Below, one piece after another: positions 1 through 37,229 of a stretch of DNA of 37,229 nucleotides. The stretch is taken from the IMG/VR virus record IMGVR_UViG_3300030102_002537, positions 1 to 37,229 of that record; one strand, 5' to 3'. Origin of the DNA: a virus. Both the position numbers and the translations under genes were made by a program. Within the stretch, counting starts at the first letter, position 1. Each line of letters opens with the position of its first letter. The notes beneath the pieces are model-generated. The model ran no database searches. It worked only from the letters and a program-made list of their open reading frames with translations, and was not told the DNA's origin.

Positions 1-106
1 CCCACTGTTTCTTATCAATGTTCTTGGCTATAAAACTTCTTGCCTCTGGGTTCTGTGATACCAGAGTTACAATCTCTTGTGTTTTATAAATAAATACTTG
101 TTTCAT
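1..106 (-). CDS. 5' part of a 74-residue early protein, cut by the window edge
   Basis: The ATG at 106 opens MKQVFIYKTQ, the same N-terminus as the complete gene at 36927-37151. The reading frame runs off base 1. This is the redundant copy created by the terminal overlap and should not be counted as a second gene. Confidence 0.9.
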   Translation of the reverse strand, partial: MKQVFIYKTQEIVTLVSQNPEARSFIAKNIDKKQW

Positions 107-125
107 AATTGCTTTCTAAAAAGAC

Positions 126-151
126 ACGGTGACCCTGTTACAGGTCACCGT
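126..151. terminator. Perfect 9-bp hairpin between two early genes
   Basis: ACGGTGACC (126-134) pairs with GGTCACCGT (143-151) around an 8-nt loop. Read leftward, the hairpin is followed by GTCTTTTTAG, a usable U-tract, so it most likely terminates transcripts coming from the 59-residue gene at 215-394. Read rightward it is followed by only four T. It is repeated at 37171-37196 in the terminal overlap. Confidence 0.7.
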
Positions 152-214
152 TTTGCAAAAGTTCTAATAATGCAATGTCTTGGTTGAGGTTGACTAGAAA
201 GTCACAAATTCATA

Positions 215-394
215 TTATTCTTTGAACTCGTCTACGTCAATACCAAACTCAGCAGCCTTCTCAATGAGGTCTTCTTCACCCCATGTATCAAGCCCTTGAT
301 TTACGAGCATTTCTGTATCCTCGTAACTATCAAAACCTTTGTCACTAATTGCAGTAGTGATTGCTTCTGCTAAGCCTAATTTATCGATTGTCAT
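215..394 (-). CDS. Small acidic early protein, 59 residues, unknown
   Basis: The ATG at 394 is preceded by a strong ribosome binding site (AAAGGAGG, 5 nt upstream) and by the early-arm 12-mer motif at 411-422. The product begins MTIDKLGLAEAITT and ends GIDVDEFKE. It is acidic, predicted mostly helical, and has no cysteine or membrane segment. I do not recognise a family. It lies just after the GHKL ATPase gene in the leftward direction and before the hairpin at 126-151. The cassette context and clean binding site make it a real gene despite its size. Confidence 0.8.
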   Translation of the reverse strand: MTIDKLGLAEAITTAISDKGFDSYEDTEMLVNQGLDTWGEEDLIEKAAEFGIDVDEFKE

Positions 395-410
395 TAAGCC
401 TCCTTTGTTG

Positions 411-422
411 TTACTAATACGG
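411..422 (-). promoter_or_regulatory. Early-arm 12-mer motif, copy without hairpin
   Basis: On the minus strand the sequence is CCGTATTAGTAA, matching the consensus NCGTNTTAGTAA found before twelve early genes. It sits 16 nt upstream of the ATG at 394. Unlike ten other copies there is no perfect hairpin directly before it. Confidence 0.65.
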
Positions 423-445
423 TAGAGGGCATAGTTGATAGTTAT

Positions 446-1648
446 TTAGTTAAGTCTGAAACCACACTTTGGGCATGACTGCACTATGTTTGGTTCAGAT
501 TGTGGCGTAATTTGTGGTGGCACAAAGTTTCCATAAGCAACGTTAGTTGATTGAGCAATATTATTATCAGTCAATCTCTTAAGAGTTGCTTGGTCGTAAG
601 TGCCTCGTTGAACAATGTCGTTGCCATCCATCTGTGCTTGTATGTTTGCACTTGTGTTAGATGAATACAACATTGAGTTAGGTCTAACCGTATTGTGTAT
701 CTTGGAAAGAGCAGTTACATCCTTGATGTAGGACATACTTTCTTTCTCAAAATTAGCACCTTGGTCTTCCTCATCAACAAGCATCACACCATCCAATGCA
801 GATGCCTCGTTGACTAGACCAATCAATTTCATGATGTAGTTTCTAGCCACCAAGTCTCTGCTCATGGACAAAGGTATCTTCTGATGAACATTCAAAGAAT
901 ACTTGAATTGAGTATCTTCAAGGGTCATCACTGGAATACCTAGTTCATAAAGCCATGGTGTTTCTGCTTCAAAGATTTCCACCTTTGTTTTCCTTTGTAG
1001 GTTTTTCATTGCGTTGATGCCATCAATCTCTTGCAAGACTGGAGTTGGCATTGTTACTTCAACACCGTGCTTTGACTGAGGTCTTGGAATAATCTCATTA
1101 TTGACGACATAATTTATGCCTTCTGGTGGGATTACATTCCTCAGCATTTCCACAGCAGTTTCAAAGTCTCCCTTCACCATAGGTAGTACAGCCTCAACCG
1201 TTGTGCCTTGGTGGTAGTTAGGGTCTTTGTGCTTAATCGTATTCCTCACACCATCTTTGAAACTAACGGTGTAATTCCTAGTCTTAATCACAGCTTCTTT
1301 TGAAACAGCAATGAGTTGTTTCTCACCTGCATTGAACCTACCTGCAACAGTAGGGTCGTTTCTCTTTTCAGTAGTCCTGAAGAGAGTATAGATGTCGGTT
1401 GGGTCTTTGAAACCACCACCGTCATCTTGCACCTTAAGTTGTGCAGGTCTGTTGCCATCCTTTGTAAGTATTACAATACAAGAGGTTGGCGTTACAGCAC
1501 CTTCAACGTAGCCCAAGAATTCATCGAACACATTGGTCACCAGTTCAACTGCGTGTCTCCATGCAGGGACAGAACCAAATAGTTCTTTGAGTCCTTTGAT
1601 GTCTACTTCAAATGCAGATTTAATTCTGCTTACAACTTTCTTAGTCAT
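446..1648 (-). CDS. GHKL-fold ATPase (HSP90/MutL/gyrase-B-type nucleotide-binding domain)
   Basis: The 400-residue product carries the three sequence marks of the GHKL (Bergerat) ATPase fold: an N-box around residues 35-43 (ELVTNVFDE), the G1 box DDGGGF at 75-80, and a later glycine/lysine lid motif GRFNAGEK at 103-110. The last residues include a Cys-Pro-Lys-Cys pair (392 and 395), possibly half of a zinc site. There is no histidine-kinase phosphoacceptor domain or receiver, so a signalling kinase is unlikely. Phage relatives with this fold include T4 RIIA-type proteins; that link is inference. The ATG at 1648 has AAGGAGG in front and a 12-mer/hairpin cassette upstream. The substrate is unknown. 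Confidence 0.75.
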   Translation of the reverse strand: MTKKVVSRIKSAFEVDIKGLKELFGSVPAWRHAVELVTNVFDEFLGYVEGAVTPTSCIVILTKDGNRPAQLKVQDDGGGFKDPTDIYTLFRTTEKRNDPTVAGRFNAGEKQLIAVSKEAVIKTRNYTVSFKDGVRNTIKHKDPNYHQGTTVEAVLPMVKGDFETAVEMLRNVIPPEGINYVVNNEIIPRPQSKHGVEVTMPTPVLQEIDGINAMKNLQRKTKVEIFEAETPWLYELGIPVMTLEDTQFKYSLNVHQKIPLSMSRDLVARNYIMKLIGLVNEASALDGVMLVDEEDQGANFEKESMSYIKDVTALSKIHNTVRPNSMLYSSNTSANIQAQMDGNDIVQRGTYDQATLKRLTDNNIAQSTNVAYGNFVPPQITPQSEPNIVQSCPKCGFRLN

Positions 1649-1671
1649 AATTTCCTCCTTAATTATGCCCT

Positions 1672-1709
1672 CTACTAAAACGATATTGAGGAGGCGTTTA
1701 AGCCTCCTC
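1672..1709 (-). terminator. Early cassette: hairpin with stop codon in loop, plus 12-mer
   Basis: Minus-strand GAGGAGGC (1709-1702), a loop containing the TAA of the preceding gene, then GCCTCCTC (1695-1688): a perfect 8-bp stem. It is followed after 4 nt by TCGTTTTAGTAG (1683-1672), the slightly variant early 12-mer, then the ribosome binding site of the GHKL gene. Confidence 0.75.
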
Positions 1710-1865
1710 TACTGAATTCACTTCCCATTTAGCATCAACAGGCATTGTGACATCTCCTTCTGCTATCACTTTGCTGTGTGCATCCCATTCATTATCACTT
1801 TCCAATTCAAAGTCTTCTTCAAACTGTTCAGTTACTGTCCACTTGACTGTGTATGTCTTAGTCAT
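1698..1865 (-). CDS. Small acidic protein, 55 residues, unknown
   Basis: Two adjacent ATGs (1868 and 1865) follow AAGGAGG; the second gives the better 6-nt spacing and is chosen. The product starts MTKTYTVKWTVTEQ and ends EVNSVEEA. Alternating hydrophobic residues suggest a small beta-alpha protein, and it is strongly acidic. It is translationally coupled to the preceding 52-residue gene, whose stop codon overlaps its start. Its own stop codon lies in the loop of the 1688-1709 hairpin. Family not recognised. Confidence 0.75.
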   Translation of the reverse strand: MTKTYTVKWTVTEQFEEDFELESDNEWDAHSKVIAEGDVTMPVDAKWEVNSVEEA

Positions 1866-2016
1866 CATTACCCTCCTTGAGTTGCTTGTTGAGTTCATCT
1901 ATTTTTTTCTGAACCCATACAACACCACGAGTATTGATAAGACTGTGAAGATTGAAAACATCAACCTCTTCTGAGATTTGTGCCATCTCTTCCAATTTTC
2001 TTTTAACATTTGCCAC
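1858..2016 (-). CDS. Small GTG-start protein, 52 residues, unknown
   Basis: A GTG at 2016 lies 4 nt after AAGGAGG, and the frame runs to a TAA at 1858, overlapping the start of the next gene by a few bases (translational coupling). The product starts (M)ANVKRKLEEMAQ and ends NKQLKEGNDD; it is charged and predicted helical, perhaps a short coiled coil. A longer frame in the same stretch (1899-2141) lacks a ribosome binding site and crosses the upstream hairpin, so it is a shadow. The 12-mer motif and hairpin at 2042-2080 precede it. Confidence 0.75.
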   Translation of the reverse strand: MANVKRKLEEMAQISEEVDVFNLHSLINTRGVVWVQKKIDELNKQLKEGNDD

Positions 2017-2041
2017 TTTACCTCCTTGCAAACATTGTTTA

Positions 2042-2080
2042 TTACTAAGACGAGACTCACAGGAGGGGCTTGTCTGTGAG
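2042..2080 (-). terminator. Early cassette: hairpin plus 12-mer
   Basis: Minus-strand CTCACAG (2080-2074) pairs with CTGTGAG (2062-2056) around an 11-nt loop, 9 nt after the stop codon of the DUF932-like gene. TCGTCTTAGTAA (2053-2042) follows after 2 nt, and AAGGAGG plus a GTG start come 25 nt later. Confidence 0.7.
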
Positions 2081-2089
2081 CCAAGGTTG

Positions 2090-3160
2090 TTAGGCTAGAG
2101 CAGGCTCTAGCACTGTGTTTGACAGATTTGCAACATCCCAACCGAACTTCTCAAACTCAGTAGCCCTGTCGTAGTCTTCTAAGTCTTGAGATGCCCTTGT
2201 TACAGCGTTTGTAAGTCCCCATTTAGTTGTGTCACCACCTTTGATTAAGTGGTTCAATACTGAGTCTTTCTCATCCTCTGTAAACTTAAACTGTTTCTGT
2301 ATTATTTCAACAGCATCGATAGGCTTTGCTATCTCAGTTTCTGTAGTTTCCCTGAGTTTTCCCAACACATTATTGAACCCTTCATTAGACAACACATTCC
2401 TCACTACATCTTGCACCTGACCAACTAAAGCCTCACTTGTTTTGTTCAGTGTGTCTCTGCTGAGTAAGTCTGTGATGTCATGTGATGCACCAATGTGTCT
2501 TCTTCTGAAAGATGTTTCTGCAATCATACCGTTCATGCAAACTAATCTTTCGATGAATGCTTGAACATTTACAGAACCATATCCAACTTCTGAATTACTT
2601 ACGATTACACCACCTCTGACAACATCACCCTTCTCAATCTCACCTGTAAGTTTGTCAGTTACAGCTTTGATGTAGAGTTTTTTCTCAGTAACATTGGATG
2701 AGATAATTTCTAGTTTCTCATCAAACATTACAGGCAACACAGCCTCGGCGACATCTTCATTATCAAAAGTCAGATACTTGTTGGACAAGTCAGCCCTCAT
2801 CAAATCCCAGACAGTTGAACCGTCTGATTGATAAGTTCTAATCATTCTTTTGTTTTGAGTTTGTCCTAGCCAGTTGTTAACATTTTCTGCTAACAATACT
2901 GGGTTGTTGTTCATTACTCTTTCGTAGTAAGCGTAAGGAATTTGCAACCTAGTTGCTAGTTGTCTGTGTGCAGTGGGTGTAATCTCCATTTGCTTTGAGT
3001 CATCAATACTCATTAAGACTGGAGCATTAGTTGTTACATCGTCTTGTTCAACTGGAAGTAATTGCATACTTCTGCTGTCCACGACCATATCAACTTTTTT
3101 CTCTGCTTGGTCTGTAATTTTCTTTGCTAACTCATTTATGTTTAATCCTAATTTTGGCAT
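2090..3160 (-). CDS. DUF932-like phage/plasmid protein
   Basis: The 356-residue product resembles the DUF932 (phage/plasmid-like TIGR03299-type) family: an N-terminal part with a helical segment ending in YAYYERVM, then WLGQ, an RMIRTYQSDG segment, a central region rich in beta strands with GVIVSNSEVGYGSVNVQAF, and a C-terminal helical half. The biochemical role of the family is not established; members are common in phages and plasmids and often sit with early or accessory genes. The ATG at 3160 is preceded by AGGAGG and the 12-mer at 3194-3205. No membrane segment or signal peptide is seen. Confidence 0.75.
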   Translation of the reverse strand: MPKLGLNINELAKKITDQAEKKVDMVVDSRSMQLLPVEQDDVTTNAPVLMSIDDSKQMEITPTAHRQLATRLQIPYAYYERVMNNNPVLLAENVNNWLGQTQNKRMIRTYQSDGSTVWDLMRADLSNKYLTFDNEDVAEAVLPVMFDEKLEIISSNVTEKKLYIKAVTDKLTGEIEKGDVVRGGVIVSNSEVGYGSVNVQAFIERLVCMNGMIAETSFRRRHIGASHDITDLLSRDTLNKTSEALVGQVQDVVRNVLSNEGFNNVLGKLRETTETEIAKPIDAVEIIQKQFKFTEDEKDSVLNHLIKGGDTTKWGLTNAVTRASQDLEDYDRATEFEKFGWDVANLSNTVLEPALA

Positions 3161-3193
3161 CTATGCCTCCTTTTGATGCCCCTCAATTTTTTA

Positions 3194-3234
3194 TTACTAA
3201 AACGATAGACTAGGTGGAGGACTCAACCTCCACC
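3194..3234 (-). terminator. Early cassette: hairpin plus 12-mer
   Basis: GGTGGAGG/CCTCCACC (3213-3234) is a perfect 8-bp stem with a 6-nt loop formed inside the last codons of the 98-residue gene; its TAG stop directly follows the 3' arm. TCGTTTTAGTAA (3205-3194) comes 7 nt later and leads into the DUF932-like gene. Confidence 0.75.
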
Positions 3235-3506
3235 TTCTGTAACTTTTTAAGCTGTTTCTTGGCACCTTTTTGCAAAGCTTTAGCCCACTCAACAAGTTTT
3301 TCTAGTTGCTCAATATCATCTGATAACCAAAATTGAACATCTGAATGGTATTTTGTTTGAGACAATTCAAGTCTTCTTGCATTGTCAATTCTGAAACTAA
3401 CTATATTTGCGTTTTTAGAATGATGATTAAAAATTTCATTGGCTGTTAAACCAAATAAATCACCATGGCTGTCAAGCAAAATGTTGTTTTCTTTTTCTTC
3501 TGTCAT
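3210..3506 (-). CDS. Early protein, 98 residues, unknown
   Basis: The start is placed at the ATG at 3506, after GGGAGG, rather than at an upstream in-frame codon that would cross the hairpin/12-mer cassette. The product begins MTEEKENNILLDSHGD and has a C-terminal lysine-rich helix (residues ~65-95) suggesting a short coiled coil or nucleic-acid contact. The last codons form the 5' and 3' arms of the downstream hairpin. Not assigned to a family. Confidence 0.75.
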   Translation of the reverse strand: MTEEKENNILLDSHGDLFGLTANEIFNHHSKNANIVSFRIDNARRLELSQTKYHSDVQFWLSDDIEQLEKLVEWAKALQKGAKKQLKKLQKVEVESST

Positions 3507-3537
3507 AATATTTACCTCCCTATTATGATTATATTTT

Positions 3538-3576
3538 TTACTAAAACGATACAATCGAGGGGCATGATTGCCCCTC
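3538..3576 (-). terminator. Early cassette: hairpin plus 12-mer
   Basis: GAGGGGCA/TGCCCCTC (3557-3576), perfect 8-bp stem with a 4-nt loop; the TGA stop of the 75-residue gene overlaps the first bases of the 5' arm. TCGTTTTAGTAA (3549-3538) follows after 7 nt. Confidence 0.75.
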
Positions 3577-3802
3577 ATTCAACTAATTCATTTAATTGAC
3601 TCGGGTCTTTTTCCCAAGGTTTAGTTCTTATGAATTCTATAATTCGTAAACAAGCTTGGTCAGAAATAAAACTATTATCTCCAAGCAAATTTGCTGATTG
3701 GATGTGACTTATAAAAAGTAAAACCTGTTTTGAAGTTTCATGACTTAGTTGTCTGCCATTTTCATCAACAAAAACTTTTCTATTTTCTATGTTAATTTTC
3801 AT
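3575..3802 (-). CDS. Early protein, 75 residues, unknown
   Basis: The ATG at 3802 follows AGGAGG and a 12-mer (3829-3840). The product starts MKINIENRKVFVDENG and looks like a small beta hairpin followed by helices; it has one cysteine and no membrane segment. Family not recognised. Its TGA lies at the foot of the downstream hairpin, as in the other early cassettes. Confidence 0.75.
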   Translation of the reverse strand: MKINIENRKVFVDENGRQLSHETSKQVLLFISHIQSANLLGDNSFISDQACLRIIEFIRTKPWEKDPSQLNELVE

Positions 3803-3828
3803 TATTACCTCCTATGAAAATTTATTTA

Positions 3829-3866
3829 TTACTAAAACGAAACCGAGCAGGGACTTAGCCCTGCTC
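3829..3866 (-). terminator. Early cassette: hairpin with stop codon in loop, plus 12-mer
   Basis: GAGCAGGG/CCCTGCTC (3845-3866), perfect 8-bp stem; the 6-nt loop contains the TAA stop of the 109-residue gene. TCGTTTTAGTAA (3840-3829) follows 4 nt after the stem. Confidence 0.78.
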
Positions 3867-4184
3867 TGGATTGTTTACCTCTTTGATTGTGTCAATGTCT
3901 GGGGTGTCTGGTGCACCATACTTTTGTTTGAGTTCATCAGTTGTCATGAGATAATCTGGGTCTATCTCAATCTCAACTCTTTCATCAATCAATTTAAGCA
4001 TTGTGTCTTGGTCAATTAAACCAGAGTCACACAATGCCACAAGCATTGTTACCATTAATCCTTTTGGTGCTGTGTTTTTATCTTTTGACCAATCAAACTC
4101 CCAATCTGGCTGTAACTCAACATATGAGTCAATCCAATCATAATTAGTAAGTTGGTCAATAAAAGTGGAAACTTGTTCATTCAT
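3855..4184 (-). CDS. Early acidic protein, 109 residues, unknown
   Basis: The ATG at 4184 follows AGGAGG, with the 12-mer at 4209-4220 upstream. The product starts MNEQVSTFIDQLTNYDW, is acidic, helical, and ends NNPEQG; the last codons encode one arm of the terminator hairpin and the stop is in its loop. No motif that I can assign. It sits in the run of single-gene early cassettes. Confidence 0.75.
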   Translation of the reverse strand: MNEQVSTFIDQLTNYDWIDSYVELQPDWEFDWSKDKNTAPKGLMVTMLVALCDSGLIDQDTMLKLIDERVEIEIDPDYLMTTDELKQKYGAPDTPDIDTIKEVNNPEQG

Positions 4185-4208
4185 AATATCCTCCTATATG
4201 AATTGTTT

Positions 4209-4238
4209 TTACTAAGACGGCAGGGTCATCAACCCTGC
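4209..4238 (-). terminator. Early cassette: hairpin with stop codon in loop, plus 12-mer
   Basis: GCAGGGT/ACCCTGC (4220-4238), perfect 7-bp stem; the TGA of the 27-residue gene is in the loop. CCGTCTTAGTAA (4220-4209) is contiguous with the stem. Confidence 0.75.
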
Positions 4239-4312
4239 TCTTTTAAGATTGTAAAAATAGAATTATCACTGACAACTATATTTCCTGTATCATTAATAGA
4301 CACTTCAATCAT
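4229..4312 (-). CDS. Microprotein, 27 residues
   Basis: The ATG at 4312 follows AAGGAGG with 5-nt spacing, and the 12-mer at 4339-4350 is in the usual place. The product is short: MIEVSINDTGNIVV followed by about 13 residues ending LKEQG, and the TGA lies in the loop of the following hairpin, as for longer early genes. The full cassette (motif, binding site, frame, hairpin) around a 27-codon frame argues it is translated. It could be a small regulator; function unknown. Confidence 0.65.
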   Translation of the reverse strand: MIEVSINDTGNIVVSDNSIFTILKEQG

Positions 4313-4338
4313 TTTAACCTCCTTGATTAAAGTTAGAG

Positions 4339-4376
4339 TTACTAAAACGAGGTTGGGAGGGGCATCCCTGCCCCTC
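4339..4376 (-). terminator. Early cassette: hairpin plus 12-mer
   Basis: GAGGGGCA/TGCCCCTC (4357-4376), perfect 8-bp stem with a 4-nt loop, 7 nt after the TAG of the 119-residue gene. TCGTTTTAGTAA (4350-4339) follows after 6 nt. Confidence 0.75.
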
Positions 4377-4383
4377 TCACTAT

Positions 4384-4743
4384 CTAAAGATAAAGTGGTG
4401 GTGGGTATCCTAAACCTCCTGCTTTAGCTTTACCCCACAATAAAAGTCTTATGTAGTGAAATGCTTTTTCATCTTTGCCTCCGATATGCCACATATCAAT
4501 ATCTTCTTTATCTAAACCATCAACTGGGTCGTAATTCTTTCCGTTTTTATAGTTGTAAATTGTTGCAACTGTTTTGTCAGGAAATTCAAAAATCCATTCG
4601 CATAGTATTTTTGCATCTCCACTTTCTCCCAAATGCTCTTCACCAAACACTGAAACAAGTTTGTCATAGGAAATATTTACATGCCCTATGAAACTGGTTC
4701 CAAAGTCGTTGAGAGTTGGTTTGATTGTGATTTCTGTTTCCAT
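4384..4743 (-). CDS. Conserved marine-phage protein, 119 residues, uncharacterised
   Basis: The start is the ATG at 4743, 8 nt after AAGGAGG; an ATG further upstream would put the binding site inside the gene. The product contains the pattern SFIGHV, SYDKLVSVFGE, a central CEWIFEF then TVATIYNYKNGKNY, and DMWHIGG. I recall this arrangement from many phage proteins of unknown role; it reads as a small alpha-beta domain. It has no catalytic motif I can name. It lies among the single-gene cassettes. Confidence 0.75.
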   Translation of the reverse strand: METEITIKPTLNDFGTSFIGHVNISYDKLVSVFGEEHLGESGDAKILCEWIFEFPDKTVATIYNYKNGKNYDPVDGLDKEDIDMWHIGGKDEKAFHYIRLLLWGKAKAGGLGYPPPLYL

Positions 4744-4773
4744 GATTAAATCCTCCTTCATCATGATTATTTT

Positions 4774-4812
4774 TTACTAATACGATTTACTGGGGGGCAT
4801 TTCAGCCCCCCA
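4774..4812 (-). terminator. Early cassette: hairpin plus 12-mer
   Basis: TGGGGGGC/GCCCCCCA (4791-4812), perfect 8-bp stem with a 6-nt loop, 5 nt after the stop of the 120-residue gene. TCGTATTAGTAA (4785-4774) follows after 5 nt. Confidence 0.75.
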
Positions 4813-4817
4813 TATTG

Positions 4818-5180
4818 TTAGGGTTGTATCTGTTTATCATATTGCTGAATAACTCTTCTTGCCTCATTCTTAGCCGTTTCAATAAACAGTCTTTTTATTT
4901 CTGCCCTGAATTGTCGCCTTGTCTTTGGTATTTCATTGACCTTCATACCGATACAACTTTTAACCATTTCTAAAGTTGGGTATTCAGGTTTTTCAACTGA
5001 ACCTAAAAACATAAATGCCATTTTAGTTTCAATGAGAATTTTATTTCTCAAGTAAACCTCATGGTAATTATCTTTGGTAATTTCTTGGTAACCTCCGAAC
5101 ATTGCATTAAAACCAAGTAATTTTTCTAAGTCTGAAATTCCTTGTTTTTCTTTGTTTGGGCTTTCAATTAATAATGACAT
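4818..5180 (-). CDS. Early protein, 120 residues, unknown
   Basis: The start is the ATG at 5180, preceded by AAGGAGG; a longer in-frame extension to 5258 would run through the 12-mer and part of the hairpin. The product begins MSLLIESPNKEKQG, has a hydrophobic middle (KMAFMFLG) and a basic C-terminal helix (RRQFRAEIKRLF, then RRVIQQYDKQ). The basic helix could contact nucleic acid. Family not recognised. Confidence 0.75.
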   Translation of the reverse strand: MSLLIESPNKEKQGISDLEKLLGFNAMFGGYQEITKDNYHEVYLRNKILIETKMAFMFLGSVEKPEYPTLEMVKSCIGMKVNEIPKTRRQFRAEIKRLFIETAKNEARRVIQQYDKQIQP

Positions 5181-5205
5181 AAATCCTCCTTGTGTCATTG
5201 GTTTA

Positions 5206-5252
5206 TTACTAAAACGGTAACGGTTGGAGGCTTGCGAAACCCCAACCGTTAC
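5206..5252 (-). terminator. Early cassette: long hairpin plus 12-mer
   Basis: GTAACGGTTGG/CCAACCGTTAC (5217-5252), perfect 11-bp stem with a 14-nt loop, 7 nt after the TAG of the 52-residue gene. CCGTTTTAGTAA (5217-5206) is contiguous with the stem. Confidence 0.78.
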
Positions 5253-5259
5253 AATCAAA

Positions 5260-5418
5260 CTAAACTTTGTCAGTCTGAGTCATCACTAAATTGCAAAACA
5301 TACACTTAGTTACTGTTCCATCGTCTGAACCGTAAATGATTTCATTTATTGGGTGAGAACAATTGTATTGTTTCCAAGTGATTTGTTTTGGGTGATTATT
5401 AACTATCCATGCTGCCAT
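5260..5418 (-). CDS. Small zinc-ribbon-like protein, 52 residues
   Basis: The ATG at 5418 follows GGAGG (AATGGAGGAACC) and the 12-mer at 5440-5451. The product begins MAAWIVNNHPKQITWK and contains Cys-Ser-His (residues 20-22) and, about 20 residues later, Cys-Met-Phe-Cys, an arrangement compatible with a single zinc ribbon. It is the first protein gene of the leftward arm, directly downstream of the large non-coding region. Small zinc ribbons of this type in early phage regions are often DNA- or protein-binding; that is inference. Confidence 0.75.
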   Translation of the reverse strand: MAAWIVNNHPKQITWKQYNCSHPINEIIYGSDDGTVTKCMFCNLVMTQTDKV

Positions 5419-5439
5419 GGTTCCTCCATTGCTAATTGT

Positions 5440-5483
5440 TTACTAAGACGATACCAAGCAACCAATTTGGAGGGGTTGCTTGG
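5440..5483 (-). terminator. Early cassette: 10-bp hairpin plus 12-mer at the end of the non-coding region
   Basis: CCAAGCAACC/GGTTGCTTGG (5454-5483), perfect 10-bp stem with a 10-nt loop. TCGTCTTAGTAA (5451-5440) follows after 2 nt. There is no protein gene before it, so it marks the 3' end of the putative non-coding RNA. Confidence 0.75.
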
Positions 5484-6205
5484 CGTTGTCTTGGGTTCTT
5501 TCGTTTCGGTTTATTAAACTTTGAATTTAATCCAAGGCTTGCGACTTGGAACCATACACCACCCACAGTTTCGGCTTCATTCCTGACTTTCACAGTTGTT
5601 CACTTAGTAATTTGTTTCAATAACCTAGACTTGAAAACATAATCAAATATTTACCCTTGGATGAATATTTTTTCTGTAACAAGTAACCACCACATGACCA
5701 GACAACCTCAACGATTAAATAATAATGTAGCTTTGTATTTTACTTTTAGTTATTTACTTAGGACTGCTTTTCTCATTCAACAGAACTTGTAGATGTTGCG
5801 TATTGCTTGTTATAAAAATCCTTCGGACTATCTCAGCAGGGCAGTGCCACGCCCTCCATAACCGAAATACTGTGTATTCAACTAATGCCCCAAGGGACAA
5901 CAGTCTTTTATTCTGTGACCAGTTCACAGCACCCCAGTTTGAACCTACCTGTAGGGACTATTTCTCAACTATGTTGTAGCCCCCCTCTTGGATTTCCAGT
6001 GCCTCAACAACTCGGAAACGTTTGCGTTCTTTCGTTCACATCAGGTCTAGAAGTTCATTTGACTTGACCGAATTACTCGGGGTCTATGACTTCCCCCCCC
6101 TGCCGTTTTATGTTGCCCCCACTTGTCAGGGTTCAAGCCTGACTCCTAAGCCTTCCATGTTTGCTCAGTCCCTGAGGGTCTAACAACCTACCAACAACAA
6201 CCACT
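5454..6205 (-). ncRNA. Putative large structured non-coding RNA, about 750 nt
   Basis: No frame with a ribosome binding site covers this stretch on either strand, yet it is bounded by a sigma70-like promoter (6241-6212) and a 10-bp hairpin (5454-5483). It is rich in helices when read leftward: GTCAGG/CCTGAC around 6126-6144 with a 7-nt loop, CTGTGA/TCACAG near 5914-5930, TTTCGG closing on CCGAAG (about 5823-5866), CAACA/TGTTG near 5779-5799, a bulged GTTTCAA/TTGAAAC helix (about 5614-5638), and a longer-range ATCCAAGG/CCTTGGAT pair (about 5655 with 5535). It also has G-runs of 5, 8 and 6. Size and phage location recall the GOLLD and ROOL classes of giant phage RNAs, but I cannot confirm a match. 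Confidence 0.55.
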
Positions 6206-6211
6206 CCGTTC

Positions 6212-6241
6212 ATCTTAACACCATATAAATCAATAAGTCAA
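6212..6241 (-). promoter_or_regulatory. Sigma70-like promoter of the leftward arm
   Basis: TTGACT (6241-6236), an 18-nt spacer and TAAGAT (6217-6212) on the minus strand. Predicted start is near 6205, giving a transcript that begins with the non-coding region and then the small early genes. Confidence 0.55.
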
Positions 6242-6295
6242 CAACTAATTTAAAACGGGATAATGTGGCACATTTATTTAAATATAATTTCAACC

Positions 6296-6304
6296 TGATA
6301 AAAT
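6296..6304 (+). promoter_or_regulatory. Extended -10 promoter of the rightward arm
   Basis: TGATAAAAT matches the extended -10 form TGNTATAAT. It ends 5 nt before the ATG at 6310, so transcription would start at or next to the start codon (leaderless mRNA). No ribosome binding site is visible before 6310. No good -35 element is seen. Confidence 0.45.
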
Positions 6305-6309
6305 AGTAA

Positions 6310-6828
6310 ATGACTATGAGTAGAAAAATACAGTTAGATAATAAAAAGATTGAGTTAATTAAGCAGGATATAGAACGGCTTGGATTACACCCTACAAGTG
6401 CCATAATTCGACGGTGTGGGGTTTCTGAGTCTGTGGCTATGGGTTGGCTCCGTTTTGGTGAAAAAGTCCGTGTAACATTAGATACTGAAACAGATACAGA
6501 AACTATAGATACTGTAACTGTTACAGATACTAAGAATCAGAATCCTAGTGACAGATACAAGCAACTGACACTGAAACTTCATGATACTGTTACTGAGGCT
6601 GTAACTGAGTTTGAAGCGTTACAGTTAACGGAATTAACGACTGCAGAGAATGAGGCTGTTAAAAGTAAAAATAGTCAGTGGCTGTTAAGCAAAAAATATC
6701 CTGACCGATACGGTGACAATAAGAACCAGACCACAATTGATGACCAAGCCAATGCACTAATCCAAGCATTAATAAATATAAATGTGCCAATTTCAGAAGA
6801 TAAAAAGCCAATAGAGGACACGGCGTAA
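6310..6828 (+). CDS. terS: Terminase small subunit (DNA-recognition component of packaging)
   Basis: The 172-residue product has an N-terminal helix-turn-helix-like stretch (residues ~20-45, TSAIIRRCGVSESVAMGWL) and a C-terminal WLLSKKYPDRYG motif, the tryptophan/charged pattern common in phage small terminases. A threonine/aspartate-rich linker (TETDTETIDTVTVTD) separates the two. It directly precedes the large terminase across a repeat-rich gap that may be its binding site. The ATG at 6310 lacks a ribosome binding site; ATG 6316 is an alternative. The assignment rests on motif plus position. Confidence 0.75.
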   Translation: MTMSRKIQLDNKKIELIKQDIERLGLHPTSAIIRRCGVSESVAMGWLRFGEKVRVTLDTETDTETIDTVTVTDTKNQNPSDRYKQLTLKLHDTVTEAVTEFEALQLTELTTAENEAVKSKNSQWLLSKKYPDRYGDNKNQTTIDDQANALIQALININVPISEDKKPIEDTA

Positions 6829-7213
6829 CGCTGTATAAAACGCCGTAACACATTCCAAACTCATAAAGGACAACATTCCGAATTTTTCAGAATCATTCCA
6901 AACTAAAGAGGGACATTCTCAAAAGCATTCTAAATAACAAAATGGGAACGAATGGGAACGTAAGGCACAATGAGGCATGATACCCCCAAAGCCCCAAAAG
7001 CCCGTCTATGAGCCTCTGAGAGCCTCTGAGAGGTGCGTATGATTCGGATTCGGAAAAAAAAATGCGTGTGGTGGGGTGGATGGGTGGTGGTGGTTGGGTG
7101 GTCTGGCTGTCATCGGTATCATCGTGTCGGTGTCAATGTGTCGGTAGCAAGGGGGGTGGTTCTTGTGGTCGCTTGCTGGTCTGTGTCTGTGGTACTACCT
7201 CCTGTAAATTTTA
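6829..7213 (+). other. Gene-free repeat- and G-rich block between the terminase genes (pac/cos candidate)
   Basis: This 385-bp stretch has no gene with a binding site. Left part: five CATTC boxes at 6851, 6874, 6894, 6914 and 6926, about 12-23 bp apart, three of them CATTCC. Middle: tandem AATGGGAACG at 6941-6960 and tandem AGCCTCTGAG at 7011-7030. Right part: A9 at 7052-7060 followed by a strongly G/T-rich stretch (about 7064-7110) with many GGG and GGTGG runs, unlike the AT-rich surroundings. Iterated boxes beside the small terminase gene are typical of packaging sites; this is inference. Confidence 0.5.
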
Positions 7214-7222
7214 TGCTAAAAT
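7214..7222 (+). promoter_or_regulatory. Extended -10 promoter before the large terminase
   Basis: TGCTAAAAT, nearly the same as the element before the small terminase. It ends 7 nt before the ATG at 7230, again predicting a start at or beside the start codon with no ribosome binding site. Confidence 0.45.
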
Positions 7223-7229
7223 GTGTCTC

Positions 7230-8639
7230 ATGATACATGAACAACGTGATGCACTATTCGGAGCCATAGGTTACAAGCCTACGGCTGCACAGCTTGAGAT
7301 ACTCAATGATGATGCAAGATTCAAACTGGTTGCCGGTGGCGTGAGAGCAGGTAAGTCCAATCTTGGTGCTATGTATATGTTTGAAAAGATAATGTCCAAG
7401 ATTGTAGAAGACCCTGATGCTGCTTCAGGCAGTGTCTATTGGCTAGTTGCTGCTGATTACGAGAGAACTAGGGGTGAGTTTGACTATCTTGGAGATGCCT
7501 TCAACAGGCTAGGTATAATTAAACGTGCCACACGTCAGGTTGACCCCGGATACATCGAGGTGTCCGTTGGTTCTAAAAACCTAAAACCGTTGGTAATCAA
7601 GACTAAATCTGCAACTGACTACAGAAAACTTGCGATGGAAGCCCCGATGGGCATCGTTGCTTGTGAGGCTTCGCAGTTAGACCAAGAAAGTTATTGGCGA
7701 TTAATGGAGAGAGTAGCAGAAAAGCGTGGTTGGGTATTCCTAGAGGGTACTTTTGAGGGTAGTCTAGGATGGTACCCCCAACAATTTACGTCATGGCAAT
7801 CACCGGGTATACAAAATTTAGAGAGTGCAAAAAGTTTTTCACTACCTACATGGACTAATACGCATATATTTCCGTTGGGAGAGCACGACCCTGAAATAGA
7901 AAAGATGAGAAATGAGCATTCCGAGGAGTGGTTTAATGAACGTGTCGCCGGAATCCCGAGTCCTCCGAGTGGATTGGTGCATCCGTCATTCAATGTAAAC
8001 GTTCATGTGAGAGAAGTTGAGTATGACCCAGACGAGATTGTGTATCTTGCAGTTGACCCGGGGTACTCAAGGATGACCGAAAGTGCGTATGCCGTTGAGG
8101 TATGCCACATAATCGATGGGCAGGTGCAGGTATTTGACGAAATTTACGAGAGAGAATTGATTGCTTCCGACATTATCGAGGTAGCCAAAAAAAGATTTTG
8201 GTGGAACAACACGGATAAGTTTGGCGTGATTGACGTTGCAGGAAATGCACACGCCGGAGCCATGCCATCAAACACTGAGATATGGTTTAAAGAAGCGAAT
8301 ATAATTATGCAAAGCCAGCCCGTAAAAATTATTGACGGTATTGAGAGAATGAACAGTATGCTCAAGCCAGACCCGATAGACATGGAGCCCGGAATAATTA
8401 TTGACCCTACTTGCAAAGGACTGATTTCTGAACTTGGAGGAGGACCAAATCCGTTTGACGGACAGGTCAGAGTTTACAGTTGGCAGATGAACCGAGAAGG
8501 TGGGGTAGTTGGAAATGTTCCGAGAGACAAGTATAATCATGCTGTAAAGGCATTAACTTATCTGATGGTAAATCAGTTTGGTTATGCCGGTAATGAAAAC
8601 TATCAAAGGGAAGTTATCCCAGTAACGAGATTTAGATAA
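7230..8639 (+). CDS. terL: Terminase large subunit (packaging ATPase-nuclease)
   Basis: The product (469 residues from ATG 7230; 472 from ATG 7221) packages DNA through the portal. Walker A is GGVRAGKS at residues 36-43; a Walker B-like segment is GIVACEASQLD. The RNase H-fold nuclease half shows LAVDPGYS, GVIDVAGNAHAG and, near the end, DKYNHAVKALTYLM, the usual acidic-residue positions. The frame is open upstream to 7062, but that extension is a translated G-rich repeat block and lacks terminase sequence, so it is excluded. An extended -10 element precedes 7230. The stop overlaps the portal start (TAATG). Confidence 0.93.
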   Translation: MIHEQRDALFGAIGYKPTAAQLEILNDDARFKLVAGGVRAGKSNLGAMYMFEKIMSKIVEDPDAASGSVYWLVAADYERTRGEFDYLGDAFNRLGIIKRATRQVDPGYIEVSVGSKNLKPLVIKTKSATDYRKLAMEAPMGIVACEASQLDQESYWRLMERVAEKRGWVFLEGTFEGSLGWYPQQFTSWQSPGIQNLESAKSFSLPTWTNTHIFPLGEHDPEIEKMRNEHSEEWFNERVAGIPSPPSGLVHPSFNVNVHVREVEYDPDEIVYLAVDPGYSRMTESAYAVEVCHIIDGQVQVFDEIYERELIASDIIEVAKKRFWWNNTDKFGVIDVAGNAHAGAMPSNTEIWFKEANIIMQSQPVKIIDGIERMNSMLKPDPIDMEPGIIIDPTCKGLISELGGGPNPFDGQVRVYSWQMNREGGVVGNVPRDKYNHAVKALTYLMVNQFGYAGNENYQREVIPVTRFR

Positions 8640-10567
8640 TGGCTAGAAAGACACAAGACGAAATAGTTGGCGATGTTTTAAATAAAATAGAAACACTATT
8701 TGACCAAGACCAACCTTTACACGACAGAATGGACATGGATTACTCCTCATGGAGATTAACTCACTTTGTCCCAGACGAAGAAGAAGGTGTCGACCCAGAA
8801 GATGCTTACACAACTAACTCACTAAGAACATTAGCAGACAAGATAGAAAGTTTTATTTCTGGTTCTGAGCAAGTTGTAAGAGTGCACAATGATGCTGCAG
8901 ACGAACAGAAACGTGCTGCAAACGACAACTTAGAAAGATTAGTCATTGGAATGCACAGGCAAATAAACAAAAGATTGCAAAGAAAAGGTGAGCCTTTGCT
9001 TGTATCGCAGCTTGCTTGGTACTCTACGGTACGAGGTGGTAGGATAGCAGCGAGGTCTTTGCTAAGAAAGAAACCAAACGGTGATACTTTTGCAGAGATA
9101 AAACCACTAGACCCAAGACATTTGGTTGTCCAGTACGGAGAAGAAGAACCAATCTTTGCAGCTTACAGAATGACTCAAACAAGGTCAGAGATAAGAGACA
9201 CCTACAAGAATTTTAAATTTTACGATGTAACGCTTGACGATGGTCACGAAGTAGAGTTTGTTTACGACTGTTACGAAAGACAGATTGTAAACGGCGAAGT
9301 CAAATACATGAACTATGTAATTATTGATGACCATTACGCCAAGAAACCTGCAGACACTTTTGCAATGATGTTCCCGATATGCACTGTTCCTGTTGGGAGT
9401 GTTCCATTACTTGCTACATCTGACACAGGAATGCGACAGATTGATAGCATGGCAGACATTGAAGACCCAATAAAAGACTTCTCAGAATCAATTTTTGCTC
9501 CTAACAGGGACATCATTAAGTTTAAAAACAGAGTTTTCTCATACAGGATGGCACTTGCTGCAAGAGCAGTAGACCAAGCCTACAAGGTTTCATCGTTAGA
9601 CGGAACTAAGGCATTGGAAGACAACCCGTCAAAAAAGGGGTCGCAAATAAATGTGTCAACTCAAAACCAAGAAGACGTACAGCCACTACCGTTATCACAA
9701 TCACCAAGAGATGCAGACGTATTGCTTGGTGCAATCAATGACGATGAAGTAGACGGTGGATTACCACCACAGGCTTTTGGAATATTACAAGCACCTATAT
9801 CTGGTTATGCGATGAGACAGCTTGGAACTAACATAGAACAGAAAGTTATTCCAAGACTTACAGCAGTTCAGAACTTACTTGAGATGTCTTTTGAACATTT
9901 GATTATGATGTATGAAACTAAATCGTACAAGGCGTTAAATGTATCGGGTAAAACATACGCAAAGATGCCTTTTGATGGACCGATAAAACCAGATGACATA
10001 AAAAACCACGGTGATTTAACATTTACTTTACTGCCTGCATTACCAGAAGATGATATGCAAAGATATTCAATTGCACAGATGGCAACTCAACCTACAGCAA
10101 CTGGTGAGTCGCTTGTGTCAATGGACTTTGCAAGAGATAGAATCTTAAGAATGCAAGATGCAGATTTAGAAAGACAAAGAATATACGAACAGATTGCAAG
10201 AACATCGACACCGATTATGCAGTTAGTTCAGCTTTACACTGCAGCAATGAAGAGTGGTGATGAGCAAATGGCTCAACATTACTTACAAGAAATTAAAATT
10301 GCTGAAGAACAAAAACAGATGCAGGAACTTGCACAACGTATGGCATTTATGCAACAATATGGACAGATGCAGCAACCAATGGCACCCCCTCAGCCGGGAG
10401 CCCCTACATCGAATGGAGTAAGACCAGAGGTTATGCCTAATGCAGCCATGGGAGGCATACCGAATACTCCATCACCTAACCAAGGCAATAACACGGCAGC
10501 ACCCAGACCCGGAGCCCAAAGTGAAAGAACTCAATTACTTAGAAGTATAGGATTAGAAGAAGAATGA
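8639..10567 (+). CDS. Portal (head-to-tail connector) protein
   Basis: The 642-residue product has the length and layout of a podovirus portal: acidic N-terminus, RTLADKIESFISG, SQLAWYSTVRGGRIAARSLL, a long beta-rich clip/stem region, and a helical C-terminal half (QRIYEQIARTSTPIMQLVQLY). The last ~90 residues are proline/glutamine/glycine-rich and look disordered. It forms the dodecameric ring through which DNA enters. The ATG overlaps the terL stop by one base, and its own stop overlaps the next gene (ATGA). Position right after terL supports the call. Confidence 0.88.
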   Translation: MARKTQDEIVGDVLNKIETLFDQDQPLHDRMDMDYSSWRLTHFVPDEEEGVDPEDAYTTNSLRTLADKIESFISGSEQVVRVHNDAADEQKRAANDNLERLVIGMHRQINKRLQRKGEPLLVSQLAWYSTVRGGRIAARSLLRKKPNGDTFAEIKPLDPRHLVVQYGEEEPIFAAYRMTQTRSEIRDTYKNFKFYDVTLDDGHEVEFVYDCYERQIVNGEVKYMNYVIIDDHYAKKPADTFAMMFPICTVPVGSVPLLATSDTGMRQIDSMADIEDPIKDFSESIFAPNRDIIKFKNRVFSYRMALAARAVDQAYKVSSLDGTKALEDNPSKKGSQINVSTQNQEDVQPLPLSQSPRDADVLLGAINDDEVDGGLPPQAFGILQAPISGYAMRQLGTNIEQKVIPRLTAVQNLLEMSFEHLIMMYETKSYKALNVSGKTYAKMPFDGPIKPDDIKNHGDLTFTLLPALPEDDMQRYSIAQMATQPTATGESLVSMDFARDRILRMQDADLERQRIYEQIARTSTPIMQLVQLYTAAMKSGDEQMAQHYLQEIKIAEEQKQMQELAQRMAFMQQYGQMQQPMAPPQPGAPTSNGVRPEVMPNAAMGGIPNTPSPNQGNNTAAPRPGAQSERTQLLRSIGLEEE

Positions 10568-11361
10568 AAACTTTTGAAATAACAATAGGTGGTGTCAAAT
10601 ACTATGTAAGAGCAAACAATGCTACTGAAGCTGAAAATATTTTAAGAAACTCACAAAATGCAACAGTTGTTCAAGATAAACCTGCTACAAGTAAAGAAGT
10701 TGACGAAGTTCCAGAAGGCGTTGGTTTTGGAAGAAACATAAATCCTACAACAGCACCAAATTTTTATGGAACAGAAGGTCCTTTGCCACAATTTAGTGGT
10801 TTTGAGACAGGTGAAGATTTAAGTGAAACAAGATTTTTAGAAGAATTTTTACCAGATTTTACATCGCCTTTTACACAATTTAGGTCTGCATTTCAAAATG
10901 TACTACCAAATATAAATATTAGGTCTGGTATTGGTCAAAGTTTAGCAAGCACAGCAGCAGCACCTTCACTTGCATCTTTTTATGCACAACAAGCAATGAG
11001 ACCAGAAACACCTTTGGGGGGTTTGCAAGCAACTGTTGGAACAAATCCTTTTAGACAAGCAGCAAATACTTTTCAAAATTTACTTGGTGCAGCACGACAA
11101 GGCGTAAGTAGTAATAATGATTTTTTAAATGCTTTAATTTCACCAACTTTGCAACCGGGAAGAGGAGTTAGTCAAAATTTTGGTGCAAGACAAGCTGCTG
11201 AGTTAGCAAGAGGTGCAGCAAGAGATAGGTTTGGAAGTTTATTTGCAAACGCATTTGTACCACAAACAAATACATTATTAAGAGAATTTGAAGAATCACC
11301 ACAATTTGGAGATGCTACTGGATTTTTACCATTTTTACAGCAAAGGTTAGGTTTAGCTTAA
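10564..11361 (+). CDS. Virion-associated protein, 265 residues, unknown
   Basis: An N-terminal domain (residues 1-35, FEITIGGVKYYVRANNATEA) reads as a small beta-beta-alpha unit, followed by a long low-complexity region rich in Phe, Gln, Ala and Asn (for example SLASTAAAPSLASFYAQQA). The start overlaps the portal stop. Composition and place between portal and a giant virion protein suggest an internal or head-tail protein, perhaps ejected with the DNA. No catalytic motif seen. Confidence 0.7.
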   Translation: MKTFEITIGGVKYYVRANNATEAENILRNSQNATVVQDKPATSKEVDEVPEGVGFGRNINPTTAPNFYGTEGPLPQFSGFETGEDLSETRFLEEFLPDFTSPFTQFRSAFQNVLPNINIRSGIGQSLASTAAAPSLASFYAQQAMRPETPLGGLQATVGTNPFRQAANTFQNLLGAARQGVSSNNDFLNALISPTLQPGRGVSQNFGARQAAELARGAARDRFGSLFANAFVPQTNTLLREFEESPQFGDATGFLPFLQQRLGLA

Positions 11362-11700
11362 ATGGTAATGCCAAATTATGGATTTAATCAATCCGGAAAT
11401 ACATTTTCTAATATTCTTGAAGAAACAGAATTAGGAAGAAGAGCATTACTACAATCTTTTTTACCTGAAGCACAAGGTTTTAATCAAAGAAACTTTTTTA
11501 GAAATTTATATCAACCTGTATTTACTGACTACTTAGGTGCATACGGAAGAGCAGGCAGAATGGGTCAAACACCCCCTAGCTTTCAACAATACATAAGTGG
11601 TCTTGATTTTCAGGATATGTTTAGAAACCAACCTGCAGCCCGAACAGGTATGGGTAACAGAGGAATTACATCTGGTGGTAGATTCTTTTTTGGAAGGTAA
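11362..11700 (+). CDS. Small Phe/Gly/Arg-rich virion-associated protein, 112 residues
   Basis: The gene starts immediately after the stop of the previous one and shares its style: many Phe, Gln, Asn and Arg residues (FNQRNFFRNLYQP, GRAGRMGQ, ending GGRFFFGR). No recognised domain. It is probably co-translated with its neighbours and, by context, a minor structural or internal protein. Confidence 0.65.
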   Translation: MVMPNYGFNQSGNTFSNILEETELGRRALLQSFLPEAQGFNQRNFFRNLYQPVFTDYLGAYGRAGRMGQTPPSFQQYISGLDFQDMFRNQPAARTGMGNRGITSGGRFFFGR

Positions 11701-11702
11701 AA

Positions 11703-14700
11703 GTGACATTTCAAGACTTTCAAAGAGACGAACAATTACTTGACCAAGTAGCAAAAGAAACTATTGGTCCAAATGTAAAAGTAAAAGAACCCGGTAAGTT
11801 TAGACAGTTTTTAAATTATATTACTAATTTAGGTGACGTTGAACCAACCGTAAGCATTCCACAATATGGACCTCCTCAACCAACACAAGATGCCGGAATA
11901 CCTTTTTTTGGAGAAGGTGGTTTTATTGACCCAAATGTTGCTGGTCAAAGAACCAGAGAAACTGGAGCAGCACTTGCATCATTATTATCAAGAGGCACAT
12001 TAGGTGATGAAATATTTGGTGTTCCAGTTGAAATGGGTAATTTATTTCAAGGTCCAATAGACCCACAAACTGCAAGAGATTTTGGTGCACAGTTTGGTTC
12101 AGAAATTCCAGAAGCTGTACCTTTTGTAGGTGGCATGACTCCATTAGAAGCAACACTTGGTGGTGCTGCTACAATAGCAACTCCATTTGATGCAGCATTA
12201 ACTATAGGAACTGCAGGATTAGGACCTGCTGTGCTTAGAGGAGTAGGCACAGGTCTTGGAGGGAGAGTTGCAAGAACATTTTTAGAACCTGTTGCTAGTG
12301 GACCGTTTGGAAGAAGATTAGCAGCAGAAACTGCAATACAATTACCGGCTGCTACTACAATATCAGGCACAGAACAAAGACAACTAGAGGGTATTGCACA
12401 ACCATTTGAAAATACATTAACTGCTCTAGCAGCAGGTGCTTTACCAACTGCAGCAGGAGTTGGATTACTTGGCAGACAAGCAGCAAGACAAAGGCAACCA
12501 TTAGACGTACCAAATATATTAAGACCAACAGAAGTTGACCAACCATTTATACAACAATCTATATTTCCTTCTTATGGTACTGCACCTACACAACCAAGAA
12601 TGAGGGTAAGTATTTCACCATCTGTAACTGGTGAAGCAGACCAACCTGCAACAAGATTGTTTCCACAACAATATGTAGACAAACAAAATGAAATAAAGAA
12701 AATATTTCAAGAAAGTGGCGTAACACCAAGAAACAGATTGTTCTCAGAGTTGTCTGCTTTGAATGCAAACGCAGGTATTTTTATAGAAAATGAAAATAGA
12801 GGTTTACAAAACTTAGAAAGAGGATTTTCAGACCTCAGAATTGCACCGGGTGTTGGGCAATATTTTAATGAAATAGAACCGAGTATTGATATGATTGTTA
12901 CAAATCCAGCAAATTCTGATTTATCTGTTGCTAGAATTGTTGACATTGCAGACAAAGATTTAAATCAAAAAGAAATTATAATTACAAATAGAATTACACA
13001 AGCTGATTTAGAACCTGTAAGAGCACCAATGGGAACAGCAAGAAATCCACTAGAAGATTTGCCAATTGGTGAAGTTATTGAGCCGGGAGTAACTCGTGAT
13101 TTTTCAACTGTTTACACATTTAGAAATAGGTTAACAGATGATGATTTACAAGCTATTACACAACTTGCAAACGAAAATGGATTTGCAGGATTTACTGTAA
13201 GTGGTGATTTCCAATCACTTGAATATTTTACTGTTAGAAAGTATAATCCTAACTATGGAGAAGAATCAGACAAAATCATCGACTTCGAACAACTCATCAA
13301 CGATTACTTTCGGAGAACTGGTAGACAGAATGCAACGGAGGCGAGACCAACTGCGATTAGAACGAGGGTTGTCTCCCAAGAAAGTGGAGCCTTTACTCAG
13401 TCCTACACCGAGTACAAGAATCAGAATGCTGACAGGATTAACCAGATTCTTGAAGGGCAAGGAATAAGAGGTGCAGTAGACCCTGACGGCTCTATTGACT
13501 TTGAACAATTAAGGCTAGCAAGACCTTTAACATCTGAGCAAATCAACCAACCAACAAGACTTGGTGCTTTTGGTGAAAGACAAAGAGGTTTGATGCTTGG
13601 CAGTGATGGCACAGATATTCCTGAAGATATATTTAAAAACCTACCAAAAAATCTTATTGATGACAAAGAATTTGTATTTAGACTTCAATATGTTACCGAT
13701 GCAGAAAAAGAGTTCTTACGACCATTCTTAGATAGAGCAAATGCTCGTGCAAAAAGAGGTGAGCCAAGAGTTCTTACTGACAGCGAGATTGGTTTTGTAA
13801 AAAGAAGATTTTTAGCAAGAACAAACAGCAGAATCAATGAAGACTTTAGACCATGGGAAACTGGCAACTTACAACCCGAAAGAAGAGTTACACCACAAGA
13901 GATTGGTAACTTTTTACAAGATGTCGCAATGTTTATACCAAACACAATTGCTAGAACTAGATTTCTTGAGTCATTTGTAAAACTAGCAGACAGAGTTCCT
14001 AAACTTACTGACATAGATATTAAAAGACTAAGAAGGTTCTTTGGCAAAGACAATAAAATGGTTGATGGTGCAGAACAAATAGTTAATGACCCACGAGCAG
14101 CAAAACCAAAGATAGATAGAGGTCTATGGAATAACTCAGTGTTTCTTGCAAAAGCAATTAGAGGTACATTAGATTTTGGTGCAGTGTTAAGACAAAACGC
14201 AATATATACAGTATCAAGACCATTTACTACTGCTAAGTCTTTTGGGCAAGCATTAAAAGCAGCTTTGAGTGACGATGCAGTTTTAAGAAACGAGCAACTA
14301 CTTGAGCAAAACTCAAACTATAATAAGTTAATTGAGTCTGGAATGCGTTGGAATAAAACCGGACAAGATGTTGCTGCTGATAGAAGAGCAGAAGCATTTA
14401 TGTCAAACTTTATTGAAAAGCTACCAAAGGCATCAGTTATTGGACCTATACTTAGAGCATCTGCTAGATTCCATACACACTTTTTAAATAACATGAGGTT
14501 TAATGTAGCAAACCAAATGCTAAGTCCAAGACGACTTAGAAAAGCAACATCTCAAGAAGAGATTGATGATTTATACAGACAAGTATCAGAAATAGTAAAT
14601 ATCTTTACTGGAGAAGCTGATTTAAAAACAATACCAATAGCAGGTAAAAAGAAAGTTATTAGAGATGTAATGTATAACACAATGTGGGCACCAAGGCTTT

Positions 14701-15947
14701 GGTGGTCAAGAATATATTTACCAATATCAATATACAAAAATCCAATTGTTAGAAATGAAGCAGCACTTGACTTAGCAAAATTTATTGCTGTTGGTGGAGG
14801 TATATTAACACTTGCAAACATGGACCCAGATATAAGAGTAAATTATCGTAAAGGTGAAATAGCATTTAAAGACGGGACTAAATTAAAAATATGGGGTGGA
14901 TTTGAACAATTTATAAACTATGCTTTTGATTTAGCAAGAGACTACAAAACAAGTAGCACTGGTACTTACTATAAAGTTGGTGACATGGGCAATCTTGCAA
15001 ATAGATGGTGGAAACAAACATACCAATATTTGAGAGGTAAAGCAAACCCTGTAGTAGGAGAAATATTTGACCATGTAGGTGGAACAGATTTTTTTGGCGA
15101 AGATACTTATGACAGATACAATGTTGCAAATTGGAAATCAATATCATCAAAAAACCCTGCAATACAATCATTGGCACCATTAGTTCTTGCTGAGATAGTT
15201 GAACTTGTTGAAAACACAGATGACCCATACATGATAGCAACTGGTGCTGCAGGTGCAATGTTTGGAATTAATGTTAACTCATACAGAAACAAGGAAGATA
15301 CAGCGTTAAATATTTACAATAAAAGATTTGTTGAGTTAGAACCGTTTGAACAAAGAGTTGCAAATTTACATTATTATGCAGAAGATACAACAAGAGAGGT
15401 TCCTCCAACTTATGAATCTTTAAGTAATATGCAACAAAAAATAAATGGAATTTATGACACTTACGATACTAATAGTCTTAGAATAAGAGCATATTTTGAT
15501 GCAAAAGCAATAGCATCTCAAGAAAGAAGAGCAACTGCTGAACAAGAAGGTTTTGATTTTGAAGACCCGTTTTACAAGAACCAAATAAGGTTTGCAGGTT
15601 CTGATAGAGAAAGAGCAGCACTTGAAGCCTATTACGCATTGATGGAGCAATACACCACAGAAGACGAAGGATTGTTTTTGTATGATGATTTTAACAAAGC
15701 AAGAGATAGATTCTTAAAAGAATTAACAGTACCAGAAAGAGCATACATATCACGAAATACTAATTATCATGCTGAAACAATACCTCAAGAATTATTTAGA
15801 ATATTACCTAGAAATGAAAAAAGAAAACTATTAGATTCAATCAATGAACGTGCAAAATTAGACAGATTAACCTTGCAACCAATTGACCAACAAATAAAAG
15901 ATAGTTTTGAATCTCTGGCAGATAAGATTGAAAGCCAAGAAGATTAG
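11703..15947 (+). CDS. Giant virion protein (1,414 residues), large-polyvalent/internal-core type
   Basis: Starts with GTG at 11703 after GGAAGG. Residues ~150-260 contain Gly/Ala-rich hydrophobic stretches (TAGLGPAVLRGVGTGLGG; LTALAAGALPTAAG) that could cross or disturb a membrane. Residues ~330-640 are polar. From ~780 on there is a helical half with GTLDFGAVLRQNAIYTVSRPF, MWAPRLWWSRIYLP and KFIAVGGGILTLANM, a pattern I associate with the C-terminal domains of large polyvalent phage proteins. There is no visible polymerase or lytic transglycosylase motif. Position between portal and scaffold and the size suggest an internal core protein ejected at infection. Confidence 0.7.
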   Translation: MTFQDFQRDEQLLDQVAKETIGPNVKVKEPGKFRQFLNYITNLGDVEPTVSIPQYGPPQPTQDAGIPFFGEGGFIDPNVAGQRTRETGAALASLLSRGTLGDEIFGVPVEMGNLFQGPIDPQTARDFGAQFGSEIPEAVPFVGGMTPLEATLGGAATIATPFDAALTIGTAGLGPAVLRGVGTGLGGRVARTFLEPVASGPFGRRLAAETAIQLPAATTISGTEQRQLEGIAQPFENTLTALAAGALPTAAGVGLLGRQAARQRQPLDVPNILRPTEVDQPFIQQSIFPSYGTAPTQPRMRVSISPSVTGEADQPATRLFPQQYVDKQNEIKKIFQESGVTPRNRLFSELSALNANAGIFIENENRGLQNLERGFSDLRIAPGVGQYFNEIEPSIDMIVTNPANSDLSVARIVDIADKDLNQKEIIITNRITQADLEPVRAPMGTARNPLEDLPIGEVIEPGVTRDFSTVYTFRNRLTDDDLQAITQLANENGFAGFTVSGDFQSLEYFTVRKYNPNYGEESDKIIDFEQLINDYFRRTGRQNATEARPTAIRTRVVSQESGAFTQSYTEYKNQNADRINQILEGQGIRGAVDPDGSIDFEQLRLARPLTSEQINQPTRLGAFGERQRGLMLGSDGTDIPEDIFKNLPKNLIDDKEFVFRLQYVTDAEKEFLRPFLDRANARAKRGEPRVLTDSEIGFVKRRFLARTNSRINEDFRPWETGNLQPERRVTPQEIGNFLQDVAMFIPNTIARTRFLESFVKLADRVPKLTDIDIKRLRRFFGKDNKMVDGAEQIVNDPRAAKPKIDRGLWNNSVFLAKAIRGTLDFGAVLRQNAIYTVSRPFTTAKSFGQALKAALSDDAVLRNEQLLEQNSNYNKLIESGMRWNKTGQDVAADRRAEAFMSNFIEKLPKASVIGPILRASARFHTHFLNNMRFNVANQMLSPRRLRKATSQEEIDDLYRQVSEIVNIFTGEADLKTIPIAGKKKVIRDVMYNTMWAPRLWWSRIYLPISIYKNPIVRNEAALDLAKFIAVGGGILTLANMDPDIRVNYRKGEIAFKDGTKLKIWGGFEQFINYAFDLARDYKTSSTGTYYKVGDMGNLANRWWKQTYQYLRGKANPVVGEIFDHVGGTDFFGEDTYDRYNVANWKSISSKNPAIQSLAPLVLAEIVELVENTDDPYMIATGAAGAMFGINVNSYRNKEDTALNIYNKRFVELEPFEQRVANLHYYAEDTTREVPPTYESLSNMQQKINGIYDTYDTNSLRIRAYFDAKAIASQERRATAEQEGFDFEDPFYKNQIRFAGSDRERAALEAYYALMEQYTTEDEGLFLYDDFNKARDRFLKELTVPERAYISRNTNYHAETIPQELFRILPRNEKRKLLDSINERAKLDRLTLQPIDQQIKDSFESLADKIESQED

Positions 15948-15956
15948 ATATACAAT
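15928..15956 (+). promoter_or_regulatory. Sigma70-like promoter for the scaffold/capsid genes
   Basis: TTGAAA (15928-15933), a 17-nt spacer and TACAAT (15951-15956). It lies at the end of the giant virion gene, giving a start near 15963, just before the scaffold gene's AGGAG site. This would allow extra expression of scaffold and capsid. Confidence 0.5.
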
Positions 15957-15987
15957 GTAACCAAAATTAAATATTTTAGGAGTTGTA

Positions 15988-16881
15988 ATGGTAACAGACA
16001 AACAACCTGAGAATTCAACATCTCCTGACTCGCAGCCAGAAATTTCTGAGCCTGCTGAATCTACTTCAGGAATTGTAGACAATACTGACCCTGCTGTGAA
16101 CGAACAACTACAGCAACAAGGATTGATACAAAATGGAGCAGAGCAAGCAGAACCTACAGGAACTTCAGAGCCCGAATCAGTCGGTGCAGAACTACCTCAA
16201 AGCGTTGAGCCAACAACGAGTGTTGAAGACTCTCGTTCTTATTCGCAAGATGAATGGAGGAAAGCACAATCATCTTACGATAAACAAATAGCAGACTTGC
16301 AAAAGTCCCAACAGGACTTGCAGGCACAATTGCAACTGAGTCAATCAGAAGCAACGATAGAAGCTAAGAGAAGAGAACTTCAACAGCAGTATGAGATGCA
16401 AGGATATGCTCCTGAGCAGGCACAACAACTTTCTACACAAGCTGCATCACAAGAGAGGCAAATGCTTCAGGTACAGCAAGAGAAAGAAAGACTGCTTGCA
16501 CAACAGCAGCAATTATCTCAATCATCAGAACATACTGCAAAGGTAGCAACGGCAAGGCAATTGCTTTTGGAGAAGGGCATTAAGCCCGAACAGAAAGTAG
16601 GCAAGAGCACAGCTTATGATGTGTTAATGTCAACTGTCGACCCAACTGCAATGCAGTCAATGGCTGAAAGTATCGCTGATTTAACAGTCCAGCAGCAACG
16701 TGTACTTGATGCACAGCAGAGCAAGGTACCGAGTACGGGACCTTCGCAGGAACTTCAGTCAGGACAGCCTTCGCCTGCAGCACCATTAAATGAGAAAACT
16801 TTAATGGAACGCTACTTGGCAGGTGACAATGACCCGAAGGTTATTGAATATGCAAGAAGAGTAGCTTCCGGTGACATATAG
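15988..16881 (+). CDS. Head scaffolding protein
   Basis: The 297-residue product is acidic at the N-terminus and extremely Gln/Glu/Ala-rich in the middle (residues ~80-190), a long helical coiled-coil-like stretch (QKSQQDLQAQLQLSQSEATI and more). It ends with MERYLAGDNDPKVIEYARRV. This composition and its place immediately upstream of the major capsid gene are typical of scaffolding proteins that guide procapsid assembly. ATG 15988 follows TTTTAGGAG with good spacing. No protease motif is visible. Confidence 0.78.
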   Translation: MVTDKQPENSTSPDSQPEISEPAESTSGIVDNTDPAVNEQLQQQGLIQNGAEQAEPTGTSEPESVGAELPQSVEPTTSVEDSRSYSQDEWRKAQSSYDKQIADLQKSQQDLQAQLQLSQSEATIEAKRRELQQQYEMQGYAPEQAQQLSTQAASQERQMLQVQQEKERLLAQQQQLSQSSEHTAKVATARQLLLEKGIKPEQKVGKSTAYDVLMSTVDPTAMQSMAESIADLTVQQQRVLDAQQSKVPSTGPSQELQSGQPSPAAPLNEKTLMERYLAGDNDPKVIEYARRVASGDI

Positions 16882-16894
16882 GAGATAAACGAAT

Positions 16895-17767
16895 ATGGCA
16901 ACCACAGCAACTACTGGGAATTTAGAAAATGCCCAGAACATAATAATTACTGCTGCTAGGTTTACTGAAGAGCACAATGCTCCTGCTATGGCTTTGATTG
17001 AGCAAATGAATTTGCCAAAAGGGGCTAAACAGGTAACTGTGCCAAAAGTAGGTCAAATGACTATTTCTGATTTACAAGACGGATTCGACATTGTTGATGA
17101 CGAAGAAATCGGAATGACAACTGTAGACCTTACTGCTTCAGAAGTCGGAGCAAAAGTAATTTTGACAGATAAATTAATCAGGCAATCTGCAAACAACATT
17201 TTTTCAATTGTAGGTAGACAGCTTGGTGATGCAATGGCAAGAAAAAAGGACACTGATGTCCACGCATTGTACTCAGGACTAAACGGTGGTACTACTTTTG
17301 GTGCTGCTGGTGCAACAATGAGTCTTGCAAACATAGCAGGTGCAATCGCAAATGCTAAAGGACAAAAGTTTGGTTCGCAGATTTATATCTTGCAACACCC
17401 TTTTGCAACCTTTGACATTGCTAACACAGCAGTAACAGCAACAGGTGCAGCAGCCGGTATTCCGGATGGATTTGCAACTGACTTGTTAAATAACTTCTTC
17501 TCAAACATTAGACCACTAAACGGTGTTCCAATCTTTGAAGATGGTAACTTGTCAGTTGACTCATCTGATGATGCAGTTGGAGTTATTGCAGACAAATCAG
17601 CACTAGGTGTACTTAAATCAGTAGACACTAGAACTGAAAGACAAAGAGATGCTTCAATGAGAGCAACTGAAATTATAATTACAGCAGACTACGGTGTGTT
17701 TGAAATTGATGATTCAAAGGGTGCACCTTTGACATTTGATGCTTCAGCCCCTGCATCTGGTGCGTAA
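16895..17767 (+). CDS. Major capsid protein
   Basis: The 290-residue product begins MATTATTGNLENAQNIIITAARF and has a typical marine-phage capsid layout: N-terminal arm, a beta-rich segment (AKQVTVPKVGQMTISDLQDG), a helix (SIVGRQLGDAMARKKDTDV; the spine-helix position), Gly/Ala-rich loop, LNNFFSNIRPLNGVPIFED, and a C-terminal beta segment TEIIITADYGVFEI. It follows the scaffold gene by 13 bp with GGAGAT before the ATG. Size, composition and order make the call firm although the exact fold class is inferred. Confidence 0.85.
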   Translation: MATTATTGNLENAQNIIITAARFTEEHNAPAMALIEQMNLPKGAKQVTVPKVGQMTISDLQDGFDIVDDEEIGMTTVDLTASEVGAKVILTDKLIRQSANNIFSIVGRQLGDAMARKKDTDVHALYSGLNGGTTFGAAGATMSLANIAGAIANAKGQKFGSQIYILQHPFATFDIANTAVTATGAAAGIPDGFATDLLNNFFSNIRPLNGVPIFEDGNLSVDSSDDAVGVIADKSALGVLKSVDTRTERQRDASMRATEIIITADYGVFEIDDSKGAPLTFDASAPASGA

Positions 17768-17782
17768 ACATTAGGAGAATAG

Positions 17783-18169
17783 ATGGATACTAGAGAACGT
17801 GCAGAAAAGAGACAAGAGTTAATAGCTTCGGGCTATGCTTGGGACATGATTGATAACTGGCAATCTAAAACAGATTTGTTCTGGCACATCGATAAAAAGA
17901 ATGCCACTGGAGGTATAGGTTTTAAAAAAGGCACAGTGATTAAGAATGTACCGGGGACACCTGACTACTTACTTAAGATGGCTCGTAAAGGTGCGTACTC
18001 TTATCCACCTACTACTAATTGTGAATGCAATCATTGTAGTTACGAAAGAAAAAAAGAAGAGGCAGTGGATGTAACCATTGACCGAGTTCCTGCCTCTTCT
18101 TCAAATAAACAAACATCGGTTGATGACGGGGTGTACAATAAACCCGAGGAAAAACAGGAGGCAATTTAA
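17783..18169 (+). CDS. Small protein after capsid, 128 residues, Cys cluster
   Basis: The ATG at 17783 follows AGGAG. The product has a charged N-terminal half (ERAEKRQELIASGYAWDMID) and a Cys-Glu-Cys-Asn-His-Cys cluster near residue 80, which could bind a metal. The C-terminal ~40 residues look disordered. Its stop overlaps the next gene by one base (TAATG). It may be a head completion or auxiliary capsid protein by position only. Confidence 0.65.
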   Translation: MDTRERAEKRQELIASGYAWDMIDNWQSKTDLFWHIDKKNATGGIGFKKGTVIKNVPGTPDYLLKMARKGAYSYPPTTNCECNHCSYERKKEEAVDVTIDRVPASSSNKQTSVDDGVYNKPEEKQEAI

Positions 18170-18906
18170 TGTCGTTTCCACAAATGATTTCCGGTAAGCC
18201 GGGATGGGAGAAGCAAACTTCCACATCACAAAAGCACAAACTTGGAACAAAAATGATTATCCAAGATAGAGTATTCAGATATGTAGAAGCAGGTGAAGCT
18301 ATTACTGCAGGTCTATTGACCATGGGTAAAGACGGAACTGATGGACACCAAGTTGACTTGGCTGTTGCAGCAGGTTCAGTAGGTGATACAACAATCACAA
18401 TAACTACTTCTTCTACAATTGCTAAAGACTTATACAAAGATGGCTACATAATCTTTAATGACGTTGAAGAAGAAGGTCATATGTACAAAATTAAAAGTAA
18501 CACTGCTGTATCTTCAGCAACAGGTTGTGTAATAACACTTGATGAAGAAGATGGTTTAGTAACTGCGATTACTACATCACAGCAAGTTGGACTTTATGAA
18601 AACCCATACAAAGACGTTGAAATTCATGATGGTGATGGTATTGACAGTGCTCCACTTGGTTGGGCACAAGTTGACATAGCATCAGGTTCATACGGATGGA
18701 TATGTGTTAATGGTTGGACTGCAGCCTTAATTGACGGCAATCCAGCAGCAGGTAGCCCACTTGTTACATCAAACAACTCATCACTAAATGGTTCAGTTGA
18801 GGTGTACGATGAAGATGGTACTGCTAACTTAGCACCAGTTGCAGTTAACGGACCACTTGCAGGTGTTGCCGGTGAATACGCATTCATCAAAGCAAATATA
18901 GAATAA
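18169..18906 (+). CDS. Capsid decoration-like beta protein, 245 residues
   Basis: The product is beta-rich and starts MSFPQMISGKPGWEKQT. It has a GKDGTDGHQVDLAVAAGSVGD segment and ends with ANLAPVAVNGPLAGVAGEYAFIKANIE, giving the look of small beta-barrel decoration or spike proteins found beside marine-phage capsid genes. The ATG follows AGGAGGC and overlaps the previous stop. A 10-bp hairpin follows the gene. The decoration role is inferred from position and composition. Confidence 0.6.
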   Translation: MSFPQMISGKPGWEKQTSTSQKHKLGTKMIIQDRVFRYVEAGEAITAGLLTMGKDGTDGHQVDLAVAAGSVGDTTITITTSSTIAKDLYKDGYIIFNDVEEEGHMYKIKSNTAVSSATGCVITLDEEDGLVTAITTSQQVGLYENPYKDVEIHDGDGIDSAPLGWAQVDIASGSYGWICVNGWTAALIDGNPAAGSPLVTSNNSSLNGSVEVYDEDGTANLAPVAVNGPLAGVAGEYAFIKANIE

Positions 18907-18919
18907 ACATCTAATGGCA

Positions 18920-18957
18920 TAAGTGGGAGGATTGTTTCCTTTCGGTTCTCCCACTTA
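18920..18957 (+). terminator. 10-bp hairpin at the end of the capsid block
   Basis: TAAGTGGGAG (18920-18929) pairs exactly with CTCCCACTTA (18948-18957) around an 18-nt loop. No T-run follows; the next gene's ATG comes 8 nt later and no ribosome binding site is exposed. It may partly terminate or stabilise the abundant capsid transcripts, or mask the start of the following gene. Confidence 0.5.
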
Positions 18958-18965
18958 CACTAATT

Positions 18966-19337
18966 ATGGTTACAGAATATAACGGAAACATAGATGGACT
19001 TTGGACCCCACAGGGTTCAGTTGTAACTCGTGTCGTAGACTTAGGTGGAGACACAGGTGCCAAGGTTTATCATTTTAAAGTCAAAGACCCTGTAACTGGT
19101 AAACTGTTTGAATTGAGAGTAATCGGAGATGACACTCATAGTAAAGCAGAAATAGAAGATTTAGCAGGTAATGCTTATGAGAAATGGCTTTTGGACATGA
19201 GAGCAAAAGAACATAAGAGAAAACCTACTGTAGAGGAAAGAAAAGAAATTGGTAAAATCATCCGTGAGATGAAACAATATTGGAAGAAGAGGAATGAGTC
19301 TTCAACTGGTAAATTATATTTTGAAGGAGCCAAATGA
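18966..19337 (+). CDS. Structural-arm protein, 123 residues, unknown
   Basis: Begins MVTEYNGNIDGLWTPQ; a beta-rich first half (GAKVYHFKVKDPVTGKLFEL) is followed by a highly charged helical second half (EHKRKPTVEERKEIGKIIRE). No ribosome binding site is seen because the 18920-18957 hairpin lies just upstream. Its stop overlaps the next gene (ATGA). Position after the decoration gene suggests a head-tail joining or completion protein, not proven. Confidence 0.65.
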   Translation: MVTEYNGNIDGLWTPQGSVVTRVVDLGGDTGAKVYHFKVKDPVTGKLFELRVIGDDTHSKAEIEDLAGNAYEKWLLDMRAKEHKRKPTVEERKEIGKIIREMKQYWKKRNESSTGKLYFEGAK

Positions 19338-19711
19338 CATTACAACAAGTACATGATAGTTTAAATATCCACAGTGCATCCATTCCTTTTTATTTGGAAA
19401 CAAGTTTTAGTGCTGATGATACAGACAATCATGATTTTATTTTTAGTGGGAACGGTAAATCCGTTCAAACAATTCATGTAAACAATGCAAGCAATCAGAC
19501 TGCAACTATAACTTTATACGGTTGTCAGGCATCTGATTCAACTGTCGGTTCCACAACTGCAGTTCAGATAGGTTCGTTTACAGTAGCAGCAACAAGTGGA
19601 GGCTATGAATGTTGTAGTGACCCATTTCCGTATTACATTGTAAGGATTGCTTACAGTTCTACACCAGATGGTTCAACTACTAAATTATTTGTAAACACAG
19701 GGGTGGATTAA
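19334..19711 (+). CDS. Beta-rich small virion protein, 125 residues
   Basis: Starts with GGAGCCAA before the ATG and overlaps the previous stop. Product is a Ser/Thr-rich beta protein (HVNNASNQTATITLYG; VAATSGGYECCSDPF) without charged helices, similar in style to small fibre-associated or head-decorating domains. It is followed without a gap by the large fibre gene, so it probably acts with it. Confidence 0.65.
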   Translation: MTLQQVHDSLNIHSASIPFYLETSFSADDTDNHDFIFSGNGKSVQTIHVNNASNQTATITLYGCQASDSTVGSTTAVQIGSFTVAATSGGYECCSDPFPYYIVRIAYSSTPDGSTTKLFVNTGVD

Positions 19712-22294
19712 ATGTTAGGAGTAAAAGCTGCCAGTCTTGGCAAGATGGGGTCGCACACACTTGATGGTGCTTCCCATACAGATGTAACAAGTATGTCTGA
19801 GGCTAAAGGTGATATTTTAGTCTACACAGGCAGCACTTGGGATAAATTAGCAATAGGTACGAACAATAAAATACTTATTGCAGACTCAAGTACATCAACA
19901 GGTTTAGCTTGGGCAGAAGATATTACGATTGGTGGTGACCTAACAGTATCTGGTGACACAATCACAGCAAACGTTGCAACCATTCAGGTTGAAGACAAGA
20001 ACATGGAGTTGAACAAAGTTGGTTCTCCTAGTGATTCTAATGCTGATGGTGGTGGTCTAACGATAAAAGGTACCTCTGATAAAACAATTACATTTACAAA
20101 CGCTACTGGTGACTTTGATTTTTCAGAAAACGTAGATATAGCCAGTGGTAAAACATTTAAAGTAGCCGGCACCACAGTTCTATCAAACAATACTTTAGGT
20201 AGTGGAGTTACATCTTCATCACTTACAAGTCTTGGAACAATAACTACAGGTGTTTGGAATGGTACTGCAATAGGTTTAGCTTATGGTGGTACAGGACTTG
20301 TCGGTGCTACAGACGGTAAAATAGTTGTAGCAGACGGCTCAGGTGCTCCAGTAGCAGTACAAGCTATGACTGCTAACGATGGTACTTTCAAACACGAAGT
20401 AGGTGGTATTGAGGCAGATATATCAGCAATAGCCAAGGGTGGATTAGTTGCTGGTTCTGGCACTGGCTCAATGGCAATTAGAACTGTTGGAAGTAACAAC
20501 CATGTACTTACTGCAGATAGCAGTGAAGCTACTGGTATGAAATGGGCAGCAGCAGCATCAGGTGCAGTGACTGCACTAAACAATGCTACAGCAAACGAAT
20601 TAGTAACAGTTGGTTCTACAACAACAGAACTTGATGCAGAAGCTAATCTTACCTTTGATGGTTCAGGAGACCTTGAGATAGGTGCTGGTTCATCTGGTGA
20701 CCCAAGAATAACATTTGACATAAACAGCACAGACGAATGGACTGTGGGTGTTGATGACAGTGATAGTGATAAATTTAAAATAGACACTGGTGCTGCAGTA
20801 GGTGGAGCAACTAAATTTAGTTTAGATAGTTCTGGTAATGCAGTTATCGCTGGTGCTCTTACTTTAGGTTCAACCTCTTTTGCAAACTCTGACGGAGTTC
20901 TTCAAGTAGCAGGTCAAACAAACATTACATCATTAGGAACACTTACTGCTTTGACAGTTGACGACATTGGTTTAGATAGTAAGACAGTTACAATGACTGG
21001 CTCTTCTGGTGATACAGCAACATTAGTTGTTGCAGCAAACGGTGCATTCTCAATAAATACTAACGATGCAGCAGCAGCAGCAGCACATCTAACAGTAGAT
21101 ATTGACGGTGATATTGATTTAGATTCTCATTCAGGTGTGCTCAAAATATCAGCAGCAGGTACTGAAATATTAAATATATCTAATAGTTCTAGTGATGTAA
21201 TTATAAAACCAGTTGTTGACGAAAAAGATATTATTTTTCAACAAAGGGATGGTACTGAGGTAGCAAGAGTAGAACACAATGGAACATTTAATATAGTTAC
21301 TGACAAGTTAGCAATTAATGGAACAGCAGTTACATCAACTGCTGCAGAGTTAAACATACTTGATGGTGTAACTTCAACTGCCTCTGAATTAAATATTCTT
21401 GACGGAGTTACTTCTACAGCAGCAGAACTTAATATTATGGATGGTAATGCAACTGTTGGTACTACAGCAGTAGCAGATGGAGATGGAATCGTTACTAATG
21501 ATAATGGCACAATGCGACAGACTACAGTTCAGACATTTGCTACATATTTTGGTAGTGAAATAACTGCTATGACTAATTTAGTTGAAACAGGAGCATTAGA
21601 TGCTGGTTCAATTACTTCTGGTTTTGGCACTATCGACACAGGTGCATCTGCTATATCAACAACAGGTGCAGTTAGAACTGGAGATATTAATTTAGGACAC
21701 GCATCAGACACTACTATTGCTAGAGCAAGTGCAGGTGAAGTAACTATTGAAGGTGTCGCAGTCAAGAAAGTTGGTACAGAAAATATGTGGGTTCCAGCAC
21801 AAGCTATGACTCCTAGAGATAACGCAGGATGTGGTGCTTTAACTACAACAGCAGCAGCCACAAATGGCAGAGCAGATATAACTCATTTACCTTTTGATGC
21901 AAGCACACAAGAACACGCACAGTTTTCAGTAGCAATGCCAAAATCTTGGAACGAAGGAACAATAAAAGCACAATTTTATTGGACAACAACAGGTTCAGAT
22001 ACAGATGCTGTTATCTGGGGAATATCAGGAGTTTCTTATGCTAATGATAATCCTATGGATGTAGCCTTTGGAACTGCTGTTACAGTAACAGATAATATAT
22101 TAAGTGCTGCAAAAGACATTCTTGTAACTGCTGAGACAGCAGATGTAACAATCGCAGGTAGTCCAGCAGCAGGAGAAATATGTTATTTTGAAGTTTTTAG
22201 AGATGCTGATAATGGCTCAGATACTGTGGGAGAAGATTGTTTATTAATAGGTGTAAAAATTATTTATACAACAGACACTAGCACGGATGCTTAA
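19712..22294 (+). CDS. Tail fibre/side fibre protein, 860 residues
   Basis: A long Thr/Ser/Gly/Ala-rich beta-structured protein. Marks: repeated LGTLTALTVDD/SLGTITTGVWNGTAIG units, many GSSGD turns, and a triple TSTAAELNILDGV-type tandem repeat at residues 541-579, a hallmark of marine phage fibres. The final ~130 residues (from ENMWVPAQAM) form a distinct domain with aromatic residues, probably the trimer tip or receptor-facing part. No intramolecular chaperone motif is obvious at its end. It likely recognises the host surface. Confidence 0.8.
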   Translation: MLGVKAASLGKMGSHTLDGASHTDVTSMSEAKGDILVYTGSTWDKLAIGTNNKILIADSSTSTGLAWAEDITIGGDLTVSGDTITANVATIQVEDKNMELNKVGSPSDSNADGGGLTIKGTSDKTITFTNATGDFDFSENVDIASGKTFKVAGTTVLSNNTLGSGVTSSSLTSLGTITTGVWNGTAIGLAYGGTGLVGATDGKIVVADGSGAPVAVQAMTANDGTFKHEVGGIEADISAIAKGGLVAGSGTGSMAIRTVGSNNHVLTADSSEATGMKWAAAASGAVTALNNATANELVTVGSTTTELDAEANLTFDGSGDLEIGAGSSGDPRITFDINSTDEWTVGVDDSDSDKFKIDTGAAVGGATKFSLDSSGNAVIAGALTLGSTSFANSDGVLQVAGQTNITSLGTLTALTVDDIGLDSKTVTMTGSSGDTATLVVAANGAFSINTNDAAAAAAHLTVDIDGDIDLDSHSGVLKISAAGTEILNISNSSSDVIIKPVVDEKDIIFQQRDGTEVARVEHNGTFNIVTDKLAINGTAVTSTAAELNILDGVTSTASELNILDGVTSTAAELNIMDGNATVGTTAVADGDGIVTNDNGTMRQTTVQTFATYFGSEITAMTNLVETGALDAGSITSGFGTIDTGASAISTTGAVRTGDINLGHASDTTIARASAGEVTIEGVAVKKVGTENMWVPAQAMTPRDNAGCGALTTTAAATNGRADITHLPFDASTQEHAQFSVAMPKSWNEGTIKAQFYWTTTGSDTDAVIWGISGVSYANDNPMDVAFGTAVTVTDNILSAAKDILVTAETADVTIAGSPAAGEICYFEVFRDADNGSDTVGEDCLLIGVKIIYTTDTSTDA
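21332..21448 (+). repeat. Three tandem 39-bp repeats in the fibre gene
   Basis: Three consecutive 13-codon units encode TSTAAELNILDGV, TSTASELNILDGV and TSTAAELNIMDGN. The protein units are nearly identical while the DNA differs at many third codon positions. Confidence 0.85.
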
Positions 22295-23244
22295 TGGCAC
22301 AGTTTGGATATCAAATATTAGGTTTTGGTAGCTTTACACCAGCAGGTGGACCGGGTATATGGGCAAATGTAGGAGATACTATTAGCAGTAATAGGTATAT
22401 GTCTGTGATTGCTGGTAACGCTAGTGCAGCATTAATTTTTGGTGGTGCTAATCCTGCGACAGATGTTGTTGAAACTTGGAATGGTGCTTCTGGTTCTTTT
22501 ACAACATTATCAGAAACATTATCAGCAGCAACTGCTAGTGCTACAGGTGGTGGCACACAAAGTAGTGCAATAAGCATTAGTGGAAGTAGAGGAGGCACAG
22601 CATATTCAACTGCTTGTGAAAAATGGGGTGGAAGTAGTTTTACAACTGCTGATACACTAACTAATCAAGGTGCTACCCTATTATGTGGTGCAGCAGAGGA
22701 CAAAGATAATGCTTGGGCATGTGGTGGATTCAATCCAAGTGTTAGTGGTGGAAGAGTAGGAAATCATGAAATTATGAGAAGTGGTACTTGGACTTTACAA
22801 AGCACAAATATGCTTACACCTAGATATTATTTAGCAAATAACGCCTGTGGTTCATCAGGAAATGGTGCAGCAGTTACAGGTAGTTCTTCTAGTTCTAGTA
22901 GAGATACGAAAAACGAAGAATATACTTATAGTTCTGGTTCAAGTGGTTCGTGGACCACAAATACAGCCATAACGACTGGATTAGATGAAAATCCCGGTTG
23001 TTTTGGAAAAACAAGTGCAGATGATTTAGTAGTATTCAGTGGAGAGGCTGCAGGTGGACCAGATGGTGGTACATACGAATATAGTGCAGATACATGGACT
23101 ACAGGAAATAATGTACCTACAAATATAAGAAATAACTTTGGTGGTGGACCTACAGGAAATGGGTTGACAGTTGGTGGATTTATAGAAGGTGGACCGGGTT
23201 ATCAAGATGATGCGTATAGTTTTACGAGGGCAATCAGCACATGA
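22294..23244 (+). CDS. Kelch-like beta-propeller fibre/receptor-binding protein
   Basis: The 316-residue product has about six spaced blade-like units, each with a small-residue/glycine turn (IFGG, ACGG, VFSG, VGGF) followed by a W-containing strand (ETWNGASGSF, EKWGGSSF, RSGTWTLQ, SADTWTTG), the kelch repeat pattern. Its ATG overlaps the stop of the long fibre gene, indicating coupled expression. The serine-rich loop (SSSSSSRD) between blades could be surface exposed. A receptor- or glycan-binding tail tip is the likely role; this is inferred from fold and position. Confidence 0.7.
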   Translation: MAQFGYQILGFGSFTPAGGPGIWANVGDTISSNRYMSVIAGNASAALIFGGANPATDVVETWNGASGSFTTLSETLSAATASATGGGTQSSAISISGSRGGTAYSTACEKWGGSSFTTADTLTNQGATLLCGAAEDKDNAWACGGFNPSVSGGRVGNHEIMRSGTWTLQSTNMLTPRYYLANNACGSSGNGAAVTGSSSSSSRDTKNEEYTYSSGSSGSWTTNTAITTGLDENPGCFGKTSADDLVVFSGEAAGGPDGGTYEYSADTWTTGNNVPTNIRNNFGGGPTGNGLTVGGFIEGGPGYQDDAYSFTRAIST

Positions 23245-23507
23245 AATACTGGCAAATAGAAAATATAAATGTTAACACATTCGTTGGCAATGAAATAAAA
23301 AGATTTGAAGTAAAAAGTTATGGCAACGTTATTGTTACTAATGACAAATGGGCAACAGGTAACTGGTCTAAAAGAGTAGGTGCAACTGAAAAAACAAAGG
23401 CAGAAGCACAAGCTATTTTAGATGACAGAAGAACTACAGTTATAGCAAACTGGGATAACGATGCAAGAAGTATAGACACACAACCAGAAAGAGAGATATT
23501 ACCATGA
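23241..23507 (+). CDS. Small protein after kelch fibre, 88 residues
   Basis: Begins MKYWQIENINVNTFVGNE; beta strands then a charged C-terminal helix (TEKTKAEAQAILDDRR). It overlaps both neighbours by four bases (ATGA). Such small genes after fibres are often fibre assembly chaperones; no sequence motif confirms it. Confidence 0.65.
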   Translation: MKYWQIENINVNTFVGNEIKRFEVKSYGNVIVTNDKWATGNWSKRVGATEKTKAEAQAILDDRRTTVIANWDNDARSIDTQPEREILP

Positions 23508-24139
23508 ATGAATTTCCAGCACTAAATAACGAAAACGCAAAGAAAATGGAAGCATTGCGTGAAGAAGTTGAAGATTCTTTTATAAAACAACAAGTGTACA
23601 GAACAGAAGCACAGATGCGTTACTCTGTTTTAAACGACAATAGTTTTCCTACAAGAGCAGGCAAGTATTGGCAATGCGTTAGAGAACAAGCAAGTATGTA
23701 TGAAAACTTAGCATGGCTATCTTTTGATTATAGAAAAGACAAGATTACTTTAGAACAAACAAAAGAAATATTAGAAAACACAACAGATAAATATGAAAAA
23801 CAATTCTTGCAACTAGAAATAGAAAAATTAGAATGGACATTAAGAAACCATGAAAGAGTTGGCAATGACAGGGTAAGAGAAATAGAAGCATGGTCTAAAC
23901 TTAAAAAAGAACTAGATGATGGTAGTTTTGATACTAAAAATGTAGAAACAGATAAACTAGAAGATATGTACCAATCATTGTTAGCAAGAGCAGAAGTCTT
24001 AAATCCACATCATGGTCCAAGTGAAATATTGAATGTACATGGACCACTAGATACAATAAAGAAAAATATAGATATGACTATGCTAGATGCAGAGCATATA
24101 AAGAGGAGCCTAAATGGCAGCAATACAATCAAAAAATAG
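23504..24139 (+). CDS. Helical charged protein, 211 residues, unknown
   Basis: Nearly all-helical product with heptad-like stretches (KITLEQTKEILENTTDKYEK; LQLEIEKLEWTLRNHERV). No catalytic residues seen. Its 3' end overlaps the next gene by 26 bp in another frame. Could be a tail-associated or assembly protein; the family looks familiar from marine phage metagenomes, but I have no name for it. Confidence 0.65.
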   Translation: MNEFPALNNENAKKMEALREEVEDSFIKQQVYRTEAQMRYSVLNDNSFPTRAGKYWQCVREQASMYENLAWLSFDYRKDKITLEQTKEILENTTDKYEKQFLQLEIEKLEWTLRNHERVGNDRVREIEAWSKLKKELDDGSFDTKNVETDKLEDMYQSLLARAEVLNPHHGPSEILNVHGPLDTIKKNIDMTMLDAEHIKRSLNGSNTIKK

Positions 24140-25388
24140 AGCAGAACTAAGACAATCAATAGGTTATCAGCTTGGTGCTTGTACTGTCGGTACTGCTACT
24201 GCAGATGGAGATACAACTACTTTTAAAGATACAGTAAATCTTTTTGGTGGAGACGATGAGTACAATGGTTCATGGCTTGTAGTTACAGATGCTACAGACA
24301 ACACTGTAAACATAAGAAGAATTACTGACTATGCTTCTAGCACTAGCACAATCACAGTATCACCTGCACTTAGTTTTAACGTTGCTACTGGAGATGCTTA
24401 TGAAATATATGACAACGATTTACCACCTGCAAGAATACACGATTTTATAAACAGGGCTATATCTGGGATAACACGAAAAGGTGCCCCACAGACTACTGAC
24501 TTTAGTTTACATTCATCATCTGAAGTATATGCTTACTCATTACCCTCAGATTTAGTTGGATTACAGAAGGTAGAATACAGAAAGAAATACTTTGGTAAAT
24601 CATTACTTACTTGTGATGCTGTCTTTGATGAAGTAACAACTGGTGTGTCAAGCGTTGTGGTGGATGAAGAGGACCACAGAGAAGGTCAAGCTGCAAACAA
24701 GATGGTTATACCATCTTCTACTGGTACAAATGCAATATTAATATCTGACTCAATAACATCTACAAACATATCAGGTTATACTCATTTAGAATTTTTTATA
24801 AAAACAAACGTTGCTCTTACAGCAGGTCAATTTGCAGTAAGGCTATCTGCAGCAGCAAACAACGCTACAAGTGGTGTCTATGAGGACGTAGCAGTGCCTG
24901 CAACATCAGCAGACACATGGACTCATCACAGAATAGCTTTGAGTAGTGCAGAGAACCTAACGGCTATAATATCTGTTGGTTTGATACAAGTAGCAGACAT
25001 TGGTGCAGCAACTGTATCAATAGATGATATTAAGGTATCAAGAGACTACGGTGCAGCATACGAAGAAATACACAGAAACTTTTACACAATAGACAGAGCA
25101 AACAGAAGATTAGTGTTTGATGAGAACGCTAGAGCAGTTGTAAGAAACTCTTTGCTCAAACTTACAGGAGTAAAAAAACCTACACTGCTTACATCTGACA
25201 CAACAAGTTGTGATGTAGAGCCAGAGTTTATTATCCAAAAAGCATCATCAATGGCGTTGCTTGCTAGGTCTGACAGGTCTGCTGAAAGAAGAGAAGCAGC
25301 ACAATTAGATAGTGAAAGAATGAATTTACAAGCAGAGCAAACGTTAGCAAGGAGTCAAACTCCACAGAGGTGTGTTTGGATTGATTGA
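24114..25388 (+). CDS. Tail adaptor/tubular-like protein with inserted jelly-roll domain
   Basis: ATG at 24114 follows AAGAGGAGCC. Residues ~1-150 and ~320-424 read as a head-tail adaptor: LPPARIHDFINRAISGI, later EEIHRNFYTIDRANRRLVF, and a C-terminal helix (SSMALLARSDRSAERREAAQ). Between them (~180-315) is a domain with the beta-sandwich pattern of carbohydrate-binding modules (GYTHLEFFIKTN, WTHHRIALSSAEN, SIDDIKVSRDYG). An adaptor with an embedded glycan-binding-like domain would attach to the portal and also face outward. The next gene's start overlaps its stop (TGATG). Confidence 0.65.
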   Translation: MAAIQSKNRAELRQSIGYQLGACTVGTATADGDTTTFKDTVNLFGGDDEYNGSWLVVTDATDNTVNIRRITDYASSTSTITVSPALSFNVATGDAYEIYDNDLPPARIHDFINRAISGITRKGAPQTTDFSLHSSSEVYAYSLPSDLVGLQKVEYRKKYFGKSLLTCDAVFDEVTTGVSSVVVDEEDHREGQAANKMVIPSSTGTNAILISDSITSTNISGYTHLEFFIKTNVALTAGQFAVRLSAAANNATSGVYEDVAVPATSADTWTHHRIALSSAENLTAIISVGLIQVADIGAATVSIDDIKVSRDYGAAYEEIHRNFYTIDRANRRLVFDENARAVVRNSLLKLTGVKKPTLLTSDTTSCDVEPEFIIQKASSMALLARSDRSAERREAAQLDSERMNLQAEQTLARSQTPQRCVWID

Positions 25389-27274
25389 TGGCAACAAGAG
25401 TAGTAGATGAAAATGAAATAATATTAAATGGTGTTTACTACCGTGTGTCTAATCCTGTAAGAAGATTTATTACAAGTCAGTTTCCCGGCAAGATAACTCT
25501 TGGTGATTACAACTTAGAGTCAAACCCTATTACATCTACGTTTGTGTCTAGTGACCACAGAGGTGGTATAGGTATAGAACGTATGGACCCATCAAAAGAT
25601 TTAGATAGAGTCTGGTGGTCTACTGGTCAACTAAGACATAAAGACCACTTTGTTTTACCGAAGCTAGCAGTTGCTAGTGGCAGTGACCCTAACACAGAAC
25701 TTACACAATTCTTAACCTTTAAAGGAGTATTGTATGCAGCAGGTGGAGGATTCCTGCATACATACAACACAAACGACACTTGGACAACATTAACTGTATC
25801 AACAACAATGCCGATGAATAATTCAACAGATGCTGGAGTTGGAATGGTAAATGATGTATCAACAGCAGTTTTTGCAAATGAAGAAGGTGTTTACTTTAGC
25901 ACAACAGGAGAAAGTTGGTCTGCAAATTCTACGCAAAGCACACCATTTATAGCTTTTTTCAAAGACCAAATATATGCAATAGACAAAGACGGACAGTTAA
26001 GACGGTCATCTGATTTGTCAGGTAGTTGGACAAACGATGCAAAACTAAAACTTGATGATGATGCAGTAGTGGGCTTGATTGTTGCAAGAAATGCAAGTCA
26101 AGAAAGAGTTTTATACGCAGTGACTCAACAAGGTTTATATGTACATGATGATGCTAATACAAGGTTTGTTGAAACAGATTTTAAAGTACCAAAGAATCCA
26201 AGGAATGGTGTTGGAACAGCAACATGGAGAGGTAGTATTTACTACCCATCAAAAATGGGTCTATATAAAATAAATGTAGGAAGAGATGCAACAGTTGTAA
26301 CTACTGTTGGTCTTGATAAAGATGATGGTGTTCCACAAGTTTACAGAGGGGAAATCGTAAAAGTTATCCCAACTCTCAATGAATTGTTGTTAGTTGTAAA
26401 TGCACAAGAAGCAGATACAACTCCTGCAACAACTAAGATACACGCTACTGCAGGTAGCAGGTCAAGGATGAATACACAAATAGGTGGAGGTCTTACTGGT
26501 TTTTCTTACGTTGCAGCTTTTGATGACAGAGGTTATGAGATAAAACATATTACAGGTTCTAGTTCAGCAGGTATTACAGGTGCATTTGTAGGCACAGACC
26601 AAGACCAATATAGGTTGTGGGTTAACTATGATGACAATGCTTACTATGTAAATTTATCAACAGATGTTATAAACCCAAGTCAAATTGCAGACCAAACTTA
26701 TGCAAGTTCAGCAACTCTTGAAACACCATACTTTGATGCAAACGTTATTGGTCAAGACAAAGTAGCACTGGCACTTAGAGTAGAAACAGAAAATCCTACA
26801 ACTGATGAAACTGTTACAGTCTCATACGCTACAAACTACAACGATTCTTTTACATCACTTTCTGCTATTACAAGCACTGGTGAGACAGAATTTAAACTAC
26901 CATCTAGTGCAAATCCGGTTGGGATAGAGTTTAGAAGTATAAAATTTAAGGTGGCACTAGCAAGAGGCAGCACAAATACAAACAGTCCTGACATGATAAA
27001 ACTTGCTCTACTATTTAAGAAAACACTACCAGTGCAGTTTGGTTTTGATGTTCTTCTTGATTTAACTAATGACCACAAAGGTAAAACAATAAGAGACTTG
27101 CAGGCTGCAGTAGATACTGCAATAGCAAATAAAACTCTTATGGAACTTACTTACCGTGATGATTCCGGTGGCACTAGGAATTACTATGTCACCGTGCTGA
27201 GTGCACAGGCTCTGGAGGAAACTGGGCTAAATGAGAGGGCACGTTTTAGATTAACGTTAAGTGAGGCTGTGTAG
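25388..27274 (+). CDS. Tail (nozzle-like) beta-propeller protein, 628 residues
   Basis: Large beta-rich protein with propeller-like turns: TFVSSDHRGGIGIERMDP, YAAGGGFLHTYNTNDTW, repeated short strands with YFSTTGESW and YAIDKDGQLRRSSD, and a C-terminal domain with LELTYRDDSGG-type strands. It follows the adaptor gene in the order expected for podovirus tail tubular proteins A and B. An upstream TTG at 25385 is in frame but ATG 25388 is preferred because it overlaps the preceding stop. Role as tail nozzle is inferred from order and length. Confidence 0.65.
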   Translation: MATRVVDENEIILNGVYYRVSNPVRRFITSQFPGKITLGDYNLESNPITSTFVSSDHRGGIGIERMDPSKDLDRVWWSTGQLRHKDHFVLPKLAVASGSDPNTELTQFLTFKGVLYAAGGGFLHTYNTNDTWTTLTVSTTMPMNNSTDAGVGMVNDVSTAVFANEEGVYFSTTGESWSANSTQSTPFIAFFKDQIYAIDKDGQLRRSSDLSGSWTNDAKLKLDDDAVVGLIVARNASQERVLYAVTQQGLYVHDDANTRFVETDFKVPKNPRNGVGTATWRGSIYYPSKMGLYKINVGRDATVVTTVGLDKDDGVPQVYRGEIVKVIPTLNELLLVVNAQEADTTPATTKIHATAGSRSRMNTQIGGGLTGFSYVAAFDDRGYEIKHITGSSSAGITGAFVGTDQDQYRLWVNYDDNAYYVNLSTDVINPSQIADQTYASSATLETPYFDANVIGQDKVALALRVETENPTTDETVTVSYATNYNDSFTSLSAITSTGETEFKLPSSANPVGIEFRSIKFKVALARGSTNTNSPDMIKLALLFKKTLPVQFGFDVLLDLTNDHKGKTIRDLQAAVDTAIANKTLMELTYRDDSGGTRNYYVTVLSAQALEETGLNERARFRLTLSEAV

Positions 27275-27696
27275 TGGTAACCCAGAGGCAGAGGAGAACA
27301 AGCAGTGGTAGGGTCCTAGAGCCTGTACCTCAGTGGTGGACATTGGCAGGAGGAAGCCAACCAGAATACTATGTATATAAAGCATTGCTTAGGACTGGTA
27401 GAAAACTAAATGTAGACTTTACTTACCAATCAAAACAATTTGGTGGAAGACTTGAAAGAGGTGGTGCTGTAACAGATTTTTTAATCGTATCTCCACCAAT
27501 GGGTATAAACGTTCAGAGCAAATATTATCACGCAAGAACGACTAATCAACGAGCACATGATAGACTACAGAGAGAGCAATATGAGCAAAGAGGTATTAAA
27601 ATAGCTTTTATTGACGAGGATGAGGCGTTTGAAAACGCTGACTATTATGTTAGAAGGGCGTTAAGTGGTTACACTAGCACGCCGTTAGGAGACTAA
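27274..27696 (+). CDS. PD-(D/E)XK-like nuclease candidate in the tail module, 140 residues
   Basis: GTG start overlapping the previous stop. The product shows Glu31 in a helix (PEYYVYKALLRTG), Asp68 in GGAVTDFLIV, and Gln81-Ser-Lys83 in GINVQSKYYH: an E...D...(E/Q)xK series with the alpha-beta-beta-beta spacing of PD-(D/E)XK nucleases, Gln replacing the usual Glu. The C-terminal part (REQYEQRGIKIAFIDEDE) resembles the helix and strand following the core in small endonucleases such as VSR. Why it is encoded between tail and fibre genes is unclear. Confidence 0.55.
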   Translation: MVTQRQRRTSSGRVLEPVPQWWTLAGGSQPEYYVYKALLRTGRKLNVDFTYQSKQFGGRLERGGAVTDFLIVSPPMGINVQSKYYHARTTNQRAHDRLQREQYEQRGIKIAFIDEDEAFENADYYVRRALSGYTSTPLGD

Positions 27697-27698
27697 AT

Positions 27699-28811
27699 AT
27701 GGGAATAGAAATTACGGGATTTGCATACGATTCTGCAGGTGCTGCTTTAACGAGCAAGTCTGTAAATTTATACGATAGAAACACCACTGCAAATTCAAGA
27801 GCATCTACGACTACAAACTCAGATGGTAAATTTACATTTAGTAATTCTGATGTAACTGTCAGCAGTGTTTATCAAATGGATGTAGAAATAACAGATGGCA
27901 GCAATAAAACTAGATACAAGTATGATGATGAAATAATGCTTCAAAGAGTAGATGTAAAAGACTTTGTGTTGAGGTCAGGTTCATCTAATCAATTTGTTCA
28001 GACTATAGTTCCAGATACATTGACAGCAGACAGAACAGTTACTGTACCGAATGCTGCTGGAACAGTAGCTTTGATTAATTCTTCAAATCAGTTATTCATT
28101 GGTGACACTACATCTACTACTTTAGGTCAAGGTTTAGTTATTAATGGTGCTGCTAACGCCTCTCCGAATATAGAACTTAAATCTTCACAAGTTGCTCATG
28201 GTTTAACAGGAACAACTGAAACTGATACTTTTGCATTCTTTGGATTATCAGATGCTACTGGTGGTTTAGCAATAACTGGTATAACAGAAACACAAGAGTC
28301 TGACAGTTTAGATAGTGCAGTAAGAATTAGAGGTATACAAAAAAATACTGTTGATAGTGACTCAACTGCTAGTGCAGGTGCCCCAGTTGTACTAGAAGCT
28401 GTAGAGCACAATGGTTCAAACACTATGTCGGATTTAGGTGCAGATGAAAACGTTGTTGTATTTAAAAACGGAACTGCAAATAATACAACTACTCACATAT
28501 TTAAAGGTGACGGAGACATATTTGTTGACGGTTCAACTACAATCACAGCCTTTGACGATTACGATGACGTAGCTTTGCTTACTGCATGGAACGGTGCTGT
28601 GACACAAGATAATAGATATAAAGTAGAGTTTAAATCTTGGGTTGATGAACACAAAGATACTCTTGAAAGTTTAGGAATAATTGCACCAAACTCTGACGGC
28701 ACATTTCACTACTCAATCAAAAACTTAAACACTTTGATGGTAGGTGCTATTAGACAACTAGGTGCAAAAGTAAATAAACTAGAAGAACAACTAGCTTTGA
28801 AAGGAGCATAA
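27699..28811 (+). CDS. Tail fibre with N-terminal Ig-like domain and C-terminal coiled coil
   Basis: Residues ~1-90 form a carboxypeptidase-regulatory-like Ig fold (ITGFAYDSAGAALTSKSVNLYD; DGKFTFSNSD). The middle is Ser/Thr/Gly-rich fibre sequence (TVTVPNAAGTVALIN, a common fibre repeat unit). The last ~60 residues (LMVGAIRQLGAKVNKLEEQL) are a coiled coil like those that end self-trimerising fibres of the peptidase S74 type, though I do not see the S74 catalytic Ser-Lys pattern. Likely a virion fibre. Confidence 0.7.
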   Translation: MGIEITGFAYDSAGAALTSKSVNLYDRNTTANSRASTTTNSDGKFTFSNSDVTVSSVYQMDVEITDGSNKTRYKYDDEIMLQRVDVKDFVLRSGSSNQFVQTIVPDTLTADRTVTVPNAAGTVALINSSNQLFIGDTTSTTLGQGLVINGAANASPNIELKSSQVAHGLTGTTETDTFAFFGLSDATGGLAITGITETQESDSLDSAVRIRGIQKNTVDSDSTASAGAPVVLEAVEHNGSNTMSDLGADENVVVFKNGTANNTTTHIFKGDGDIFVDGSTTITAFDDYDDVALLTAWNGAVTQDNRYKVEFKSWVDEHKDTLESLGIIAPNSDGTFHYSIKNLNTLMVGAIRQLGAKVNKLEEQLALKGA

Positions 28812-28997
28812 ATGGCAGATTTAACAGTATCAGTAACTGATGCACAGTTAACTAGAATTAAAAAAGCGTTAACTGAAAATGGTGTGGAGCCTGACAATGC
28901 AGGCGTTGTGACGTGGTTAAACAATCAACTAAACAACAAAGTCAAAATATACGAGGAAGCTGTAGCAGTTGACTCGGTATCTGGCTTAGGACTATAA
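28812..28997 (+). CDS. Small protein, 61 residues, unknown
   Basis: AAAGGAGCATAA precedes the ATG, which directly follows the fibre stop. Product MADLTVSVTDAQLTRIKKAL with a conserved-looking NNQLNNKVKIYEEA helix. Common kind of small protein downstream of marine phage fibres; function unknown. Confidence 0.7.
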   Translation: MADLTVSVTDAQLTRIKKALTENGVEPDNAGVVTWLNNQLNNKVKIYEEAVAVDSVSGLGL

Positions 28998-29003
28998 GGA
29001 ACT

Positions 29004-29171
29004 ATGGATAACGAAATTAAAATTAAGGCTGAGGATGTGCAGAGTGCAATATCAAAAAATCCAGCGATAGACTGGGCTTTAAAAGAAGAAGCGTTATTAA
29101 GACAAATTAAAGAACTAAAAGAAAAACTTTCTCAATATGAGAAAGACGAACAGGAGGACAAAGATGCCTAG
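29004..29171 (+). CDS. Small helical protein, 55 residues
   Basis: AAGGA lies 6 nt before the ATG at 29004. The product begins MDNEIKIKAEDVQSAISK and has a coiled-coil-like second half (LLRQIKELKEKLSQYEK). Ends in an acidic tail. It overlaps the next small gene by 8 bp. Position is before the run of lysine-rich proteins. Function unknown. Confidence 0.65.
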   Translation: MDNEIKIKAEDVQSAISKNPAIDWALKEEALLRQIKELKEKLSQYEKDEQEDKDA

Positions 29172-29262
29172 ACATTACGGAACAGGAAGAAGTAGTGGTA
29201 TGACAACCCCAAAACCGAAAAAAAACGGTAAAAAGAAAAATGGCACCAAGAAAAAAAAGTAA
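29164..29262 (+). CDS. Tiny lysine-rich protein, 32 residues
   Basis: ATG at 29164 has CAGGAGGAC in front. The product starts MPRHYGTGRSSGMTTPK and then is almost all Lys/Gly/Asn to the end. It overlaps both neighbours in other frames. It is the first of a run of basic small proteins and may bind nucleic acid or a polyanion. Confidence 0.6.
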   Translation: MPRHYGTGRSSGMTTPKPKKNGKKKNGTKKKK

Positions 29263-29434
29263 AACAGCGAAAGGCGTTTCACTAAGTGGTTTGACTGCTA
29301 AACAGCAGGCAACTATGGTTAAACACGCTAAACATCATACTGCAAAGCATATTAGAGATATGAAAAAACGTATGATGAAAGGTGTGTCATTTACAGCAGC
29401 CCACAAACAATCACAGAAAGCAGTAGGAAGATGA
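29240..29434 (+). CDS. Basic small protein, 64 residues
   Basis: ATG at 29240 lies inside the lysine-rich end of the previous gene. Product MAPRKKSKTAKGVSLSGL, then a His/Lys-rich helix (MVKHAKHHTAKHIRDMKKRM). No disulphide or membrane segment. Overlaps the next gene by four bases. Strong positive charge suggests binding to DNA or RNA. Confidence 0.65.
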   Translation: MAPRKKSKTAKGVSLSGLTAKQQATMVKHAKHHTAKHIRDMKKRMMKGVSFTAAHKQSQKAVGR

Positions 29435-29643
29435 AATTTATTCTTAAATTTTTACCACAACCCTACAAGAATATAGTTACATTCTTTTTGTCTACACTTG
29501 AAAATGTAAACGAGAAAGAAGAACTAGAAAGAATAGGTAAACTATTTGCAGACATTCTTGAAGATGGTCACGTTACACCACAAGAGTGGTTATCTCTTGC
29601 AGGTAAAAACGGACTTGGTATACTAAAAGGTAATGGCAAGTAG
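29431..29643 (+). CDS. Small protein, 70 residues, EF-hand-like C-terminal half
   Basis: Product MKFILKFLPQPYKNIVTFFL has a hydrophobic N-terminal helix (weak membrane association possible) followed by an acidic helix-loop-helix stretch (RIGKLFADILEDGHVTPQEW). Unlike its neighbours it is acidic in the second half, so it may partner with the basic proteins. Function unknown. Confidence 0.65.
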   Translation: MKFILKFLPQPYKNIVTFFLSTLENVNEKEELERIGKLFADILEDGHVTPQEWLSLAGKNGLGILKGNGK

Positions 29644-29863
29644 AACTAAAAAAAAGAAAACTAAAAAGAAGGCAACTACAAGTAAACGTAAGTTTAAAAA
29701 GGTCCCTAAGACCAAAGGTGGTGTGCCTAAAAAGTACGTCAAGGGTGCTAAGAATCCAAAGGCTAGAGAAGCTGAGATAAAGAGAACTAGAAAACTTTAT
29801 CGTGAAGGTAAGCTTACGCCTGCAATGATGGACAGAATAAGTAAACAGAGGAGCAGAGGATAA
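29633..29863 (+). CDS. Lysine-rich small protein, 76 residues
   Basis: ATG at 29633 overlaps the preceding gene by 11 bp. N-terminus is MASRTKKKKTKKKATTSKRK, a run of Lys and Arg, followed by VPKKYVKGAKNPKAREAEIK and a helix ending MMDRISKQRSRG. The charge and composition resemble histone-H1-like tails. Nucleic-acid condensing or virion-packed role is inference. Confidence 0.65.
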   Translation: MASRTKKKKTKKKATTSKRKFKKVPKTKGGVPKKYVKGAKNPKAREAEIKRTRKLYREGKLTPAMMDRISKQRSRG

Positions 29864-30189
29864 TGGCAAACGGTAAATACAAAAGTATTCCCGGAGCAAG
29901 CAGGTACTCTAAGTCTACCTTAGACAAGGTATACAAGAGAGGACTTGGTGCTTACTACTCATCTGGTAGTAGACCAAAGACAAGTGCTCATGCTTGGGCT
30001 ATGGGAAGAGTAAAGTCTTTCGTCACTGGTAAAGGTGGTGCAAGAAAAGCAGATAAAGATTTACTTAGAGGTGGCAGTAAAAAAACTACTGCAAAGAAGA
30101 CTACTGCAAAGAAGACTACTAAGAAAAAAACTACCAAGAAAAAAACAACTCGTAGAAAGCGAGTAAAGACTATGGGTATGGGTAGTTAA
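29863..30189 (+). CDS. DUF5824-like protein with histone-H1-like tail, 108 residues
   Basis: Core residues ~15-70 (STLDKVYKRGLGAYYSSGSR, then SAHAWAMGRVKSFVTG) match what I recall of DUF5824, found in marine phages. The C-terminal ~35 residues are Lys/Thr repeats (AKKTTAKKTTKKKTTKKKT), like eukaryotic/bacterial H1-like proteins. The start overlaps the previous stop by one base. Likely a basic DNA-binding or structural accessory protein. Confidence 0.7.
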   Translation: MANGKYKSIPGASRYSKSTLDKVYKRGLGAYYSSGSRPKTSAHAWAMGRVKSFVTGKGGARKADKDLLRGGSKKTTAKKTTAKKTTKKKTTKKKTTRRKRVKTMGMGS

Positions 30190-30504
30190 ATGGCTCATGA
30201 GAGTAGAAAGAAATCTATGCTTAAAAAGTATGGTCTTAAAGGTGTAAACAAAGCTAAAAGAACACCAAGCCATCCTACAAAGTCACACGTTGTTCTTGCA
30301 CAAGAAGGTCATAAACTAAAACTAATTAGGTTTGGACAGCAAGGTAAACGTGTAGGCACACTAAAAGGCACAGCAGGTAAACCAAAGAAAGGTGAGTCTG
30401 CTAGAATGAAAGCCAAAAGAAAATCATTTAAAGCAAGGCACGCCAAGAATATTGCTAGAGGTAAAATGTCAGCAGCTTGGTGGGCAGATAAGGTGAAGTG
30501 GTAA
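30190..30504 (+). CDS. DUF6321-like basic protein, 104 residues
   Basis: Central segment KSHVVLAQEGHKLKLIRFGQ and C-terminal SARMKAKRKSFKARHAKNIA ... GKMSAAWWADKVKW match what I recall of DUF6321, widespread in marine phages, often next to DUF5824-type genes. Highly basic. Gene starts right after the previous stop. Function is not established; nucleic-acid binding is plausible. Confidence 0.75.
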   Translation: MAHESRKKSMLKKYGLKGVNKAKRTPSHPTKSHVVLAQEGHKLKLIRFGQQGKRVGTLKGTAGKPKKGESARMKAKRKSFKARHAKNIARGKMSAAWWADKVKW

Positions 30505-30644
30505 TGCCAAAGCCAAAAGGTAAAAAGAAATACAGTTCAAAGCAAAAGAAACTTGCACGAGTCGCACCACCACGAGACAAGATTACAGGTGCAGATTTTA
30601 AGAAGCTGAAGAAAAGAAAGAAAACCACTAAAAAACGTGGATAA
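30504..30644 (+). CDS. Lysine-rich small protein, 46 residues
   Basis: ATG overlaps the previous stop by one base (TAATG). Product MPKPKGKKKYSSKQKKLARV and a C-terminal KKLKKRKKTTKKRG. Very basic, with no hydrophobic core. Belongs to the run of cationic proteins. Confidence 0.7.
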   Translation: MPKPKGKKKYSSKQKKLARVAPPRDKITGADFKKLKKRKKTTKKRG

Positions 30645-30720
30645 ATCAACAGTTGCAATACTTGCATACTGTCTATGCCTCATACTAATGGTTATCGTTG
30701 GTGAATGTTATAGTGTATAA
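30637..30720 (+). CDS. Possible 27-residue membrane peptide
   Basis: A GTG at 30637, overlapping the end of the previous gene by 8 bp, opens a frame giving (M)DKSTVAILAYCLCLILMVIV and a short polar tail GECYSV. This is one transmembrane segment with cysteines. No strong ribosome binding site is seen, but coupling to the preceding gene is possible. It could be a tiny holin/antiholin-like or lipoprotein-like peptide; low certainty. Confidence 0.4.
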   Translation: MDKSTVAILAYCLCLILMVIVGECYSV

Positions 30721-30741
30721 TCAGAGTAGTGTGGAGGTACC

Positions 30742-31827
30742 ATGTGGAAAAGAATTAAGAAAATAATCAAATCAATATTAAATATCCCTTTTACTGTAGT
30801 TAAAGGTGCAGCAAACTTTATTTATGAAATACTGCGTGCATTTAAAAGAATGATAATAACTATCCTTAAGTCTCCAATTTTACTTTCAATACAAGCCTAC
30901 AAGAAAGGTCTTATTATCAGAGACTATGTAATGGCTAAGATAGATTACCTAGACCAAGAGAGCAAGAAGTGGCACAGGTTCTTTCAAGTTCTGGCAAGCC
31001 CATATAATCTGCTTCTTAAGCTAGGTTTTAATCCGGCTATGGCTAGTGGGCTACTAATCGCTGGTGGAACTGTCACAGGTGGGGTGGTAGCAAATGAGAT
31101 AATACAAGAGAGAAGTTTTGCAAATGGTGATGCAGGTATTTATGCTGCTCCAAGTGAATTTCCTAGCGAGGAACTTGAAAAAGAACTAGCGTGGAGAAAA
31201 GATAACCCTGATGACAACACGCTTAGAATCGTGCTTGGAACTACACCAGTAGAAGAAATATCCATAACTGATGTAAGTGTAAACTCTTACACAGGAAGTA
31301 CCTTGCCTAGTGGAAAGACTGAAGCTATCTTAATTGAAGGCAAGAATGGGCAGAATGCAAGGCTTGAAATCGGTGAGTTCTTGTGGGATAGAAATACTTG
31401 CAAAAGTTTGACTGTTTCGGATTCAAACATTTATAAAATCATAGTGAAGAATAATATTTCAGATGGTCAGTCTATTGCACAGACTGCTGGTACTCAAAGA
31501 GATTTAAGAATATCAGGTGGGAATGCAATGGCTAGAGAATTGACTACTTCAGCAGGCACTTATGACCGAATTTGGCTTGATACTGGTAGTTTAACTAGCA
31601 CCAATGCAAAGATAAATAAACTTACTTTATCTAACATAGTCAGCAAAGGTGGCAGTTGCGTGATTAGACAAGCTGATATCGGATTACTTACTATACAGTA
31701 TTCAGTAACGGGTCATGACCAAAACTTTGCGACCAAAGAATTCACTATTGCAAGCAGTACCAAGGCAAGCATATGGGAGGTCTCTAATAATCTTGAGATT
31801 TTGCTTACCGAACCAGCAACACAGTAG
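30742..31827 (+). CDS. Membrane-anchored beta-structured protein, 361 residues
   Basis: GTGGAGG precedes the ATG at 30742. Residues 1-80 form basic, amphipathic helices (MWKRIKKIIKSILNIPFTVV; AFKRMIITILKSPILL). A Gly/Ala-rich hydrophobic segment at ~95-118 (NPAMASGLLIAGGTVTGGVV) could cross a membrane. Residues ~150-361 are beta-rich with parallel-strand-like repeats. The mix suggests a membrane-inserting or lysis-related virion protein; no endolysin active-site motif is visible. It is the last sizeable gene of the rightward arm. Confidence 0.6.
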   Translation: MWKRIKKIIKSILNIPFTVVKGAANFIYEILRAFKRMIITILKSPILLSIQAYKKGLIIRDYVMAKIDYLDQESKKWHRFFQVLASPYNLLLKLGFNPAMASGLLIAGGTVTGGVVANEIIQERSFANGDAGIYAAPSEFPSEELEKELAWRKDNPDDNTLRIVLGTTPVEEISITDVSVNSYTGSTLPSGKTEAILIEGKNGQNARLEIGEFLWDRNTCKSLTVSDSNIYKIIVKNNISDGQSIAQTAGTQRDLRISGGNAMARELTTSAGTYDRIWLDTGSLTSTNAKINKLTLSNIVSKGGSCVIRQADIGLLTIQYSVTGHDQNFATKEFTIASSTKASIWEVSNNLEILLTEPATQ

Positions 31828-31973
31828 TGAAAGACTGCGTTCACGTCTACATACTACCTGAGCCTAGTAAACAACTTGGTTCTGAATACAAAGCAAAGTG
31901 TAGTAAGTGTGGTAAACAACAGTTACACAGAAACTATCACAGTTCTAACCATATCTGGAAAAAACGAGGCTAA
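31827..31973 (+). CDS. Zinc-ribbon small protein, 48 residues
   Basis: GTG at 31827 overlaps the previous TAG. Product starts (M)KDCVHVYILPEPSK and has Cys-Ser-Lys-Cys-Gly (about residues 25-29) and later His residues, the look of a single treble-clef or zinc ribbon with C4-H6 as the other ligands. Last gene of the rightward arm; its TAA overlaps the stop of the convergent resolvase-like gene. Confidence 0.65.
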   Translation: MKDCVHVYILPEPSKQLGSEYKAKCSKCGKQQLHRNYHSSNHIWKKRG

Positions 31974-32353
31974 AGATTTAAATGAATCGTAGAGTCAAGA
32001 CTTGCTTTGATACGCATCTCTTCTTTCCTAATGTCTTTTGTAAGGTTTAAGAAAGTTTCCAACTCCATGGTGACTAAATGCTTTGCAACCTTGTCATTGA
32101 CTTTGTGTGTCTGACATACGATAGGTATCTTATTGGTAGCAATACCAGCTTTCCTAGCTTGCTCCACAGCTTTTAGTGTTCTTGCACTTACAACCTTGCC
32201 TGCTTTTACTTCAGCAGCAAACTTAATAGTTTCTACATCCGGCACATCACCAGAGTGTCTACCAGTTACAGGGTTACGTTGTGCTTTGACTTTATCTCCA
32301 CCAAGAAATTCAGCCCACTTTCTCTCCCAGTTTTTCCACACGTTATTCTTCAT
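31970..32353 (-). CDS. PD-(D/E)XK nuclease, Holliday-junction-resolvase-like, 127 residues
   Basis: Product has Glu10 in the first helix (WERKWAEFLGG), Asp36/Asp39 (SGDVPDVE) and Glu48-Val-Lys50 (FAAEVKAGK): the complete E...PD...ExK nuclease signature. Small size and single domain fit archaeal/phage Hjc-type resolvases or related repair nucleases; substrate is inferred. ATG at 32353 follows AAGGAGG. It is the last gene of the leftward arm and converges with the structural arm. It likely processes replication/recombination junctions before packaging. Confidence 0.75.
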   Translation of the reverse strand: MKNNVWKNWERKWAEFLGGDKVKAQRNPVTGRHSGDVPDVETIKFAAEVKAGKVVSARTLKAVEQARKAGIATNKIPIVCQTHKVNDKVAKHLVTMELETFLNLTKDIRKEEMRIKASLDSTIHLNL

Positions 32354-32437
32354 AGTTCCTCCTTGGACAAATAGAATTTTTTTTAAGAATGTCTAATTAA
32401 TATTACGGACAGTTTGGTTTGCATGAATTTAGAATGT

Positions 32438-32722
32438 TTAATTCTCAGAATGTATCACAACATTGTCCATAAATACAGGGGTAAGTGGACCAACGTATGA
32501 ACCGTTTACATTGAACTCAAAGTATTCACTGGCTTCATCGTGAGTCATACCATCTCTATCTACTAATACTTGTAAACATCTCTGTTTGTCGTATACAGCG
32601 ATTGTTTTGTTGAATTGGTACCCAACGCCTATGAAAGCCTCATCAAACCCGTCAGCGAGCATTATTTCAATGTCAGGGTTATCTCTCAAAAGAGTTTGAT
32701 TTAGTGTTAGTGGTCTATCCAT
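32438..32722 (-). CDS. Conserved marine-phage protein, 94 residues, uncharacterised
   Basis: The product shows the pattern LADGFDEAFIGVGYQFNK, IAVYDKQRCLQVLVDRDGMT, EYFEFNVNGSYVGPLTPVF, which I recognise from many marine phage genomes but without an established function. Compact alpha-beta. ATG at 32722 overlaps the stop of the upstream small membrane-protein gene by 8 bp. Confidence 0.8.
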   Translation of the reverse strand: MDRPLTLNQTLLRDNPDIEIMLADGFDEAFIGVGYQFNKTIAVYDKQRCLQVLVDRDGMTHDEASEYFEFNVNGSYVGPLTPVFMDNVVIHSEN

Positions 32723-32873
32723 CTGGGGATTCTAAAACTTTCATACCTAAGGCTATAATTCCTCCTGTACATCCCGTGGCTATCTCTGTATAGCCTTGCC
32801 ACACACCAACAGCACTTAATATACCTAAGACGATAATCGCTAAAAAAATCTGGGGTCTAAGTTTGCCCATCAT
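32715..32873 (-). CDS. Small membrane protein with two hydrophobic segments, 52 residues
   Basis: ATG at 32873 with TAGGAG 6 nt upstream; a second ATG follows directly. Product MMGKLRPQIFLAIIVLGILS then GVWQGYTEIATG and a second hydrophobic segment CTGGIIALGMKVL. Two short membrane helices with a polar turn resemble a class II holin, but similar proteins are common in marine phages away from lysis genes, so holin is only a possibility. Confidence 0.65.
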   Translation of the reverse strand: MMGKLRPQIFLAIIVLGILSAVGVWQGYTEIATGCTGGIIALGMKVLESPDG

Positions 32874-33289
32874 TTTAAACTCCTACACTTGTTTACCATT
32901 GCTAAGAATACTTCTTTGACCTCTAATAATACACCATAACTTCTTTTACCGTTAGTATCGGTGTCACCCATGGGTACTCTTTCTTTGTTCCATGTAAGTT
33001 CTTGAAGTATCTGTGTTGGTATTATCATGGCACCAAACTTGTTGCCTTTACTATCAGCAAAGACATGGACTTGGTAGTCTGCTTCAGTAACATTTAGCCC
33101 TGTACTTTGACCTCTACGTTCATCGTATAGTTCCACAGCAATTTTCTTTGTGCGAGACCATATATCACGCTCAGTCTTTATCTCAACTAAGCGTCCAAAA
33201 AGTTGAGAGAACCAATGTTCCGACTCCTGACCAAACTCCAAGTCATGCCTAAAGTCATAGTTTTGTTTAGAGTTACTTTCCAAACTCAC
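32870..33289 (-). CDS. PD-(D/E)XK-type nuclease-like protein, 139 residues
   Basis: GTG start at 33289 after GGGAG. Contains ESEHWFSQLFGRLVEIKTER with Glu36-Ile-Lys38 as the ExK half of a PD-(D/E)XK site, followed by KKIAVELYDERRGQSTGLNV and TEADYQVHVF; this 'VEIKT...E...G..ST.G...T.ADY' order is found in a small phage nuclease family. The acidic residue for the first half-site is probably Glu22 or Glu24. Lies between the Cas4/RecB-like nuclease and the small membrane protein, overlapping both neighbours. Confidence 0.65.
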   Translation of the reverse strand: MSLESNSKQNYDFRHDLEFGQESEHWFSQLFGRLVEIKTERDIWSRTKKIAVELYDERRGQSTGLNVTEADYQVHVFADSKGNKFGAMIIPTQILQELTWNKERVPMGDTDTNGKRSYGVLLEVKEVFLAMVNKCRSLK

Positions 33290-34025
33290 ATATCTCCCAG
33301 AATGAACACCACTTCTGTGTGCAAGCCCAACTACCTTCTGGTGCAGGCATAAACACTTGATTGTTTATTCCAGATTTAACGTGTTCAATACGTTTGTTAA
33401 CTCTGTCTTTGTGGTCTTGTGTCACCTCGGCGTGATGGTAGAAAGTCTTTGGTGTGTCCAAGTCTTGAACCACAGCCATTCCAACCTTGTCTACGTTAGC
33501 CATGTCTGCATACTTTACAAGTTGCACATCCCTAGTCAGGTCAGGTGTCACGTTTCGTTTCTTGACTTTGTTGTCGACAATAACGCCATCGACAGTGATA
33601 AAGTCAGCAAAGCCTTTGAACTCTTCACCATCGTTATCAACTTGCACAAGTTCTACTTGCACTTCTTTAGCCTTGAACTTATCACCAAAGTCTTTGTGGT
33701 AAGTTGCAGCAAGTTTAGATGTTCTATCCTTGCTCTTGTCTTTTGTAATGTCATCCTTCTCCCAATCAAACGTGTCGCTGTCCTGTTCTTTTTGATGAAC
33801 ATCAACAGCAAAGTCTACGAATTGACTTTGAGTTAGACCATTGTTTGTCTGTGCCTGCAGAGAGAAATGTTCGTTGGCAGCATTGTCAACGCTTGTCCCT
33901 CTGAGTACAGCACTACCCATCTTCTCAGGGATACCTTCGACATACCTGTAGTAGTATTGCATACCACAAGTCATGTACTTTCGTATCTGAGATACAGATA
34001 GATAGCTTCTAATTGTACCTTTCAT
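33273..34025 (-). CDS. RecB/Cas4-like exonuclease with iron-sulphur cysteines, 250 residues
   Basis: Core nuclease motifs: Asp141 (GFADFITVDG), Asp151-Asn-Lys153 (VIVDNKVKKR) and Gln168...Tyr172 (QLVKYADM). Four cysteines are placed as in AddB/Cas4 enzymes: Cys20 in the N-terminal helix (YMTCGMQYYY) and Cys235, Cys240 and Cys246 near the C-terminus (WACTQKWCSFWEIC), which would staple a 4Fe-4S cluster. Size fits stand-alone Cas4-type exonucleases. ATG 34025 follows GGAGG. It likely trims DNA ends in phage recombination; no cas genes or CRISPR arrays are nearby. Confidence 0.82.
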   Translation of the reverse strand: MKGTIRSYLSVSQIRKYMTCGMQYYYRYVEGIPEKMGSAVLRGTSVDNAANEHFSLQAQTNNGLTQSQFVDFAVDVHQKEQDSDTFDWEKDDITKDKSKDRTSKLAATYHKDFGDKFKAKEVQVELVQVDNDGEEFKGFADFITVDGVIVDNKVKKRNVTPDLTRDVQLVKYADMANVDKVGMAVVQDLDTPKTFYHHAEVTQDHKDRVNKRIEHVKSGINNQVFMPAPEGSWACTQKWCSFWEICEFGK

Positions 34026-34037
34026 GTAACCTCCTAA

Positions 34038-34331
34038 TCACACTATGTTTAATTTATTTACTTGTTCTACACAGTAATCACAAGTCATTGGCTGTTCCCA
34101 TTTGCATTTGCCTTTGGGACCCCATATACAACCTTTCATACCGTGTAAATTCCTCAACCATTCTTCCATGTGTTCAAGCATTGTCATTTTTTCCCAGAAT
34201 TTTTCCCAACGTTCTTCATCCTCGACAACTTCACCTTGAAAATATAATTCTTTGAATTCATCTGTGCACCATGCAAGACCAGCTTTTAACTGACCCATTG
34301 ATTTCTCTTTGTCTGTAAAGTCTACTCCCAT
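34038..34331 (-). CDS. Four-cysteine (zinc-finger-like) protein, 97 residues
   Basis: The product is helical and Trp/Glu-rich in the middle (ERWEKFWEKMTMLEHMEEWL) with a C-terminal cluster Cys68, Cys76, Cys84 and Cys87 (GCIWGPKGKC ... TCDYC), fitting one zinc site. Start overlaps the helicase-loader stop by 10 bp. It could be an accessory in DNA replication; no named family. Confidence 0.65.
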   Translation of the reverse strand: MGVDFTDKEKSMGQLKAGLAWCTDEFKELYFQGEVVEDEERWEKFWEKMTMLEHMEEWLRNLHGMKGCIWGPKGKCKWEQPMTCDYCVEQVNKLNIV

Positions 34332-35344
34332 GGTAGTTCATCCCTCTCTTCTTGTCTCATACTCTCAGTCTCACCAAGAACTACAAGCGTGCTGACCATC
34401 ACATCTTTGAATCTATCTACCACAGCAAAGTCAAACACTTGCTCCAGTTCATCCAAAGAAAAGTTAGATGTAATCATCGTCCTCATTCTTCTTGAGTACC
34501 TGTAATCTAATATCTCATAGAACAGAGACCTCACATAGTCAGTTGAGTATTCCCTGCCTAAGTCATCAATGATTAGATGCTTTACATTTTTAAGATGGTT
34601 TACATACTCATCATACTTATCGGTGTCCATGTAGGACTTTACCTTTGATGCGAGTTCTGCTGATGTCATGTAGACAACCATTTCTTTTCTACCAATTATC
34701 CAAGATACAGATGCTTTGGCAAGATGAGTCTTACCCACACCAACATTACCAAGCATAACCATCCAAGGACTTTTATGTCCACTTGCCCAGTCAAATGCAG
34801 ATTCTTTTGCAATCTTGCACTCATCAGTCCTGAGTTCATAGTTGTTGAATCTTTGGAAAGTGGTCTCGCCTAGACCAGACACACCCCAAAGATACTTGCT
34901 GTAGTCAGCTTTATTTAACTTACATATACAAGCAAACAGCCTGCCAAAGTTTGGGTCACCAACAGGAAAAGTTCCTGACAGCCAACCGGTCCCACCACAG
35001 ACACACACTGATGGTGTCTTGAAAGGTTTGCCTGCATTAGCTTTTGCTCTTTCGTTATAGTCTTGAGTGTTCTTGACGTGTCTTTCTGTAACAAGAATTT
35101 CAACTTTAGTTCTCACACTCTTTGGTAATCTCTTCCAAGGGATAGCAGGATAACCTGCCTCAACTGCTTCATTCGGTGTTAGATTGCCCGGAATGCAGGT
35201 CTCTATCAATTCCTCAGTAAATGCTTTGACTTCTTCTGGCGAGGTCATTGAGTTTGGAATCTTTAAACTTGTTCCCCGAACTATCGCTGAGTCTTCTTCC
35301 TCTTTGAGTTTTTTGACCAGTTGGTCGTATTTCATTTCTTTCAT
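34322..35344 (-). CDS. DnaC/IstB-type AAA+ helicase loader
   Basis: Walker A GNVGVGKT (residues 199-206), Walker B HLIIDDLG (256-263), sensor-1 MITSN (290-294) and an arginine-finger candidate VVDRF (308-312) place it with DnaC/DnaI/IstB ATPases. A CxC...CxC zinc site (114, 116, 139, 141) precedes the ATPase core, as in DnaI-like loaders. It would load the host replicative helicase on phage DNA. The first ~44 codons overlap the end of the initiator gene in another frame; the ATG at 35344 has only a weak AAAGG before it, so a shorter start is possible. Confidence 0.85.
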   Translation of the reverse strand: MKEMKYDQLVKKLKEEEDSAIVRGTSLKIPNSMTSPEEVKAFTEELIETCIPGNLTPNEAVEAGYPAIPWKRLPKSVRTKVEILVTERHVKNTQDYNERAKANAGKPFKTPSVCVCGGTGWLSGTFPVGDPNFGRLFACICKLNKADYSKYLWGVSGLGETTFQRFNNYELRTDECKIAKESAFDWASGHKSPWMVMLGNVGVGKTHLAKASVSWIIGRKEMVVYMTSAELASKVKSYMDTDKYDEYVNHLKNVKHLIIDDLGREYSTDYVRSLFYEILDYRYSRRMRTMITSNFSLDELEQVFDFAVVDRFKDVMVSTLVVLGETESMRQEERDELPWE

Positions 35345-35792
35345 ATTCTTTTGCCTTTCTTAGCCATGTCCTCAACCTCAAGTATGGGACAAATGTTTTT
35401 GGTTTAGTAGCCACCTCCCAGTAAGAACAAAACTCCTCAACAATATATTCTATGTTCTTATCTTTAAATTCGTCTTTGACAAATTGTATCTGTCTCTCTG
35501 TTAGATACTTAGTATCTTTAGTAACAAGTAACTTGTTACAGAAACTGTTAAATCTGTCTATCCATGTCTCTTCTGTCACCCTTTTGTCACCCTTTTTGTC
35601 ACCCTTTATTTCATACACTTGAATGTTACCTCTTCCTGTTTTATTGCTTATTCTATCAACTAACCCATCAGCCATCATTACCTTTAACTTTCTTTGTACT
35701 GACCTCTTTGAGACACCGACTGCATCTGAGATACCTGCAATAGATATCTCAGACTTGTCTTTTAACAATGTAATGATTTTCTTTTCAATCAT
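35214..35792 (-). CDS. Winged-helix replication initiator candidate, 192 residues
   Basis: N-terminal winged helix-turn-helix (residues ~1-65: ISIAGISDAVGVSKRSVQRK, LKVMMADGLVDRI) followed by a helical segment (RFNSFCNKLLVTKDTKYLTE; YVPYLRLRTWLR-like end) and a basic, disordered tail. Position directly before a DnaC-type loader is the classical phage layout for an O-like or DnaD-like origin-binding protein. Its last ~44 codons overlap the loader gene by 131 bp. Alternative: a transcriptional regulator. Start overlaps the preceding gene by four bases. Confidence 0.68.
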   Translation of the reverse strand: MIEKKIITLLKDKSEISIAGISDAVGVSKRSVQRKLKVMMADGLVDRISNKTGRGNIQVYEIKGDKKGDKRVTEETWIDRFNSFCNKLLVTKDTKYLTERQIQFVKDEFKDKNIEYIVEEFCSYWEVATKPKTFVPYLRLRTWLRKAKEYERNEIRPTGQKTQRGRRLSDSSGNKFKDSKLNDLARRSQSIY

Positions 35793-35986
35793 AACTTTGC
35801 TTGTGTTGTCTTAACTTCTTCTACTTCATTTATTTCAATGAAATCAGATGTGCTTCTAAGCTGACCTTCGTCATCAATCTCGCTATGCGACATATCTTTA
35901 ACTTTTTGTTTAGCTTCTTCTTTTGAGTCTGCATCAACTTCAATGACTGCATAACTCATTTGGTTGAAGTATACTTTGTATTTCAC
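35789..35986 (-). CDS. Small acidic protein, 65 residues
   Basis: GTG start at 35986 preceded by AAAGGAGC. Product (M)KYKVYFNQMSYAVIEVDADS: a beta strand pair and helix (KEEAKQKVKDM), reminiscent of small ACT- or DUF-type beta-alpha modules in phages. First gene after the structured leader at 36005-36123. Function unknown. Confidence 0.7.
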   Translation of the reverse strand: MKYKVYFNQMSYAVIEVDADSKEEAKQKVKDMSHSEIDDEGQLRSTSDFIEINEVEEVKTTQAKL

Positions 35987-36004
35987 GTTTTGCTCCTTTC
36001 TAAC

Positions 36005-36032
36005 GAGGGGCAGGGAAATTTCCCAACCCCTC
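36005..36032 (-). terminator. Hairpin between structured leader and ribosome binding site
   Basis: GAGGGG (36032-36027 read leftward) pairs with CCCCTC (36010-36005); inside is the palindrome GGGAAATTTCCC. It lies 10 nt before AAAGGAGC of the GTG-start gene at 35986. No U-tract follows, so it may act as a translational or attenuating hairpin. Confidence 0.5.
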
Positions 36033-36047
36033 AGTTACTTAGTAAAC

Positions 36048-36123
36048 GGACACAGGAATAAGGCTGTTAACTGTATCTCTACCGGAGAATTACCTTATCG
36101 TTTTCTTGGAGGAACCTGTGCCC
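36048..36123 (-). ncRNA. Structured 76-nt leader element (riboswitch-like candidate)
   Basis: Read leftward, GGGCACAGG (36123-36115) pairs over 9 bp with CCTGTGTCC (36056-36048); inside are a 6-bp ATAAGG/CCTTAT helix and a small TCTC/GAGA hairpin. The outer arm is followed by TTCCTCC, which could pair with Shine-Dalgarno sequences. With the hairpin at 36005-36032 it fills the 144-bp gap before the replication genes. No known riboswitch class is recognised. Confidence 0.45.
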
Positions 36124-36130
36124 GATTAAA

Positions 36131-36343
36131 TTAATTAATTGGTTGTAGGTTTTCGATAGAGCCGGCATCTTCAAGTCTACTCATGAAGTCATCGATAGAC
36201 TCCTTAGTAATCTTGATGTGAGTACCGACCTTGATTGACTTTATCTTGTTTTCTCTTATCAAGTCGTAAAGTCTGTTTCTACCTATACCCATTAGTTCTT
36301 TAGCCTCGAGGACTGTGTAAAGCATTTTATCCATTGTCTTCAC
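36131..36343 (-). CDS. Excisionase-type helix-turn-helix protein, 70 residues
   Basis: Contains YTVLEAKELMGIGRNRLYDL ... IKSIKVGTHIKITKESIDDF, the MerR-like winged helix-turn-helix of the excisionase/DNA-binding family. GTG 36343 has GGAG at 6-nt spacing; ATG 36334 is the alternative start. No integrase is present, so a regulatory (operator- or origin-binding) role is more likely than excision. Overlaps the upstream gene by 17 bp. Confidence 0.78.
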   Translation of the reverse strand: MKTMDKMLYTVLEAKELMGIGRNRLYDLIRENKIKSIKVGTHIKITKESIDDFMSRLEDAGSIENLQPIN

Positions 36344-36875
36344 TCAATTCTCCAAGTAGTTCTTCAGCACCTAATACTGCTTTCCTAACTACTCTGGCTG
36401 CAGTTTCACTCTTCATGAAACCTGCTGATACTAATCCCTCACAGTGAGGTGCTAGTTCAATCAGGGCTTTCACAGCAACCTGTCTTTCAATAGACCTGTT
36501 CCTGCCATCCACACTGCCACCTGATGAGGCAACAGGCACGGATACTTTTTCAGTAGATTCTACTGATTGTCCACCGTCAACTGGTTCCCATGACTGAATG
36601 TCATAGTAAAGTGTTCCTGTTCCACTTTGATTTATGGAAAGAACAGCAATACCTTTGGCTCCTACTGACAGTGCGTGAGGTGGGTTCCAGAACCCATTGA
36701 CCTCTTCAAGAATTACTTGATTGAAGTCTCTGTCTCTAACAGGATATTTACCCTGCATCTTTACAGTTACCTCAACTGGTAAGTAAGTTGCCCGTTGTCC
36801 TTTCATCTCAGATACTGACAATTCAATACTGTCATTCTCGTGAGCATAAGGATTGGACAAATTTTCAGTTGTCAT
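36327..36875 (-). CDS. Early protein, 182 residues, unknown
   Basis: ATG at 36875 with AAAGGAG. First half (residues 10-100) is beta-rich (SIELSVSEMKGQRATYLPVE; TLYYDIQSWEPVDGG); the second half is a polar linker then a helical domain (IERQVAVKALIELAPH; RVVRKAVLGAEELLG) with an acidic end. An OB-like single-strand-binding role is conceivable from layout but no SSB motif is seen. A promoter and the 12-mer motif lie just upstream. Confidence 0.65.
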   Translation of the reverse strand: MTTENLSNPYAHENDSIELSVSEMKGQRATYLPVEVTVKMQGKYPVRDRDFNQVILEEVNGFWNPPHALSVGAKGIAVLSINQSGTGTLYYDIQSWEPVDGGQSVESTEKVSVPVASSGGSVDGRNRSIERQVAVKALIELAPHCEGLVSAGFMKSETAARVVRKAVLGAEELLGELSEDNG

Positions 36876-36900
36876 ATTAACTCCTTTAACTGATTATTAT

Positions 36901-36912
36901 TTACTAAAACGT
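36901..36912 (-). promoter_or_regulatory. Early-arm 12-mer motif at a predicted transcript start
   Basis: ACGTTTTAGTAA (36912-36901), 25 nt before the ATG at 36875. There is no hairpin before it; instead a promoter places the likely transcription start right at the motif. Confidence 0.65.
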
Positions 36913-36917
36913 TTTTT

Positions 36918-36946
36918 ACTATACTCTTATTTACCATTCACTGCAA
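36918..36946 (-). promoter_or_regulatory. Sigma70-like promoter for the replication operon
   Basis: TTGCAG (36946-36941), a 17-nt spacer, TATAGT (36923-36918). It lies at the 3' end of the 74-residue gene and predicts a start near 36911, at the 12-mer. Confidence 0.5.
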
Positions 36947-37151
36947 CATCAAAATTATTTGTCTTGAGAATGCCGATGATTGGTATGTAGAAATCAGGGT
37001 TCACAATGATTGGTGAGTTGTGAATATCACCGGGGTCCTTGTATGCCCACTGTTTCTTATCAATGTTCTTGGCTATAAAACTTCTTGCCTCTGGATTCTG
37101 TGATACCAGAGTTACAATCTCCTGTGTTTTATAAATAAATACTTGTTTCAT
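36927..37151 (-). CDS. Early protein, 74 residues, unknown
   Basis: Complete copy of the gene truncated at base 1. Product MKQVFIYKTQEIVTLVSQNP, with a DPGDIHNSPIIVNPDFYIPI segment; small alpha-beta protein. ATG 37151 has no strong AGGAGG, only AGGAATCA. The hairpin at 37171-37196 lies upstream. Function unknown. Confidence 0.7.
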   Translation of the reverse strand: MKQVFIYKTQEIVTLVSQNPEARSFIAKNIDKKQWAYKDPGDIHNSPIIVNPDFYIPIIGILKTNNFDVAVNGK

Positions 37152-37229
37152 AATTGATTCCTAAAAAGACACGGTGACCCTGTTACAGGTCACCGTTTTG
37201 CAAAAGTTCTAATAATGCAATGTCTTGGT
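37046..37229. repeat. Right copy of the 184-bp terminal overlap
   Basis: Matches bases 1-184 with four substitutions; closes the circle. Includes the start of the 74-residue gene and the 37171-37196 hairpin (same as 126-151). Confidence 0.9.

Follow-up and report, generated by a model that had tools for sequence, protein, structure and literature searches.

Hairpin/12-mer elements as junctions of exchangeable early-gene cassettes in a group of small phages of probable marine origin

Asymmetric repeated sites that lie in short intergenic gaps and are oriented with transcription are known from cluster A mycobacteriophages as stoperators, and single genes can be inserted into phages as morons, i.e., autonomous promoter-gene-terminator insertions. 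T4-type phages carry promoter-early stem-loops (PeSLs; Arbiol 2010 and Comeau 2014, as cited in PMC4503421), and the cluster K mycobacteriophages and Microbacterium EF phages carry SAS/ESAS elements (PMC3203893, PMC11373665, PMC7302621). Phage accessory regions turn over fast by mechanisms that are seldom visible; in the phages described here, the junctions can be read base by base in natural relatives.

The window (i.e., the whole stretch of 37,229 nucleotides that was analysed, from IMG/VR record IMGVR_UViG_3300030102_002537) contains 12 oriented copies of CGTNTTAGTA(A/G), all on the minus strand, which is the gene-sense strand for each of them, and none on the plus strand (Table 1), against a mean of 0.14 and a maximum of 1 in dinucleotide shuffles. 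The initial annotation had described ten perfect hairpins of 7–11 bp ahead of this 12-mer between small early genes, and these were all recovered on the minus strand, upstream of 10 of the 12 copies. The copies at 411 and 36901 lack a hairpin in the window, as had been claimed, and a further 12-mer at position 37466 of the 37,842-nt record proved to be the 411 site again, situated in overlapping record ends, so that the record is circularly redundant. The distance from the end of the core to the start codon is 13–35 nt (mode 25–26), with an AGGAGG-type ribosome site in between. Stop codons were found, again as claimed, inside the hairpin loop (at 1698, 3855, and 4229) or elsewhere against the stem. 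The repeated cassette as originally proposed, whose 3′ end can form a hairpin and is succeeded by a fixed element, is therefore supported, although its restriction to one gene holds only mostly, since the cassette between 2042 and 1672 contains two genes.

Table 1. Features of the early region and its surroundings (positions in the window).
Feature	Position	Strand	Remarks
Sigma70-type promoter, TTGACT-18-TAAGAT, TG-extended	6212..6241	-	heads leftward early region; consensus match only
Untranslated structured leader (~750 nt) / putative ncRNA	5454..6205	-	ends in first hairpin
Hairpin 1, 10-bp stem	5454..5483	-	before 52-aa cassette
12-mer of first cassette	5440..5451	-	52-aa gene 5260-5418
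Hairpin 2, 11-bp stem	5217..5252	-	
12-mer	5206..5217	-	before 120-aa gene (4818-5180)
Hairpin 3, 8-bp stem	4791..4812	-	
12-mer	4774..4785	-	before 119-aa gene (4384-4743)
Hairpin 4, 8-bp stem	4357..4376	-	
12-mer	4339..4350	-	before 27-aa gene (4229-4312)
Hairpin 5, 7-bp stem	4220..4238	-	stop codon in loop
12-mer	4209..4220	-	before 109-aa gene (3855-4184)
Hairpin 6, 8-bp stem	3845..3866	-	stop codon in loop
12-mer	3829..3840	-	before 75-aa gene (3575-3802)
Hairpin 7, 8-bp stem	3557..3576	-	stop codon adjoins stem
12-mer	3538..3549	-	before 98-aa gene (3210-3506)
Hairpin 8, 9-bp stem	3212..3235	-	stop codon touches stem
12-mer	3194..3205	-	before 356-aa DUF932 gene (2090-3160)
Hairpin 9, 7-bp stem, 11-nt loop	2056..2080	-	
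12-mer	2042..2053	-	before two-gene cassette: 52 aa 1858-2016, then <=66 aa 1698-1898
Hairpin 10, 8-bp stem	1688..1709	-	stop codon in loop
12-mer variant ending in G	1672..1683	-	before 400-aa gene (446-1648)
12-mer, no hairpin here	411..422	-	before 59-aa gene (215-394)
12-mer, no hairpin	36901..36912	-	before 182-aa gene (36327-36875)

Among 16 related IMG/VR contigs, ca. 165 such 12-mer sites were found. These have 105 distinct upstream contexts, and the hairpin was present in 85 of them compared with 1.9% of random positions, bearing out the predicted enrichment, which is strong, between early genes of related phages. The element hairpins of these relatives have 45 different stem arms, and the first hairpin remains 100% paired across nine phages, with two-sided changes in four of its nine pairs. 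The compensatory changes anticipated by the initial annotation are thus present, and the hairpin structure is conserved while the stem sequence changes. Most contigs are closely related, and the pattern might on that account be put down to ordinary intrinsic terminators and ribosome sites preserved by recent shared descent. This explanation is hardly tenable, as it is already contradicted by the diverged relatives G008, G012, and G025, which keep GTNTTAGTAA together with different but perfect stems; the leaders of G012 and G025 are only 54–64% identical to most others, and the dnaC-like protein of G008 and G012 shows 71–76% identity. It is further contradicted by 32 unrelated loci that match the pattern of ribosome site plus motif (10 bacterial or archaeal genome stretches and 22 other viral contigs), none of which has a hairpin and none of which was accepted as the same system. 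Pelagiphages with a homologous capsid were likewise set aside, their early genes being tightly packed with 0–2 motif matches per genome, and when known phages were queried with a short consensus, only chance-level matches were returned.

The junctions compared number 164, with 84 distinct adjacencies among 42 gene families; both orders were seen for 15 of 166 family pairs, and orientation is fixed. Homology between relatives breaks at or beside the 12-mer. When the upstream side is shared, divergence starts at core positions 9–14 in 46 of 54 pairs and at positions 16–26 in the others, and when the downstream side is shared it starts at –10 to +2 (at –5 to +2 in 41 of 44 pairs). The breakpoints show the elements to be recombination junctions at which cassettes have been linked together, exchanged, and rearranged while keeping one orientation, a role that the initial annotation did not recognise. 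Since the cassettes are shuffled exactly at the signal, accessory genes could be swapped singly without breaking their expression.

Precise junctions and cassettes reordered in one orientation would also fit a dedicated, integron-like site-specific recombination site whose expression signals are secondary. However, when junctions were compared, the variable base N of the 12-mer followed the upstream side 78% of the time and the downstream side 58% of the time (random, 43%); it thus goes with either flank, and the crossover point is not fixed within the site. The final G of the 1672 copy (CGTTTTAGTAG) travels with the downstream 400-aa gene. Moreover, neither an integrase nor any other site-specific recombinase family was found among the proteins scanned, and the core GTNTTAGTAA is nearly invariant even at a site with neither a hairpin nor visible shuffling. 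That site, 36901, precedes the first gene of the replication-gene block and is kept in eight relatives and also, as GTCTTAGTAA, in G008; the 411 site, in turn, has a longer imperfect hairpin in G002, G004, G005, G009, and G012. We therefore regard a dedicated recombination site as very unlikely, and the persistence of the core at 36901, where hairpin and shuffling are both lacking, was counted in favor of a role as a boundary.

Specifically, we consider it probable, on balance, that the early region is made up of successive cassettes, mobile and self-contained, with the hairpin/12-mer composite as transcript boundary. Each cassette would consist of the 12-mer, a short leader, a ribosome site, a single small gene (two in rare cases), and a 3′ hairpin; the hairpin would make or protect an mRNA's 3′ end, and the 12-mer would set the 5′ end of the following mRNA. 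As a transcript boundary, the element would allow each cassette to be expressed wherever it is placed, and the shared 10–16 bp might serve as a safe crossover point for recombination.

The nature of this boundary was first proposed to be a terminate-and-restart unit, which stands in part. The stems of the element hairpins are strong, but a T-rich tail is rare (at least five T in the next 8 nt for 9 of 89 hairpins), and because the other 80 lack a U-tract, efficient intrinsic termination is doubtful. Such units are favoured by a copy of the 400-aa cassette gene with 91% identity in the unrelated phage G011, whose major capsid is only 28% identical. There, the gene stands behind TTGACA-16-TATAAT (a 12/12 sigma70 match) and is convergent with the neighbouring ORF, which suggests that a cassette gene such as this one can be an independent transcription unit, with the promoter occupying the slot held by the 12-mer in the window. 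Against this stands the sigma70-type promoter that precedes the whole array. Its –35 hexamer is kept as TTGACA/TTGACT in relatives other than G008, and as judged from its sequence it could transcribe the entire array.

The 12-mer itself does not have the make-up of a sigma70 promoter. No –35 or –10 hexamers in register with it were conserved across the sites, and sigma70-type sites in the array are as numerous as in shuffles, so that a sigma70 promoter hidden in the hairpin or 12-mer was rejected. Neither a phage RNA polymerase nor a sigma factor was found among the proteins scanned; the 1,414-aa ORF, considered as a virion RNA polymerase, has no family match and a sequence unlike one. An archaeal TATA box was dismissed by reasoning only, since its spacing would yield mRNAs without leaders, which conflicts with the conservation of the ribosome sites. 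Our leading, albeit tentative, choice is that the 12-mer acts as a start signal, namely a non-sigma70 promoter read by the host RNA polymerase with an additional factor.

The nearest alternative, possible but somewhat less likely, places the signal at the RNA level (a cleavage site or 5′ leader): a long transcript from the promoter at 6241–6212 would be cut at the 12-mer into pieces that begin with a short 5′ leader and whose 3′ ends are capped by a hairpin. The preference of RNase E is RN↓WUU, with which the GU↓NUU of the 12-mer agrees, N is never G among 112 distinct junctions, and both the upstream promoter with its long leader and the hairpins that adjoin stop codons and lack U-tracts are consistent with such cutting. 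Nevertheless, ten nearly invariant positions exceed what RNase E needs, N is C at about one third of the sites, and the core is predicted to be no more single-stranded than the segment as a whole (mean unpaired 0.47 vs. 0.49). An extension of the stem by pairing between upstream flank and 12-mer was also discarded (mean extra energy –3.92 vs. –3.97 for swapped flanks).

The leader upstream of the array had no match in Rfam; a consensus fold of six leaders comprises 184 pairs, of which 37 show two-sided changes and 47 are broken in one or more of the sequences. In 14 of 15 leaders, a TTACTA(A/G) patch is located ca. 160 nt ahead of the first site, and its pairing with the first 12-mer can close a leader domain. 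A leader RNA acting as antisense to the 12-mer was not relied on, since for most leaders the duplex energies do not stand out from those of shuffles, and since G025 has only an incomplete patch and G008 none.

The asymmetric, singly oriented, intergenic 12-mer could also be bound, as DNA or as RNA, by a phage regulator, resembling the stoperators or an antitermination site. Small helix-turn-helix proteins are encoded by the phage, and in G025 the sigma70-type promoter is closely preceded by one additional copy; that copy is limited to G025 and could be chance, however, and neither a repressor nor an integrase was found, which makes this option improbable. More speculatively, and with odds we put somewhat short of those for RNA-level cutting, GTNTTAGTAA might be recognised by an expression factor under phage control, acting either through a new class of promoter or by cutting transcripts sequence-specifically, and the phage population would keep a shared pool of cassettes that all bear GTNTTAGTAA and are exchanged there.

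In these phages, the units of exchange are 42 gene families, the site of exchange is a signal of 10 letters coupled to a hairpin conserved in structure, and the swapping of single early genes without disturbing their neighbours becomes directly testable outside T4-type phages. The combination of hairpin, GTNTTAGTAA, and ribosome site also provides a search key with which marine phages could be screened for small early genes that are still unknown, the present group being small and probably marine.

Among the known systems, morons are similar in that single genes with their own boundary signals are inserted between other genes, whereas here a whole tandem string shares one junction sequence. 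Stoperators likewise are oriented asymmetric sites in intergenic gaps, but the sites described here are tied to hairpins and cassette junctions, and no repressor or lysogeny module was identified. SAS/ESAS elements are similar in that a short, asymmetric, conserved sequence lies close to where many small right-arm genes start, is often paired with an inverted repeat upstream of it, and occurs as the same element on different genes. SAS, however, lies at the ribosome site itself, whereas the 12-mer is followed by a separate AGGAGG, and ESAS repeats are conserved in sequence and contain SigA-like promoters, in contrast to the varied stem arms and lack of such promoters here. PeSLs, as outlined in PMC4503421, are comparable: in both cases, an intergenic stem-loop with a start element occurs in many copies in short intergenic regions among small accessory genes, and modular shuffling takes place at the element between close relatives. 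By that account, a PeSL contains a strong sigma70-like early promoter and a stem-loop that terminates effectively, and is carried by T4-like myoviruses; here, a fixed GTNTTAGTAA takes the place of the promoter, the stems are strong but 80 of 89 hairpins lack a U-tract, one element accompanies each gene along a continuous array, and the carrier is a 37-kb phage that is not T4-like and whose major capsid distantly resembles those of pelagiphages (27–31%). By analogy, the element appears to work like a PeSL but is not one, since its start signal differs and the phage that carries it is unrelated.

The 37.8-kb record has overlapping ends and is mostly covered by the window; its late genes point rightward, and the early and replication genes are oriented leftward, beginning at ~5590, crossing the record ends and finishing at ~31970. 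The early segment contains ten perfect hairpins, each with CGTNTTAGTA(A/G) (the 12-mer) behind it and then a gene whose ribosome site is of the AGGAGG type; two additional 12-mers, at 411 and 36901, have no hairpin. All 12 occurrences of the motif are on the gene-sense strand and none on the opposite one (shuffle expectation of 0.14), 13–35 nt ahead of the start codon and with the ribosome site in between. The coordinates and details of this array, as described in the initial annotation, were borne out when the window was rechecked. The hairpin at 126–151 (– strand; ACGGTGACC...GGTCACCGT GTCTTTTTAG) differs from those of the cassettes in having a canonical U-tract, and precedes a gene with neither a 12-mer nor a clear ribosome site. 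Furthermore, a 1,414-aa protein (11703–15947, + strand), whose gene has the terminase/642-aa genes on one side and the capsid gene on the other, yielded no matches in Pfam or PHROGs. Family assignments of proteins come from profile matches alone.

The array was compared mainly with 16 related contigs plus contig G025, obtained via protein and pattern searches of IMG/VR. The motif was present in 15 of the 16, in a single orientation inside each contig, and a ribosome-site filter retained ~165 sites. Across these, the core GTNTTAGTA(A/G) was nearly invariant. The preceding base was usually C; in the diverged contig G008 it was usually A, as though all sites had shifted in concert. A perfect stem of 7 bp or more, with its end no further than 16 nt from the site, was found in 85 of 105 distinct upstream contexts; the rate at random positions was 1.9%. 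The stem arms were of 45 different kinds. In the first hairpin, pairing was 100% among nine distinct phage sequences, with two-sided changes in four of the nine pairs and a G-U intermediate in one relative (G016). Since no shuffle matched this covariation and slid controls failed, the covariation originally proposed within one genome holds across genomes. Pelagiphages sharing the capsid gene (a relation from which we infer a marine origin) lack the array, and chance matches elsewhere to the ribosome site plus motif lack the hairpin, which suggests that the system is restricted to these phages.

Clustering of the genes behind each site gave 42 families, 164 junctions and 84 distinct adjacencies, although most contigs are close relatives and the underlying events are thus not fully independent. 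Both orders were seen in 15 of the 166 family pairs occurring in at least two genomes, always in the same orientation. Where only the upstream cassette was shared, homology stopped mostly at core positions 9–14; where only the downstream cassette was shared, it stopped mostly at –5 to +2, and a cassette therefore extends from a 12-mer to the next hairpin. As judged from these boundaries, the hairpin/12-mer element is the cassette junction. The variable base of the 12-mer went with either side (upstream in 78% of comparisons and downstream in 58%, against 43% at random). A single fixed cut fits this less well than homologous exchange at any point of the shared 10–16 bp. Three different families (F10, F13 and F16) share a C-terminal tail, PDTPDxDTIxEVNNPEQG, ending in an identical hairpin, indicating that hairpins are also exchanged together with a coding tail.

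The 12-mer was also conserved in front of the replication block, a place with neither hairpin nor shuffling, and must therefore have a function besides recombination. It was rejected as a sigma70 promoter, since –35 and –10 boxes were absent in register and sigma70-type sites showed no excess in the array. Moreover, a conserved sigma70-type promoter precedes the array, so early transcription can start upstream of it. Set against this upstream start is contig G011, from an unrelated phage, in which the 400-aa cassette gene (91% identity; the phage's capsid is only 28% identical) lies behind a perfect TTGACA-16-TATAAT promoter, facing a convergent gene. Because this promoter fills the slot of the 12-mer, we tentatively prefer to read the 12-mer as a start signal of a non-sigma70 type; the main rival, somewhat less probable, is a role in the RNA as a cleavage or leader signal. 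With at least five T in the next 8 nt in only 9 of 89 cases, the cassette hairpins would usually be rated as weak intrinsic terminators.

Features of the early region (window positions unless indicated)
Feature	Position	Strand	Remark
400-aa cassette protein gene	446–1648; 238–1440 in L024	– in window	
Sigma70-type promoter, conserved	6241–6212	–	upstream of array
Untranslated leader, ~750 nt	5454–6205	–	just downstream of the sigma70-type promoter; ends in first hairpin

Upstream of the hairpin-less 12-mer near 36901 (– strand), TATAGT/TATGGT/TATATT follows TTGCAG by 17 nt, an arrangement conserved in the phage of the window, G008 and G012. This may be a weak sigma70 promoter, in which case the RNA would begin right at the 12-mer. 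G025 (stretches L103/L107) carries an extra GTCTTAGTAA copy just upstream of its sigma70-type early promoter, outside any cassette.

Homologous leaders in G001–G016 and L107 span ~720–810 nt and are mosaics of two to three types. They are predicted to be strongly structured (two-sided changes in 37 of 184 predicted pairs; 47 disrupted in one or more sequences) and, with no match in Rfam, possibly represent a new large phage ncRNA. Of 15 leaders, 14 contain a patch, AAATTACTA(A/G), that is the complement of the core of the 12-mer and is located ~160 nt ahead of the first copy (incomplete in G025, absent in G008); it might conceivably close the last leader domain with that copy.

The 400-aa protein had no match in Pfam or PHROG; by eye, its ELVTNVFDE and DDGGGF motifs resemble a GHKL ATPase (rIIA-like). 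The two arms of an 11-bp inverted repeat, GTAGAGGGCAT/ATGCCCTCTAC (1664–1675 and 411–430), lie on either side of its gene; the repeat spans the leader and 3′ end of the gene in the window and is absent where the 3′ hairpin of relatives differs.

Among known systems, integron arrays differ in crossover position and in their recombinase, none being found among the proteins scanned here. The SAS/ESAS elements of cluster K mycobacteriophages are closest in look, but coincide with the ribosome site, carry inverted repeats that are conserved (PMC3203893) and, for ESAS, contain SigA-like promoters (PMC11373665). Finally, although defined by a sigma70 promoter and a T4-like genome, neither of which applies here, the PeSLs (promoter-early stem-loops) of T4-type phages are, as described in PMC4503421, closest in behaviour: there too, a stem-loop plus start element mediates modular shuffling.

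Follow-up and report, generated by a model that had tools for sequence, protein, structure and literature searches.

To our knowledge, giant RNAs encoded by phages have been described in only a few cases, none of them with an established function. Two of these RNAs, GOLLD and ROOL, assemble into large cages of RNA; GOLLD is frequently linked to tRNA islands, and many GOLLD and ROOL loci are placed in this way. The phi29 pRNA, also encoded by a phage, is far shorter and belongs to a packaging motor that operates without a TerS protein. ROOL has been described as a large ornate RNA, encoded by phages, that contains pseudoknots and has no known protein partner (PMC12286853).

Here, we analyzed a stretch of viral DNA of 37,229 nucleotides (IMG/VR record IMGVR_UViG_3300030102_002537, positions 1–37,229; hereafter the window), in which a unit of ~770 nt without a conserved open reading frame (ORF) extends leftward from 6209 to 5440 on the minus strand. 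We assign a probability of roughly 0.72 to the reading that this unit is an autonomous gene for a trans-acting, large structured non-coding RNA of an uncultured tailed-phage clade, which would work like GOLLD and ROOL and form a family separate from both.

A scan of the window and its homologues against Rfam at the gathering threshold returned no family match, and a permissive scan gave nothing credible, the sole match in the window being a weak one to a microRNA model (E = 4). With the GOLLD model (RF02032), the best score in 11 phage records was 9.5 bits, from short fragments, compared to a gathering threshold of 150 bits. The ROOL model (RF03087; gathering threshold 99.1 bits), applied at E ≤ 10, matched none of the 11 records; the control genomes were also without a match in this search, and the negative leans on cmscan too. 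A preliminary description of the DNA had reported no confirmed match to either family, a statement that the model searches leave standing, with nothing above cut-off. By these models the RNA is not detectable as a member of either family, and we file it as a separate family of the giant-phage-RNA kind.

Position, boundaries and relatives of the RNA unit

The preliminary description had placed the locus at 5454–6205 and seen no credible gene there. The location holds, the unit being slightly larger (~6209–5440), and a credible gene is absent from 5454–6205 on both strands, with the longest ORFs on the RNA strand reaching only 53–57 aa. The features of the unit, all on the minus strand, are as follows.

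6212–6241, minus: sigma70-like promoter (TTGACT, 18 nt, TAAGAT), conserved in all relatives
5440–6209, minus: whole RNA unit, ~770 nt in the window and 686–841 nt in relatives
6008–6170, minus: 5′ domain (type 1), swapped for an unrelated 139-nt block in L002
6049–6094, minus: nested 5′-domain helices (outer GAAGU/ACUUC, inner CCGA/UCGG); 5 of 19 predicted pairs with double changes
5631–6007, minus: central domain (type a), with covariation; 5992–5791 replaced in L016 and L018
5860–5939, minus: 13-bp helix AACUGGGGUGCUG/CAGUAUUUCGGUU (5939–5927 with 5872–5860), with covariation
5440–5631, minus: 3′ domain, the sole part common to all relatives, with L017 a possible exception
5491–5590, minus: conserved core, AAAGUCAGGAAU plus pseudoknot, with covarying stems
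5579–5576 with 5525–5522, minus: pseudoknot stem 1, UGNN/NNCA, with covariation
5566–5561 with 5496–5491, minus: pseudoknot stem 2, GUGGGU/ACCCAA, covarying at 3 of 6 pairs
5531–5550, minus: GCAA-tetraloop hairpin UCCAAG-U-C[GCAA]G-C-CUUGGA, with compensatory changes at 6 of 7 pairs
5453–5484, minus: 10-bp hairpin at the 3′ end; the same hairpin plus motif follows other leftward genes
5441–5450, minus: CGTCTTAGTA, one of 12 copies of the leftward-arm intergenic motif CGTNTTAGTA

The sigma70-like promoter that had been proposed at 6241–6212 was recovered as TTGACT-N18-TAAGAT, and a TTGACA-like −35 and a TATAAT-like −10 element are kept in 13/13 sequences, with L017 carrying the consensus TTGACA-N17-TATAAT. 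From this arrangement, transcription is expected to start at ~6205, and a host sigma70-type promoter would drive leftward transcription of the RNA. The 10-bp hairpin that had been placed at the end of the unit was likewise found, at 5484–5453; it is probably an intrinsic terminator with an imperfect U-tract, and the unit would end at this point. The locus had further been called the head of the early arm, which is correct as to position, the RNA being the first unit of the leftward arm. It occurs once per record or genome and adjoins the small terminase gene, directly upstream of it and divergent, in the relatives as well.

The motif downstream of the end hairpin, CGTNTTAGTA, is present in 12 copies, as compared to 0.16 expected, all of them minus-strand copies in leftward-arm gaps (window 412–5450 and 36902), and relatives L079, L077, L078, L089, L091 and L084 contain 10–12 copies each. 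It follows a hairpin in 10 of the 12 cases, and a GGAGG-type ribosome-binding site comes after nearly all copies. Since the same cassette of hairpin and motif stands behind other leftward genes, the RNA appears to end in the same way as the protein genes of the arm. By analogy with the PeSLs (promoter-early stem-loops) of phage T4, the cassette may serve promoter or terminator shuffling, or it may be a processing site.

The first leftward gene after the RNA (window 5260–5418) is wholly different in L006, L009 and L016, where small unknown proteins are found, and these differences are consistent with a shuffled cargo arm. Elsewhere, a leftward-arm protein at 2090–3160 contains a DUF932 domain (phrog_1362), 34322–35344 encodes a DnaC-like helicase loader, 31970–32353 is RusA-like and 33273–34025 encodes an exonuclease. 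On the terminase side, CATTCC/ACATTC words recur in the gap between TerS and TerL (6829–7200), which also has a very G-rich stretch of GGTGG repeats and may be a candidate packaging recognition site. The conserved reading of the large terminase begins at ~7200, making the listed start at 7062 doubtful. In L040 (460–1060) and L039 the corresponding gap is ~600 bp, G-rich and larger than that of the window.

Relatives, designated by L-numbers, are IMG/VR records gathered with the small and large terminase proteins as queries. The same locus was found in 12 related records. Distinct complete copies are those of L002, L004, L005, L006, L008, L009, L011, L012, L014, L016 and L018; L017 is a further complete copy that is more divergent, and L010 and L015 are partial. 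BLASTN against the INPHARED phages and PLSDB gave noise only, and cultured phages, plasmids and GTDB genomes yielded no relative. A terminase profile recovered no records beyond this clade from IMG/VR, and nothing from GTDB genomes. In scans with the core motif AAAGTCAGGAATG...CARAG, matches outside the clade were either chance occurrences or coding sequence, both in GTDB and, among the matches listed, in IMG/VR. The large terminase is ~25% identical to those of INPHARED phages, which indicates a clade without a close cultured relative.

L017 itself retains AAAGUCAGGAAUGCA...UGCAGAG, and where pseudoknot stem 2 would lie it can form UGCUAUU/AAUAGCA. BLAST gives no alignment of this copy, and since the covariance model does not score it (match not significant, E 0.4–2.4), the stem-2 equivalent is suggestive only.

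Folding and covariation of the three domains

The folding energy of the window sequence corresponds to z = −1.1 on the minus and +0.26 on the plus strand (−0.99 and −0.09, respectively, with other shuffles), which is ordinary and by itself gives no support for structure. The minus strand had the lower z in 10/10 homologues, reaching −3.7 in L016.

For the comparative analysis, helices were taken from a centroid or MEA prediction that used only the window sequence and were then projected on the alignments, a procedure that avoids picking helices by eye. Double compensatory changes were found in relatives for 20 of the 94 predicted pairs (central domain 9/53, 3′ domain 6/22, 5′ domain 5/19), counts reached by 0 of 500 shuffles; because all homologues belong to one phage clade, they reflect few independent events and a small number of independent substitutions. 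Paired cells amounted to 90–97%, as compared to 13–51% once the partner was slid by 1–3 columns. With helices refined on the relatives, and hence partly selected, covariation was seen at 12 of 27 pairs in the 3′ core, both pseudoknot stems included, and at 11 of 43 in the central domain. A scan of all possible helices in three alignments gave best scores of 14.8, 11.5 and 14.9 for antiparallel pairing versus 12.2, 10.2 and 9.9 for parallel pairing, the margin being modest for the 3′ domain. Minus-strand helices are rich in G-U pairs, which would be A-C on the plus strand, and this fixes the minus strand as that of the RNA. Together, the homologues show strong covariation, the property on which the proposal of a large structured non-coding RNA, perhaps of a new class, had been staked in advance.

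The most constant structure lies in the 3′ core. Pseudoknot stem 1 reads UGAA/UUCA in the window, UGCA/UGCA in L005, L012 and L014, and UGCU/AGCA in L011, and the inner part of stem 2 changes from UGGG/CCCA in the window to UUGA/UCAA in L005 and L014, with an outer pair that is G-C or A-U. As the 5′ strand of stem 2 sits between the strands of stem 1, the two stems cross and thus form a pseudoknot. The GCAA hairpin is maintained as UCUAAG/CUUAGA in L016 and CUCAAG/CUUGAG in L012, and its loop-closing pair can be C-G, G-C or U-A. A neighboring hairpin, AUUAAA/UUUAAU (~5530–5510), was rejected, being broken in L012 and L014. We also rejected a hammerhead-like CUGAUGA...GAAA in L005, which is not conserved and has no stem.

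The 13-bp helix of the central domain encloses a hairpin with a CUUG loop (5905–5880). In the 5′ domain, L015 replaces the nested helices with GACGU/ACGUC (outer) and GCUA/UAGC (inner), and the other 5′ type carries a 7-bp helix whose strands, ~70 nt apart, change from GGUUCGG/CCGAACC to GACUUGG/CCAAGUC by three compensatory changes. A run of eight G on the RNA strand (window 6092–6101) is kept in 5′ types 1 and 2 with differing flanks, with a C-run as its pairing partner in type 2. Outside the parts listed above, most sequences allow a candidate helix (GUUGUU with GACAAC) that would close the 5′ and 3′ ends. The RNA would fold into three largely independent domains.

Domain exchange and alternative explanations

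L002 is 97–98% identical to the window outside the swapped block (98% over 5000–6007 and 98% over 6171–6400), and its counterpart of 6008–6170 is an unrelated block that matches L009 and L011. L016 has the 5′ and 3′ domains in common with the window and a different stretch in place of 5992–5791. In L005, L008 and L012, similarity to the window is confined to the 3′ domain (5632–5440; 81–83% identical). Since the TerS and TerL of L005 are 97–99% identical to those of the window while its RNA domains differ, domains are exchanged between otherwise near-identical phages. Each exchanged block carries its own internal helices. To judge from the alignments, exchange affects the 5′, central and 3′ domains independently of one another, among phages with near-identical terminases.

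The constant 3′ domain, with its pseudoknot core and GNRA-loop hairpin, would probably provide a shared function or assembly interface, and the exchanged 5′ and central domains would probably set specificity, for a host or phage target or for a cargo. Its own promoter, terminator-like end, conserved structure, constant place and changing neighbors together argue for a free, trans-acting RNA, which may work as an ornate RNA particle in the manner of GOLLD and ROOL. More tentatively, and with rather less than even confidence, the family could be evolving like a multidomain protein, an invariant 3′ pseudoknot core, common to all members as an assembly or effector part, being combined with swappable 5′ and central folding units that change the specificity of targeting, cargo or evasion.

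A long, structured 5′ leader acting in cis on the leftward operon (an attenuator, a riboswitch-like element or an antitermination element such as HK022 put) would fit the position of the RNA, immediately upstream of the leftward genes, and the imperfect U-tract at its end hairpin, which makes read-through possible. We regard such a leader as unlikely, however, because the RNA has no stable downstream partner: unrelated first ORFs stand behind similar RNAs (window, L006, L009 and L016), even where, as in the window and L006, the RNAs are ~92% identical. Moreover, the hairpin-plus-CGTNTTAGTA cassette marks the end of a gene unit here as it does after other leftward genes, and both the length and the exchangeable domains are unlike those of known leaders.

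Domain exchange that is much faster than change in the neighboring genes is a pattern seen in arms races, and would suit a decoy or inhibitor RNA directed against host defense, with the swapped 5′ domains as a variable target mimic. Similarity to CRISPR repeats, tRNAs or other known decoys was looked for and not found, though, and we consider such a role quite improbable; as a more specific functional claim it is compatible with the trans-acting RNA favored here. A role in DNA packaging, in which the RNA (or a transcript of the packaging site) would act together with the neighboring terminase much as phi29 pRNA does, would account for the invariable position next to the small terminase gene, directly upstream and divergent, with variable genes on the other flank. 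It is nonetheless very unlikely, since a protein is present at the TerS position, unlike in the phi29 motor, and since the RNA domains swap freely among phages with TerS and TerL 97–99% identical, which is unexpected for a part fitted to a motor.

With regard to coding, the longest ORF on the RNA strand (57 aa) has a frameshift in L006 and a stop in L014, and its substitutions among close relatives fall on codon positions 1/2/3 as 5/4/2, 6/4/3, 4/5/3 and 4/2/1, so that the codon-like pattern against which the preliminary description had weighed its proposal is absent, with no third-position excess. Despite the 53–57-aa ORFs, a degraded or short protein-coding region can therefore be dismissed as scarcely credible, and so can a self-splicing intron, given that no Rfam intron family matches and the locus interrupts no gene.

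For the trans-acting RNA that we favor, the natural domain swaps between near-identical phages amount to a ready set of chimeras, in which comparisons across a single domain difference, between phages or between RNAs, would tell what the constant core does and what the variable parts do.

Comparison with known phage elements

The resemblance to the PeSLs of T4 concerns the end hairpin only. As outlined in PMC4503421, which cites Arbiol 2010 and Comeau 2014, a PeSL combines a stem-loop with a short conserved motif, repeated between the genes of a gene-shuffling region. The hairpin described here is likewise a stem-loop joined to a short repeated intergenic motif, but CGTNTTAGTA is not a known early promoter. 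With phi29 pRNA, the locus shares the character of a phage RNA gene near packaging genes; it differs in that pRNA is far shorter and has no TerS partner, and no Rfam match was obtained here.

Comparison with ROOL reveals a large phage-encoded RNA with a pseudoknot in both cases; here, by contrast, there is no model match and no tRNA island. GOLLD is also phage-encoded, of the 700–850 nt class and rich in stems, and combines a conserved 3′ region with a variable 5′ region in separate domains, a pattern that is analogous while the sequence is not the same. It is set apart by the lack of a model match and by its setting, no tRNA being found in our window. The locus would thus represent a further family of giant phage RNAs, by sequence unrelated to GOLLD and ROOL, and would imply that RNAs of this sort can also occur away from tRNA islands and be absent from the families in Rfam. 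What further distinguishes it from GOLLD is the block-wise exchange of 5′ and central domains, of which there are at least two unrelated types.
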